DNA of 64,000 nt, from NCBI RefSeq assembly GCF_021545845.1, contig NZ_CP088923.1:2480001-2544000 (forward strand), written 5' to 3'. Made by a program: the position numbers and the translations under genes. Numbering within the stretch: the stretch's first letter is position 1; the number at the start of each line of letters is the position of its first letter. This DNA comes from Rhodanobacter thiooxydans. GTDB lineage: Bacteria > Pseudomonadota > Gammaproteobacteria > Xanthomonadales > Rhodanobacteraceae. Shown here piece after piece: positions 1 through 64,000 of this stretch. The notes under the pieces are model-generated. The model searched no databases, was not told the DNA's origin, and saw only the letters and a list, made by a program, of their open reading frames with translations.

Positions 1-673
1 CGCCGATGTGCTCGATGCGGCCATCGCATTGGGATTCTTCGGTCCCCACATCGAACGGCGCGATCATGAGCGTGAAATCCACCTGATCCTTTCAGAATTG
101 GTCGGTCGGCCGCTCGCCCAATGGTCGGTGGCCGAGGCGATCTGGCGCGTCGCGCGGATCGGCCATGGCGCGAGCTTCCGCCTGCCCGCCCATCTGCTGG
201 TGCTCATGCGCACGCTGTTCCTCGTCGAGAACACGCTGCGCGCGCTGGATCCACAATTCGACATGCTCGGCACGCTGGCGCGTCGCGCGCCGGAGATCGC
301 GACTGCCATCGACGACGCCAGCCACACGGGCCAGCGTCCACTCGCAGCGCAGTTTGCACGCACGGCACGGCAATTGCCGCAACTGGCAGCCGACTTGCTG
401 CGCCAGGCGCAACTCAATGGCGGACGGCCCGCATTCACCATCCACCACCGCGGCTTGGTATCCACACAGGAAGCGATCGGCCGCACCGGTAATCGGCTCG
501 CACTGGCGCTGGTCACGCTGGGTCTGTACGTAAGTGGTTCACTGCTGACGCTCCATGGCGACGGCCCGCGGATGTTCGGCCACCTGCCAGTGCTCTCCGT
601 CATCGCTTTCGTAGCTGCCGCCGTGCTGTCGTTGCGCCTGATCATCGGTATCAGCCGCTCGGGACACCTGTGA
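1..673 (+). CDS. ABC1/UbiB-family kinase-like protein, C-terminal part
   Basis: The reading frame is already open at the left edge (from base 2), so only the last 224 or so residues are visible and the ATP-binding core lies outside the window. The visible part is a helical region with the flavour of the ABC1/AarF/UbiB family tail, ending in two hydrophobic segments (about residues 164-180 and 194-215 of the visible part), which matches the C-terminal membrane anchor common in this family. Family members are atypical kinases that support ubiquinone or lipid metabolism. The stop codon overlaps the start of the next gene (GTGA), so the two are translationally coupled. Without the kinase motifs the family call is moderate. 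Confidence 0.6.
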   Translation, partial: ADVLDAAIALGFFGPHIERRDHEREIHLILSELVGRPLAQWSVAEAIWRVARIGHGASFRLPAHLLVLMRTLFLVENTLRALDPQFDMLGTLARRAPEIATAIDDASHTGQRPLAAQFARTARQLPQLAADLLRQAQLNGGRPAFTIHHRGLVSTQEAIGRTGNRLALALVTLGLYVSGSLLTLHGDGPRMFGHLPVLSVIAFVAAAVLSLRLIIGISRSGHL

Positions 674-1143
674 GCGACCTGCGTCTGCTCGCGCCCAGCT
701 TGGGCTCCGCGACCCTCAAGGCTGCGACTTACCACCTCGCTCGATCCGATCACGCAGACGCGGCACACCTGAGCAAGCCGGCCCGCATCGAAACTCCGAT
801 CCAAGGAGGTGCAGACCAACCTTTCGACGCACTGCTGCAGGGGCTGCCGACGGACGGGCATGTACCGGATGTCGTTGTGCACCGGATCGTTCATGGGGGA
901 GACCTGGCGCACGGCTGCGAACTCGATGATGTCCCGCTCGCGCAATTGGATGCACTCGCGATGCTGGCACCGCCGCACCAACCAGCGGCGTTCGCCCTGG
1001 CGAGGGAGACACGCATGCGCTGGCCGGCGGCGCGGCACGGGGTGGCGTTCGACACGAGCTTCCACGCCACGCTTGCGCAGCTGCTGGCCGCAACGCGGAC
1101 CGTGTCAACCCCGACGCAGCCTGCATCGGTGGAACCCGCGTGA
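670..1143 (+). CDS. Truncated acetate kinase-like protein (N-terminal domain only)
   Basis: This 157-residue protein resembles only the first domain of acetate kinase, which is normally about 400 residues. Recognisable landmarks are GSATLK near the N-terminus (phosphate-binding motif NxGSSSLK, with the Asn lost), HRIVHGG (the substrate-binding arginine motif), LAPPHQPA (family LAPLHNPA) and FDTSFH (family FDTAFH). The second domain with ADP-binding glycines and the second catalytic arginine is absent, and no continuation was found in other frames. Both ends overlap neighbours by four bases (GTGA), a layout usual for functional genes. It may be a non-catalytic remnant kept for coupling, or a repurposed domain. 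Acetate kinase activity is unlikely. Confidence 0.65.
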   Translation: MSDLRLLAPSLGSATLKAATYHLARSDHADAAHLSKPARIETPIQGGADQPFDALLQGLPTDGHVPDVVVHRIVHGGDLAHGCELDDVPLAQLDALAMLAPPHQPAAFALARETRMRWPAARHGVAFDTSFHATLAQLLAATRTVSTPTQPASVEPA

Positions 1144-2357
1144 CGCAGGGACAGTCCACGCTGGTCGGGCGTCACGCCACGGTCGTGGCCAGCGCGGCGA
1201 CGGCCTTGGCATACGGTTTGGTACTACCAGTGCTTCCGGTCCTGATCGCGCGTCTTGCCGATATCGATGCGGCACCGCTGACGGGGCGTCTCATGGCGGT
1301 CTACAGCCTGGCCGTGATCGTCAGCGCGCCGCTGTGGGGGTGGCTGTGCAGCGGCATGGGCGCAGTACGCGTGCTGCGTGTCGGATTGATCGGCCAGATC
1401 GGCGCCCTGGCTTTCTACACGCTGCCTCCGACGCTTGCCAGTCTGATCACTGCACGCGCACTGCAGGGTCTGTTTGCTGGCGCCGTCCTGCCGGCGCTGC
1501 TCGCACAGGCTTCGCAGGTGGCCCTGGACGAAGCGGACCGTTCCCAAAGGTTTGCGGATGTCGTGCGTGGCGGGCTGCTGGGCGGGCTGTTTGGCCCAGG
1601 CCTCGGCGGCGTCCTGGCGTCGGACTCGCAGCTGCAACTGCCGGCGCTGGCGGGTCTGGCCGCACTCGCCGTCGCTACGGCCGTCGCCTGGCGGATACCG
1701 AGCCTGCCGGCGACCGCACAAGTAGTGGTTCCCCGGGCGGTGGGTCACCGCGGTGAATTGCTCGTTTGGCTCGCGCTGGGAGCGCTTGCCGCGGCGGCCA
1801 TGAGCGTCTACGAAGTCGGTCTCACCACGCGTGGGCGACTGGCCTTGGGGCTCACCGCGCGTGATATCGGACTGATGTTCAGTGGTTGCGGCGTAGTCAT
1901 GCTGTTGGCGCAGATGATGGTGTTCCACCGCGGTCATGATCCGGTACGTGCCTTCGGCTGGGTCGCGCCCGCATTTGCCGCAACCGCCGCCGGGCTGGCG
2001 ATCCTCGCCGCGGTCGACCGGGCATGGGGCACGACGGCGGGCATCGTGCTGGTCGCGGCCGGCGCGGGCGTACTGCAACCTGCACTCACCTACTGGACTT
2101 CACGCACGGCAGGGGGCGGCGCCGAAGGGATGACGCTCGGCCTGCGTACCGCCGTGACCACCGCGGGCCAGGCGCTGGGCAGTCTCGCCGGCGGCTATGC
2201 CTTCACGGCGACGGCCACCGGCCGTGCGCTACTCGCCATTGGGCTCGTCCTGCTCGGGCTCGCGTCGATCACGACGCATCGTCTACGCCGGCGGCTGGTC
2301 TCGGTGCATGACGCGTCGATTGCCCCGCGGTCGGTGCCCAGGAACCGGCACACATGA
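1140..2357 (+). CDS. MFS transporter
   Basis: A 405-residue protein with about twelve hydrophobic segments and a central loop near residues 185-200, the usual size and layout of a major facilitator superfamily exporter. The stretch after helix 2 (PLWGWLCSGMGAVRVLRVG) corresponds to the loop 2-3 signature motif in a degenerate form, and RALQGLFAGAVLPALLAQ fits helix 4 of drug/proton antiporters. It starts with GTG inside the stop codon of the acetate kinase-like gene, so it is the third cistron of a coupled run. The substrate cannot be told from sequence; multidrug or metabolite efflux is a guess from family resemblance. Confidence 0.8.
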   Translation: MTQGQSTLVGRHATVVASAATALAYGLVLPVLPVLIARLADIDAAPLTGRLMAVYSLAVIVSAPLWGWLCSGMGAVRVLRVGLIGQIGALAFYTLPPTLASLITARALQGLFAGAVLPALLAQASQVALDEADRSQRFADVVRGGLLGGLFGPGLGGVLASDSQLQLPALAGLAALAVATAVAWRIPSLPATAQVVVPRAVGHRGELLVWLALGALAAAAMSVYEVGLTTRGRLALGLTARDIGLMFSGCGVVMLLAQMMVFHRGHDPVRAFGWVAPAFAATAAGLAILAAVDRAWGTTAGIVLVAAGAGVLQPALTYWTSRTAGGGAEGMTLGLRTAVTTAGQALGSLAGGYAFTATATGRALLAIGLVLLGLASITTHRLRRRLVSVHDASIAPRSVPRNRHT

Positions 2358-2430
2358 CACACGCATCGACACCAAACTGGTCTTTCCAACGCTGTCGCGA
2401 CCGTGGCGCGCCCCTCCTGGCGCGGGCGAG

Positions 2431-2562
2431 GTGCGTCTGGACGGGGATCGCCTCTCGGCCTTGCAGCCGCATGACCCGCGGCTGTTCGCGCGCTTGCTGG
2501 CGCAAGGCTCGCTCAGGCTCAGCGAAGCCTACATGGATGGTTGGTGGGACGTCCCCCACGTT
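2431..2562 (+). pseudogene. Remnant of cyclopropane-fatty-acyl-phospholipid synthase (N-terminal stub)
   Basis: About 44 codons read as a convincing piece of the CFA synthase N-terminal domain: VRLDGDR, then PRLFARLLAQGSLRLSEAYM followed by DGWWDV, which matches the family pattern (DP..F.R.L..GSLGLGE.YMDGWW). No start codon with a ribosome site precedes it in frame, and after DGWWDVPHV the similarity stops; the SAM-binding methyltransferase domain is missing. The same frame runs on into the next gene, which is unrelated. I read this as a deletion remnant of a roughly 400-codon cfa gene. Confidence 0.6.
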
Positions 2563-2613
2563 TCCGGGCGGCTACGTCGCCCAGCGCTGAATCATTTCCA
2601 GGAACCGCCACGT

Positions 2614-3270
2614 ATGTGCTTTTCGGCTACCGCCAGTTTCACCGCAAGCGCAGCGCTCGCCGGCATCGGGCTGCTCGGCCTGCGCCGCGTGCCCGACCGC
2701 CGCTACCGACTGCTCGCCTGGATCCCGTTGCTGTTCGCGGCGCAGCAATTCACGGAAGGTCTGGTCTGGATGAGCTATCCATGGGCGGCGCCAGGATTGC
2801 GTGGCGTGGCGACTCAGGTGTATTCGGTATTCTCGCACCTGCTGTGGCCGGTGTACGTGCCTTGGGCGGTCCGCGCCATCGAGCCCGGTACGCAGCGCCG
2901 CCGTTGGCTGGGGCTGCTCGCAATGGGTGGGCTCGCCAGCGCGGCCTTCCTGGCATGGGGCATGGTCGCCACACCGATCCATGTCGCGCCTGTCGGCGGG
3001 CACCTGGAATACGCCTCGCCGCACTTCTTCCTGCCGCTGTCATTGACGCTATACCTGGCGGCGACGACCTTGAGCCTGGCGATTTCCAGCCGTCCCCTCG
3101 TGCAGGTATTCGGCCTGCTCGCAATGATCTCGGCGGCAGTGGCCTACGCCGTCTACGCACGCTGGTTCATCTCCGTGTGGTGCTTTTACGCGGCGGCCGT
3201 CAGCCTGATCGTGTACATCGCCTTGCGGCATGCCGACGCTGCCGAACGAGTGACGAGTACCGACGGGTGA
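2614..3270 (+). CDS. DUF6629-like integral membrane protein
   Basis: A 218-residue hydrophobic protein starting MCFSATASF, a characteristic opening of a family of uncharacterised membrane proteins (DUF6629 type). About seven transmembrane segments are visible; charged residues are confined to short loops. The frame is open far upstream, but the ATG chosen here is the first codon of the recognisable family sequence and lies after the cfa remnant. Function unknown; no neighbour suggests one. Confidence 0.7.
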   Translation: MCFSATASFTASAALAGIGLLGLRRVPDRRYRLLAWIPLLFAAQQFTEGLVWMSYPWAAPGLRGVATQVYSVFSHLLWPVYVPWAVRAIEPGTQRRRWLGLLAMGGLASAAFLAWGMVATPIHVAPVGGHLEYASPHFFLPLSLTLYLAATTLSLAISSRPLVQVFGLLAMISAAVAYAVYARWFISVWCFYAAAVSLIVYIALRHADAAERVTSTDG

Positions 3271-3280
3271 CCTCCCCGAC

Positions 3281-4561
3281 TCAGGGTACGCGTGCTTCGT
3301 GCGAGGTGAGCACCGCGGCGAATCCGCCGTGCGCGGTACGCATGTTCGTGGTCTGCCCCTGATAGAGGCGGGCCGCGAACAGCAGTGTGCCAGCCTCTGA
3401 AGCGAAGCAGCGCACATCGGCCTTGAGCGTGATGTCGGCGTGCGGGATACGCACGCTGGGCGGTGCGAAAGCCTGCGCCACGTAAGCCGCGGAAGCCATG
3501 GCTTCCCATGTGCGCCGGGTCACCTTGTCACCACGATAGCTGCCGCGACTGCCGTAGCCGGATGCGGGCTTGAAGAAGTAGTGGTCACGCGCGGCCCACA
3601 GGGCATCGCGGTTTTCCGCAGTCAACTCGACCGTCGACGGGATGGCCTTTGCCAACAGATTGGCCGTGGAGGCATCGATTCCGTAGCTCTCGAGCAACTG
3701 CGGGGCATCGAGTACGGCGAGGTTGCGCTTGTCGGCGTACACCGCGTGTGCCCGGGGGTGCGGTGTCAGCGCAATCGAGCCCGCCAGGTATGCCGTGGCC
3801 AGCGGCTGGCAGGCAGGTTCGCGCAGGGCGAAATCGGTAAGACGGTTGTAGATGGCATCGACCGGCCCGTCGGCGTCACGCAGGCCATTGCGGTCGTGAA
3901 TGAGTTCTTCGGGCGCCCGGATCACCGTGTCGATGCCCCGGGCCTGGAATGCCTGCCGGTACAACTCGAATTCCGGATAAAGGAACTGCTCGCGCGGTGC
4001 GACATCGACGATGGCCATGCGCCTGGGCATCCGGCCGAGTTGGCGCTGCGCGTCCTCGAGCCATGCCGAAACGCCCGCCTCCTGCGCCGCGGCACCGGTC
4101 GCCAACGGCGCCCAGGCTACCGGCGTACAGGAATGCACGGCATCGAGCAGGAACGCGTTGAGCAGCAGCCCACCGGGATTGGTGTTGATCTCGATCAGCC
4201 GCGGCCCTTCGACCGTGAGATGAAAATCCAGCCCCAGCGTGCCGCCCGCGGAACACGGATCACGTCGCGCGATCTCGGGGGAATGGCGCAGCACGTGCTC
4301 CACGTAGCGCGGATGTCTGGCGACCCGAAATACGGCCTCCGCAACGGAACTCATGGCGTCCAACGCATCCCGGTCCACGAACAGGGCATGTGGTGAAAAC
4401 AGGTGCGCATGCCGCACCGGGTCGATGGCTCCCATCCCGGGAAGCGCCGCCTCCAGGGTGTGGCGCAATTGGTCGATGTCGACCACGGCGCAGCCGCAAC
4501 GCCGGTTCAGCGCTTCCGGGTCCGTACCAGCGCAGTCGATGTCGCACGTGGGTATCTGCAT
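3281..4561 (-). CDS. ATP-grasp-like protein of unknown function
   Basis: I do not recognise a named gene. Residues near 105-135 contain LTVEGPRLIEINTNPGG, which resembles the metal-binding and ATP-binding end of ATP-grasp ligases (E-x-N-x-N-P-G), while the C-terminal third has FFKPASGYGSRGSYRG, resembling the lysine and glycine-rich loop of the same fold. The order (metal motif before loop) would suggest a permuted or duplicated ATP-grasp arrangement. The start is set at the ATG giving MQIPTCDID; a second ATG twelve codons upstream is possible. No operon partner. Ligase activity towards an unknown carboxylate is an inference. Confidence 0.5.
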   Translation of the reverse strand: MQIPTCDIDCAGTDPEALNRRCGCAVVDIDQLRHTLEAALPGMGAIDPVRHAHLFSPHALFVDRDALDAMSSVAEAVFRVARHPRYVEHVLRHSPEIARRDPCSAGGTLGLDFHLTVEGPRLIEINTNPGGLLLNAFLLDAVHSCTPVAWAPLATGAAAQEAGVSAWLEDAQRQLGRMPRRMAIVDVAPREQFLYPEFELYRQAFQARGIDTVIRAPEELIHDRNGLRDADGPVDAIYNRLTDFALREPACQPLATAYLAGSIALTPHPRAHAVYADKRNLAVLDAPQLLESYGIDASTANLLAKAIPSTVELTAENRDALWAARDHYFFKPASGYGSRGSYRGDKVTRRTWEAMASAAYVAQAFAPPSVRIPHADITLKADVRCFASEAGTLLFAARLYQGQTTNMRTAHGGFAAVLTSHEARVP

Positions 4562-4797
4562 GAGGCCGAAGATCTTGCTTTCCGGATGGAGACTCAAGTC
4601 CCAACCGGGCGCGCCTGCATCACTCGGCGCCGCTCGGAAGTAGGACTATACATCGAGGCTTTTCGATGCGTGGTATTGATCCATGCGCGGCGAGGCTTCG
4701 ACACCCTGACGGAGTGGCCGCGCCTCGATCGGCCGCCAGACTCGTCGTGAGACTGGATCGCACGAAACCGAACAAACCCGAGATTCGCCTGCCGGAT

Positions 4798-5858
<1,061 letters not shown>

Positions 5859-5878
5859 AAACACAAGGAAACCTACCG

Positions 5879-6211
5879 ATGAATCGTTTTTTGATGCTGC
5901 TCGGGACCGTCCTGCTGCTGGCTGCCGGGAATGTGGCGGCAAGTGAACCGCCGGAATACACGCTGGTCATCAAGAACCATCGCTATCAACCGAGCGAGAT
6001 CAGGATGCCAGCCAATACCAAGGTGCGCATCGTGGTGAACAACCAGGATCCGACGCCCGAGGAATTCGAGAGCACGGATTTCAACCGCGAAAAACTGGTT
6101 CTGCCCAACGGCAGTGCCACGGTTTACGTCGGTCCACTGCGTGCCGGTACCTATGCCTTTTTTGGCGACTTCCACCAGGACACGGCCCAGGGGCGCCTGA
6201 TCGTGGAATAA
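5879..6211 (+). CDS. Periplasmic cupredoxin-domain protein, iron-transport associated
   Basis: A 110-residue protein with a signal peptide (hydrophobic core FLMLLGTVLLLAAG, cleavage likely after VAAS) followed by a single cupredoxin-fold domain. The segment EFESTDFNREKLVL and the end YAFFGDFHQDTAQGRLIVE are typical of the small cupredoxins that sit beside FTR1-type iron permeases and EfeO-like proteins. The canonical Cys copper ligand is absent, as is common in this subfamily. It is followed after 135 bases by an exported protein of the same type of cluster, but the FTR1 permease expected next is missing from the window. A Fur-like site precedes it. Confidence 0.75.
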   Translation: MNRFLMLLGTVLLLAAGNVAASEPPEYTLVIKNHRYQPSEIRMPANTKVRIVVNNQDPTPEEFESTDFNREKLVLPNGSATVYVGPLRAGTYAFFGDFHQDTAQGRLIVE

Positions 6212-6346
6212 CCGTTGGCTCCATGCCTGGCTTCCTGTTGCCGAGGCATCGATCCCTTCCCATCCGTTTCGATCGGCCGCGCATTCTCCGTCGGCGGCAG
6301 CCCGGTGGCAGTGGGCTGCGTGGCTCGATACTCCCAAGGACTTCCC

Positions 6347-7096
6347 ATGCAAGCAAACCGCTCGTTTCCCCGGCGCGCCCGGCGCGTCCTCCCCGCGGCC
6401 CTCGGCCTCGCCCTGATCGCAGGCGCCAGTCTCGTGCACGCGGATGACTTCATCGTCTACTCGCCGCACGTGATTGCCACCCAGACCGAGTTCGAGCTGC
6501 GTGGCTACGGCTACAGCGACGGCCGCGCGGATATCAACGGCGAGCGCGCGGCCGAGCTTTCGATTGCGCACACATTCACCAGTTGGTGGAAACCCGAGAT
6601 CTACGTGGCCGAGTACAAGAAGGAGCCCGGCGGGCGGGGAAAGCTGGTGGGCTACGAGTTCGAGAACACGTTCCAGTTCACCGAGCCGGGGCGCTATTGG
6701 GCCGACTTTGGCCTGCTCGCCTCCTACGGTCACCCCAAGGGTAGCGGCCCTGGCGAGCTAGAGTTTGGCCCACTGATCGAGAAGACCGCTGGCCGTTTCG
6801 ATCATCGCGTCAACCTGATCTGGGAACGCCAGATTGGCGGCGGCGCATCGCACCACACCGAATTCCGCTACAGCTACGCGGGTACCTATGCGCTGACCTC
6901 CGCGTTCCGGCCCGGCATCGAGGCGTATGGCCGGCCGGACGACGACTCCTATCAGGCAGGTCCCGTGGTCACCGGCGAATGGCAAGTGCCGGGCACGCGT
7001 GGCAATGTCGAATACCGCGTCGGCCTGCTGCTGGGCATCAATTCCGCCGCTCCGCAGCGCACCTTGCTGGCGCAGGTCGAGTATGAGTTCTTTTGA
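6347..7096 (+). CDS. Exported outer-membrane-like protein near the cupredoxin
   Basis: A 249-residue protein with an N-terminal signal peptide (twin arginines RRARR, then AALGLALIAGASLVHA and a cleavage site before DDF). The mature part alternates aromatic and polar residues in short strands (ELRGYGYSDG, FTSWWKPEIYVAEY, YEFENTFQF, HTEFRYSYAGTY, VEYRVGLLLG) and ends in an aromatic residue (EYEFF), as beta-barrel outer-membrane proteins do. The ATG chosen has a ribosome site (AAGGA) seven bases upstream; the frame is open further upstream without a good start. The pairing with the cupredoxin suggests a role in metal uptake, but no specific function is recognised. Confidence 0.6.
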   Translation: MQANRSFPRRARRVLPAALGLALIAGASLVHADDFIVYSPHVIATQTEFELRGYGYSDGRADINGERAAELSIAHTFTSWWKPEIYVAEYKKEPGGRGKLVGYEFENTFQFTEPGRYWADFGLLASYGHPKGSGPGELEFGPLIEKTAGRFDHRVNLIWERQIGGGASHHTEFRYSYAGTYALTSAFRPGIEAYGRPDDDSYQAGPVVTGEWQVPGTRGNVEYRVGLLLGINSAAPQRTLLAQVEYEFF

Positions 7097-7125
7097 GCGC
7101 GGGGCTGCGGCGATGAAGCAGCAGG

Positions 7126-7308
7126 TTACCGCCCTGCCCGCTGCGCCGTGTTGATCGGCTTGATCCGGCGCAACCAGTCGTAGCCGTCCTCGGGGCGCAG
7201 GTCGATGCCGGCGGCGGCGTTCCCGGCGGGAACGCTGCGCGCCGTGGCGTCCGACTGGCCGAACCGGCGTCGCAGGCAGGGTAGCTGGCGGCTGAAGCTC
7301 ATCTTCAT
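7126..7308 (-). CDS. Possible small protein, unknown
   Basis: A 60-codon frame beginning MKMSFSRQLPCLRRRFGQS, preceded by a plausible ribosome site (GAGGA, about seven bases upstream). The C-terminal half (LRPEDGYDWLRRIKPINTAQ) looks protein-like rather than random. I recognise no family. It lies in an otherwise empty 450-base gap between the outer-membrane-like protein and the VOC protein. A chance frame cannot be excluded. Confidence 0.3.
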   Translation of the reverse strand: MKMSFSRQLPCLRRRFGQSDATARSVPAGNAAAGIDLRPEDGYDWLRRIKPINTAQRAGR

Positions 7309-7337
7309 TTCCGGGTTCCTCGCAAGTGGATGGATCG

Positions 7338-7358
7338 GCACGATCCGTGGGATCGTGC
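7338..7358. repeat. Short perfect inverted repeat in the 7.1-7.55 kb gap
   Basis: GCACGATCC and GGATCGTGC are perfect complements separated by three bases. It lies upstream of the VOC-protein gene and may be an operator or a short hairpin. Apart from this and the small frame above, I see nothing definite in the 450-base gap. Confidence 0.4.
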
Positions 7359-7550
7359 GGACAGCCGCAAGAATCAGGGTCGCCGGCGGCGGATCAACGA
7401 TCCGGACGGGATCGCACCGTTTCCAGTCTGGAACGATGCCGTGCTCGGAGGATTGTCCATCCACGGAAACTCGCCGATCGCCTGCCGGGCGTTTCGTCGG
7501 CCACGAGCGGCGCCATATCGTTGCGCACCAGCGCATCGAGGCGTCGGATC

Positions 7551-8078
7551 ATGGGCAAATCACTATTTTTGCGGCTGCTTCTTGTGCTCGGCATGATGGT
7601 CGGCGCGCTGCCTGCGGGTGCGGCCACGTTGTATGGCGACGACTACGCCAGGGTCGGCGTGCCGGACCTGCCACAGGCCGTGGCCTTTTTCACCGACGTG
7701 CTGGATTGTCGCCCGATCGAGTCGACTGCCGGCAGAGCCGTCAACGGCAGCTTGCGGCCATCGCGCCTGCTGATCTGTGACTCGGGCTCGATCGTCGAAC
7801 TGTTCGATCAGCGGAACGTTGCCGCTGCCCCGGAACAGGCAGGCCAGACGGTGCGATTCGTGACGGACGACCTGACACACGACGGTCAATGGCTGCGCCG
7901 CCAGGGCGTCGACGTCAGCGGCGCGCCGCATCGGCTGACGTCCGGCCCGCTGGCCGGCCGGCTGGCGCTGGATTTCGTGTCGCCCTGGGGGTTGCACCTG
8001 CAATTGCTGGGCAGCAGCGTAGATGGCTCCGCCGGCGGCACCCTGGCGACGACCGACATCCCTTCCGGCGGCAACTGA
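7551..8078 (+). CDS. Exported VOC/glyoxalase-fold protein
   Basis: A 175-residue protein with a clear signal peptide (LFLRLLLVLGMMVGALPAGAA) followed by one vicinal-oxygen-chelate domain: DYARVGVPDLPQAVAFFTDVLDCRP is the typical first beta-alpha unit, and VRFVTDDLTHDGQWLRRQGVDV the second. VOC proteins are usually cytoplasmic; an exported one may be a periplasmic binding or lyase-type protein. The longer open frame upstream has no protein-like sequence, and ATG at the signal peptide is the natural start. Stands alone, tail to tail with tadA (5 bases apart). Confidence 0.7.
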   Translation: MGKSLFLRLLLVLGMMVGALPAGAATLYGDDYARVGVPDLPQAVAFFTDVLDCRPIESTAGRAVNGSLRPSRLLICDSGSIVELFDQRNVAAAPEQAGQTVRFVTDDLTHDGQWLRRQGVDVSGAPHRLTSGPLAGRLALDFVSPWGLHLQLLGSSVDGSAGGTLATTDIPSGGN

Positions 8079-8082
8079 GCCC

Positions 8083-8586
<504 letters not shown>

Positions 8587-8650
8587 TCAGCATATGAGAA
8601 AGCCGGCATATCGTCGGCATCCCCATCCTGCACATAACCAATTGATTTGA

Positions 8651-10243
<1,593 letters not shown>

Positions 10244-10277
10244 CTTTCAGACTCTTGGGATGTGCAAAAACAACTAC

Positions 10278-10360
10278 GGCGTCATTCCCGCGAACGCGGG
10301 AATCCATTTGGCCTTTGTGGCAAGAGCAAGATGGATTCCCGCGTTCGCGGGAATGACGCC
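10278..10360. repeat. REP/BIME-like palindromic element between guaB and guaA
   Basis: Two 30-base arms (10278-10307 and 10331-10360) are perfect inverted complements around a 23-base spacer. Each arm is itself palindromic, built on ATTCCCGCGAACGCGGGAAT. This is the style of dispersed extragenic palindromes in Xanthomonadales and other proteobacteria. In the guaB-guaA transcript it would fold into a strong hairpin that could attenuate or stabilise the mRNA between the two cistrons. Confidence 0.85.
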
Positions 10361-10408
10361 ATTAAGGTTTGGAAGCCCGGGTTCCGACATGATTCCCGGC
10401 TCCGATCA

Positions 10409-11893
<1,485 letters not shown>

Positions 11894-11953
11894 TTATACG
11901 CGCCCTGCCGGCATGCTCGCCAGACGGCGGCTGAATTCGGCGGCAGCCGCAGG

Positions 11954-12823
11954 TCAGGCCACCCGGCGCAGTGTGGCTTGCGCCTCGGCGGCTTCCAGCG
12001 TGTTCTCCATCAGCGTGGCCACCGTCATCGGGCCGACGCCGCCCGGTACCGGGGTGATCCAGCTGGCGCGCTCGGCGGCCGGGGCGAATTCCACGTCGCC
12101 GACCAGGCGGCCGTCGTCGAGCCGGTTGATGCCCACGTCGATTACCACCGCGCCGGGCTTGATCCACTCGCCCTTCACCAGCCCCGGCTTGCCCGCAGCG
12201 ACGATCATGATGTCGGCCTGGCGCACGTGGCATTCCAGGTCGCGGGTGAACTTGTGGCAGCAGGTGGTGGTGCAGCCGGCGATCAGCAGTTCCAGCACCA
12301 GCGGACGGCCCACGTGGTTGGACACGCCGATCACCACCGCGTGCTGGCCGCGCACCGGGCGATCGGTGTGGCCGAGCAGGGTCATCACGCCCTTCGGCGT
12401 GCACGGGCGCAGGCCGAAACGGCGCAAGGCCAGGCGCCCGACGTTGATCGCCTGGAAGCCGTCGACGTCCTTGTTCGGGTCGATGCGGTCGACCAATGCA
12501 TCCTCGTCGATATGTGCCGGCAGCGGCGACTGCACCAGGATGCCGTGCACGTCCGGGTCGGCGTTGAGCCGGTCGATCAGGGCGAACAGTGCTTCCTGGC
12601 TGGTGCTGGCCGGCAGGTCGTAGCCGAACGAACGGAAGCCCACCTGCTGGCAGGCCTTGCGCTTGTTGCGCACGTAGACCGCCGATGCCGCATCGTCGCC
12701 CACCAGCACCACCGCCAGCCCCGGCGCGGGAAACCCCTGCGCCACCCTGGCGGCGACGCGCACACCGACGCGCTCCAGCAGTTCCTGTGCGATGCGCTTG
12801 CCGTCGAGGATGCGTGCGTTCAT
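11954..12823 (-). CDS. folD: Bifunctional methylenetetrahydrofolate dehydrogenase/cyclohydrolase
   Basis: Interconverts 5,10-methylene-THF and 10-formyl-THF for purine and formyl-Met synthesis. The 289-residue protein contains [15 protein letters not shown] (catalytic Lys region), [26 protein letters not shown] (family signature) and the NADP-binding motif [19 protein letters not shown], where the family usually has GRSxxVG; here the first Arg is replaced (GVSNHVG). It ends [16 protein letters not shown] as expected. The start is set at the ATG of [13 protein letters not shown]; an upstream extension in frame is not protein-like. Confidence 0.95.
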
Positions 12824-12913
12824 GGGAAAGCCCTGGCTGCGAGATTCGCCATTATCCGGGCTGCACCCGATGCGCACAAACGGCGTAGGCATCCGGAGGT
12901 CGCAAACAGGCTC

Positions 12914-14317
12914 TCAGCGGGTGCGCTTGATCAGCTCGCTGCGCCGGCGTCTTGCCTTGTGCTGCTGTTCCTTGGTCAGCACCTTCTTGCGCCCAGCGTA
13001 CGGATTCTCGCCTTCGCGGAACACGATCCGGATCGGCGTGCCTTCCAGCTTGTAGCGCTTGCGGAAGAAGTTTTCGAGGTAGCGCTGGTAGGCCGGCGCG
13101 ATGTGCTTGGTGCGGCTGCCGTGGATGACGATGGTCGGCGGGTTGGTGCCGCCAGGATGCGCAAAGCGCAGCTTCGGCGCGTGGCCGTTCACCAGCGGCG
13201 GCTGATAGCTCTCGTAAGCCTTTTCCAGTGCCTTGGTGAGGTCGGAGGACACCAGCTCCCTGGTCGCCGATGCATGCGCGCGCACCACCGCGCGCATCAG
13301 CTCGCGCAGGCCCGAGCCGTGTAGCGCGGAAATCTGCACCTGCTTGGCCCAGTCGACGAATACCAGCCGGCGATCCAGCGCGCGGCGGCACTCGTCGCGC
13401 TGGTACGGGTCCATGTCGTCCCACTTGTTGATTGCGATGACCAGCGCCCTGCCCTCGTCGATCGCGTAGCCGATCAGGGTGAGGTCCTGGTCGGCGAGGT
13501 TCTCGCGGGCATCGATCATCACCACCACCACCTGGGCGGCGGCGATCGACTGCAGCGTCTTGATGACGCTGAATTTTTCCACCGCCTCCTCGACCCGCGC
13601 CTTGCGCCGGATGCCGGCGGTATCGATCAGCGTGTAGCGCTTGCCGTCACGTTCGAGTGGTACCCGGATCGGATCGCGGGTGGTGCCGGCGACGTCGGAG
13701 ACGATCAGCCGCTCCTCGCCCAGCAGGCGGTTGATCAGGGTCGACTTGCCGGCGTTCGGACGGCCGACGATGGCCACGCGGATGCTGCCGTCCTCGCCCT
13801 CGGTTTCCGCGGCCGGCTCCCGATCGGCCGGCAGCAGCGGCAACAGCACGCGCAGAAAATCGTCGGTGCCGCGGTTGTGCGCCGCCGACAACGGCAAGGT
13901 GGCACCGATGCCGAAGGCGAAAAACTCGGCCATCACGGCCTGTTCGTCGAGGCCGTCGGTCTTGTTGACCACTGCCACGATCGGTTTGCCGCTGCGCCGC
14001 AGTTCGGCCAGGATCGCGTCGTCCTGCGGCAACAGGCCGTCGCGGGCGTCGACCACGAACACCAGGGCGTCCGCTTCGGCGATCGCCAAGCGCACCTGCT
14101 TCGCGGTTAGCACATCCATGGCGTCTTCGGTGCCGGACAGGCCGCCGGTATCGACCACCACGAATGGCCGCTCGCCGATGCGGCAGATGCCGTAGTGGCG
14201 ATCACGGGTGACGCCCGGCATGTCGGCCACCAGGGCGTCGCGGCTGCGCGTCAGCACGTTGAAAAGGGTCGACTTGCCGACATTCGGACGACCAACCAGT
14301 GCGACGACGGGCAGCAT
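12914..14317 (-). CDS. der: Ribosome assembly GTPase Der (EngA)
   Basis: A tandem GTPase required for 50S subunit assembly. The 467-residue protein has two complete G domains: GRPNVGKST with DMPGVTRDR, DTGG and NKTD in the first half, then GRPNAGKST, DVAGTTRDP, DTAG and NKWD in the second, followed by the C-terminal KH-like domain (IVIHGSRTKHIAPAYQRYLENF). The start at MLPVVALVGRPN is the standard one; the longer open frame upstream is antisense to bamB and not protein-like. It follows bamB with a 22-base gap, as in the conserved bamB-der pair. Confidence 0.96.
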   Translation of the reverse strand: MLPVVALVGRPNVGKSTLFNVLTRSRDALVADMPGVTRDRHYGICRIGERPFVVVDTGGLSGTEDAMDVLTAKQVRLAIAEADALVFVVDARDGLLPQDDAILAELRRSGKPIVAVVNKTDGLDEQAVMAEFFAFGIGATLPLSAAHNRGTDDFLRVLLPLLPADREPAAETEGEDGSIRVAIVGRPNAGKSTLINRLLGEERLIVSDVAGTTRDPIRVPLERDGKRYTLIDTAGIRRKARVEEAVEKFSVIKTLQSIAAAQVVVVMIDARENLADQDLTLIGYAIDEGRALVIAINKWDDMDPYQRDECRRALDRRLVFVDWAKQVQISALHGSGLRELMRAVVRAHASATRELVSSDLTKALEKAYESYQPPLVNGHAPKLRFAHPGGTNPPTIVIHGSRTKHIAPAYQRYLENFFRKRYKLEGTPIRIVFREGENPYAGRKKVLTKEQQHKARRRRSELIKRTR

Positions 14318-14339
14318 GGGAAGTACTTTGTTCCGGCGA

Positions 14340-15551
14340 TCAGTGCGCGGACAGACGGTAGGCGCCGATGCGGCCCTCGACGTCCTCGACGTACACGGTG
14401 TCGCCCACCACCAGCGGCTGCGCGCGGATCGCCTTCTTCGACAGCCGTTCACGGGCGGCCAGCGCGCCGTCGCCGGTCTGCAACCAATGCACGTAGCCTT
14501 CCAGGTCGCCGACCACGACGTAGTTGCCCTGCACGGCCGGGCCGGTGAGCCAGCGGTACTTCAGCGCGTCGTTCTTCCACATGTCGGCGCCGCCATTCTT
14601 GTCGAATGCCCATACCACCGAGGCGTCGTTGACGCCGTAGACCGCATGGTCGTTGACCGCCGGTGACTCGAAGCTGGAAAACGGGTGCGTCCACAACGGC
14701 CTGCCGCTGGGGCCGTCGACCGCCACGAGGTTGCCGTGATAGGCGGTACCGTAGAGCGTGCTGCCGTCCAGCAGGATCGCGCCATCGGCGTCGTTCAGGC
14801 GATCGATTTCAGTACGGCCTTCGCCGCTGGCCAGTTTCTGTTCCCACAGTTTTGCGCCGTTGTCCTGGCGCAGGGCGACCAGCTTGCCGTCGTCGCTGCC
14901 GAAGAACAGCACGCCGTTGGCCGCCAGCAGCGGGCCGTTGCCGCGCAGGCTGAGCAGTGGCACGGTGCCCTGGTCGTAGACCCAGCGGCGCTGGCTGGTT
15001 GCGGCGTCCAGCGCGTAGATGCGGCCATCGCCGGTACGCACCACGACCATGTCGCCGACGATCACCGGCGAGGCCAGCACCTGGCTGCTCACCGCCACGT
15101 CCCAGCGGGGGCTGCCGTCCTTCGCATTCACGGCATAGACGTGGCCGTCCAGCGTGCCGACGGCGAGCAGGTCGCCGCTGACCGCCGGGCCGCCGGCGTA
15201 CGTGGCGTCCTTGCGCTTCTTGTCGCCCCAGCCGAACCAGCCGTGGGTGCGCGAACTCTTCGACCACAGGCTCTTGCCGCTGGCGGCATCGAGCGCCACC
15301 AGCTTGCCGTCCGTGCTGGCGGCATAGAGCACGCCGTCGACCACGGTCGGGCGCAGCCGCACGCCGCTGGTGCCCGCACCGTCGCCCACGCTGCTGCGCC
15401 ACAGGCGGGTAACCTGCACCGTCGGTTTGAAGTCCTTGGCCAGCGGCGTCGGCGGCTGGACATTTTCCTTCTTGAACGAATGGCACCCGGTGAGCGTCAC
15501 CAGCGAAGCCAGCGTGATCAGCAAGGCACGTTTGATCATTTCAGGTTTCAT
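14340..15551 (-). CDS. bamB: Outer-membrane assembly lipoprotein BamB
   Basis: Accessory lipoprotein of the BAM complex that inserts beta-barrel proteins. The 403-residue protein has a lipoprotein signal with lipobox LTGC (Cys23) and an eight-bladed PQQ-type beta-propeller seen as repeated units such as GVLYAASTDGKLVALDAASGKSLW, GHVYAVNAKDGSPRW and GRIYALDAATSQRRW. The start ATG overlaps the stop of the yfgM-like gene (ATGA), so the pair is translationally coupled. Order yfgM-bamB-der is the conserved arrangement. Confidence 0.93.
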   Translation of the reverse strand: MKPEMIKRALLITLASLVTLTGCHSFKKENVQPPTPLAKDFKPTVQVTRLWRSSVGDGAGTSGVRLRPTVVDGVLYAASTDGKLVALDAASGKSLWSKSSRTHGWFGWGDKKRKDATYAGGPAVSGDLLAVGTLDGHVYAVNAKDGSPRWDVAVSSQVLASPVIVGDMVVVRTGDGRIYALDAATSQRRWVYDQGTVPLLSLRGNGPLLAANGVLFFGSDDGKLVALRQDNGAKLWEQKLASGEGRTEIDRLNDADGAILLDGSTLYGTAYHGNLVAVDGPSGRPLWTHPFSSFESPAVNDHAVYGVNDASVVWAFDKNGGADMWKNDALKYRWLTGPAVQGNYVVVGDLEGYVHWLQTGDGALAARERLSKKAIRAQPLVVGDTVYVEDVEGRIGAYRLSAH

Positions 15552-16198
15552 GCACCCTGCTTCCCGGCCATGGCCAGATCATCGAGTTTCATCTGCAAGG
15601 CACCGCGTTGCGGCGCTTCCTCGCCCAGTGCAGTCAGGGCCGTCTGGTAGGCCTTGCGTGCTTCATCGGAGCGTCCAAGCTTGACCAGTACGTCGCCGCG
15701 GAGTTCCTGCACCAACCCCTGGTAGCTGTCGGCCGGGATGCGATCCAGTGTGGTCAGCGCCTGCTGGCCGTGGTCGCGGGCCAGTTCCACCTGCGCGATG
15801 CGCAGCAAGGTCAGCGACTTCAACGGTGGGGCGCCGGCATGGGCCTCGGCCCACTCCAGCGACGACTCGGCCTTGTCCAGCTGGCCGGCCTGCACCTGCT
15901 GCCTGGCTCGCTCGCTGACGGCGAACACGGCAAACGGCGACTTGGCATAATCCTTCATCAGCTGGTCGGTCAGCTGCGAGGCGGTATCCGGCTTGCCGGA
16001 TGCCTGCGCGATCTGGATCTGCTGATAGATCTGCGAGGCCGCGCCTTCGTTGCGGGCCTGATGGTTGCGCCACTGTTGCCAACCGAAGATGCCGACCAGG
16101 CCGATCGCGATGCCGACAACGATCGACATGCCATTGTCGCGCAGCCATTTCTGCACCAGCTCGCTCTGTTCGTACTTGTCGTATTCTTCAAATGCCAT
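15548..16198 (-). CDS. YfgM/Ancillary SecYEG-associated TPR membrane protein
   Basis: A 216-residue single-pass inner-membrane protein: short cytoplasmic N-terminus (MAFEEYDKYEQSELVQKWLRD), one hydrophobic helix (MSIVVGIAIGLVGIFGW), and a periplasmic domain of degenerate TPR helices. This is the layout of E. coli YfgM, which associates with the SecYEG translocon and periplasmic chaperones. The start is the ATG at MAFEEYDKYEQ; the frame continues upstream but without a plausible coding sequence. It is coupled to bamB by a 4-base overlap. Confidence 0.85.
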   Translation of the reverse strand: MAFEEYDKYEQSELVQKWLRDNGMSIVVGIAIGLVGIFGWQQWRNHQARNEGAASQIYQQIQIAQASGKPDTASQLTDQLMKDYAKSPFAVFAVSERARQQVQAGQLDKAESSLEWAEAHAGAPPLKSLTLLRIAQVELARDHGQQALTTLDRIPADSYQGLVQELRGDVLVKLGRSDEARKAYQTALTALGEEAPQRGALQMKLDDLAMAGKQGA

Positions 16199-16320
16199 GC
16201 AATCACCATTCAAGAGGCTACCCGCGCAGACGCGAACACAGGCCAGTGTGGTAACCAGAGGAAAAGCCGCTTGCGCCCGCTCGTTGCCGAGCGAACCAAG
16301 TGGGCAAGCATAACCGATAT

Positions 16321-16339
16321 GGGCCGCACGCAGCGGCCC
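16321..16339 (-). terminator. Hairpin downstream of rodZ
   Basis: GGGCCGC and GCGGCCC pair across a 5-base loop, 11 bases past the rodZ stop. The T-run that would make a strong intrinsic terminator is weak, so it may be only a stabilising stem. Confidence 0.35.
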
Positions 16340-16349
16340 GCGATGGCGA

Positions 16350-17339
16350 TCAGAGGCTGGCTGCGGAGGCCTTGCCGTCCTGCATCTGCAGGCGGAAGTG
16401 AGCCACGTTGGCGTGCCGGAAATCATCCAGGCCGATCGCGCTGCCGTCGATGCTGACCTGGGCGCCGCTGGCGTTGCCGATGCGTACATCCAACGGCTGG
16501 TCGCTGCGATAGGACTTGTTGCTGCCGGCCGGAAGCAGGCCGTATTCCAGCCGGGTGCCGTCGGCCCGGGTCACTTCGACCCAGCTCGCCGCGGAAAGGT
16601 TGAGGCTCAGGCTGTGGCTGCCCGCTTCGCTGCTCGCGGCAGAGGCAACCGGCTTGACCGACGGCAGGCTGGCGTTATCCAGGTTCGGAAACGGCGCCAT
16701 CGAGGCCAGTAGCGGCTGCTCCTGCGCCTGCGGAGCTTCTGCCTTGGGCGGCGTTTGCGGAGCCGCGGCCGCCACGTCGGGCGCGGCGGCGTGGGTGGCG
16801 GGGGCTTCCGACTGGGCAACCGGAGCGGCATCCAGCGGCGCGAGGTGGCTGAGGTCACGATCCAGCGTGCCGCGCACGCCCAGCCAGATCATCGGCACCA
16901 CGATCACTGCAGTCAACACGACGTAGGTGGCGGCAGTGGCGTAGCGATCGAGCAGGAAGCGCGAATGAGAGATGCCGCCGGTGGCCACCAGCGGCGGCTC
17001 GATCTGCTTGATGCGATCTAGCTCGACCTGGAGTGACGCCTCGTTGATGCCCAGATGGTGGCCGTACTTGCGGATGTAGCTGGCCAGGTAGATCTTGGAG
17101 TCGATGCCGTCGTACTGGTCGCGCTCGAGCTGGCGCAGCACCCGGGCAGGCAGCTTCAATGCATGGGCACAGGCTTCCAGATCCAGGCCATGGGCTTCAC
17201 GCGCCGCATGCAGGCGACTGCCGAAACTCACCGTGTGGGGGTTTGCCGGTGCCACATCCAGGTCGGGCAAATTGATACCGGACAACCCTGGCTCACTTGA
17301 GCCCTGTTCGGGCGGTTGAGACTGCTGCATGGAGGTCAT
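16350..17339 (-). CDS. rodZ: RodZ-like cell-shape protein (HTH, one TM, DUF4115)
   Basis: A 329-residue protein with the RodZ architecture: an N-terminal XRE-like helix-turn-helix domain at about residues 36-105 (FGSRLHAAREAHGLDLEACA, then a segment ending RQLERDQYDGI), one transmembrane helix near 135-158, an Ala/Pro-rich periplasmic linker, and a C-terminal beta domain (SWVEVTRADGTRLEYGLLPAG) of the DUF4115 type. RodZ links MreB to the envelope during elongation. The start overlaps the pilW stop (ATGA). In many gammaproteobacteria ispG and hisS follow rodZ; here the yfgM-like gene comes next after 151 bases. Confidence 0.88.
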   Translation of the reverse strand: MTSMQQSQPPEQGSSEPGLSGINLPDLDVAPANPHTVSFGSRLHAAREAHGLDLEACAHALKLPARVLRQLERDQYDGIDSKIYLASYIRKYGHHLGINEASLQVELDRIKQIEPPLVATGGISHSRFLLDRYATAATYVVLTAVIVVPMIWLGVRGTLDRDLSHLAPLDAAPVAQSEAPATHAAAPDVAAAAPQTPPKAEAPQAQEQPLLASMAPFPNLDNASLPSVKPVASAASSEAGSHSLSLNLSAASWVEVTRADGTRLEYGLLPAGSNKSYRSDQPLDVRIGNASGAQVSIDGSAIGLDDFRHANVAHFRLQMQDGKASAASL

Positions 17340-18113
17340 GGGCTGGCAGTGGTGTCTACGGTGTGCGCCTGCTCCGAGTCCGGGAACTGGCTGAGCAATC
17401 GCTTGCTGTAAGAACGGGCACCTTCCAGGTTGCCCAGTCGGGTTTCGATGTCGTGGCCTAGCTTGAGCGACGCGGCAGTCGACTTGCCCAGCGCATCGTA
17501 CCGCTGAAGGAAAGCCCTGGCGCGAAATGCATCCTTGTGCAGATAAAGCGTGTTGGCAAGCTGGAAGAGTGCCTCCGCATTATCTGGATTTCTTGCGATG
17601 GCGTCACGAAAACTTGCTTCGGCCCCGGCGATGTCGTTGGCGCGCAGCTGGCAGACGCCGGCGTTGGTCAGGGCCACGTCGGGGGTCTGGTAGAACGGGT
17701 CGGCGACGGCTTTCTGGAAATACTGGTTCGCCTCGGCGATCTTGCCGGTGTGGCAAAGGAACACGCCGAGGTTGTTGTTTGGTGCACCCTTGGCCGGTTC
17801 CAGCGCCACTGCCTTGCGGTAATGCTGCTCGGCTTCAGGCAGCTTGTTGATGCGCTCGTACAGCACCGCGATCACGGTATGCGCCGGCGCGTAGTTGGGG
17901 TCGAACTGCAGTGCCTTGGTCAGTTTTTCCAGCGCGGTCTGCAGGTCGCCGTTGGCCATGTAGCGCTGGCCCAGCTCGGTGTGGATCCGCGCGGCGTCTT
18001 CCGCCTGGTCCGCCTTGCTGCTCTGCGGCATGCTCTTGCCCAGCGAGCTGCTGTCGGAGTGCGTGGTGACGCAGCCGGCCAGCGGCAACAGCAGGCTGAA
18101 GATCACGGCCCGG

Positions 18114-18124
<11 letters not shown>
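17336..18124 (-). CDS. pilW: Type IV pilus biogenesis/stability lipoprotein PilW (PilF)
   Basis: An outer-membrane pilotin that helps PilQ secretin multimerise. The 262-residue protein has a lipoprotein signal with lipobox LAGC (Cys18) and about six TPR motifs, for example [40 protein letters not shown], then [16 protein letters not shown]. It overlaps the end of rlmN by 11 bases and is coupled to rodZ by four, matching the conserved rlmN-pilW-rodZ order. Confidence 0.9.
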
Positions 18125-19244
<1,120 letters not shown>

Positions 19245-19266
19245 GAAAAAACTCTTAATTGAATGG

Positions 19267-19380
19267 TGCGGCCACGAATGGCCGTTTTTTGATCTTCGCG
19301 TTCACCGATGAACGCACTTGTTTCAACTGTGCGGCCACGGATAGCCGCTATTTAGTTTTCGTGTTCACGAATGAACGCAC
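19267..19380. repeat. Two tandem 51-base imperfect repeats between ndk and rlmN
   Basis: Copies at 19267-19317 and 19330-19380 each begin TGCGGCCACGNATNGCCG and end in a small palindrome of the form GTTCA-N3/4-TGAAC followed by GCAC; the repeat period is 63 bases. They fill the space between the ndk stop and the rlmN start and would form paired hairpins in the rlmN leader. Confidence 0.75.
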
Positions 19381-19383
19381 CAA

Positions 19384-19809
19384 TTAACGCGACAGGACAT
19401 CCGTTGCCGCGAAGAAATACGCAATCTCCACCTTGGCGGTGTCAGTGGCGTCGGAGCCATGCACGGCATTTGCGTCAATCGACTCGGCGAAGTCGGCGCG
19501 GATCGTGCCCGGCGCGGCTTCCTTCGGATTGGTGGCGCCCATCAGGTCGCGGTGAGCCAGCACGGCGTTCTCGCCTTCCAGCACGCTGATCATTACCGGG
19601 CCGGAGATCATGAACTCGACCAGCGCCTTGAAGAACGGACGCTCGCGGTGCACCGCATAGAAGCCTTCCGCCTCGGCGCGCGACAGCTGCTTCATGCGCG
19701 CGGCGACGATTTTCAGGCCGGCTTTTTCAAAGCGTGCATAGATTTCACCAATGACGTTCTTGGCGACGGCATCGGGTTTGATGATGGAAAGAGTGCGCTC
19801 CAGCGCCAT
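19384..19809 (-). CDS. ndk: Nucleoside diphosphate kinase
   Basis: Balances NTP and dNTP pools by phosphate transfer through a histidine. The 141-residue protein is full length: [36 protein letters not shown] and the active-site NAVHGSD with the phospho-accepting His. It starts at [14 protein letters not shown]; the frame extends upstream without family similarity. Monocistronic, divergent from the TetR gene. Confidence 0.97.
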
Positions 19810-19953
19810 ACGGGTCTGCTCCGGGAAACGGATGGATGGGAAAAGAGGTAGGCCGGCGGGCCGGCGAGCGGCCAATTCCGACTTGGATTGCGGGTTTAGC
19901 CCACGAAAGTCTGACAGATTCTAACTCATACGCAAGTCGCTGGCGGCCGGCGA

Positions 19954-19967
19954 CAAACGTCCGTTTG
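19954..19967. promoter_or_regulatory. PsrA-type operator, copy 1
   Basis: Perfect 14-base palindrome CAAACGTCCGTTTG. It fits the published shape of PsrA sites (half-sites around CAAAC/GTTTG). A second copy lies with its centre 41 bases downstream, close to four helical turns, upstream of the TetR gene. Confidence 0.65.
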
Positions 19968-19994
19968 ACGGCCGCCAGGCTGTCCGCGTATGCT

Positions 19995-20008
19995 CAAACG
20001 ATCGTTTG
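19995..20008. promoter_or_regulatory. PsrA-type operator, copy 2
   Basis: Perfect 14-base palindrome CAAACGATCGTTTG. An ATG at 19990 is in frame with the regulator but sits against this operator, which argues that the true start is the later ATG at 20029. Confidence 0.65.
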
Positions 20009-20028
20009 AACGGCCTTCTGGCCGATGG

Positions 20029-20655
20029 ATGGTTCCGCCCGTGAACAGCTCCGGCTCGACCAAGGAACGGATACTCGGCGCCGCCGAACTCCTGTTCGCC
20101 CAGCGCGGCTTCGATGGCGCCTCGCTGCGCCAGCTCACCGCCGCGGCCGGGGTCAATCTGGCTGCTGTCAACTACCACTTCGGCTCCAAGGACAAGCTGG
20201 TCGAGGAAGTGTTTCGGCGCCGGCTGGATGCCTTGAACGAACGCCGCCTGACCGCCCTGTCCTGCCTCGCCGGCGCGCCGCAGACCACACTCGAGGAGGT
20301 GCTGGAGGCGTTCATCCGCCCTGCCCTGGACCTCTCGCACGACGACAGCGGCGCCTTGTTCATGCGCGTGCTGGCCCGTGCGTTCGCCGAACACGACGAT
20401 ACCCTGCGCCAGTTCCTGTCGGCGAACTACGGCCACGTGATGCGCCAGTTCACCGCCGAATTCGCCCGCCTGCTGCCGCAGTTGAGCAAGGAAGAGCTGT
20501 ACTGGCGCGTCGACCTGGTCACCGGCGCGCTGACCCATGCGATGTCCGGTTTCGGCATGATCCAGCGCAAGAGCGACGTCAGCGAGCGCGCGCACCGCGA
20601 GCAGACCGCGCAGCACCTGATCCGTTTCGCCGTCGCCGGGCTCGGCCATCCCTGA
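20029..20655 (+). CDS. psrA: TetR-family regulator of fatty-acid metabolism (PsrA-like)
   Basis: A TetR repressor of 208 residues from the chosen start. The DNA-binding domain reads KERILGAAELLFAQRGF, GASLRQLTAAAGVNLAAVNY and HFGSKDKLV, very close to PsrA of Pseudomonas and Xanthomonas. PsrA-type proteins are released from DNA by long-chain fatty acids or acyl-CoAs. Two palindromes CAAACG-N2-CGTTTG lie in front of the gene, suggesting autoregulation, and the next genes encode beta-oxidation enzymes 37 bases downstream. A start at 19990 (13 residues longer) would place the codon at the operator; GTG at 20041 is another option. Confidence 0.8.
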   Translation: MVPPVNSSGSTKERILGAAELLFAQRGFDGASLRQLTAAAGVNLAAVNYHFGSKDKLVEEVFRRRLDALNERRLTALSCLAGAPQTTLEEVLEAFIRPALDLSHDDSGALFMRVLARAFAEHDDTLRQFLSANYGHVMRQFTAEFARLLPQLSKEELYWRVDLVTGALTHAMSGFGMIQRKSDVSERAHREQTAQHLIRFAVAGLGHP

Positions 20656-20692
20656 TCCATCTGTCCCACCCTTTGCACATCCGGAGAAGCCA

Positions 20693-23080
20693 ATGACCGC
20701 TGCATATTCACCCACATCAGCGCTGCGCATCCGCAAGGCTGCCGTGCTGGGCGCCGGTGTCATGGGCGCGCAGATCGCCGCGCACCTGACCAACGCCGGC
20801 GTCGAAACCGTGCTGTTCGACCTGCCCGCGAAGGAAGGCCCAAAGAGCGGCATTGCGCTGAAGGCCATCGCCAACCTGGCCAAGCTGTCGCCGGCGCCAC
20901 TGGCCGACAAGAACCTCGCCGCCGCGATCATCCCGGCCAACTATGACGAGGACATGGCGCACTTGAAGGATGTCGACCTGGTGATCGAGGCGATCGCCGA
21001 GCGCATGGACTGGAAGCTGGACCTGTACCGGAAGATCGCCCCGCACCTGTCAGCGACCGCGATCATCGCTTCGAACACTTCCGGCCTGTCGATCAATACG
21101 CTGGCCGAGGCGTTGCCGGAGGAGATGCGCCACCGCTTCTCGGGCGTGCACTTCTTCAACCCGCCGCGCTACATGCACCTGGTCGAGCTGATCCCCACCA
21201 AGCTCACCGACCAGAAGGTGATCAACGGCCTTGAAGCCTTCCTCGTCACCACTGTCGGCAAGGGCGTGGTGATCGCCCGCGACACGCCGAACTTCATCGG
21301 CAACCGCATCGGCGTGTTCTCGATGCTGGCCACCATGCACCACACCGAACAGTTCGGGCTGGGCTTCGACGTGGTCGACGCGCTCACCGGACCCGCCGTG
21401 GGCCGCCCGAAGAGCGCCACCTACCGCACCGCCGACGTGGTCGGCCTGGACACCATGGCCCACGTCATCAAGACCATGGCCGACACCCTGCCCGACGACC
21501 CGTGGCACGCCTACTTCAAGGCGCCGGCGTGGCTGAGCGGCCTGATCGAAAAGGGCGCGCTGGGCCAGAAAAACGGCGCCGGTTTCTATCGCAAGGCCGG
21601 CAAGGACATCGTCGTGCTCGACGTGGCGAAGCAGGACTATCGCCCGTCCGAGCAGAAAGCCTCCGACGAGGTCGCTGCGATTCTCGCCATCAAGGACCCG
21701 GCCGAGAAGTTCGGCAAGCTGCGCGCATCCGCGGACAAGCAGGCACAGTTCCTGTGGGCGACGTTCCGCGACCTGTTCCACTACACCGCCTACCACCTGG
21801 CCGACATCGCCGACACCGCGCGTGACGTGGACTTCGCGATCCGCTGGGGCTACGGCTGGAAGCTCGGCCCGTTTGAGACCTGGCAGGCCGCCGGCTGGCA
21901 GCAGGTGGCGCAGTGGATCGCGGAAGACATCGCCGCCGGCAAGGCGATGAGCAAGGCGCCACTGCCCGCCTGGGTCACCGACGGCCGCAGCGGCGTGCAT
22001 GGCAAGTCCGGCTCATGGTCGGCCAGCGCCAAGGCCGACAAGCCGCGCTCGCAGCACCCGGTGTACCGGCGCCAGCTGTTCCCCGATCCGATCCTGGGCG
22101 AGAAGTTCGACCAGGGCAGCACCGTGTGGGAGAACGACGGCATCCGCCTGTGGACGCTGGGCGACGACGGCGTCGGCATCATCTCGTTCAAGACCAAGAT
22201 GCACACGGTCAACGACCGCGTGCTCGACGGCATCCAGCACGCCATCGGCATCGCCGAGGAAAAACTCAAGGCCGTGGTAATCTGGCAGACCGGCGAGCCG
22301 TTCTCCGCCGGCGCCGACCTCAAGGGCGCGCTCGGTCTGCTGCAGGCCGGCAAGTTCGACGACTTCGAGAAGATGGTCGCCAACTTCCAGCGCACCAGCA
22401 TGCGCATCAAGCACTCGCTGGTGCCGGTGGTCTCGGCGGTGCGCGGACTGGCGCTGGGCGGCGGCTGCGAATTCCAGATGCACTCGGCGCGCACGGTCGC
22501 TGCGCTGGAAAGCTACATCGGCCTGGTCGAGGCCGGCGTGGGCCTGCTGCCGGCCGGCGGCGGCCTGCACGAGCTGGCTGTGCGCGCGGCCAAGGCCAAC
22601 CCAGCCGACCCGTTCGAGGAACTGAAGAAGGTGTTCGAGACCCTGGCGATGGCCAAGGTCTCGCCCAGCGCGATCGAGGCCAAGGCCATGGGCCTGTTGC
22701 GTGACAGCGACGTGGTGGTGTTCAACGCCTACGAGCTGCTCTACGTAGCCAAGCAGGTGGCGAACTCGCTGGCCGAGTCCGGCTGGCGCCCGCCGTTGTA
22801 CCAGCGCGCCATCCCGGTCGCCGGCGACGTGGGCATCGCCACCTTCCGCGCCTCGCTGGCCAACCTGCAGGCCGGCTACTTCGCCTCCGAGCACGACGTG
22901 GAGATCGCCCGGCGCATCGCCGACACCTTGTGCGGCGGCGTGATCGAGCGCGGCTCCACGGTGGACGAGGAATGGCTGCTGGCGCTGGAGCGCAAGCACT
23001 TCGTGGAACTGGCCAGGATGGAAAAGACCCAGGCGCGCATCGCCCACACCATGACTACCGGCAAGCCACTGAGGAACTGA
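20693..23080 (+). CDS. Bifunctional 3-hydroxyacyl-CoA dehydrogenase/enoyl-CoA hydratase (FadN type)
   Basis: Catalyses the hydration and second oxidation steps of beta-oxidation. In this 795-residue protein the dehydrogenase comes first: Rossmann motif AAVLGAGVMGAQIAAHLTNA at about residue 16, catalytic segment HRFSGVHFFNPPRYMHLVEL and the C-terminal dehydrogenase domain. The hydratase/isomerase domain comes after residue 480 (FSAGADLKGALG, VRGLALGGGCEFQMHSA, GLVEAGVGLLPAGGG). This order is the FadN/YusL arrangement, the reverse of E. coli FadB. It is followed by a thiolase, completing the cycle, and preceded by the PsrA-like regulator. Confidence 0.93.
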   Translation: MTAAYSPTSALRIRKAAVLGAGVMGAQIAAHLTNAGVETVLFDLPAKEGPKSGIALKAIANLAKLSPAPLADKNLAAAIIPANYDEDMAHLKDVDLVIEAIAERMDWKLDLYRKIAPHLSATAIIASNTSGLSINTLAEALPEEMRHRFSGVHFFNPPRYMHLVELIPTKLTDQKVINGLEAFLVTTVGKGVVIARDTPNFIGNRIGVFSMLATMHHTEQFGLGFDVVDALTGPAVGRPKSATYRTADVVGLDTMAHVIKTMADTLPDDPWHAYFKAPAWLSGLIEKGALGQKNGAGFYRKAGKDIVVLDVAKQDYRPSEQKASDEVAAILAIKDPAEKFGKLRASADKQAQFLWATFRDLFHYTAYHLADIADTARDVDFAIRWGYGWKLGPFETWQAAGWQQVAQWIAEDIAAGKAMSKAPLPAWVTDGRSGVHGKSGSWSASAKADKPRSQHPVYRRQLFPDPILGEKFDQGSTVWENDGIRLWTLGDDGVGIISFKTKMHTVNDRVLDGIQHAIGIAEEKLKAVVIWQTGEPFSAGADLKGALGLLQAGKFDDFEKMVANFQRTSMRIKHSLVPVVSAVRGLALGGGCEFQMHSARTVAALESYIGLVEAGVGLLPAGGGLHELAVRAAKANPADPFEELKKVFETLAMAKVSPSAIEAKAMGLLRDSDVVVFNAYELLYVAKQVANSLAESGWRPPLYQRAIPVAGDVGIATFRASLANLQAGYFASEHDVEIARRIADTLCGGVIERGSTVDEEWLLALERKHFVELARMEKTQARIAHTMTTGKPLRN

Positions 23081-23243
23081 GATTCGGGATTGGGGATTCG
23101 GGATTCGGCAAAGCCGCTAATCCGAATTCTCAGCGCATTTTTCAACGCCACTCACCGAACACCATTTGAAGCGCCGGTTTGCGCGAAAGGATCGGGATCA
23201 CGTCGGACCGCTCTGACAAATCCCGAATCCCCAATCCCGAATC
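23081..23243. repeat. 25-base inverted repeat pair flanking the fadN-thiolase gap
   Basis: The segment 23081-23105 (built from GATTCGGGATT and GGGGATTCGGGATT) is exactly complementary to 23219-23243, with 113 bases between. Repeats of the GGGATTCGGGATT kind are dispersed in Xanthomonadales intergenic DNA. The pair begins immediately at the end of the fadN-type gene and ends just before the thiolase ribosome site, so it could fold the polycistronic mRNA. Confidence 0.8.
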
Positions 23244-23263
23244 CCGGCTTTCGGAGAAAGCAA

Positions 23264-24469
23264 ATGACCAAGCAAATCCAGGACGCCTACATCGTCGCCG
23301 CCACCCGCACCCCGGTCGGCAAGGCGCCGCGCGGCGTGTTCCGCAACACCCGTCCGGACGACATGCTCGCCCACGTCATCCGCGCCGTGATGGCGCAGGC
23401 GCCCGGCATCGACCCGCACCAGATCGGCGACGTCATCATCGGCTGCGCCATGCCCGAGGCCGAGCAAGGCATGAACGTGGCGCGCATCGGCGCGCTGCTG
23501 GCCGGCCTGCCCGACACCGTGCCCGGCGTCACCGTCAACCGCTTCTGCTCCTCCGGCCTGCAGTCGGTGGCGATGGCGGCCGACCGCATCCGCCTGGGCC
23601 TGGACGACCTGATGCTCGCCGGCGGCACCGAGAGCATGAGCATGGTGCCGATGATGGGCCACAAGGTGGCGATGAATCCGGCCATCTTCGACAACGAGCA
23701 CATCGGCATCGCCTACGGCATGGGCATCACCGCCGAGAACGTGGCCAAGCAGTGGAAGGTCAGCCGCGAGCAGCAGGACGCCTTCTCGGTGGAAAGCCAC
23801 CGCCGCGCGCTGGCCGCCCAGGCCGCCGGCGAGTTCAAGGACGAGATCACCCCGTTCCAGCTCGCCGACCACTACCCCGACCTCGCCAGCCGCGGCATCG
23901 TCACCGACAGCCGCCTGATCGGGAACGACGAGGGCCCGCGCGCCGGCACCACGCTGGAAGTGCTGGCCAAGCTCAAGACCGTATTCCGCAACGGCCAGTT
24001 CGGCGGCACCGTCACCGCCGGCAACTCCAGCCAGATGTCCGACGGCGCCGGCGCCGTGTTGTTGGCCAGCGAAGCGGCCCTGAAGAAGTACAACCTGCAG
24101 CCGCTGGCGCGCTTCGTCGGCTTCTCGGTGGCCGGCGTCAAGCCCGAGATCATGGGCATCGGCCCGAAGGAAGCGATCCCGAAAGCGCTCGCGCAGACCG
24201 GCATCAGGCAGGACCAGCTCGACTGGATCGAACTCAACGAAGCCTTCGCCGCCCAGGCGCTGGCGGTGATGGGCGACCTCAAGCTCGACCCGGCCAAGGT
24301 CAACCCGCTCGGCGGCGCCATCGCGCTCGGCCATCCGCTCGGCGCCACTGGCGCGGTGCGCATCGCCACGCTGGTGCACGGCATGCGCCGGCGCAAGCAG
24401 AAGTACGGCATGGTCACCATGTGCATCGGCACCGGCATGGGCGCAGCGGGGATTTTCGAGGCGCTTTGA
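23264..24469 (+). CDS. Acetyl-CoA C-acyltransferase (thiolase, beta-oxidation)
   Basis: Cleaves 3-ketoacyl-CoA to acetyl-CoA and a shortened acyl-CoA. The 401-residue protein has the thiolase signatures: acyl-accepting Cys in VNRFCSSGLQSVAMAA (about residue 96), NEAFAAQALAV, the His of GGAIALGHPLGATGA and the second Cys of MCIGTGMGAAGIFEAL. It starts at the ATG after GGAGAAAG. Together with the preceding FadN-type enzyme it makes a FadBA-like unit. Confidence 0.94.
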   Translation: MTKQIQDAYIVAATRTPVGKAPRGVFRNTRPDDMLAHVIRAVMAQAPGIDPHQIGDVIIGCAMPEAEQGMNVARIGALLAGLPDTVPGVTVNRFCSSGLQSVAMAADRIRLGLDDLMLAGGTESMSMVPMMGHKVAMNPAIFDNEHIGIAYGMGITAENVAKQWKVSREQQDAFSVESHRRALAAQAAGEFKDEITPFQLADHYPDLASRGIVTDSRLIGNDEGPRAGTTLEVLAKLKTVFRNGQFGGTVTAGNSSQMSDGAGAVLLASEAALKKYNLQPLARFVGFSVAGVKPEIMGIGPKEAIPKALAQTGIRQDQLDWIELNEAFAAQALAVMGDLKLDPAKVNPLGGAIALGHPLGATGAVRIATLVHGMRRRKQKYGMVTMCIGTGMGAAGIFEAL

Positions 24470-24524
24470 TGCTTCCGCCCGGCATTCCGGCCAAGGCTGG
24501 AATCACCGCGCCGCCACCGGCGAA

Positions 24525-24564
24525 AACAGCAACGGCGCCGTAGCGATACGGCGCCGTTGCTGTT
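24525..24564. terminator. Bidirectional hairpin between the thiolase and the small exported protein
   Basis: A perfect 16-base stem (AACAGCAACGGCGCCG paired with CGGCGCCGTTGCTGTT) with an 8-base loop lies between two convergent genes. The A-rich flank (GAAAACAGC) would read as U-rich on the minus strand. Confidence 0.65.
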
Positions 24565-24574
24565 GACGGCCTGG

Positions 24575-24970
24575 CTATGGCTTGCTCGCCAGTTTCGCGC
24601 ATTCGCCCTCCATGCAGTCGAAGTTGACCTTGATGCCGCGGTCCACCACGACCGGCACGTTCAGGTGTTTGACTATGGGCCGGCCGTTCTCTTCCAGGGT
24701 TACCGTGTAATTGCCCACCGGCAGTGGCCCGATGTAGTAGCGGCCCTTGGCATCGACCTGGTTCTGGCGCAGCAAGCCGGACGTGGTGCTTAGCACCGAG
24801 ACGGTGTCGCCGACCGGTGCCTTGCCGAAAATATTGCCCATGGTGGCCTGCGCGAAGGCCGTGGCGGATCCCGCCGCACATGCGCCGACGAGCGCGATCA
24901 TCGCAAGACGCCGAAGCGGAAAGCCGCGGAGGCGCCGGGGAGGATGGCTCGGGAGGGAGTGCTTGTTCAT
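24575..24970 (-). CDS. Exported carboxypeptidase-regulatory-like domain protein
   Basis: A 131-residue protein with a signal peptide (RRLAMIALVGACAAGSATAFAQ) followed by one Ig-like carboxypeptidase-regulatory domain: GNIFGKAPVGDTVSVLSTTS, GRYYIGPLPVGNYTVTLEEN, VVVDRGIKVNF. In this group such domains usually sit at the N-terminus of Oar-type TonB-dependent receptors; here the domain stands alone and ends with two cysteines (FDCMEGECAKL) likely to form a disulfide. The frame runs upstream, but the ATG at MNKHSLPSH has a plausible signal peptide. Role unknown. Confidence 0.65.
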   Translation of the reverse strand: MNKHSLPSHPPRRLRGFPLRRLAMIALVGACAAGSATAFAQATMGNIFGKAPVGDTVSVLSTTSGLLRQNQVDAKGRYYIGPLPVGNYTVTLEENGRPIVKHLNVPVVVDRGIKVNFDCMEGECAKLASKP

Positions 24971-25273
24971 GGAATTTTCCTGATTTCGTTGAAACGACAG
25001 GGGACCTGAGCCCGCCAGCTTGCCTGGCCATCCGCTCATGGAAATTCCGGACGGCCGCCTGCCAGGCCTGGGGATGGCCACCTTGGCAGGTATCGATTCG
25101 CTCTCCGTCCGCGGCCATCGGGAGCCGCGCGGCCCCACGCGATGGTTGCGCGCAGCCTATGCCACGTCAGGCCGGCGCCGAAGGGTCAGAGGTTATTGAA
25201 GGTCGGAAGTCATGCATCTGTGAAGTTGCAGCGATGCGCGCCCGTTTTTACGGCAACCGCTCGGCCCACAGGC
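24971..25273. other. Intergenic stretch without recognised gene
   Basis: About 300 bases between two minus-strand exported-protein genes. Frames are open on both strands but none carries a recognisable domain, signal peptide or strong ribosome site. The promoter of the carboxypeptidase-regulatory-like gene should lie in its left part. Confidence 0.5.
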
Positions 25274-26446
25274 TCAGCCGTTCTTTTCCTGTGCCTGTTT
25301 GACTGGCCACGGCGCGGCGCGCCAGCAGGCGTTGTAGAAATCCTTGATGGCCTGCCGGGCCGGATAGAGCACGAAAGTGGCACCGTAGCGGAACGCGCTG
25401 CGCCGACCACCGACCCAGGCGCCGATGGAGCTCGACGAAAGCAGCCGCCCCAGCTCGCCAGGCGACCACGGCCGGCTGATCACCACGGCGCTATCGACGA
25501 CGCGCGCGGCACCGCGCGGTTCGACCAGCACAGGCTGGCGATCGACCTCGAAATACGATCGCGTTTCGTGCGCCACGATCTGCGCGGCGCGGGTGGCACC
25601 CACCTGGTCGTAGGCGGTGAGCGTCACGCTGCCCGGCTGACATTGCAGGACCAGCCGATAGGTGCCGCGCCGGTTCTCCTGATGCAGTTCCAGCAAAGGC
25701 GCCGGCGGCAACAGCCAGCTTTTCGTCTTCAAGGGCAACCGGCCGTTGTTGGCCAGGCCGGCGACGGTCATCTGGTCCGCATCCAACCAGATCGGCGAAT
25801 CGACGGCGGACGCTGACGGCGCGGCGAGAGCATCGAGGTCGATGCCCATCGCCTTGAGGTAGGCGTCCGCCTCCCCCTGCAGCGGCTGGTCCGGCGTGGT
25901 ACCGGCGGACCGGTGGCGGATCAGACCGATGCGATCGCCACCCGTGGGAGCCCAGCGGTAAAGGCCGCCAAAGTAGGCATAGGCACACGCACCGCTGCAG
26001 ACGGCGGCCTTCGCGCCCCGGTAGCCGCCACGCTTGCGCCGCGGCGTGCCCAGATGCGTCGTCATCGAGCTGGCGCGGAACAGGCGCCCCAGCGCCATGC
26101 CGGCCGCCAGCTCGCCCTGCGCGGAGTTCAGGTAGACGTCGGCCCCGGCAGGAACCTTGCCCGACTTCAGCAAGGCCTCGAACCGCTGCGGCGCATCGGC
26201 GTCGATCACGCCGTAGAGATAAATCTGCGGCGCCCCGGCCAGCGTCACCGTCATGCGGTCGTCGTTGACTTGGATGGCCATGCGCTGCGGCGTGGCATCT
26301 GCGCTGCGGCGCGCCGCAACGCCTTCGGCGCGCGCCGCACTGACCAAGCCTGCACAGACGAGCAGCCACCAAGCGCAACCAACGATGCGCGAGCAGCGTC
26401 GGCGTGCAGCATTCTCGAATGGGCCGTATCGCACTACTGCTCCCAC
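25274..26446 (-). CDS. Exported ClpP/crotonase-fold-like protein (COG3904 type)
   Basis: A 390-residue exported protein. A hydrophobic signal (CAWWLLVCAGLVSAARA) precedes a domain with the pattern of predicted periplasmic ClpP-like proteins: YLYGVIDADAPQRFEALLKS, VYLNSAQGELAAGMALGRLF, then AAVCSGACAYAYFGGLYRW, where the Ser in CSGAC occupies the place of the nucleophile. The C-terminal half is not recognised. The GTG at the 5' end is the best available start. Protease activity is unproven; the family is poorly characterised. Confidence 0.55.
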   Translation of the reverse strand: MGAVVRYGPFENAARRRCSRIVGCAWWLLVCAGLVSAARAEGVAARRSADATPQRMAIQVNDDRMTVTLAGAPQIYLYGVIDADAPQRFEALLKSGKVPAGADVYLNSAQGELAAGMALGRLFRASSMTTHLGTPRRKRGGYRGAKAAVCSGACAYAYFGGLYRWAPTGGDRIGLIRHRSAGTTPDQPLQGEADAYLKAMGIDLDALAAPSASAVDSPIWLDADQMTVAGLANNGRLPLKTKSWLLPPAPLLELHQENRRGTYRLVLQCQPGSVTLTAYDQVGATRAAQIVAHETRSYFEVDRQPVLVEPRGAARVVDSAVVISRPWSPGELGRLLSSSSIGAWVGGRRSAFRYGATFVLYPARQAIKDFYNACWRAAPWPVKQAQEKNG

Positions 26447-26559
26447 GATTCAAACGATGGAGTTTCAAAGCTGCAGGATGTCCCGCAGGTGAACGCGGGA
26501 GCGTGCCATGGGAACGTGATCGGCAGCAACGAGAAACGGGCCTTCCACACGACAGACCC

Positions 26560-27038
26560 GGTCGATCGACGCCACCACCACGCTGCAGGTCAACACGCAG
26601 ACCTACTTCTGGCTGGCCAACGGACACATCCTGCGCATGCATTTCAATGTGGCGCGGTCATTCTCGACGCGGGCGCGTGTCGAGAATGCCAGCGTCTGCG
26701 GTACCCCGGCTGGCTTTCGCAGGCACGCTCGGCCGGGGCGCTCGTTCTACGTCGACGCCGTCTGGGAATACAGCCTCAGCCGGCGCTGGGTGCTGGGTGC
26801 TGGCGCTCGACCTCAGCTGTTGGCGCAGTCACGGTGCCCGCGTACGCGGTGATGGGGCTGCGGGTTCGCCTACCCCCTGGACGGGCGCTCCAGCGAGGCG
26901 TTCGGCTTTGCGCCGGCGATCGAGTACAGCTGGAGTCCCACGCTGGGCGTGCTGTTTGGTACCCGTGTCATCACCGACGGACACAACACGCCGACCACGA
27001 TCACGCCGCCGCTGGCGATCAACTACTACGTGCACTGA
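26560..27038 (+). pseudogene. Decayed outer-membrane (phenol-degradation MetA-type) protein gene
   Basis: Read across frames this is the second half of a beta-barrel protein: DATTTLQVNTQTYFWLANGH, FYVDAVWEYSLSRRWVLG, then in another frame LALDLSCWRSHGARVRG, then in the first frame again AFGFAPAIEYSWSPTLGVLF and ITPPLAINYYVH with a stop. The first frame change coincides with an exact 7-base tandem duplication (TGGGTGC at 26787-26793 and 26794-26800); a second compensating change lies near 26840-26860. The 5' part is absent. Non-functional. Confidence 0.65.
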
Positions 27039-27068
27039 GTCGCGCTACGCCAGCGGGGGCGCGGGGGT

Positions 27069-28154
27069 TCAGCCGAAGGTGACGTGCGTCGGCTCCGGAC
27101 GTACGCCGGGGCGCCGGCCGTCTACGAACATGTGCAGGCGGCCCCCGACCACCGCGACCTGGGCACGGCCAGCCAGCTGCATCGCCGGGAACGCCGCCGG
27201 CGACTTGGCCAGGCCAAGCTGATGCTCGGCGCGCATCCGCGCGCTCTTGGCGGCAAACCAGGCCTTCGGGCCGGCCAGCAGGGCGCCCGAATCGGACTCC
27301 GCCCGGCGCGAGTCCTCGATGCTTCGGCGCAGGTGGGCCAGGTGGTGCTCGTTGAAGACCTCGCTCAGGGCGGCGGTCTTGAACGGCGAGGCGGCGTACT
27401 CGTCGAGCAGGCTGCCCAGCGCGGCAACCACGCGCAACACGATCCGTCGGTTCACGCACTCCACGTCCGAGCTACCGGTCGAGGCTTGCCAGATGCCGTC
27501 GAGGGCTGCGGCCAGCGCAAGGTACTCGGCTTGGTTGAGCGGGCGGCGCGCCAGCGGGGTGCTCCGGCGGTCGATCAGCCAGGCCTGGTCGACTGCCGGT
27601 AGCGCCCGCGAGCGGCTCGCGACGCGGGCACGGGCCTCTTTCATCGACAGGTTCTCGTCGGCGGCCAGCCGCAGCGAGAGCGCCTCGCGGGTCAGCGGCT
27701 GCGTGCGCGTAGTGCCGTCGGCGCGGTACCAGCGGCGGTACTCCAGCGTAGCCGGGTGGAACATGTCGTGCGGCGGCCGCAGCGCGACGCACGCCTCGGC
27801 GGCGTAATCGAGCGCCGGCGCCATCGACCGCAGGCCGGCAGCGTGGGCGGCAAGCACCCGCCCAAGCAGGATCTCGGCCACGACCAGGTGCCGATGACAG
27901 TCAGCCCGATGCTCGGCCCCGCTTCGCGCGAAGTAGACGAAACGTACGCGAGCCGCGAGCCTAGCGTTGCCCGGCCGGAGGGGCGCCTTGGTGCCATGAC
28001 AACCCTGCCCGGCGATCCGGTGGCCGATCGGCAGCGCGCGGTGCGCGGTAGGCAGGTCGCCCAGCAGGGTATCGACGGAGGAAACAGCAACAGCGGCAGT
28101 TCTGGCCTTGGCGGCCTCTTTCAGGGGCACACTTGCGGGGGTCGACACACTCAC
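27069..28154 (-). CDS. Uncharacterised protein
   Basis: I do not recognise this 361-residue protein. It is hydrophilic and mostly helical, with no signal peptide or membrane segment; notable stretches are YRRWYRADGTTRTQPLTREA, AADENLSMKEARARVASRSR and QVAVVGGRLHMFVDGRRPG near the C-terminus. The GTG start has a good ribosome site (GAAGG, seven bases upstream). The open frame continues far upstream, but that part is antisense to the SDR gene and is not protein-like. The gene is divergent from the SDR gene across about 250 bases. Confidence 0.55.
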   Translation of the reverse strand: MSVSTPASVPLKEAAKARTAAVAVSSVDTLLGDLPTAHRALPIGHRIAGQGCHGTKAPLRPGNARLAARVRFVYFARSGAEHRADCHRHLVVAEILLGRVLAAHAAGLRSMAPALDYAAEACVALRPPHDMFHPATLEYRRWYRADGTTRTQPLTREALSLRLAADENLSMKEARARVASRSRALPAVDQAWLIDRRSTPLARRPLNQAEYLALAAALDGIWQASTGSSDVECVNRRIVLRVVAALGSLLDEYAASPFKTAALSEVFNEHHLAHLRRSIEDSRRAESDSGALLAGPKAWFAAKSARMRAEHQLGLAKSPAAFPAMQLAGRAQVAVVGGRLHMFVDGRRPGVRPEPTHVTFG

Positions 28155-28403
28155 AAAAAACCTTCGCTGCTGAAAGGCGGCCACGATGCTCGACTCTGTC
28201 ACACCGCGCCGCCCGGATACCGCTGATGCCGTCCCGCCTGGACAGCCACGACGCCACTTTTGCATTAGCCGTGCCACGAAAATGTGCACTGCTGCGCAAT
28301 AATCGAACTTCGACTCTGTTTGAGTCGCGCCGGCGCTTTCCGGGCCGAGACGGAAAACAGGCAAAATAGGCGGCTGGCGAGGCACTTGCCCGCCCCTACG
28401 ACG

Positions 28404-29984
28404 ATGGATCAGCTCTTGACGACCGTGCCCGCCCCCACCGCCCTGCCCGATCATACGGGCGCCGACCTGCTGGAGCGCCTGCGCGACGCCACGGCACTGC
28501 TGGAATCGGTAGCCGCCGACCGGCAGCTGCTGGACCGGCTTCCAGCCGAGGATCGCCAACGTCTGCACCAGGCCGTGGCGCAGCTCTACCACCCCGACCC
28601 GGCGGCTCGCCGGATCAAGCTGAAAGCCGCCGAAAAGGCACGCTACGCCTCGAAGGTGGCGGCTGAAGACACCGTGCTGAACCAGACCGGCATCCGCAGC
28701 CTGCGCCGTAAGCCGGTGTTCACCACGCCGAACGCATTCGCGCCGGAAGGCTTCCTGCCGCACGACGTGCCGCCGGCGGCCGACGCCGCGCAACCGCGCG
28801 AGTCGGTCGAGCCGAAGCACTGCTACGTGTGCAAGCAGAAATACACGGCCATCCACTTCTTCTACGACCAGCTGTGCCCGGAGTGCGCCGCGTTCAACTA
28901 TGCCAAGCGCGGCGAGCTGGCCGACCTGCGCGGCCGGGTGGCGCTGCTTACCGGCGGCCGCGTGAAGATCGGTTACCAGGCCGGACTCAAGCTGCTGCGC
29001 GCCGGTGCCGAGCTGATCGTCACCACCCGCTTCCCACGCGACTCGGCCGCGCGCTATGCGGAAGAACCCGACTTTGCCGAATGGGGTCACCGCCTGCAGG
29101 TCTACGGCCTCGACCTGCGCCACACGCCCAGCGTGGAGGCGTTCTGCCAGGAACTGGTGGCGACGCGGCCACGGCTGGATTTCATCATCAACAACGCCTG
29201 CCAGACCGTGCGCCGGCCGCCGGAGTTCTACGCGCACATGATGGAAGGCGAGACCGCCGCGCTGCACGAGTTGCCCGAGCACGTGCGCCGGCTGGTAGGC
29301 CACTACGAGGGCCTGCGCGGCGCGGAGATCCTGCCCAGCAGCACCGCGCTGGCCAGCCGCGGTCCGGAACTGGCCGGGCTGACCCGCGCTGCCGAGCTGT
29401 CGCAGCTCCCCCTGCTGCCGGAGGAGCTGCTGGCGCAGAGCCACCTGTTCCCCGAAGGCCGGCTGGACCAGGACCTGCAGCAGGTCGACCTGCGCCAGCG
29501 CAACTCGTGGCGGCTGCTGATGGCCGAGGTGCCGTCGGTGGAATTGCTGGAGGTACAGCTGGTGAACGCGATCGCGCCGTTCATCATCAACGCGCGGCTG
29601 AAGCCGCTGATGCTGCGCACGGGCGAGCGCGACAAGCACATCGTCAACGTGTCGGCGATGGAAGGCCAGTTCTACCGCAGCTTCAAGACCACCCGCCACC
29701 CGCACACCAACATGGCCAAGGCCGCGCTGAACATGATGACGCGCACCGCGGCCACCGATTACCACAACGACGGTATCCACATGAACAGCGTCGACACCGG
29801 CTGGGTGACCGACGAGGACCCGGCCGAGCTGGCGGCGAAGAAGGTGCGCGAGGAGCGCTTCCACCCGCCGCTGGACATCGTCGACGGCGCCGCGCGCATC
29901 GTCGATCCGATCATCCACGGCATCAATACCGGCGAGCACGTGTGGGGCCAGTTCCTGAAGGATTACCGGCCGACCGACTGGTGA
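28404..29984 (+). CDS. Atypical SDR oxidoreductase with zinc ribbon
   Basis: A 526-residue protein. A helical N-terminal region of about 135 residues is followed by a zinc ribbon (CYVCKQKY, then CPECAAFN) and a short-chain dehydrogenase/reductase domain from about residue 175: GRVALLTGGRVKIGYQAGLK binds the dinucleotide, and DFIINNACQTVRR corresponds to the NNAG motif. In the active-site segment (NVSAMEGQF, HPHTNMAKAALNMM) the Lys is present but the residue four before it is Thr, not the usual Tyr. An insertion of about 110 residues lies between NNACQ and the active site. Substrate unknown. Confidence 0.7.
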   Translation: MDQLLTTVPAPTALPDHTGADLLERLRDATALLESVAADRQLLDRLPAEDRQRLHQAVAQLYHPDPAARRIKLKAAEKARYASKVAAEDTVLNQTGIRSLRRKPVFTTPNAFAPEGFLPHDVPPAADAAQPRESVEPKHCYVCKQKYTAIHFFYDQLCPECAAFNYAKRGELADLRGRVALLTGGRVKIGYQAGLKLLRAGAELIVTTRFPRDSAARYAEEPDFAEWGHRLQVYGLDLRHTPSVEAFCQELVATRPRLDFIINNACQTVRRPPEFYAHMMEGETAALHELPEHVRRLVGHYEGLRGAEILPSSTALASRGPELAGLTRAAELSQLPLLPEELLAQSHLFPEGRLDQDLQQVDLRQRNSWRLLMAEVPSVELLEVQLVNAIAPFIINARLKPLMLRTGERDKHIVNVSAMEGQFYRSFKTTRHPHTNMAKAALNMMTRTAATDYHNDGIHMNSVDTGWVTDEDPAELAAKKVREERFHPPLDIVDGAARIVDPIIHGINTGEHVWGQFLKDYRPTDW

Positions 29985-30088
29985 GTCCACTGGCGCCGAA
30001 ACGACGACGATCCGTTTCCTTCGCGCCGGTTTCAGATGCTGCTGCGTAACCTTATGTTGGGAACAGGCGCCATCGGGCGCGATCAAGC

Positions 30089-30805
30089 ATGAGGGATACC
30101 GCTGTGATTGAACGCAGACCTTTCGACCGCCTGGGCGGAGCCGACCACGGCTGGCTCAAGGCGAAACACCACTTCTCGTTCGCCGGCTACCACGACGCGA
30201 AGCGCATGGGTTGGGGCGCGCTGCGTGTGTGGAACGACGACACCATCGCGCCGCAGACCGGCTTTCCGCCGCATCCGCATGCGGACATGGAGATCATCAC
30301 CTACGTGCGCGAAGGCGCCATCAGCCATCAGGACAGCCTCGGCAACGCCGGTCGCACCGAAGCCGGCGATGTGCAGGTAATGAGCGCCGGCACCGGCATC
30401 ACCCATGCCGAGTACAACCGCGAGAACGTGACCACGCGCATCTTCCAGATCTGGATCATCCCCGACGAGAACGGCAAGCCGCCGTCCTGGGGCGCGCGAC
30501 CGTTCCCCAAGGGGGACCGTTCGGGCCGCTTCGTGGCACTGGCCAGCGGTTTCAAGGAAGATACCGAGGCCTTGCCGCTGCGTACCAACGCGCGCGTGCT
30601 CGGCGCCACGCTCAAGGCCGGCGAAAGCGTCGCGTACGCGTTGCAGCATGGTCGCTACGCCTACCTGGTGCCGGCCACCGGCAAGGTGGACGTCAATGGC
30701 GTGAAGCTGGAGGCCCGCGACGGCGCGGCGATCCGCGACGAGGCCACGCTGCACATCACCGCGATCGAGGATGCCGAGCTGGTGCTGGTGGACGCCGCGC
30801 CCTGA
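30089..30805 (+). CDS. Pirin family protein
   Basis: A 238-residue bicupin of the pirin family (YhhW-like). The N-terminal cupin shows HHFSFAGYHD, FPPHPHADMEIITYV with its metal-binding His-x-His and Glu pattern, and DVQVMSAGTGITHAEYN with a further His. Bacterial pirins bind Fe(II) and some cleave quercetin; the physiological role is unclear. Start MRDTAVIERRPFD is standard. It sits between the SDR gene and the ada operon, about 140 bases from each. Confidence 0.88.
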   Translation: MRDTAVIERRPFDRLGGADHGWLKAKHHFSFAGYHDAKRMGWGALRVWNDDTIAPQTGFPPHPHADMEIITYVREGAISHQDSLGNAGRTEAGDVQVMSAGTGITHAEYNRENVTTRIFQIWIIPDENGKPPSWGARPFPKGDRSGRFVALASGFKEDTEALPLRTNARVLGATLKAGESVAYALQHGRYAYLVPATGKVDVNGVKLEARDGAAIRDEATLHITAIEDAELVLVDAAP

Positions 30806-30943
30806 GTTTCGCATGGCGGTCGACGCCATGCCGGTGCTCGCCGGCATGGCTGCGCTTCGATTCGACCGCAAGACCCGGAGTGCCACGGCGGCTGTCGGTC
30901 CGTAGATTGCGCCTTGAGCGATAATCCGACGGAAGGGACAGCC

Positions 30944-32020
30944 ATGCATACTTTCGACAAGCAGGCGGCACGCGCCGCCACCCTGGCCGACCCGCGCTGG
31001 GTCGCGGTACAGGCGCGCGATGCGCACGCCGATGGAAGCTTCTTCTACTCGGTGCGCAGCACCGGCGTGTACTGCCGTCCGTCCTGCGCCGCACGAGCGG
31101 CCCGGCCGGAGAACGTCGCCTTCCACGCCACCGCCGCCGAAGCGGAGCGCGCCGGCTTTCGCCCCTGCAGGCGCTGCCGGCCCGATCAGCCGTCGCTGGC
31201 GCAGCAGCAGGCGGCGATGGTCACCGCCGCCTGCCGCGCGATCGAGCATGCCGAGACCGCGCCGACGCTGGAACAGTTGGCCCAACCGAGCGGCCTCAGC
31301 CCGTTCCATTTCCACCGCGTGTTCAAGGCGGTCACCGGGGTGACCCCGAAACAATACGCCGCGGCGCATCGCAACCGCCGCGTGCGCAATGGCCTGGAGC
31401 ACAGCCACAGCGTGACCGCGGCGATCTTCGATGCCGGCTACAACGCCAGCAGCCGCTTCTACGAAACTGCCGACCAGGTACTGGGCATGACGCCTTCCAG
31501 CTATCGCGCCGGCGGCGTCGACAGCGAGATCCGTTTCGCCATCGGCGCCTGTTCGCTGGGCGCGATCCTGGTGGCGCAGAGCGAACGCGGCGTGTGCGCG
31601 ATCCTGCTCGGCGACGACCCGGACGCGCTCGCGCGCGAGCTGCAGGATCGCTTCGCCAAGGCCCGGCTGATCGGCGGCGACCGCGATTACGAACGCCTGG
31701 TGGCGCAGGTGGTCGGCTTCATCGAGGCGCCCGCGATCGGGCTGGACCTGCCGCTGGATGTGCGCGGTACCGCATTCCAGCAGCGCGTATGGCAAGCGCT
31801 GCGCGAGATTCCAGCGGGAAGCACCGCCAGCTACGGCGAAATCGCGCGGCGCATCGGCGCGCCCACGGCGGCGCGCGCGGTGGCCCAGGCGTGCGCCAGC
31901 AACCTGCTGGCGGTGGCGATCCCATGCCATCGCGTGGTGCGCAACGACGGCGGCCTGTCCGGCTACCGCTGGGGTGTGCCGCGCAAACGCGCCCTGCTGG
32001 AGCGCGAGGCGCAGGCATGA
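30944..32020 (+). CDS. ada: Ada: methyl-DNA repair methyltransferase and transcriptional activator
   Basis: The sensor and activator of the adaptive response to alkylation. The 358-residue protein has all three parts: the N-terminal zinc domain with four Cys (VYCRPSCAARAARPENV and FRPCRRCRPDQ), an AraC-type HTH (LAQPSGLSPFHFHRVFKAVT), and the C-terminal O6-methylguanine methyltransferase with acceptor Cys in VAIPCHRVVRNDG. The ATG preceded by GGAAGGGA is preferred over a TTG ten codons upstream. Its stop overlaps the next start, and three repair-type genes follow without gaps. Confidence 0.95.
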   Translation: MHTFDKQAARAATLADPRWVAVQARDAHADGSFFYSVRSTGVYCRPSCAARAARPENVAFHATAAEAERAGFRPCRRCRPDQPSLAQQQAAMVTAACRAIEHAETAPTLEQLAQPSGLSPFHFHRVFKAVTGVTPKQYAAAHRNRRVRNGLEHSHSVTAAIFDAGYNASSRFYETADQVLGMTPSSYRAGGVDSEIRFAIGACSLGAILVAQSERGVCAILLGDDPDALARELQDRFAKARLIGGDRDYERLVAQVVGFIEAPAIGLDLPLDVRGTAFQQRVWQALREIPAGSTASYGEIARRIGAPTAARAVAQACASNLLAVAIPCHRVVRNDGGLSGYRWGVPRKRALLEREAQA

Positions 32021-32748
32021 ATGCGCAGCTGCAAGCGTCCGCCGGCACCGGGGCGCGGCTGCAAGGGTACGACTGGGCCGGCATCGCCGATGAGCTCGAC
32101 GCGCACGGCGGCGCGATGCTGAAAGCCCTGCTGTCGCCGCAAGAGTGCCTGGCATTGGCCGGCATGTATGCGGACGACGAACGTTTCCGCAGCCGTGTGG
32201 TGATGGGCCAGCACGGTTTCGGCCGTGGCGAGTACCGCTATTTCGAGTACCCCCTGCCCGAACGGGTGGTCGCGCTGCGCGACGGGATCTATCCGCCGCT
32301 GGCGCCCATCGCCAACCGCTGGAACGCGGCAATGGGGTTGGCCACACGCTACCCGGCCACGCATGCCGAGTTCATCGCCCGTTGCCATGCCGCCGGCCAG
32401 CAACGTCCCACCCCGCTGCTGCTGCAGTACGGCGCCGGTGATTACAACTGCCTGCACCAGGACCTGTACGGTGAGCAGGTGTTTCCGCTGCAGCTGGCGG
32501 TCCTGCTGTCCGAGCCGGGACGCGATTTCAGCGGCGGCGAATTCGTGCTGACCGAGCAGCGCCCGCGCATGCAGTCGCGCGTCGACGTGGTGCCGCTGCG
32601 CCAGGGCGACGCGGTGCTGTTCGCGGTGCACCAGCGCCCGGTGCAGGGCACGCGCGGCAGCTACCGGGTGAACCTGCGCCACGGCATCAGTCGCGTGCGC
32701 AGTGGTCGCCGCCATACGCTCGGCATCATCTTCCACGACGCCGCATGA
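32017..32748 (+). CDS. 2OG-Fe(II) dioxygenase in the ada operon
   Basis: A 243-residue protein of the 2-oxoglutarate/iron dioxygenase superfamily, prolyl-hydroxylase-like. Iron ligands can be placed: NCLHQDLYGEQVFPLQLAV gives H-x-D, and the distal His is in LFAVHQRP; the 2OG-binding Arg is probably in GSYRVNLRHGISRVR. It overlaps ada and alkB by four bases each (ATGA), so it is made with the alkylation-repair proteins. It is not AlkB itself, which follows. A role in DNA or protein repair is inferred from context only. Confidence 0.75.
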   Translation: MNAQLQASAGTGARLQGYDWAGIADELDAHGGAMLKALLSPQECLALAGMYADDERFRSRVVMGQHGFGRGEYRYFEYPLPERVVALRDGIYPPLAPIANRWNAAMGLATRYPATHAEFIARCHAAGQQRPTPLLLQYGAGDYNCLHQDLYGEQVFPLQLAVLLSEPGRDFSGGEFVLTEQRPRMQSRVDVVPLRQGDAVLFAVHQRPVQGTRGSYRVNLRHGISRVRSGRRHTLGIIFHDAA

Positions 32749-33401
32749 TCACCACCGACCTGTTCGGCGCCAACCACCATCCCGTCCGTCGGGACGAGCG
32801 GCTGTGCGACGGCGCGGTGGTGCTGCGCGGCTTCGCCCTGGCGGAGGAATCGGCGTTGCTGCAGGCGGTGACGGCGATCGCGGCGCAGGCCCCGTTCCGC
32901 CATCAGCTCACGCCCGGCGGCCTGCGCATGTCGGTGGCGATGACCAATGCCGGGCCGCTGGGCTGGACCAGCGATCGCCGCGGCTACCGCTACGCTCCAC
33001 GCGATCCGGACAGCGGCGAGCCATGGCCGCCGCTGCCGCCGGCATTCATGCGGCTGGCGGTGGCCGCCGCCGCACGCGCCGGCTTTCCCGGCTTCGTGCC
33101 GGATGCCTGCCTGCTCAATCGCTACGAACCCGGCACCCGGCTCAGCCTGCACCAGGACCGCGACGAACGCGATCTCGGGCCGCCGATCGTGTCGGCGTCG
33201 CTGGGCATACCGGCGGTGTTCCTGTTCGGCGGCCTGCGGCGCACCGACCCCGTGCAGCGCGTGCCGCTGGCGCATGGCGACGTGGTGGTGTGGGGCGGCG
33301 GGGCGCGATTGCGCTTCCATGGCGTGCTGCCGCTGAAGGCGAACCATCACGCCGCGCTGGGCGAGCGCCGCATCAACCTGAGTTTTCGCCGTGCCGGCTG
33401 A
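32745..33401 (+). CDS. alkB: AlkB: DNA oxidative demethylase
   Basis: Removes methyl groups from 1-methyladenine and 3-methylcytosine using 2-oxoglutarate and Fe(II). The 218-residue protein contains the AlkB hallmarks: NRYEPGTRLSLHQDRDERD (H-x-D iron ligands), SASLGIPAVFLFGG, HGDVVVWGG, the distal His in RFHGVLPLK, and RINLSFRRAG, the Arg-x5-Arg-type 2OG binding end. Third gene of the overlapping ada operon. Confidence 0.95.
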   Translation: MITTDLFGANHHPVRRDERLCDGAVVLRGFALAEESALLQAVTAIAAQAPFRHQLTPGGLRMSVAMTNAGPLGWTSDRRGYRYAPRDPDSGEPWPPLPPAFMRLAVAAAARAGFPGFVPDACLLNRYEPGTRLSLHQDRDERDLGPPIVSASLGIPAVFLFGGLRRTDPVQRVPLAHGDVVVWGGGARLRFHGVLPLKANHHAALGERRINLSFRRAG

Positions 33402-34023
33402 CGCCGCCACGTTCCTGGCCGCGCTCGACGCCGACTGGGCAAGCCTGATCGCGCAGGTCGGCCCGTGCAGCCACCAGGCAAAACCGGCGCGCGCGCCGTA
33501 CGAGGCGCTGGTACGCGCGGTGGCCTACCAGCAACTGCACGTGCGGGCCGGCGACGCGATCCTGGCGCGGCTGCTGGCGCTGCATCCGCAGCAGGCGTTT
33601 CCGTCACCGGCGCAATTGCTGGAGGCCGATGTCGACAGCCTGCGCCGCTGCGGTTTTTCGGCGCGCAAGATCGAGACGATCCGCGGCATTGCCGCGGCCA
33701 CGGTCGACGGCGTCGTTCCCGATCTGGCCACGGCATTGGCGCTGCCGGACGAGGAACTGGTCGCCCGGCTCTGCGTGTTGAAAGGCATCGGCCGCTGGAC
33801 GGTGGAGATGTTCCTGATCTACAGCCTGGACCGCCCGGACATCCTGCCAGCGGACGACTTCGGCGTACGCGAGGGCTATCGCCTGCTGAAGTCGCTGGAC
33901 ACGGCGCCCGCGCCGAAGGCGCTGGCGGCGATCGGTGCGAACTGGAGCCCGCACCGCACCGCTGCGGCCTGGTACCTGTGGTGCGTGCCACGCCCGCCGA
34001 AGCTCAGGCAGACGGTGGGCTGA
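33391..34023 (+). CDS. DNA-3-methyladenine glycosylase (HhH-GPD, AlkA-like)
   Basis: Excises alkylated purines from DNA. The 210-residue protein is the compact HhH-GPD form without the N-terminal AlkA domain: AVAYQQLHVRAGDAILARLL, hairpin-helix-hairpin LCVLKGIGRWTVEMFLIY, and the catalytic Asp in ILPADDFGVREGYRLL. The GTG start overlaps the alkB end by 11 bases, making it the fourth and last gene of the alkylation-repair operon. Confidence 0.9.
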   Translation: MPADAATFLAALDADWASLIAQVGPCSHQAKPARAPYEALVRAVAYQQLHVRAGDAILARLLALHPQQAFPSPAQLLEADVDSLRRCGFSARKIETIRGIAAATVDGVVPDLATALALPDEELVARLCVLKGIGRWTVEMFLIYSLDRPDILPADDFGVREGYRLLKSLDTAPAPKALAAIGANWSPHRTAAAWYLWCVPRPPKLRQTVG

Positions 34024-34189
34024 CGCCCAGCCGGCGCCCGTACACCAGCTTGCCGCCCAGCCAGCCGGCCACGCCCAGGCAGAGGAAACCCAGCACGCTC
34101 AGCCCGATGACCAGCAGGCCCGGCGCAATGACCTGCAGGTGATGCAGGCGCAGGAACAAGCTGGTCCCGGATGGCCGGAACTCGACCAT
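34004..34189 (-). pseudogene. Short membrane-protein fragment (possibly DUF2231 tail)
   Basis: A 61-codon frame with one hydrophobic helix (APGLLVIGLSVLGFLCLGVA) ending GWLGGKLVYGRRLGV, which resembles the C-terminus of DUF2231 membrane proteins (normally about 150 residues). It could be a truncated remnant or a genuine small membrane protein. The 3' end overlaps the glycosylase gene on the other strand. Confidence 0.35.
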
Positions 34190-34254
34190 GGTCCGGGTGC
34201 CTGCGCTGCGGCGGCTTGCTACCCTCGACGGATCGTCCGGTTCACGAGGCAGGC

Positions 34255-35196
34255 ATGGCACACACCCACGGCATCCACGGCATCCACGGCATCCACACCA
34301 TCGACACCGGCTTCGTGCGTCCGCAGTTCGATGCGGCCTACCTGGTGGTCGAGCACGACCGCGGCGCCTTCATCGACTGCGGCACGAACTTCGCTGTGCC
34401 GCGCATGCTGGCGGCGCTCGACGAAGCCGGGATTTCCGCCGCCGCGGTGGACTGGCTGATCCTCACCCACGTGCACCTGGACCACGCCGGCGGCGCCGGC
34501 GAGCTGATCGCAAGGCTGCCGAACGCGCAGCTGGTGGTGCACCCGCGCGGCGCCCGTCACATGATCGATCCGTCGGCGCTGTGGGCCGGCGCCAGCGCGG
34601 TGTACGGCGAGTCGGTGATGGAGCAGACCTACGGGCGGCTGCGCCCGATCCCGGCCGAGCGGGTGACCGCGGTGCCGGACGGACACGTGGTGGATCTGGC
34701 CGGTCGTCCGCTGCGCTGCCTTGACACCCCCGGCCACGCGAAGCACCACCTCACCGTATACGACGAGCGCGCCGCCGTGTGCTTCACTGGCGACGTATTC
34801 GGCCTCTCCTACCACGATTTCGATACCAAGAACGGCCCGTTCATCCTGCCCACCACGTCGCCGGTGCAGTTCGATCCGCCCGCGCTGCATGCGTCGATCG
34901 AGCGCTTGCTCGCGCTGAAGCCCGAGGCGATGTACCTCACCCACTATGGCCAGGTGGAGGACGTCGAACGGCTGGCGGCCGATCTGCACGTGCAGATCGA
35001 CGCGATGGTCGCGCTGGCCCGCGCCGCGCACGGCCGGCCCGACCGGCACGCTGCGCTGATGGAATCGCTCACCGAGCTCTACGCCGCCCGCGCCGAAGCC
35101 CATGGCTGGCAGCAGGGCCGCGACGCGCTGCGTCAGCTGCTGGGCATGGACATCGAGCTGAACGCACAGGGGCTGGAGGTATGGCTGGACCGCTGA
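34255..35196 (+). CDS. Metallo-beta-lactamase-fold hydrolase
   Basis: A 313-residue MBL-fold protein with the full set of metal ligands: THVHLDHAGG (H-x-H-x-D-H), DTPGHAKHHL, FTGDVFG (bridging Asp) and YLTHYGQVED (last His). The C-terminal helical tail after residue 225 is typical of the glyoxalase-II-like subgroup used on thioesters or lactones. The N-terminus has an in-frame triple repeat GIH-GIH-GIH. Monocistronic. Substrate unknown. Confidence 0.82.
   Translation: MAHTHGIHGIHGIHTIDTGFVRPQFDAAYLVVEHDRGAFIDCGTNFAVPRMLAALDEAGISAAAVDWLILTHVHLDHAGGAGELIARLPNAQLVVHPRGARHMIDPSALWAGASAVYGESVMEQTYGRLRPIPAERVTAVPDGHVVDLAGRPLRCLDTPGHAKHHLTVYDERAAVCFTGDVFGLSYHDFDTKNGPFILPTTSPVQFDPPALHASIERLLALKPEAMYLTHYGQVEDVERLAADLHVQIDAMVALARAAHGRPDRHAALMESLTELYAARAEAHGWQQGRDALRQLLGMDIELNAQGLEVWLDR
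34267..34293. repeat. Three exact 9-base tandem copies in the MBL gene start
   Basis: CACGGCATC occurs three times in direct succession five codons into the gene, encoding repeated His-Gly-Ile. Copy-number change by slippage would add or remove three residues without breaking the frame. Confidence 0.8.
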
Positions 35197-35207
35197 TCGG
35201 CAGCGGC

Positions 35208-36086
35208 TCACTTGCCTGTTGTGCGTGCTTCTTGCCGCTCCTTCGTCAGTCGTTCCTCGAAACGTGGCTCCGCCGCCGCGGCGTAGCTGCGGCAGGCGCC
35301 GGTATCGATCAAGGCGTCGGACGAACGCTTGCGATCGCGTGCGGCAACCTTCTGCATAAAGCCGCTGGCCTCCGGATGCGGGGTGATCAGGATGTCGCGA
35401 GGCAGACCGGCGACGGTCGCGAAGGACTGGCGGAAAGCCGCGACCCGCGCCGGCTCGTCGCTGTAGTGAAAGCCTTCGCGGCTGAGTGCAGTGAGGCTGT
35501 CGACATAGGCCAGCGACAGGCAGCGCCCCGCTTCGCACGAGCGCCAGGTCCACGAGGTGCTGCCCGTGGTGTGGCCGGGCGTGTAATACGCCGTGACGGC
35601 GATCGAGCCTGCCTACGCCGCTGCACCGTCGGCCACCACCTTGACCGGCGTGACCGCCGGGTAGCGCGGCGCCATGCCGTACTGGGGATCGTCCGGGTCG
35701 CCGCCGCCTAGGCGTAGCGCCTTCGCACCAGCCGCGCTGGCCGCCACCGTGGCGCCGCTGTCGCGCGCCAGCCGGGCGATGGCCCCGGCGTGGTCGGAAT
35801 GGGCGTGCGAGTTGAGGATCAGCCTGACGTCGCGCAGACGGAAACCGAGCGCGCGGATGTTCGCCTCGATCTGCGCCGCGTTGCCTTCCAGCGTGCCGTC
35901 GATCAGCACGTGGCCCTGCGGCGAAGTGATCAGGACCGCGCTCAGCCCCCGTGTACCCACGTACCAGCTGTCGCCGTAGATGCGGAATGGCTGCTGCGGC
36001 TGGCTCCAGCTCGCCTGCTGCGCCTGCGCCAGGCTGGCCAGAGAAAGGCCAGCGCCGATTCACAGCGTGCGGATGATGCGGTTCAT
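35208..36086 (-). pseudogene. Subclass B3 metallo-beta-lactamase with two premature stops
   Basis: One continuous frame of 293 codons reads as a B3 beta-lactamase precursor, interrupted by TGA at codon 9 (36060-36062, inside the signal peptide: MNRIIRTL-stop-IGAGLSLASLAQAQ) and TAG at 35613-35615. All zinc ligands survive: LNSHAHSDHAGAIARL, TPGHTTGSTSW and LITPHPEASGF. The mature start (PFRIYGDSWYVGTRGLSAVL) and length fit the family. No frame change is present, so decay is recent, or the stops are base-calling errors. As read, no intact enzyme is made; a GTG at 35960 could only start a fragment. Confidence 0.85.
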
Positions 36087-36187
36087 GCGTGAGCTCCATG
36101 ACCGGACGGGACCGTCATGGTGGCTGGCGATGGCGAACAGGTGCTGGCGCGTTGCAGGCAAATTGCGGGCAACGTGCCGTGATCGGC

Positions 36188-36535
36188 TCAGGCCAGCCGG
36201 GTGCCGTTCGGTACCGGGCGTTCGATCGCGGTGAGCACCACGCCCGCGTCGGTGGGAAAGCCGGTCAGCAGAAACTGCGAGCGGAACGGACCGATCTGCT
36301 TTTCGGGGAAGTTGATCACCCCCACGACCTGCCGCCCCAGCAGATCCTCGGCTTGGTACAGCGCGGCAATTTGCGCGCTGGTCTTCTTCTCGCCGTAGGG
36401 GCCGAAATCCACCCAGACCTTCCACGCCGGCTTGCGCGCCGCGGGAAACGGTTCCACCTTCGTCACCGTACCGGCGACGATCAGCACCTGCTCGAAATCG
36501 GCCCAGCTGATCTCGGGGTGATTCACTTCGCTCAT
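36188..36535 (-). CDS. csaA: CsaA-like tRNA-binding-domain protein
   Basis: A 115-residue single-domain protein of the EMAP/tRNA-binding family: [55 protein letters not shown] and [14 protein letters not shown]. CsaA is an export-related chaperone in Bacillus; in proteobacteria the role is not settled. Its start overlaps the stop of the FAD oxidase gene (ATGA). Confidence 0.85.
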
Positions 36536-37821
36536 CCTTCCAGCCTCGTCTTCAGACAATCGCGGCTCTGCTGCCACCAGTAACTGGCCTGTGCCGCAAG
36601 ATAACCGAACGGGCGATGGGTGCTGCCCAGGCCGTAGTCGGCGAACTGTTGCCAGCGGTCGTCGCCTTCGGCGATCGCCGCCGCCAGCAGTTCGCCGGCG
36701 ACACAGGTCGGCGCCAGCCCGTGCCCGCCGAAGGCCTGCGCCCACCACAGGCCGCGGCCGTCGCCGCCGATCTGCGGCATCTGGTGCCGCGCGTAGCTCA
36801 TCAGGCCCGACCAGGCGTGGTCGACTCGCACGCCATCCAGTTGCGGGAACACCCGCAGCAGGTCTTTCGTCAGCAGCCGCTGTACTCCGCGCGGCGAGCG
36901 GTTGAGCACCGAGATGCGCCCGCCCCACAGCAGGCGGGTATCCGGCAGCGCGCGGTAGTAGTCGAAGGCGAAGCGGCTGTCGTAGATCGCCGCGTGGGTG
37001 TGCAGGCAGTCGTCCAGCCGCGCGCCGAGCGGCTCGGTCACCATCACGTAGGTGGCGATCGGCAGGATCGCGCGGTCGATCGTTTTCTGCAGGCCGGCCA
37101 GGTAGCCGCCGCAGGCCAGCACTACCTGGTCGGCCAGCAGGTCGCCTTGCGCCGTGCGCAGGCGCCACCGCAGGCCCTCGCGCACGAGGCTGCGCACACC
37201 GCTGTACTCATGGATGCGCACGCCCTTCCCGGCTGCCGCGGCGGCCAGGCCGATCGCGTAGTTGAGCGGGTGCAGGTGCAGCGCATCGCGCTCGTACAGG
37301 CCGTCGTGGTAACGCTCGCTGCGGATGCGCGCGCGCAATTCGGTTTCGGGCAGCCACTGCCAATGTACGCCGTAATGGTCGCCCAGCAACTGCTGGCGCT
37401 GGCGCAACACGGCCGGATCGCGGAACCAGTTGGCCCAGATCACCCCTTCGTCGACCATGTCGCAGGCGATCGAATGATCGGCGACGCGCTGGCGGATGCG
37501 CCCGACCGCCTCGGTGGTGAGTTTGAACAGCGCCTGCGCGCGCGCCTCGCCCAACTGGTCGAGCAGCGTTTGCTCGCCCAGCGAATAGCCGGCGAAGACG
37601 AAGCCGCCGTTGCGGCCGGAGGCGCCGAAGCCGACCTGCTCGTGCTCCAGCAGCACCACCTCGCGCACGCCGCGCTCGGCCAGCCCCAGCGCAGTGTTCA
37701 GGCCGGCGAAGCCGCCGCCGATCACCGCAACGCGCGCCTGCGTGCTGCCCTGGAGCGGTTGCCAGGCCGGATACGGCGTGGCGGTGGCGCGATAGTAGGA
37801 CGTGGCCGAGGGGGACTTCAT
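36532..37821 (-). CDS. FAD-dependent oxidoreductase (DAO/PuuB-like)
   Basis: A 429-residue flavin amine oxidase-type enzyme of the DAO family. Dinucleotide motif [20 protein letters not shown] starts at about residue 30, followed by [16 protein letters not shown], typical of gamma-glutamylputrescine oxidase and related enzymes, and near the C-terminus [20 protein letters not shown] binds the FAD. Substrate probably a secondary amine or amino acid derivative, not determined. Coupled to csaA by overlap. Confidence 0.8.
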
Positions 37822-37899
37822 GCTGCAGCGATGAGCGACGCCGGTATCCGTGACGGAGTGGGCACGGCCTTCATGGCCGCGCGTTGTGGCCGCCGTGGT

Positions 37900-38775
37900 T
37901 CAAAGCTGGCCAAGGAACTCTCGCACGGTGGGCGCAAGCTTCGGATCCTGCATCGCCATGTGCATGGTGGCGCGCACCAGCCCGGCCTTGTTGCCGCAGT
38001 CGAAGCGGGTGCCTTCGAAGCGGTAGGCCAGTACCTTGCCTTGCTCCTTCAGCAACGCATCGATGGCGTCGGTGAGCTGGATCTCGCCGCCGGCGCCGGG
38101 CGTGGTCTGCTCCAGCAGCTGGAAGATGCGGCCCGGCAGCACGTAGCGGCCAACCACGGCCAGATTCGACGGTGCGTCGGCCGGCTTGGGCTTCTCCACC
38201 ATGTGGCGGATCTGCGCGCTGCGCTCGTCGACCGGCACGGCATCGACGATGCCGTACTTGTCGGTCTGGTCGCGCGGCACTTCCTCCACCGCGATCACCC
38301 CGGCCTGCTGCGCATCGGCGAGCTCCGCCATCTGCCGCAGCGCGCCCTTGCCGGCACCGTTCCAGATCAGGTCGTCCGGCAGGATCACGCCGAACGGCTC
38401 GTCGCCGACCACGGGCTTGGCGCACAGCACGGCATGGCCCAGGCCGAGCGCCTCGGGCTGGGTCACGAAGATCGCCCGAACGTGCCGCGGCAAGGTGCCC
38501 TGCACCAGTGCCAGCAGCTCGGCCTTGCCCTTCTCTTGCAGTTTCGACTCCAGCTCGTAGGCCTTGTCGAAGTAGTCGGCGATCGCATGCTTGTAGCGAT
38601 TGGTGACGAAGACCAGGGTGTCGGCACCTGCATCCACCGCCTCGTCGACGGCGTACTGGATCAGCGGCTTGTCGAGCACCGGCAGCATTTCCTTGGCGAC
38701 CACCTTGGTCGCCGGCAGGAAGCGCGTGCCGAGTCCGGCCACGGGAAACACCACTTTGCGCAGGGGCTTGCTCAC
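37900..38775 (-). CDS. galU: UTP-glucose-1-phosphate uridylyltransferase
   Basis: Makes UDP-glucose for surface polysaccharides. The 291-residue protein has the nucleotidyltransferase N-terminus VVFPVAGLGTRFLPATKVVA, the KPLIQYAVDEAV segment, GHAVLCAKPVVGDEPFGVIL with the substrate-binding DD, and EKPKPADAPSNLAVVGRYVL. Full length. The start overlaps the stop of the capD-like gene by four bases, forming a polysaccharide operon. Confidence 0.95.
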   Translation of the reverse strand: MSKPLRKVVFPVAGLGTRFLPATKVVAKEMLPVLDKPLIQYAVDEAVDAGADTLVFVTNRYKHAIADYFDKAYELESKLQEKGKAELLALVQGTLPRHVRAIFVTQPEALGLGHAVLCAKPVVGDEPFGVILPDDLIWNGAGKGALRQMAELADAQQAGVIAVEEVPRDQTDKYGIVDAVPVDERSAQIRHMVEKPKPADAPSNLAVVGRYVLPGRIFQLLEQTTPGAGGEIQLTDAIDALLKEQGKVLAYRFEGTRFDCGNKAGLVRATMHMAMQDPKLAPTVREFLGQL

Positions 38776-40670
38776 TCATTGCTCTCCGGGTTGGCGCGGC
38801 GGATCGACACCACGTTGTCCGGATGCACCGTTTCGCTCCAGCGGAACGAAGGCAGCAGGCTGGATACGCAGCGGCGAAGTTCTTCCTCATTGAAAACATC
38901 GGCCGCCTCGGCGGCCTTGCACAGCATGGCCTGCAGCAACTCCCACGACACTTCGCGATGCTGCGCCAGGAAGATCTTGGCGTGCGCGGTGGCGCTGTAG
39001 TTCTCCAGCGGATGGAACAGTTCCTCGAACAGCTTCTCGCCCGCACGCAGGCCGGTGTACACGATCGGTATCTCGCTGCCCGGCTTCTTGCCGGCGAGGC
39101 GGATCATCTGCTCGGCCAGATCGCGGATCTTCACCGGCTCACCCATGTCCAGCGCGAAGATCTCGCCGCCCTTGCCGATGCTCGCGGTCTGCAGGATCAG
39201 CTGGCAGGCCTCGGGAATGGTCATGAAGTAGCGCGAGATCTCCGGGTGCGTCACGGTAACCGGGCCGCCCTCGCGGATCTGCCGCCGGAACAGCGGCACC
39301 ACCGAACCGGCCGAATCCAGCACGTTGCCGAAACGCACCGTCATGAAGCGCGTGGCGGTGTGCGCATCGAGATTCTGGCAATAGATCTCCGCGACGCGCT
39401 TGCACGCGCCCATCACGCTGGTCGGGTTGACCGCCTTGTCGGTGGAGATCAGCACGAAGCATTCCACGCCGACCGCGCAGGCCGCATCGGCCACCGTGCG
39501 CGTGCCCAGTGCATTGTTGCGGAACGCCGTGCGCAACTGGTCCTGCAGCAGCGGCACATGCTTGTAGGCGGCGGCATGGAACACCACCTGCGGCCGGAAG
39601 TCCGCGAAGGCCTTGCGCATGGCGGCCTCGTCGCCGCAGTTGGCCAGGATGCCGTCGAAGATCAGCTCGGGGAAATCCGCGCGCAGCTCCTGGCTGATCC
39701 GGTACAGGTTGTACTCGCTCTGTTCGACCACGGTGAGCGACTGTGCGCCCAGCCGGGCCACCTGGCGGCACAGCTCCGAGCCGATCGAGCCGCCGCCGCC
39801 GGTGACCAGCACGCGGCGCCCGCTCAGGGTTTCGCGAATCGCGGTCCAGTCCAGTTCCACCGTGTCGCGGCCGAGCAGGTCCTCGATCGCCACTTCCTTG
39901 ATCTGGTTGAACTGGGCGCGGCCGGCCACCACGTCTTCCAGCCGCGGCACCGTCCGGTACGGCAGGTCGGTGGCGTCGCACAGCGAGACCACCCGCCGCA
40001 TCTCGGCGGTCGAGGCGCCGGGCAGCGCGATCAGCAGCATGTCGACCGCCACTTCGCGGGCGACCTCGGGCAGCTGGTCGAACCGCCCGAGCACCGGGTG
40101 ACCGTTGATACTGGCGCCGCGCAGGCTGGGGTTGTCGTCGACGAAACCGACCACGCCGTAGCGGTTGTCGCGCTGCAGGTCGCGCGAGAGTACTTCGCCG
40201 GCCCGGTCGGCGCCGACGATCAGCACGCGCTTGGCGACCTGGTTCTGCAGCAGGTCGTTGCGGCTGTCCTTCCAGTAGCGATAGGCCAGGCGCGGTACCC
40301 CCAGCAGCGCGGCAAGCAGCAACGGGTAGAGCACCAGCACCGAGCGCGGAACCCCTTCCAGCCGGTTGTAGAGGAACAGCGACACGCCGATGAACAGCGA
40401 GCCGACGACCACGGCGCGCGCAATGTTCCACAAATCCGGCAGGCTGGCGAAACGCCAGACGCTGCGGTACAGCCCGGTCCAGCGGAAGATCAACCCCTGC
40501 ACCAGCAGCACGATCGGAAACTCGAACAGCCGGAAACTGAAGATCTCGTCGGGTTTCAGCGCATACCGCAGCAGCTTGGCGATCCACCAGGCGAGCGCGG
40601 CCATGGCCAGGTCGTGCAGCACGACAGCGATACGCGGATGGATGAAGCCGACAAGCCTACGCAGCGACAT
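38772..40670 (-). CDS. Nucleoside-diphosphate-sugar 4,6-dehydratase (CapD/WbpM-like)
   Basis: A 632-residue membrane enzyme for O-antigen or capsule sugars. Four transmembrane helices lie in the first 125 residues, then a CoA-binding-like Rossmann domain (KRVLIVGADRAGEVLSRDLQ), then the extended-SDR catalytic domain with VLVTGGGGSIGSELCRQVA at about residue 285. The active site reads VLISTDKAVNPTSVMGACKR: Met replaces the usual Tyr (Ser-Met-Lys triad), as in WbpM and other large dehydratases. It overlaps the glycosyltransferase gene by 14 bases and galU by four. Confidence 0.92.
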   Translation of the reverse strand: MSLRRLVGFIHPRIAVVLHDLAMAALAWWIAKLLRYALKPDEIFSFRLFEFPIVLLVQGLIFRWTGLYRSVWRFASLPDLWNIARAVVVGSLFIGVSLFLYNRLEGVPRSVLVLYPLLLAALLGVPRLAYRYWKDSRNDLLQNQVAKRVLIVGADRAGEVLSRDLQRDNRYGVVGFVDDNPSLRGASINGHPVLGRFDQLPEVAREVAVDMLLIALPGASTAEMRRVVSLCDATDLPYRTVPRLEDVVAGRAQFNQIKEVAIEDLLGRDTVELDWTAIRETLSGRRVLVTGGGGSIGSELCRQVARLGAQSLTVVEQSEYNLYRISQELRADFPELIFDGILANCGDEAAMRKAFADFRPQVVFHAAAYKHVPLLQDQLRTAFRNNALGTRTVADAACAVGVECFVLISTDKAVNPTSVMGACKRVAEIYCQNLDAHTATRFMTVRFGNVLDSAGSVVPLFRRQIREGGPVTVTHPEISRYFMTIPEACQLILQTASIGKGGEIFALDMGEPVKIRDLAEQMIRLAGKKPGSEIPIVYTGLRAGEKLFEELFHPLENYSATAHAKIFLAQHREVSWELLQAMLCKAAEAADVFNEEELRRCVSSLLPSFRWSETVHPDNVVSIRRANPESNE

Positions 40671-41685
40671 GGGTTACCTTGGGCAGATGGCGTCGCAGGC
40701 AGCGACGTTTCAGCGCCAGCCAGGCGACTGCCGCTGCAAGATAGACAGCCATGGTAATCGGCAGCGCCATGTACAGATGACTCCAGGCCAACCAGGCCGA
40801 AGGTGCCGCGACCAGCAGGTTCCAGCCCATATAGATCATGTCCGAGCGTGCGTGAGTTCCCCCGCGTCGCACCAGCCACTGGTAGAGGTGTTCGCGATGG
40901 GCAGTGTACCAGCGCCGCCCGCGCCACATGCGGGTCAGCAGGGTCAGGCTGGCATCCGCCACGAAGGCGGATGACAGGATCAGCGCCGGCCACAACCACG
41001 AGGGATCGACGCGCCACAGCATGGCACTGAAGGCGAAGATCAGCAGGCCCACGCTGCCGCTGCCGACGTCGCCCATGAAGATCCGCGCCGGCGGCCGGTT
41101 GAAGCACCAGAAGCCCAGCGCCGATGCCGCAAAGACCGCCGCCGCCGCCGCCAGCGCAGATTGCCCCGCTGCGACAGCCAGCCCGGCCAGGCCGGCGCCC
41201 ACGAAGATCGCCTGCTGCGCCAGCAGGCCATCGATGCCGTCCATGAAGTTGTGCAGGTTGATGCTCCAGGCGCCGGCGATCAGCAGCAGCGGCATCCACC
41301 ATCCCGACAAGCCGGTAGTCAGCAGGCCCAGCGAAAACAGGCCCACCGCCAGCAATTGGACGCCCAGTCGCGGCAGGATCGGCAGCGAGCGGTGGTCGTC
41401 CCACCAGCCAGCCAGCGCCACCAGCACCAGCGCGGCGAGCAGGCTGGCGATCACGCTTGCCGGCCACGCCGCCGGCGGATGCCGCAGCACGCCCGGCAGA
41501 CACGCCAGCATGGCCACGACGATGCCGATGCCACCGCCGCGAGGGGTGGGCAGGCGATGCGAGCGGCGTGGCCCGGGCTGGTCCAGCATGCCGCGCCGCT
41601 GCGCGTAGCCGATCGCGCCGCGCACCAGCAGCAGGGTGATCGACAAGCTGGCCAGCAACCATCCGATGGTCGTGTACATGCTCAC
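40657..41685 (-). CDS. Undecaprenyl-phosphate sugar-phosphate transferase (WecA/WbpL-like, GT4)
   Basis: A 342-residue polytopic protein of the MraY/WecA family, with about ten hydrophobic segments. Family motifs are visible: DQPGPRRSHRLPTPRGGGIG (cytoplasmic loop), INLHNFMDGIDGLLAQQ (the NxxNFMDGxDG active-site motif) and RIFMGDVGSGSVGLLI (the GDxGS motif). It starts lipid-linked O-antigen synthesis by moving a HexNAc-phosphate onto undecaprenyl phosphate. First gene of the unit with the capD-like gene and galU. Confidence 0.92.
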   Translation of the reverse strand: MSMYTTIGWLLASLSITLLLVRGAIGYAQRRGMLDQPGPRRSHRLPTPRGGGIGIVVAMLACLPGVLRHPPAAWPASVIASLLAALVLVALAGWWDDHRSLPILPRLGVQLLAVGLFSLGLLTTGLSGWWMPLLLIAGAWSINLHNFMDGIDGLLAQQAIFVGAGLAGLAVAAGQSALAAAAAVFAASALGFWCFNRPPARIFMGDVGSGSVGLLIFAFSAMLWRVDPSWLWPALILSSAFVADASLTLLTRMWRGRRWYTAHREHLYQWLVRRGGTHARSDMIYMGWNLLVAAPSAWLAWSHLYMALPITMAVYLAAAVAWLALKRRCLRRHLPKVTHVAA

Positions 41686-41728
41686 TTCAATGGGCTCACT
41701 GCAATGGGCTCACTTCACTCGGCTCATT

Positions 41729-42901
41729 TCACTCACTGGCGACGCCGTGGATCGGCCGGATCGTGCTCCAGCTCTTGCAACTGGGGCATTGCCAATGATG
41801 CGCCTTGGCGCCGAAACCGCAGCGGCTGCAGCGGTACATCGCCTGGCCTTCCAGCAGCTTGCGGGTGAGGTCGCGCAGGATCAGAAAATTCTCGCGCGCC
41901 TCGCCTTCGATCTTGTCCATGGTGGCGTCGATCAGGGCCATCAGCCCACGCACCGATGGCCGCTTGCGCAATTGTGCGGTCAGGAAGTCGATCGCCGCCC
42001 GCTCGCCATCGCGCTGGCGGTACAGGTGGGTCAGCGCCAGCACCGGCGACACGCCGTGGTAGCGCCCGAGCATGTCGTGCAGGAAATGTTCCGCGCGTTC
42101 CATCTGCTGCGAACGGGCGTAGCTGTTGAGCAGCGGCGGCAGGATATCCGGGGTGAAGGCAATATCAGCCTTGATCGCTGCCTCGTAGGCAGCGACCGCC
42201 TCGGCGTGCTGACCGTCCTCGGACAGCAGGCGGCCGGTCAGCATGAAGGCGCGCACGCAGCCGGGCTGGCACTCGAACGCCTGGCGCAGGTAGTCGCGCG
42301 CCTCGGCGCGGGCGCCGTGCTGGCGCGAGCGGTCGGCCAGCTCGCAGTAGAACTGGGCGATCATCGGCGCCTCGTCCTCACCGGTCATCACTTCCAGCCG
42401 CCGCGCGTGCTCGATCGCCTTGTGCCAGTCACGCTCGTGCTGGTAGATCGCGATCAGGTGGCGCAGCGCCGACGGCGCGTGTGCATCCATCGCCACCAGG
42501 TCGGAGAACAGCGCCTCGGCACGATCCAGCAGGCCGGCACGCATGTAATCCTCGCCCAGCTCCAGCAAGGCCACCGTCTTCATCGCATCGGTCAGACCCG
42601 GCCGTGAAACCAGGTGCTGGTGCAGCCGGATCGCGCGGTCCACTTCGCCGCGGCGGCGGAACAGGTTGCCCAGCGCCAGGTGCGTCTCGACCGTGTCGCG
42701 GTTGTACTCGGCCAGCTTGAGGAAGACCTCGATCGCCTTGTCCTGCTCTTCGTTGAGCAGGTAGTTCAGGCCGCGGAAATAGTCCGAGGACAGTTCGCTG
42801 ACCTCGGCACCGGAACGGCGCGCATCAGCCTGACGGGAGGCCCACCAGCCCAGCACGAAGGCAGCCGGCACCAGCGGAACCAGTACATACAGGAGATTCA
42901 T
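41729..42901 (-). CDS. lapB: LapB (YciM): TPR regulator of LPS assembly
   Basis: A 390-residue inner-membrane-anchored protein that directs LpxC degradation by FtsH. It has an N-terminal membrane helix (LYVLVPLVPAAFVLGWWA), about nine TPR repeats (e.g. GLNYLLNEEQDKAIEVFLKL, TVETHLALGNLFRRRGEVDR), and a C-terminal rubredoxin-type metal site (YRCSRCGFGAKAHHWQCPSC). Its start overlaps lapA by four bases, the conserved lapA-lapB pair. Confidence 0.93.
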   Translation of the reverse strand: MNLLYVLVPLVPAAFVLGWWASRQADARRSGAEVSELSSDYFRGLNYLLNEEQDKAIEVFLKLAEYNRDTVETHLALGNLFRRRGEVDRAIRLHQHLVSRPGLTDAMKTVALLELGEDYMRAGLLDRAEALFSDLVAMDAHAPSALRHLIAIYQHERDWHKAIEHARRLEVMTGEDEAPMIAQFYCELADRSRQHGARAEARDYLRQAFECQPGCVRAFMLTGRLLSEDGQHAEAVAAYEAAIKADIAFTPDILPPLLNSYARSQQMERAEHFLHDMLGRYHGVSPVLALTHLYRQRDGERAAIDFLTAQLRKRPSVRGLMALIDATMDKIEGEARENFLILRDLTRKLLEGQAMYRCSRCGFGAKAHHWQCPSCKSWSTIRPIHGVASE

Positions 42902-43146
42902 GGTTTGGCCGGCGACTGCTTGTCCGCGCGGGGTTGCCGGCGGCGCTGGCGCATGCTTGCACCGAGCCAGGCGGTGAGCCCGCCCAGCAGCCAGCCGATC
43001 ACCAGCGCCCCCAGCAGGGCGGCACCCTTGGGCAACTGCATCCGGACAAACGCGAAGTCGTAACCGACCAGGTCGGCATTGAGCGCACCCAGCACGACAC
43101 CGGCGGCAACGAAGATCACGAGAACGATGATGGCGAGCAGTCGCAT
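42898..43146 (-). CDS. lapA: LapA-domain small inner-membrane protein
   Basis: An 82-residue protein with two hydrophobic helices (LLAIIVLVIFVAAGVVLGAL and LLGALVIGWLLGGLTAWLGA) and a basic tail, as in the DUF1049/LapA family. The start is the ATG at MRLLAIIV; the frame extends upstream without family similarity. Always beside lapB in this order in gammaproteobacteria. Confidence 0.88.
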   Translation of the reverse strand: MRLLAIIVLVIFVAAGVVLGALNADLVGYDFAFVRMQLPKGAALLGALVIGWLLGGLTAWLGASMRQRRRQPRADKQSPAKP

Positions 43147-43247
43147 GGCCAAGACTTTACCCGATTGGTCGTGACAGGCACAGGCAGCACCGGCCGCCTC
43201 GTGCGGCAGCGCTTCATCGCGGGCCAGCGGTCGCCTGGCGGCAGGCA

Positions 43248-43282
43248 ACAAAAAGGCAGGACCAACTTGCGTCGCCTGCCTT
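43248..43282 (-). terminator. Intrinsic terminator of ihfB
   Basis: On the minus strand AAGGCAGG pairs with CCTGCCTT across a 14-base loop and is followed by a short T-run (TTTTTGT). It lies about 30 bases past the ihfB stop. Confidence 0.6.
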
Positions 43283-43313
43283 CGATTGGTTTTCCGGTGT
43301 GGCGGCCAGGATA

Positions 43314-43613
43314 TCAGGCGGTTTTCTGCTCCAGATCCTGGTTGACGCGCTCGCGCAATTCCTTGCCCGGCTTGAAATGCGGAACGTGCTTGCCGGGCAG
43401 CGCCACGGCCTCGCCCGTCTTGGGGTTGCGCCCCATGCGCGGCGGCCGGTAATGCAGCGCAAAGCTGCCGAAGCCGCGCACCTCGATGCGTTCGCCGTGA
43501 GCGAGGGCATGGCTCATCTGCTCGATGACGCTCTTGACGGCCATCTCGACGTCCGCGAACGCAAGATGGGTCTGGCGCCTGGCGAGCGCCTCGATCAATT
43601 CGGATTTAGTCAT
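43314..43613 (-). CDS. ihfB: Integration host factor beta subunit
   Basis: DNA-bending HU-family protein, partner of IhfA. The 99-residue protein is canonical: [19 protein letters not shown], then [26 protein letters not shown] and the DNA-binding arm [20 protein letters not shown]. Order cmk-rpsA-ihfB-lapA-lapB is the conserved gammaproteobacterial cluster. Confidence 0.96.
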
Positions 43614-43642
43614 GGGGCCCCAATGTCCGTGACATGAAACAA

Positions 43643-43671
43643 CGGGGCGACGGCGATGAGCCGCCGCCCCG
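43643..43671 (-). terminator. Hairpin downstream of rpsA
   Basis: A 13-base stem with one mismatch (ACGGGGCGACGGC against GCCGCCGCCCCGT) and a short loop lies just past the rpsA stop and before ihfB. The T-tract is weak, so it may only partly terminate. Confidence 0.5.
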
Positions 43672-43691
43672 TATCAGGCTGCTGCAGGCGC

Positions 43692-45365
43692 TCAGTCGGC
43701 CTTGTTGAACTGCTCCTTGAGCAGCGCACCAAGCTTGGTCGTACCGCTGGCCGCGGACGAATAATCCACCGACGTGTCGGGTGCATCTTCCTCGTCCTTG
43801 GCGCGGATCGAGAGCGCCAGCTGGCGACCCTTGCGATCCATGCCGGTGAACTTGGCCTCGACCTTGTCGCCCACCTTCAGGTGCTGGGTGGCGTCGTCGA
43901 TGCGTTCCTTGGCGATGTCGTTGGCGCGCAGGTAACCCTCCACGCCTTCGCCCAGGTCGATCACGGCGCCCTTCGCGTCGACTTCCTTGACGGTGCCGGT
44001 AACGATGCTGCCGCGCGGATTCGCCGCCATGAACTGGCCGAACGGATCCTGCTCCATCTGCTGGATGCCGAGGCTGATGCGCTCGCGCTCCGGATCCACC
44101 GCCAGCACCACGGCCTCGATCTCGTCGCCCTTCTTGAAGTTGCGCACGAGGTCTTCGCCGGACATCTGCCAGGAGATGTCGGACAGGTGCACCAGGCCGT
44201 CGATGCCGCCGTCCAGGCCGATGAACACGCCGAAGTCGGTGATCGACTTGATCTGGCCGGAGACCTTGTCGCCCTTCTTGTGCATGGCGGCGAACGCTTC
44301 CCACGGGTTGGAGCGCGTCTGCTTGATGCCCAGCGAGATGCGGCGACGCTCTTCATCCACGTCCAGCACCATCACTTCGGTCTCGTCGCCGACCTGCACC
44401 ACCTTGGCCGGGTTGACGTTCTTGTTGGTCCAGTCCATCTCGGACACGTGCACCAGGCCTTCCACGCCCGGCTCGATCTCGACGAAGCAGCCGTAATCGG
44501 TGACGTTGGAGACCTTGCCGAACAGGCGGCTGCCGACCGGGTAGCGACGGGCGATGGCGACCCACGGGTCGTCGCCCAGCTGCTTCAGGCCCAGCGAGAC
44601 GCGGTTGCGCTCCTTGTCGTACTTCAGCACGCGCACGTCCAGCTCGTCGCCGACGTTGACCACTTCGGACGGATGACGCACGCGCTTCCACGCCATGTCG
44701 GTGATGTGCAGCAGGCCGTCGATGCCGCCCAGGTCCACGAACGCGCCGTAGTCGGTGAGGTTCTTGACCGTGCCCTTGACCACGGCGCCCTCGGTCAGGC
44801 GCTCCAGCAGCTTCTCGCGCTCCTCGGAGAACTCGGTCTCGACGACGGCGCGGCGGCTGACCACCACGTTGTTGCGCTTGCGGTCCAGCTTGATGATCTT
44901 GAACTCGAGTTCCTTGCCCTCGAGGTAGACCGGGTCGCGCACCGGGCGCACGTCGACCAGCGAGCCCGGCAGGAACGCGCGGACGTCCTTGATGTCGACG
45001 GTGAAACCACCCTTGACCTTGCCGGAGATCATGCCGACGATGGTCTCTTCCTTGTCGAACGCCTGCTCCAAGTCGTCCCACACCATCGAGCGCTTGGCTT
45101 TCTCGCGCGACAGCTTGGTCTCGCCGAAGCCGTCTTCCAGGGCTTCGAGGGCTACCTTCACCTCGTCGCCCACCTGCACTTCCAGCACGCCGCTCTCGCT
45201 CTTGAACTGCTCGATCGGGACGATGCCTTCGCTCTTCAGGCCGGCATTGATCACGACGACGTCGTTGCGGATTTCCACCACGATGCCGGTGACGATGGCA
45301 CCGGGCTTCAGCTTGGAAATGGCCTGCTGGCTCTGTTCAAACAGTTCGGCAAAACTTTCAGTCAT
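43692..45365 (-). CDS. rpsA: 30S ribosomal protein S1
   Basis: The mRNA-binding ribosomal protein. The 557-residue protein consists of six S1 domains, recognisable from repeats such as [60 protein letters not shown] and [20 protein letters not shown], each followed by the GLVH-S or [10 protein letters not shown] end. The start at [13 protein letters not shown] is standard. Confidence 0.97.
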
Positions 45366-45497
45366 GTTGATTCCATAGTGGGAAAAGACCGTCGCCCGTT
45401 GCGCCTGGTTGAGTGTTGCGCACGGACTTTCCGGTCCACCGGTTGTGGGTGTTTTCGGGTGGTTCCGCAGAACCGACCGTCGACACCATGGGCCAAA

Positions 45498-45518
45498 ACC
45501 CCCTGCCACGGCAGGGGC
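45498..45518 (-). terminator. Intrinsic terminator of cmk
   Basis: On the minus strand CCCCTGCC and GGCAGGGG form a tight hairpin followed by GTTTTGG, about 25 bases past the cmk stop. It separates cmk from rpsA, which therefore should have its own promoter in the 45366-45495 interval. Confidence 0.55.
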
Positions 45519-45541
45519 ACAGAAGCCGCCGCGCAATCCGC

Positions 45542-46219
45542 TCAGGACTGCACGACGGCAAGTACTTTCGCGACGACCTCGTCGATACCCATGCCGGTGG
45601 TATCCACCAGCACGGCATCTTCGGCAGGCTTGAGCGGCGCAACCGCACGTGATGCATCGCGGCTGTCACGCGCCTCAATTTCTCGCTGAAGGCCGCCAAG
45701 TGTAACGTTGAGTCCCTTTTCCTTCAACTGCTTATAGCGCCTTTTCGCCCGTTCGGCGGCGCTCGCGGTGAGGAAAACCTTGTGCGCGGCATCCGGGAAG
45801 ATCACCGTGCCCATGTCGCGCCCATCGGCGACCAGCCCAGGCGCCCTGCGGAAACCCAGTTGCAGCGCCACCAAGGCCTCGCGCACCGACGACATCGAGG
45901 CGATCGCCGAGGCCGCCGCTCCGGCGGTTTCGGTGCGCAGCTCGTCGGTGGCGTCGTGGCCGTTGACGATCACCCGGGTCTCGCCGCCGCTGGCGGCGCG
46001 GAACTGGATCTTCGTGCCCTGCGCGCAGCGGGTCACCGCCTCCACATCCGACAGGTCCAGCCCTTCCGCGCCGGCGGCGTAGCCCACCGCGCGGTACAGC
46101 GCCCCGGAGTCCAGCAGCCGCCAGCCCAGCCGCTCGGCCACCAGCGCGCTGACGGTGCCCTTGCCCGATCCCGACGGCCCGTCAATGGTGAGTACGGGAA
46201 CGGCGGGAGCATGGCTCAT
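45542..46219 (-). CDS. cmk: Cytidylate kinase
   Basis: Phosphorylates CMP and dCMP. The 225-residue protein has the P-loop [20 protein letters not shown], the [20 protein letters not shown] segment, [20 protein letters not shown] and the LID region [14 protein letters not shown]. Full length, upstream of rpsA as in most relatives. Confidence 0.95.
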
Positions 46220-46330
46220 GGCGGAGTCCTGGGCTGGCTGGAGAAGCGGCAGTTTAACGCGTTGACCCTACTGGAAACGCGTGCTATCTAGCCGGTCTCC
46301 CCTGTCCGCCAGCCCTGCCCGCACCGCCTT

Positions 46331-46588
46331 ATGACCGACCTTCGCCGCGAGTTCGAGCAGGCTGCCAGAGACATTCGGCGATTGGCCAGGCGCCCCGACA
46401 ACGACACCTTGCTGAAGCTCTACGCGCTCTACAAGCAGGGCTCGGAGGGCGATCTCAAGCGGGCGCAGCCCGGTTTCTTCGATTTCGTCGGCACCGCCAA
46501 GCATGAAGCCTGGGCGCAGCTGAACGGGGTTCTCGAGGAAGAGGCCATGCGGCGCTACATCGCGCTGGTCTACCAACTGCTGGCCTGA
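46331..46588 (+). CDS. Acyl-CoA-binding protein
   Basis: An 85-residue four-helix protein of the ACBP family. Typical residues are present: DTLLKLYALYKQGSEGDLKR (the LYALYKQ(A/G)xxGD signature) and KHEAWAQLNGVLEEEAMRRY (the K-x2-AW motif). Bacterial ACBPs buffer long-chain acyl-CoA. It lies 88 bases upstream of fadH on the same strand, with a PsrA-like site between them. Confidence 0.9.
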   Translation: MTDLRREFEQAARDIRRLARRPDNDTLLKLYALYKQGSEGDLKRAQPGFFDFVGTAKHEAWAQLNGVLEEEAMRRYIALVYQLLA

Positions 46589-46646
46589 GGCCTGCGGCGG
46601 CTTGCACACGCGGCGCTTGCTTTCAAACGCCGAATCCCGGCACATT

Positions 46647-46660
46647 CATACGGCCGTTTG
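46647..46660. promoter_or_regulatory. PsrA-type operator upstream of fadH
   Basis: CATACGGCCGTTTG differs by one base from the CAAACG-N2-CGTTTG palindrome found twice at the TetR gene. It ends 16 bases before the fadH start, where a repressor would block initiation. A further half-site, CAAACG, lies at 46624-46629. Confidence 0.5.
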
Positions 46661-46661
46661 A

Positions 46662-48695
<2,034 letters not shown>

Positions 48696-48743
48696 ACGCC
48701 GACACGCCGGCACCGTTGCCATCGGGCAGCGGTGCCGGTCATG

Positions 48744-48885
48744 CAAAAGAAAGCGCCCCGCAGGGAAGACGCATCAACATGGGTTCAGGGGGGGAGTTGA
48801 ACCAGATGTTGTATTTAGCGTCGCTGCGGGGCGAGGGCCGCCGCCACTAGGGGGGAGGGGAAGTGGCGGGACGGAAGTGATTTTA
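48744..48885 (-). ncRNA. Candidate small RNA with C-rich loops (sX13-like)
   Basis: On the minus strand the order is: a possible -10 box TAAAAT (48880-48885); a hairpin with 8-base stem (48862-48869 with 48841-48848) and a 13-base loop of almost only C and T; then a long nested hairpin with four successive stems (48824-48833/48754-48763, 48818-48822/48768-48772, 48806-48811/48775-48780, 48798-48803/48782-48787) whose apical loop is ACTCCCCCCC; then the T-rich tail CTTTCTTTT. Size would be about 130 nt. C-rich loops that pair with G-rich ribosome sites are known from Xanthomonas sX13. Expression and homology are not shown here. Confidence 0.6.
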
Positions 48886-48945
48886 TGATCGACGGAATAA
48901 AGTATCTAATATATATTTAGAACGTTATTTATTTCATATCACTAT

Positions 48946-49854
48946 ATGTTTGATCTTCGCCAATTACGCTACTTCGTCGCTGTCGCGGAAGAACTGAGCT
49001 TCACCCGCGCCGCGCTGAGACTGCACCTTTCCCAGCCTCCGCTATCGCAACAGATCCAGTCGTTGGAGCAGGATCTGGGCGTGCGCCTGCTGGAACGCAC
49101 CAAACGCAGCGTGGCGCTCACCGAACCCGGCCGGGTGTTCCTTGAACAGGCCCGGCAGATCCTGGCCAAGGTGGATGAGGCGCGCAACCAGACGGTGGCC
49201 GCTGCCGCGGGTTACACCGGCCAGTTGCGGCTGGCCTACACCGTTTCGGTCTCGTTCCACCCGGTCATGCCACGGACCTTGCTGCGTTTTGGCCAGATCG
49301 CTCCCGACGTGCGCCTGCAACTGAACGAGATGTACACCGAACCGCAGTTTGCAGCCCTGCTCGCCGGCAGGATCGACGTCGGCTTTGTCCGCGACGAGCC
49401 GGTGCACCCGCACGCCCGCGACCTGCGCTTCAGCGTGATCGACCGCGAACCGCTGCTGCTTGCGCTGCCCGCGGGCCATCCGCTGGCTGGCCGCAGCCGC
49501 CTGCACCTGGCCGAAGTGGCCGGCGACGCGTTCGTGTCGCAACCGCGCGAACTTGCCGCCACGCTCTATGACCGGCTGGTGAAACTGGCGACGCAGGCCG
49601 GCTTCCAGCCGACGATCACCCAGCACGCCCAGCAGATCACCGGCCTGCTGGCCCTGGTGGCCGCCGGCTTGGGGCTGGCCCTGGTGCCGGCCAGCATGCG
49701 TGCCGTGCGCCTGGTCGGGGTTTGCTACGTGCCGCTGGAAGATTCCGATGCCTATCTGTTGCTGGCCGTGGCTTCCAGGACCGACGACCATTCCCCCGCC
49801 CTGCAGCAATTCCTGGCCACGGTGGCGCAAACCGCCCTCACGCCGGACTTGTGA
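48946..49854 (+). CDS. LysR-family transcriptional regulator
   Basis: A 302-residue LysR regulator: winged HTH at the N-terminus (MFDLRQLRYFVAVAEELSF, HLSQPPLSQQIQSLEQDLGV) and the effector-binding periplasmic-protein-like domain, with YTVSVSFHPVMP and the LLALPAGHPLAGRSRLHLAE stretch. BenM/CatR-like in tone. No purine-rich ribosome site precedes the ATG; the leader is AT-rich. The target is unknown; the adjacent genes are fadH (same strand upstream) and rpmJ. Confidence 0.85.
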   Translation: MFDLRQLRYFVAVAEELSFTRAALRLHLSQPPLSQQIQSLEQDLGVRLLERTKRSVALTEPGRVFLEQARQILAKVDEARNQTVAAAAGYTGQLRLAYTVSVSFHPVMPRTLLRFGQIAPDVRLQLNEMYTEPQFAALLAGRIDVGFVRDEPVHPHARDLRFSVIDREPLLLALPAGHPLAGRSRLHLAEVAGDAFVSQPRELAATLYDRLVKLATQAGFQPTITQHAQQITGLLALVAAGLGLALVPASMRAVRLVGVCYVPLEDSDAYLLLAVASRTDDHSPALQQFLATVAQTALTPDL

Positions 49855-49877
49855 GCAGCCACGCCGCCCGCTATACT
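49849..49877 (+). promoter_or_regulatory. Sigma-70 promoter of rpmJ
   Basis: TTGTGA (49849-49854) and TATACT (49872-49877) are 17 bases apart, about 40 bases before the rpmJ start. The -35 box overlaps the lysR stop codon. Confidence 0.55.
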
Positions 49878-49916
49878 TGCGCGCTTACATTTTTAGTCTA
49901 GTGTCAGGAGCTGGCC

Positions 49917-50042
49917 GTGAAGGTGCTTAACTCTTTGAAGTCCGCCAAGGCGCGGCATCGCGACTGCAAGGTTGTGCGTCGTCGCGGCAAGGTGTTCGTG
50001 ATCTGCAAGAGCAACCCCCGTTTCAAGGCTCGCCAGCGCTGA
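49917..50042 (+). CDS. rpmJ: 50S ribosomal protein L36, type B
   Basis: A 41-residue ribosomal protein with GTG start and ribosome site [25 protein letters not shown], then [20 protein letters not shown] and a final Arg. This is the longer L36 form (YkgO-like) with an incomplete set of zinc-binding Cys, the usual single L36 of Xanthomonadales. Followed by a strong terminator. Confidence 0.95.
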
Positions 50043-50062
50043 GCCCAGCCTGACGATGTCAC

Positions 50063-50090
50063 AAAAAAGGCCGCGAAAGCGGCCTTTTTT
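50063..50090. terminator. Bidirectional terminator between rpmJ and greA
   Basis: AAAAAAGGCCGC and GCGGCCTTTTTT flank a GAAA tetraloop, giving a classic intrinsic terminator on both strands for two convergent genes. Confidence 0.92.
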
Positions 50091-50128
50091 GCGAGTGATC
50101 TCCGGCCAGCGGCGGTGCTGGCCGGAGA

Positions 50129-50601
50129 TCATTCGTAGCGGACGTCGATGATCTCGTAGTGCTTGACGCCGTTCGGGGCGGTGAATTCGAAGCTGTCGCC
50201 GGCGCTCTTGCCGATCAGCGCGCGGGCGATCGGCGAGGACACCGCGATCAGCCGCTGCTTGATGTCCGCCTCCAGGTCGCCGACGATCTGGTAGGTCACC
50301 GTGGCGCCGGAGTCCTCGTCCTCCAGGTCCACCGTGGCGCCGAACACCACCTTGCTGCCGGCGCTCAGCCTCACCACGTCAATGACCTCGGCGGTCGACA
50401 GCAGCGCTTCCAGCTGCGCGATGCGTCCCTCGGTGAAGCTCTGCAGCTCACGCGCGGCGTGGTACTCCGCATTCTCCTTGAGGTCGCCGTGGGCGCGGGC
50501 TTCGGCGATCGCCGCGATGATACGCGGGCGTTCGACCGACTTCAGCCGCTCCAGCTCGGCGCGCAGGCGCTCGGAACCGGTCTTGGTAATCGGGGCGCGA
50601 C

Positions 50602-50605
<4 letters not shown>
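50129..50605 (-). CDS. greA: Transcription elongation factor GreA
   Basis: Stimulates transcript cleavage in backtracked RNA polymerase. The 158-residue protein has the N-terminal coiled coil ([35 protein letters not shown] with the acidic tip) and the FKBP-like C-terminal domain ([38 protein letters not shown]). Its start overlaps the carB stop (ATGA), so it ends the car operon. Confidence 0.95.
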
Positions 50606-53821
<3,216 letters not shown>

Positions 53822-53829
<8 letters not shown>

Positions 53830-54958
53830 GGGTGCGGGCCTCCTGCATCAGTGCGGCGAAACGTTTGAACAGATAACCCATGTCGAGCGGGCCGGGGCTT
53901 GCTTCGGGATGGCCCTGGAAGCAGAACGCGGGTCGGTCGGTCAGCGCGAAGCCCTGCAGCGATCCGTCGAACAGCGAGACGTGGGTAACCCGCACGTTCG
54001 CCGGCAGTGTGGCCGGATCCACCGCGAAGCCATGGTTCTGGCTGGTGATCAGCACCCGGCCGTCGTCCAGATCCTTCACCGGGTGGTTGGCGCCGTGATG
54101 GCCGAACTTCATCTTCAGCGTCTTGCCGCCCAGCGCCAGGCCCATCAACTGGTGGCCGAGACAGATGCCGAACAGCGGGATCTTCGCCTCGAGGAACTGG
54201 CCGGTTGCCGCGATGGCGTAGTCGCAGGCCGCCGGATCGCCGGGGCCGTTGGACAGGAACACGCCATCGGGTTGCATGGCGAGCACCTCGGCGGCAGGCG
54301 TCTGCGCCGGCACCACGGTGACCTCGCAGCCCTGCTCGGCGAGCAGGCGCAGGATGTTGAGCTTGGTGCCGAAGTCGTAGGCGACCACCTTGAAGCGCAT
54401 CGCAGGCTGGTTGAACGCGGTGCGGTCGAGGTCGTACACGCCCTCCTGCCACACGTACGGCGCGGCGGTGCTGACCACCTTGGCCAGGTCCATGCCGTTC
54501 AGGCCGGGAAACGCGCGAGCCTTGGCCAGCGCAGCATCTGCGTCGACCTGCTCACCGGCCACGATGCAGCCGGCGAGCGCGCCCTTGTCGCGCAGGATGC
54601 GGGTCAGCCGGCGGGTGTCGATGCCGGCGATCGCGACCGTGCCGTGGCGCTTCAGGTAATCGGGCAGGCTCTCGGTGCTGCGCCAGCTGCTGGCGCGGCG
54701 CGGCAGGTCGCGCACGATCAGCCCGGCCGCGTGCACGGTGGTGGATTCGGCGTCTTCGGCGTTGACGCCGGTGTTGCCGATGTGCGGATAGGTCAGCGTG
54801 ACGATCTGGCGTGCATAGGAAGGATCGGTGAGGATCTCCTGGTAACCGGTCATGGCCGTGTTGAAAACCACCTCGCCGACGGTTTCGCCGGTGGCACCAA
54901 CGGCATGGCCGCGAAAGACGCTGCCGTCTTCGAGGGCCAGCAGGGCAGGAATAGGCAT
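53822..54958 (-). CDS. carA: Carbamoyl-phosphate synthase small subunit
   Basis: Glutaminase subunit that passes ammonia to CarB. The 378-residue protein shows [40 protein letters not shown], the nucleophile Cys in [20 protein letters not shown] and the catalytic His/Glu in [13 protein letters not shown]. Full length. Upstream lie 217 bases before a divergent dioxygenase gene; I see no clear attenuator there. Confidence 0.96.
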
Positions 54959-55175
54959 CGGGGTAACCGCCTTTTGGATACAGCAAAGTCCGCAAGCCGC
55001 ATCATGGCTGGCTTGTGGAGTTTGGTGGGGAAAGAAATTCGGGCGGGTGGAAATGATAAGCGGCGGGGCCGTTTCTGTCCACCTCAGGGAACGTGAATCG
55101 GTGAATTCTCTGGCTCTTACGCACCGCGCTGGCGGCGTACACTAAGCCACTTGTCTTGTTCGAGGCCGATGCCCC

Positions 55176-55871
55176 ATGAGTGCCGCCGTACTGCTCGATC
55201 CCGCTCGTCTCGATCGCCCGGATACCACGGTGCAGCACCAGCCTTTCCCGTTCATGATGGCGCACGGTCAACTGCCGGACGAAGTGCGCGATGACCTGGA
55301 TCGCGACTTTCCCCGCTACACCAGCGCCGGCTTTTTTCCCTACGACCCGGCCGACTGCGGCCCGAGCGTCAACGCGCTGATCGACAACATGACCGCGCCG
55401 ACGTTTGCCCGCGCCATCGGCGAGCGCCTGGGCGTCGACCACCTCGAGCAGTACCCCACCCTGGTGACGCTGTGCCGCCTGCTCAACAAGCGCCACGGCA
55501 CCATCCACACCGACAGCAAGTCCAAGGTGGTCACCGCGCTGATCTACCTGAACCCGCGATGGCCGGACACCAGCGATGGCTGCCTGCGCTTCCTGCGCAG
55601 CATCGACGACATCGACAGCGTCGTGGTGCCGGAGCTGGCTCCGCTCTACGGCGAGTTCGCGGTGTTCAAGCGTTGCGAGAACTCCTTCCATGGCCACCTG
55701 CCCTATGAAGGCGAGCGGCGGGTGATTCAGGTGGCCTGGTTGACCAGCGAGGAGGAGAAGCGGCGCAAGACGAAACGCGGCAAATTCTCGCGCGTGTTCA
55801 AGAAACTGTTCGGCCGTTTCGACACCCGGCTGGGCGCAGGCCGCGATCGCAGCGCTTCGCATCGCGACTGA
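55176..55871 (+). CDS. 2OG-Fe(II) oxygenase
   Basis: A 231-residue dioxygenase-like protein. The double-stranded-helix core carries RHGTIHTDSKSKVVTALIYL (H-x-D iron ligands) and ENSFHGHLPYEGERRVIQVA (distal His and 2OG-binding Arg). The C-terminus is a basic tail (KRRKTKRGKFSRVFKKLFGR), suggesting binding to nucleic acid or membrane. It lies on the plus strand between minus-strand carA and dapB. Substrate unknown. Confidence 0.75.
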   Translation: MSAAVLLDPARLDRPDTTVQHQPFPFMMAHGQLPDEVRDDLDRDFPRYTSAGFFPYDPADCGPSVNALIDNMTAPTFARAIGERLGVDHLEQYPTLVTLCRLLNKRHGTIHTDSKSKVVTALIYLNPRWPDTSDGCLRFLRSIDDIDSVVVPELAPLYGEFAVFKRCENSFHGHLPYEGERRVIQVAWLTSEEEKRRKTKRGKFSRVFKKLFGRFDTRLGAGRDRSASHRD

Positions 55872-55912
55872 GCCCAGGTCTGCTCCGCGGGTGCCGCGCT
55901 GGCGCGACTGGA

Positions 55913-56713
55913 TCAGCGCAGCGTGGCGATCACGTCCTCCAACTGCCACGACCCGGCGGCACGACCCGCCAGCCAATGCGCCGCGTGCAGGGCGCCACGC
56001 GCAAAGATCATGCGGTCGGTGGCTCGATGGGCCAGCTCCAGCCGTTCACCCTGCCCGATCAGCATGGCGGTGTGTTCGCCCACGATGTCGCCGCCGCGTA
56101 CCACGGCAAACCCGATACTGCCTTCGCTCCGCCTGCCGATACGACCTTCGCGGCTGTAGACCGCCGCGGCCTCCAGCGTGGTGCCACGCGTTGCCGCCGC
56201 TGCCCGGCCGAGCGCCAGCGCGGTGCCGGATGGCGCGTCCTGCTTGCGGCCGTGATGCGCCTCGACGATTTCCAGGTCCCAGCCCGGCAGGGCCGCCGCC
56301 GCTTCGCGCAGCAGGCGCATCAGCACCGCCACGCCGAGGCTGAAGTTGGCGGCACGCAGGATCGCGATGCGCCGCGCAGCATCGTCCAGCCGTGCCTCGA
56401 GTACGGCGTCGATGCCGGTGGTGCCGCTGACCAGCGCCGTGCCTTGCGCCAGGCAATGGTCCAGCACTGGCGCCAGCGCAGCCGGGCTGCTGAAGTCGAC
56501 GACCACGTCGATGGGCGGCGCCTGGGTCCAGTCATGCGCATAGCGCAGGGAACCCGTCGCGGCAACGGGTACCGGCTGGCCGTCGTGGACCGAACCCGGC
56601 GACACCACGGCATGCACCAGTTGGACGCCGGCGTCCTCGCCGAGCAGGTCGAGCAGCGCGCGGCCCATGCGACCGGAGGCGCCGCTCAAGGCGAGGCGAA
56701 GGGGACGAGTCAT
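55913..56713 (-). CDS. dapB: 4-hydroxy-tetrahydrodipicolinate reductase
   Basis: Lysine and meso-diaminopimelate pathway enzyme. The 266-residue protein has the dinucleotide motif RLALSGASGRMGRALLDLLG, then VDFSSPAALAPVL, GTTGID, the catalytic EAHHGRKQDAPSGTALALG and the end FARGALHAAHWLAGR. The ATG start is used; a GTG three codons upstream is possible. Confidence 0.94.
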   Translation of the reverse strand: MTRPLRLALSGASGRMGRALLDLLGEDAGVQLVHAVVSPGSVHDGQPVPVAATGSLRYAHDWTQAPPIDVVVDFSSPAALAPVLDHCLAQGTALVSGTTGIDAVLEARLDDAARRIAILRAANFSLGVAVLMRLLREAAAALPGWDLEIVEAHHGRKQDAPSGTALALGRAAAATRGTTLEAAAVYSREGRIGRRSEGSIGFAVVRGGDIVGEHTAMLIGQGERLELAHRATDRMIFARGALHAAHWLAGRAAGSWQLEDVIATLR

Positions 56714-56764
56714 CGACGGCACGCTCCAGGGAACAGGGCATACATGCTAACCGCGCAGCGGGGT

Positions 56765-57892
56765 CTAGGCAGTAACCCTGGACCAGAATTTCTTCACGCC
56801 GTCGACCCAGCCCTTGGCGCGTGGCGTGTGCTTGCCGGCGTCGCTGCCGGCAAAGGTGGCTTCCAGCGATTCCAGCAATTCACGCTGCTGTCGGGTCAGC
56901 CGCACCGGGGTTTCCACCACCACGCGACAGATCAGGTCGCCGTGGCGGCTGCTGCGCACCGACTTGACGCCGCGGCCACGCAGGCGGAACTGGGTGCCGG
57001 TCTGGGTTTCCGGCGGGATGCTGACCGGCACTTCGCCCTCCAGCGTCGGCACCGGCAGTTCGGCGCCCAGCGCTGCCTGCGAAAAGCGTATCGGCAATTC
57101 GCAATACAGGTCGTTGCCGTCGCGCTGGAAGATCTCGTGCTCGCGCACACGCACTTCCACGTACAGGTCGCCGGCCGGCGCACCGGCGGGACCGGCCTCG
57201 CCCTGCCCGGAGAGGCGGATGCGGTCGCCGTTGTCGACGCCCTCGGGGATCTGCACCGATAGCGTGCGGGCTTCTTCCAGGCGCCCTTCGCCATGGCACT
57301 CGCGGCATGGCTTCTCGATCGCCTGGCCGCTGCCGCCGCAATGCGGGCAGGCCTGCTGGATGGAGAAGATGCCGTTCTGCATGCGCACCTGGCCGTGGCC
57401 GTTGCAGGTCTTGCATTTGCTGACCTTGCCGTCCTCCGAGCCGCTGCCGTTGCAGTGCTGGCAGTTGACCTGGGTCGGCACCTCGATCTGCCGGCTCACG
57501 CCGAACACGGCCTCCTCCAGGCCCAGCTCGATGATGTAGCGCAAGTCGGCGCCGCGCCGCGGACGGCCACGTCCACCGCCGCTGCGGCCGAAGATGTCGC
57601 CGAAGATGTCGCCGAAGATGTCGCCCATGTCGCCGAAGCCGGCACCGCCGCGACCGCCCATGCCGTTCTCGAAGGCGGCGTGACCATGCTGGTCGTACAT
57701 CGCGCGCTTCGAAGTGTCGGACAGGACTTCGTAGGCCTCCTTGGCCTCCTTGAACTTGTCCTGCGCGGTGGGATCGTCCGGGCAGCGGTCCGGGTGGTAC
57801 TTCATCGCCAGCCGACGAAAGGATTTCTTCAGCTCGGCTTCGCTGACGCTGCGCTCGACGCCCAGCACCTCGTAGTAGTCACGCTTGCTCAT
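56765..57892 (-). CDS. dnaJ: Chaperone DnaJ
   Basis: Hsp40 co-chaperone of DnaK. The 375-residue protein has the J domain ([20 protein letters not shown], with HPD in [10 protein letters not shown]), a Gly/Phe-rich region containing the tandem [12 protein letters not shown], four zinc-finger repeats ([32 protein letters not shown]) and the C-terminal substrate domain. It follows dnaK with a hairpin in the gap. Confidence 0.97.
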
Positions 57893-57936
57893 TCATGCAT
57901 CCACACTGCTTGCCACGCCCTCGCCTCCAGCAAGAC

Positions 57937-57966
57937 AGCCCGCGCCGGGAGGAGCCGGCGCGGGCT
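57937..57966. terminator. Hairpin in the dnaK-dnaJ gap
   Basis: A perfect 12-base GC-rich stem (AGCCCGCGCCGG with CCGGCGCGGGCT) with a 6-base loop lies between dnaK and dnaJ. There is no T-run, so it is more likely an mRNA-processing or attenuating stem than a full terminator. Confidence 0.55.
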
Positions 57967-57997
57967 GGTCGATCGGCCATGCCGAAGACGGCGCCGA

Positions 57998-59914
<1,917 letters not shown>

Positions 59915-59967
59915 GTGATTGCTCTCCGAATTTTGCGTGCGGCCCCCGCGGCCGCGATGGTTTCCAG

Positions 59968-59993
59968 ATGGGGTTCTGCCTGGGTGATTCAAT
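59968..59993 (-). promoter_or_regulatory. Sigma-32-like heat-shock promoter of dnaK
   Basis: On the minus strand ATTGAA (59988-59993), 14-base spacer, CCCCAT (59968-59973) followed by CT. The consensus is CTTGAAA-N11-15-CCCCATNT, so the -10 element is essentially perfect. Confidence 0.75.
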
Positions 59994-60068
59994 GCCGGCA
60001 AGGCCCCGGATGCGATTTGACGATGCCTGCCGCCGCGCCATTCAGGCGGGCGCCGGCAATGGCGCCGC

Positions 60069-60602
60069 TCAGTCCTTCGCCACTGCGACCAGCGCGGGGC
60101 GCAGCAGGCGATCGTTCAGCACGTAACCCTTCTGCAGCACGCTGACCACGGTACCCGGCGCCTGGCCCGGCGCCTCGACCATGCTCACTGCATGGTGGCG
60201 TTCAGGATCGAGCGGCTGGCCCAGCGGATCGATCTGCGACATGCCGTGGTTCTCGGCCACCTTGAGCAAGGCCTTCAGGGTCAGGCCAAGGCCCTCGCGT
60301 ATCGAGGCGACGTCGCCGCCTTCGATGGCCAGGCCGCTCTCCAGGCCGTCGTAGACCGGCAGCAGTTCGCTCAGCAATTTCTCGTTGGCGAAGCGGCGGG
60401 CCTGTTCCAGGTCGCGGTGCAGCCGGCGGCGCTGGTTCTCGAGTTCGGCCTTTTCGCGCAGCACGGTCTCGCGCAACTCGGCGTTGCTTGCCTCCAGCCC
60501 GGCTACGCGCGCCTGCAGGCTTTCCAGTTCCGTGGCCGACGATTCACCCGGCTGGCCTTGGACTGGCGTATCACCAGGCGACTGCGGATCGTTGTTCTGC
60601 AT
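60069..60602 (-). CDS. grpE: Nucleotide exchange factor GrpE
   Basis: Exchange factor for DnaK. The 177-residue protein has a long coiled coil ([20 protein letters not shown], then [20 protein letters not shown]), the helix bundle [20 protein letters not shown], and the beta domain [20 protein letters not shown] with [19 protein letters not shown]. The ATG at [10 protein letters not shown] is taken, after GGAGTGAGC; a longer start 11 codons upstream is less likely. Confidence 0.95.
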
Positions 60603-60685
60603 GCTCACTCCAAAAACAGTTGTCATGGCCAGCATGCATGCCGGCCGCCCTGGAAAAATTCGCGATAAACCCGCTCCCGCTGGGG

Positions 60686-61756
60686 TTATAGGGTCGTGGC
60701 GGCGCGATTCAAGGCGTCGCTGAGCAATCCGGCGGTAGCCTGCACCACCGGAATCACCCGTTCGTAGGCCATCCGGGTCGGGCCGATCACGCCGACCGCG
60801 CCCAGCACGCGCCCCTGCGCGCCGTAGCTGGCGGTGACCACGCTGCAGCCATCGAGCGCAGTGAAGCCGGATTCCTCGCCGATGAACAGGCGCACACCCG
60901 GCGCACGGGCGCAGACTTCCATCAGTTGCAGCAATTCGTTCTTCTGCTGGAAGGCCTCGAACAACTCGCGCAGGCGCTGCAGGTCGGCCAGCTCGGAATA
61001 GCCCATCAGATTGGTCTGGCCGCTGACCAGCACATCGGGGCCGCCCGGTCCGGTCGCCGGCGGTGCAAATGAAGCGGTGGCCAGCTCGACCGTGCTGGCG
61101 AGCAGCTGGTTGAGTTCGCTGCCGGTCTTGCGCACCTCGGCCAGCAGATGGGCGCGGATGTCGTCCACACGCAGGCCGGTGAAATGGCTGTTCAAGTAGT
61201 TGGCGGCGTGTTCCAGCTCGCTGCCACCGAGTGGCCGGGCCAGTTGCACGATGCGGTTCTGCACCTGGTTGTCGCTGAACACCAGGATCACCAGCACCCG
61301 CGCATCCGGCAGCGCCACGAAGTCGATGTGCCGCAGCGGGAAATCGGCCTGGCGCGGTACCGTGACCACGCCGGCGAAGTGGGTCATCGCCGACAGCAGG
61401 GTGGACACATTGCCGAGCAGGTCGCGGGTGGTGGTCGGCCCCGGCGGCAGCTCGCGCTGCAGCCGTGCCATCTCGGCGCGCGGCAGCGGCTGCAGTTCGA
61501 TCAGGCTGTCGACGAACAGGCGCAGGCCGCGCGGCGTGGGTACCCTTCCTGCCGAGGTATGCGGCGAGGCGACCAGGCCAGCGTCCTCGAGGTCGGCCAT
61601 GATGTTGCGGATCGTCGCCGGGCTCACGTCCAGGCCGGACGAACGCGACAGCGTGCGCGAACCGACCGGCTCGCCGTCGACCAGGTACTGGGCAATCAGC
61701 GTGCGCAACAGGCGGCGGGCGCGGGCGTCGAGGTCATGGCCGGGTGGCTTGATCAT
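60686..61756 (-). CDS. hrcA: Heat-inducible transcription repressor HrcA
   Basis: Represses class I heat-shock genes by binding CIRCE. The 356-residue protein has the N-terminal winged helix (ARRLLRTLIAQYLVDGEPVG, SGLDVSPATIRNIMADLEDA, GLVASPHTSAGRVPTPRGLR) and the GAF-like C-terminal domain with SVVTASYGAQGRVLGAVGVI and GPTRMAYERVIPVV. It is first in the hrcA-grpE-dnaK-dnaJ block. I found no CIRCE palindrome in the intergenic gaps here. Confidence 0.95.
   Translation of the reverse strand: MIKPPGHDLDARARRLLRTLIAQYLVDGEPVGSRTLSRSSGLDVSPATIRNIMADLEDAGLVASPHTSAGRVPTPRGLRLFVDSLIELQPLPRAEMARLQRELPPGPTTTRDLLGNVSTLLSAMTHFAGVVTVPRQADFPLRHIDFVALPDARVLVILVFSDNQVQNRIVQLARPLGGSELEHAANYLNSHFTGLRVDDIRAHLLAEVRKTGSELNQLLASTVELATASFAPPATGPGGPDVLVSGQTNLMGYSELADLQRLRELFEAFQQKNELLQLMEVCARAPGVRLFIGEESGFTALDGCSVVTASYGAQGRVLGAVGVIGPTRMAYERVIPVVQATAGLLSDALNRAATTL
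60688..60713 (-). promoter_or_regulatory. Sigma-32-like heat-shock promoter of grpE
   Basis: On the minus strand CTTGAA (60708-60713), 14-base spacer, CCCTAT (60688-60693). It lies in the last codons of hrcA, about 90 bases before grpE, and has the same spacer as the dnaK promoter. Confidence 0.6.
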
Positions 61757-61879
61757 GCTGTCGTAGCAATCCTTGAGACCCCAAAGAAATAAGGTTTGCG
61801 CGCGCAGCTTGCAAGTGGAGCGGTGTCTTGCGCCGCCGGGCTGCCGCTACAATCCCGCCACTCCATCAGCAGCCTGCCC

Positions 61880-63553
61880 ATGCTCACTTCGCTCTACGTC
61901 CGCCATTTCGCCGTCGTCGAAGCTGCCGAGGTGGCTTTCGGCCCGGGCCTGACCGTGGTCAGCGGCGAGACCGGCGCCGGCAAGTCGCTGCTGGTCGACG
62001 CACTGATGCTGCTGGCCGGCGCCCGCGCCGACAGCGGCATGGTACGCGCCGGCAGCGACCGCGCCGAACTGGCCGCCGAGTTCGACCTGGCCGAACTGCC
62101 TGCCGCGCGCGACTGGCTGCAGCGCGAGGAACTGGACGAGGACGGCGGCTGCCAGCTGCGCCGGGTGATCCGTGCCGAGGGCAGTTCCAAGGCATGGATC
62201 AACGGCCGTCCCGCCAACGCCCGCCAGCTCGGCGAACTGGCCGCGCTGCTGGTCGAGATCCACGGCCAGCACGAACATCAGGCATTGCTGTCGCGCCCGC
62301 ACCAGCTTGCCTTGCTCGACGCCTACGCCGGCCACGACGAGCTGCTGGCGCAAGTGCGCGGCAACGCCGTGCGGTGGCGCGAACTCGGCACGCGCATGCG
62401 CAAGCTCAGCGGCGGCGACGATCGCGACCAGCGCATCGAACTGCTGCGCCATGAAATCGGCGAGCTGGAGAAATGGGCGCTGCCTGCCGCCGAACTGGCC
62501 GAACTCGAGACGCAGCACAAACGCCTCGCCAACGCTGGCCGGCTGGCCGAAGGCACCGCCGGCGTGGTCGAGCTGCTCGACGGCGACAGCGAATTCGCCT
62601 TGCGTCGCGCCCTCGGCCGGGCGCAGGCCGAACTGGGCAAGCTGGCCGCGCTCGACGAGCGGCTGAACCCGCTGCTGGAACTGCTCGACAATGCCGGTAT
62701 CCAGCTCGGCGAAGCCGCCGACGGCCTGGCGCGCTATGCACAGGACGTCGACCTCGACCCCGAGCGATTCACCGAGGTCGACAACCACCTGGCCCGCCTG
62801 CACGAGCTGTCGCGCCGGCACCGCTTGCCCGCGGCCGAGCTGCACGACCGGCTCGCCGTCTTGCAGGCCGAACTGGCCGAGCTCGAAGGCGCCGGTGACG
62901 TGCTGGAACAACTGATGGCGCAACGCGAGCGCCTGCGGGGCGACTACACCCACGCGGCGGCCAAACTCAGTGAGGCTCGCGCCGCGGCGGCGGCTCGGCT
63001 CGGCGACGAGGTCAGCGTGCTGATGGGCGAGCTGGGCATGGTGGGCGGCCTGTTGCGCGTCGAGCTGGAACCCTCCAGCGGCGACGAGCCGGATCCGCAG
63101 GGCGGTGAACGCTGCGAGCTGCTGGTGAGCGCCAACCCCGGCCAGCCGCCGCGACCGCTGCGCAAGGTCGCCTCCGGCGGCGAACTGGCGCGCATCAGCC
63201 TGGCGATCGAAGTGGTTACCCTGGGCAAGGACACCGTCGGCAGCATGATCTTCGACGAGGTCGACAGCGGCATCGGCGGCGCCGTTGCCGAGGTGGTCGG
63301 ACAGAAATTGCGCGCGCTGGGCGCCCAGCGCCAGGTGCTGTGCGTCACCCACCTGCCGCAGGTGGCCGCCCAGGGCCACGCGCACCTCAAGGTCAGCAAG
63401 CACAGCGACGGCGACTCCACCCACACGCAGATCGAGGCGCTCGACGCCGCCGGCCGGCGCGACGAGCTGGCGCGCATGCTGGGCGGCCTTGAGATCACCC
63501 GCGAGACGCGGGCCCATGCCAGGCAGATGCTGGAGCGGGCGCAGAGCGCCTGA
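61880..63553 (+). CDS. recN: DNA repair protein RecN
   Basis: SMC-like ATPase in double-strand-break repair. The 557-residue protein has Walker A in VVSGETGAGKSLLVDALMLL, long coiled-coil arms (roughly residues 150-390), the signature KVASGGELARISLAIEVVTL and Walker B MIFDEVDSGIGGAVAEVVGQ followed by LCVTHLPQVAAQGHAHLKVS. Divergent from hrcA across about 120 bases; the frame extends upstream but the ATG of MLTSLYVRHF is the family start. I did not identify a LexA box. Confidence 0.95.
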   Translation: MLTSLYVRHFAVVEAAEVAFGPGLTVVSGETGAGKSLLVDALMLLAGARADSGMVRAGSDRAELAAEFDLAELPAARDWLQREELDEDGGCQLRRVIRAEGSSKAWINGRPANARQLGELAALLVEIHGQHEHQALLSRPHQLALLDAYAGHDELLAQVRGNAVRWRELGTRMRKLSGGDDRDQRIELLRHEIGELEKWALPAAELAELETQHKRLANAGRLAEGTAGVVELLDGDSEFALRRALGRAQAELGKLAALDERLNPLLELLDNAGIQLGEAADGLARYAQDVDLDPERFTEVDNHLARLHELSRRHRLPAAELHDRLAVLQAELAELEGAGDVLEQLMAQRERLRGDYTHAAAKLSEARAAAAARLGDEVSVLMGELGMVGGLLRVELEPSSGDEPDPQGGERCELLVSANPGQPPRPLRKVASGGELARISLAIEVVTLGKDTVGSMIFDEVDSGIGGAVAEVVGQKLRALGAQRQVLCVTHLPQVAAQGHAHLKVSKHSDGDSTHTQIEALDAAGRRDELARMLGGLEITRETRAHARQMLERAQSA

Positions 63554-63566
63554 TCCCTGCGGCCGC

Positions 63567-64000
63567 TCAGCTCGCCAGCGGCAACATGCCGCGCTCGGAG
63601 GCCATCCGGTACAAGTCCAGTTCCGAGCCAGCACCCAGCTTGCCCATCAGGCTGGCCCGATGGATGTAGACCGTCTTCTGGCCGATCCCCAGTTCCGCCG
63701 CCACCTGCTTCGGCGCGCGGCCACCGGCCAGCAGCAGGAATACCTCGCGCTCGCGCGCGGTCAGCCGGCTGATCGGGTCCAGCGCTGCATCCGGCCGATC
63801 GGCCCGGCGCTGGCGCAGGTCGGAGCTGAGGAAACATTCCCCCTGCATCACCGCGCGCAAGCCCGCCACCAGTTCCTCCGGCGCCACCCCCTTGGTGACG
63901 TAGCCGCTGGCACCGCGGCGCAGCGCCTCGGACACGTAGGGTTCGCCGTCGTGCATGCTCAGCACCACGACATGCGTTTGCGCATGCACGCTGAGCAGGT
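63567..64000 (-). CDS. LuxR/NarL-family response regulator, partial
   Basis: The 5' end lies beyond the window. The visible 144 residues hold the end of the receiver domain (HVVVLSMHDGEPYVSEALRR, GASGYVTKGVAPEELVAGLR, where the Lys of VTK is the conserved receiver lysine) and the complete LuxR-type HTH (LTAREREVFLLLAGGRAPKQ, VAAELGIGQKTVYIHRASLM). A two-component transcriptional regulator; its kinase is not in the window. It converges on recN with 13 bases between stops. Confidence 0.88.
   Translation of the reverse strand, partial: LLSVHAQTHVVVLSMHDGEPYVSEALRRGASGYVTKGVAPEELVAGLRAVMQGECFLSSDLRQRRADRPDAALDPISRLTAREREVFLLLAGGRAPKQVAAELGIGQKTVYIHRASLMGKLGAGSELDLYRMASERGMLPLAS

Follow-up and report, generated by a model that had tools for sequence, protein, structure and literature searches.

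In Rhodanobacter thiooxydans, the gap between fadH and a divergent lysR gene holds a member of a conserved small RNA family that is absent from Rfam 15 and from the open-licence literature searched, and that is of the same kind as the known small RNAs lying divergent from LysR-type genes. Comparison with related genomes strongly supports the predicted gene, which lies on the minus strand; its structure is under selection, its occurrence is tied by computation to that of the LysR gene, and it is distinct from the C-loop RNA sX13 of Xanthomonas, a homologue of which coexists in the same genome. We consider it probable that the RNA, about 128 nt long, is under the control of LysR and acts in trans, and that its C-rich loops would repress mRNAs at G-rich ribosome-binding sites.

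The locus and its predicted features

The window (the whole stretch of DNA analysed, 64,000 nucleotides) contains a gap of 250 bases between fadH and lysR (48696-48945), in which the original prediction had placed a candidate small RNA; its coordinates and the features that it gave for gap and flanks proved correct apart from small details. The locus is laid out as follows (positions in the window):

46677..48695, plus strand: gene for a FadH/Old Yellow Enzyme-type NADH:flavin oxidoreductase (PF00724), convergent with the RNA
48745..48873, minus strand: predicted small RNA gene, about 128 nt, with a predicted start near 48873-48872 and an end in the T tail; based on fold z-score, covariation and the kept -10 element and T tail
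48745..48752, minus strand: T-rich tail, putative intrinsic terminator, kept in relatives
48754..48833, minus strand: hairpin 2, four nested stems, in register, with small bulges
48797-48788, minus strand: apical loop of hairpin 2, ACUCCCCCCC
48837..48872, minus strand: hairpin 1, an 11-pair stem with the loop UCCCCUCCCCCCU at 48861-48849
48880..48885, minus strand: -10 element TAAAAT, from promoter scan and conservation
48906..48920, minus strand: conserved AT box CTAAATATATATTAG, a near-palindrome whose centre lies about 41 bases before the predicted start
48931..48945, minus strand: second, weaker dyad region, centred at about -66, next to the lysR start codon
48946..49854, plus strand: gene for a LysR-type regulator, divergent from the RNA, with the Pfam domains HTH_1 (PF00126) and LysR_substrate (PF03466)

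A consensus scan of positions 48600-49050 returned three promoter-like sites (two on the minus and one on the plus strand) against 0.2 expected. The single terminator-like site that it returned, with 0.5 expected, lies on the minus strand and is a local alternative stem and not the basal stem of hairpin 2, which would be the terminator stem preceding the T tail. At one site against 0.5 expected the scan alone is therefore no evidence, and the terminator is credible by conservation only: at least six T are present within the final 10 bases in 86 of 89 relatives, so that the T-rich tail with which the RNA had been proposed to end is both present (48752-48745) and conserved. TAAAAT, likewise noted earlier upstream of the minus-strand hairpins, is found at 48885-48880, and in all 59 relatives the best hexamer over six neighbouring offsets matches TATAAT at 4-6 of 6 positions. 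The -35 hexamer of the RNA is poor (TAGATA, with a 17-base spacer; 9 of 12 matches counting the -10 element). We rejected a small-protein reading of the element, as 21 of 59 RNAs contain no ATG and 53 of 59 no complete internal ATG frame. Directly after fadH we also noticed a second inverted repeat (CCGGCACCG...CGGTGCCGG, 48707-48738), which lacks a plus-strand T tail; several relatives carry similar repeats of differing sequence after the RNA.

Fold, covariation and distribution of the RNA

On the minus strand the sequence folds at -56.6 kcal/mol, compared to a mean of -29.9 kcal/mol (sd 2.9) for shuffled sequences, which corresponds to a z-score of -9.2 with none of 200 shuffles folding as low. 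The plus strand also folds better than expected by chance (z -5.6; 0 of 200 shuffles), because an inverted repeat must fold on both strands. The two minus-strand hairpins with nearly pure C/T loops that had been described from the letters are borne out by this fold, loop 2 containing one A among its C and T. As for the 'four nested perfect stems' of hairpin 2, four stems do lie in register, but they are interrupted by interior loops and thus not perfect; the stem of hairpin 1 contains one bulge and one G-U pair. Folded singly, each of the 59 relatives forms exactly two hairpins, whose C/T loops are 6-16 bases long and held open by strong stems. Across these relatives the loops are composed of 76.5% C, 17.4% T, 4.2% A and 1.9% G, and CCCC is present in 117 of the 118 loops. 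Decoys of the CsrB/RsmZ type carry GGA in their loops; such a decoy was rejected here, given loops with 1.9% G and no GGA.

Compensatory changes in related genomes, which the original prediction had named as support, occur in all four helices. They were examined in a structure-blind MAFFT alignment of 59 sequences, the members being relatives below 95% identity; 89 of 90 loci were used, with L079, at a contig end, left out. Measured against the fold of the window RNA, 25 of 40 pairs contain double changes, and 91.1% of the cells pair, as opposed to 33-50% with the partners slid by 1-3 columns, a control in which the tested structure is taken from one of the aligned sequences. The number of double-changed cells is 182 (57.7 in shuffles). 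Further pair types, a weaker measure of covariation, amount to 54 versus 47.8 and were reached by 8 of 500 shuffles. For hairpin 1 alone, we found double changes in 9 of 11 pairs and 92.6% of the cells paired (31-62% when slid), the further pair types being unremarkable (reached by 136 of 500 shuffles). Independently, RNAalifold gave 23 pairs, 14 of them with double changes. The stems thus undergo compensatory change, whereas the C-richness of the loops is preserved; the structure of the RNA is under selection.

By DNA search the RNA is present in 43 of 45 genomes of the genus, the own genome (that of the window) included. Within the family, Rhodanobacteraceae, the same search matched 124 of 233 genomes, two of them weakly. 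A covariance model of the window RNA, built from the 59 relatives, matched 146 of the 233 family genomes at E 0.1. Two of the matches, in small-genome relatives (G054, E 0.0011; G056, E 0.04), turned out on inspection to be terminator-like hairpins without the C-loop layout and were removed before the co-occurrence count given below, leaving 144. When 398 genomes sampled evenly from the order were searched, the model matched 97, of which 96 belong to the same family; the sole match outside it (G347, E 0.002) is spurious, again a terminator-like hairpin without the C-loop layout. The own genome contains a single copy (140.8 bits; next best 18.1), and the plasmid collection gave no match to the RNA. 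A pattern scan of named genomes met at least 118 stretches; of the 80 loci listed from it, 42 were confirmed by the model, the other 38 being taken as chance pattern matches. Names among the 42 confirmed loci listed are Rhodanobacter, Dyella, Luteibacter, Frateuria and Fulvimonas; four MAGs with vaguer or unlikely names are also included. One record, named Candidatus Eremiobacteraeota (L142), carries the RNA at 110.8 bits, and this assembly is probably mis-binned or mis-named. Two genomes of the genus with neither RNA nor LysR (G027, G035) gave no fadH match at E 1e-150 either, so that these two assemblies may lack the locus altogether.

The divergent LysR gene and the shared promoter

The same LysR gene lies divergent from the RNA in 89 of 89 loci, with 62-100% identity, a constant partner that the original prediction had overlooked. 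The lysR start is 73 bases from the RNA in the window; across the loci its first codon lies 69-127 bases before the first base of the model, and 70-73 bases before it in 74 of 89. fadH is convergent downstream in 80 of the 89 loci and was not found within the stretch examined at nine (eight Luteibacter-type loci and L088); it is probably a neighbour and not part of the RNA-LysR unit. We counted LysR at E 1e-70, a threshold fixed beforehand, over the 233 family genomes: 142 contain both RNA and LysR, 2 the RNA only, 3 LysR only and 86 neither. Both genes are thus present in 142 of the 147 genomes with either (Fisher p 1.8e-57, a value that ignores shared ancestry), which ties the RNA to the LysR gene.

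We inspected the five exceptions. In G030 (L040) lysR is cut by the contig end, its first 130 residues being in place, and in G189 the RNA is present, scoring 56.7 bits when the stretch is searched alone. G183 and G184 possess, opposite lysR, a C-rich and strongly folding stretch with several C-run loops, on which the model gives 10.9 bits (L307, E 0.37) or no match (L306); as the model fails there, kinship is by position and composition only, and the two stretches are possibly a further form of the RNA family. Finally, G136 (L309) contains the RNA at 52.5 bits, with fadH about 1 kb downstream and a methionine sulfoxide reductase gene (PF01625, 2175-2738, minus strand) between them, and no such LysR was found within 2 kb upstream of the RNA or genome-wide at E 1e-70. 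This genome shows that the RNA is able to exist without the LysR partner.

On the LysR protein the best NCBIfam scores are those of AlsR and HcaR, followed by PRK09986 and BenM, all below their cut-offs, and the OxyR and GcvA models score lower than these four. Its best relatives in the PDB are 7w06, BenM and CatM, with the RipR ligand domain further down. BenM and CatM are regulators that sense organic acids or aromatic compounds. From the resemblance to AlsR, HcaR, BenM and CatM, the LysR protein would be of this organic-acid/aromatic-sensing type.

Within the promoter region shared by the two genes, an 11-base A/T box (AAATATATATT and close forms) occurs at -46 to -44 in all 59 sequences, positions being counted from the first G of the hairpin, about the predicted start. 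The best dyad centre is at -40.5 (score 0.76) and the best away from the box at about -66 (0.49), with a median of 0.25; dyad scores are inflated by AT-richness, the start site is a predicted one and the -66 dyad is weak. Conservation near -76 is partly due to the lysR start codon. We infer that the AT box at 48906..48920 is the LysR-binding site, and the dyad at 48931..48945 may provide a second LysR contact. In G136, without LysR, the AT box is absent too (one genome); with both missing, G136 is an exception of the kind that binding of LysR to the box predicts.

The arrangement resembles that of GcvA-GcvB and OxyR-OxyS, in which a small RNA lies divergent from a LysR-type gene across a short shared promoter (73 bases here); as in those systems the divergent pair is conserved, in 89 of 89 loci, although the transcription of our RNA is a prediction. 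In the excerpt of PMC5002191, the inverted repeats are centred at -65 and -43 in gcvA-gcvB and lie at -66, -44 and -35 in oxyR-oxyS. Dyads near -65 and -43 compare with about -66 and about -41 here, relative to a predicted start, and by analogy this agreement in spacing is suggestive.

We searched for known counterparts of the RNA itself. Nowhere in the window does an Rfam 15 family attain its gathering score, so the comparison with Rfam that had been proposed as a check leaves the RNA without an Rfam counterpart. At a relaxed threshold, positions 48600-49050 gave four weak matches, three of them to implausible families, and neither GcvB nor OxyS is among them; these two RNAs bear no sequence relation to the window RNA. 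The pairing region of GcvB is G/U-rich, whereas the loops of the window RNA are C-rich. One of the weak matches, on hairpin 1, is to alpha-r14 (RF02344) of alphaproteobacteria, which shares C-rich loop motifs of the CUCCUCC type; however, it scores 15.9 bits (E 0.97) against a gathering score of 58.8 and covers one hairpin only. AbcR1, too, adjoins a LysR-type gene (LsrB/VtlR), by which it is controlled; according to the excerpted text of PMC8844928, however, AbcR1/2 are an alphaproteobacterial tandem pair that binds Hfq, and the window RNA has no Rfam match to them. In the open-licence literature (titles and abstract openings) we found no description of the RNA for Rhodanobacter or Rhodanobacteraceae, none for LysR genes with a divergent small RNA in Xanthomonadales or for sX13 in Rhodanobacter, none among the matches listed for small RNAs of Dyella, Luteibacter and Frateuria, and nothing on it for small RNAs of Lysobacter and Stenotrophomonas. 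Nor did the matches listed include work on regulatory RNA in Rhodanobacter and its relatives.

Relation to sX13 and possible mode of action

Whether the RNA is sX13 or a separate RNA had been left open by the original prediction; the data show that it is separate. In the excerpt of PMC3771888, sX13 is a 115-nt RNA that is always found downstream of polA, it has three stems with loops of 4C, 4C and 5C, and its repression of targets needs the C motifs of the RNA and G-rich motifs near the target starts, Hfq being dispensable. The window RNA is similarly small and structured, with more than one apical loop rich in C and fit to pair with G-rich sites of mRNAs, and the CCCC found in 117 of 118 loops recalls the 4C/5C motifs, a resemblance and not descent. 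It is flanked by lysR and fadH, though, whereas sX13 lies downstream of polA, and it forms two hairpins in 59 of 59 relatives in place of three C-loop stems. The sX13 model (RF02232) gave no match in 48600-49050 at E up to 10; on the own genome it gave 13 matches at this threshold, the window locus not being among them. The RNA beside polA in the own genome (L287, G000:C1:371770-371882, minus strand), by contrast, matches RF02232 over its full length with 39.5 bits (gathering score 50), and a polA-side locus of the neighbouring family (L271) reaches 124.5 bits; these two are the polA-side loci that were compared with Rfam. As L287 stays below the gathering score and similar RNAs occur elsewhere in the family, the Rfam cut-off may miss those too. 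Four further loci that hold a relative of the window RNA or occupy its place (L056, L306, L309, L310) had no Rfam match at E 0.1.

polA was found in 116 of 121 genomes, and for 37, among them the own genome, we read the DNA that lies downstream of it. A C-loop RNA with three larger hairpins is found beside polA in both the neighbouring family and the family of the window. With a crude pattern it could be extracted at 28 of the 37 loci, and 25 of these 28 RNAs were aligned; of the other nine loci, some show the RNA on visual inspection or have it cut off, and at several it was not seen. That the window RNA could be the local counterpart of sX13, moved away from the polA locus, would fit its loop style, and the window-RNA model does give weak scores on 18 of 31 polA-side loci (10.8-27.3 bits, E up to 1), among them 15.7 bits on that of the own genome. 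Given the separate full-length sX13 match downstream of polA, the lack of any at the window locus and the two hairpins instead of three, we nevertheless find such a move scarcely credible. The weak scores leave room for a remote common origin of both RNAs by ancient duplication, although convergence of C loops and of a GGGGC terminator stem is the simpler reading. Another sX13-like C-loop RNA was noted at L356:1248-1359, minus strand (G000:C1:3058847-3058958; 33.2 bits); its end is followed on that strand, after about 65 bases, by a nicotinate phosphoribosyltransferase gene, and it could be a further small RNA or a leader.

Open C/T loops and the lack of a conserved reading frame indicate that the RNA pairs with G-rich RNA, a composition most often found at ribosome-binding sites. 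We therefore propose a stand-alone RNA of about 128 nt that would be transcribed from the minus strand and intrinsically terminated, and that would act in trans, its two exposed C-rich loops pairing with G-rich stretches at or near ribosome-binding sites and thereby lowering the translation of a set of mRNAs. LysR would bind the AT-rich dyads that are conserved in the 73 bases of promoter shared by the two genes and, when bound to a ligand, would probably activate the RNA and repress itself, a circuit expected by analogy with GcvA-GcvB; direction of control and ligand are guesses.

Other readings of the locus were weighed against this one. The RNA might be a genuine C-loop small RNA for which LysR is a mere neighbour, sharing a compact promoter without exerting control; short divergent promoters may be preserved simply since both genes need them, and G136 keeps the RNA without LysR. 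However, LysR is kept in all 89 loci while fadH was not found in nine, the AT box keeps its position throughout the 59 sequences while LysR identity falls to 62%, and the box is absent where LysR is absent, so that we regard this as unlikely, though deserving attention. Somewhat less likely still is that the C loops titrate another RNA or a protein, or bind a C-binding protein, with no silencing of mRNAs: pure C/T loops could well serve as decoys, but in sX13, which has been studied best among the C-loop RNAs of the order, the loops serve to repress mRNAs that carry G-rich motifs, as stated in the excerpt of PMC3771888. Very improbable, in our view, is a transcribed element on the plus strand (the fadH mRNA tail or an antisense RNA) to which the minus-strand signals would be incidental. 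It could draw on the stable plus-strand fold (z -5.6) and on the one promoter-like site of three on that strand; the -10 element, the T tail and the conservation of the loops, however, fit the minus strand, and the RNA is retained at the eight Luteibacter-type loci, where no fadH was found.

More tentatively, one LysR sensor and the two-loop C-rich RNA hard-wired to it may form an undescribed regulatory module that broadly slows the translation of mRNAs whose ribosome-binding sites are G-rich, parallel to sX13. If so, Rhodanobacter, Dyella, Luteibacter and Frateuria would possess a brake module in a role similar to that of GcvA-GcvB in enteric bacteria, and an sX13-style C-loop RNA would operate at a second, regulator-coupled locus. 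With the RNA in 144 of 233 family genomes and a fixed regulator, the locus offers a testable circuit of sensor, promoter box, RNA and predicted site type, for which G136, having the RNA without regulator and without box, is a natural control.

Searching the own genome for sites of the predicted type, we found GGGGGAG 3-9 bases before an ATG 43 times, compared to 2 times for the reversed pattern, an indecisive excess because ordinary Shine-Dalgarno selection would give it as well; one of the 43 sites is the antisense strand of the window RNA. We read 30 of the 43, and in 10 of these 30 fewer than 60 codons follow the ATG. Ten sites with long frames were checked in Pfam and include genes for HlyD-type, DoxX and lumazine-binding (riboflavin-synthase-type) proteins and a response regulator. 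All ten are leads and not targets, the idea of targets being drawn from loop composition and analogy. Also among the ten, and preceding envelope and uptake genes, are candidate sites before a DUF1302 protein (leader GGGGGAGGGGG), a TonB-dependent receptor plug protein and an amino-acid permease.
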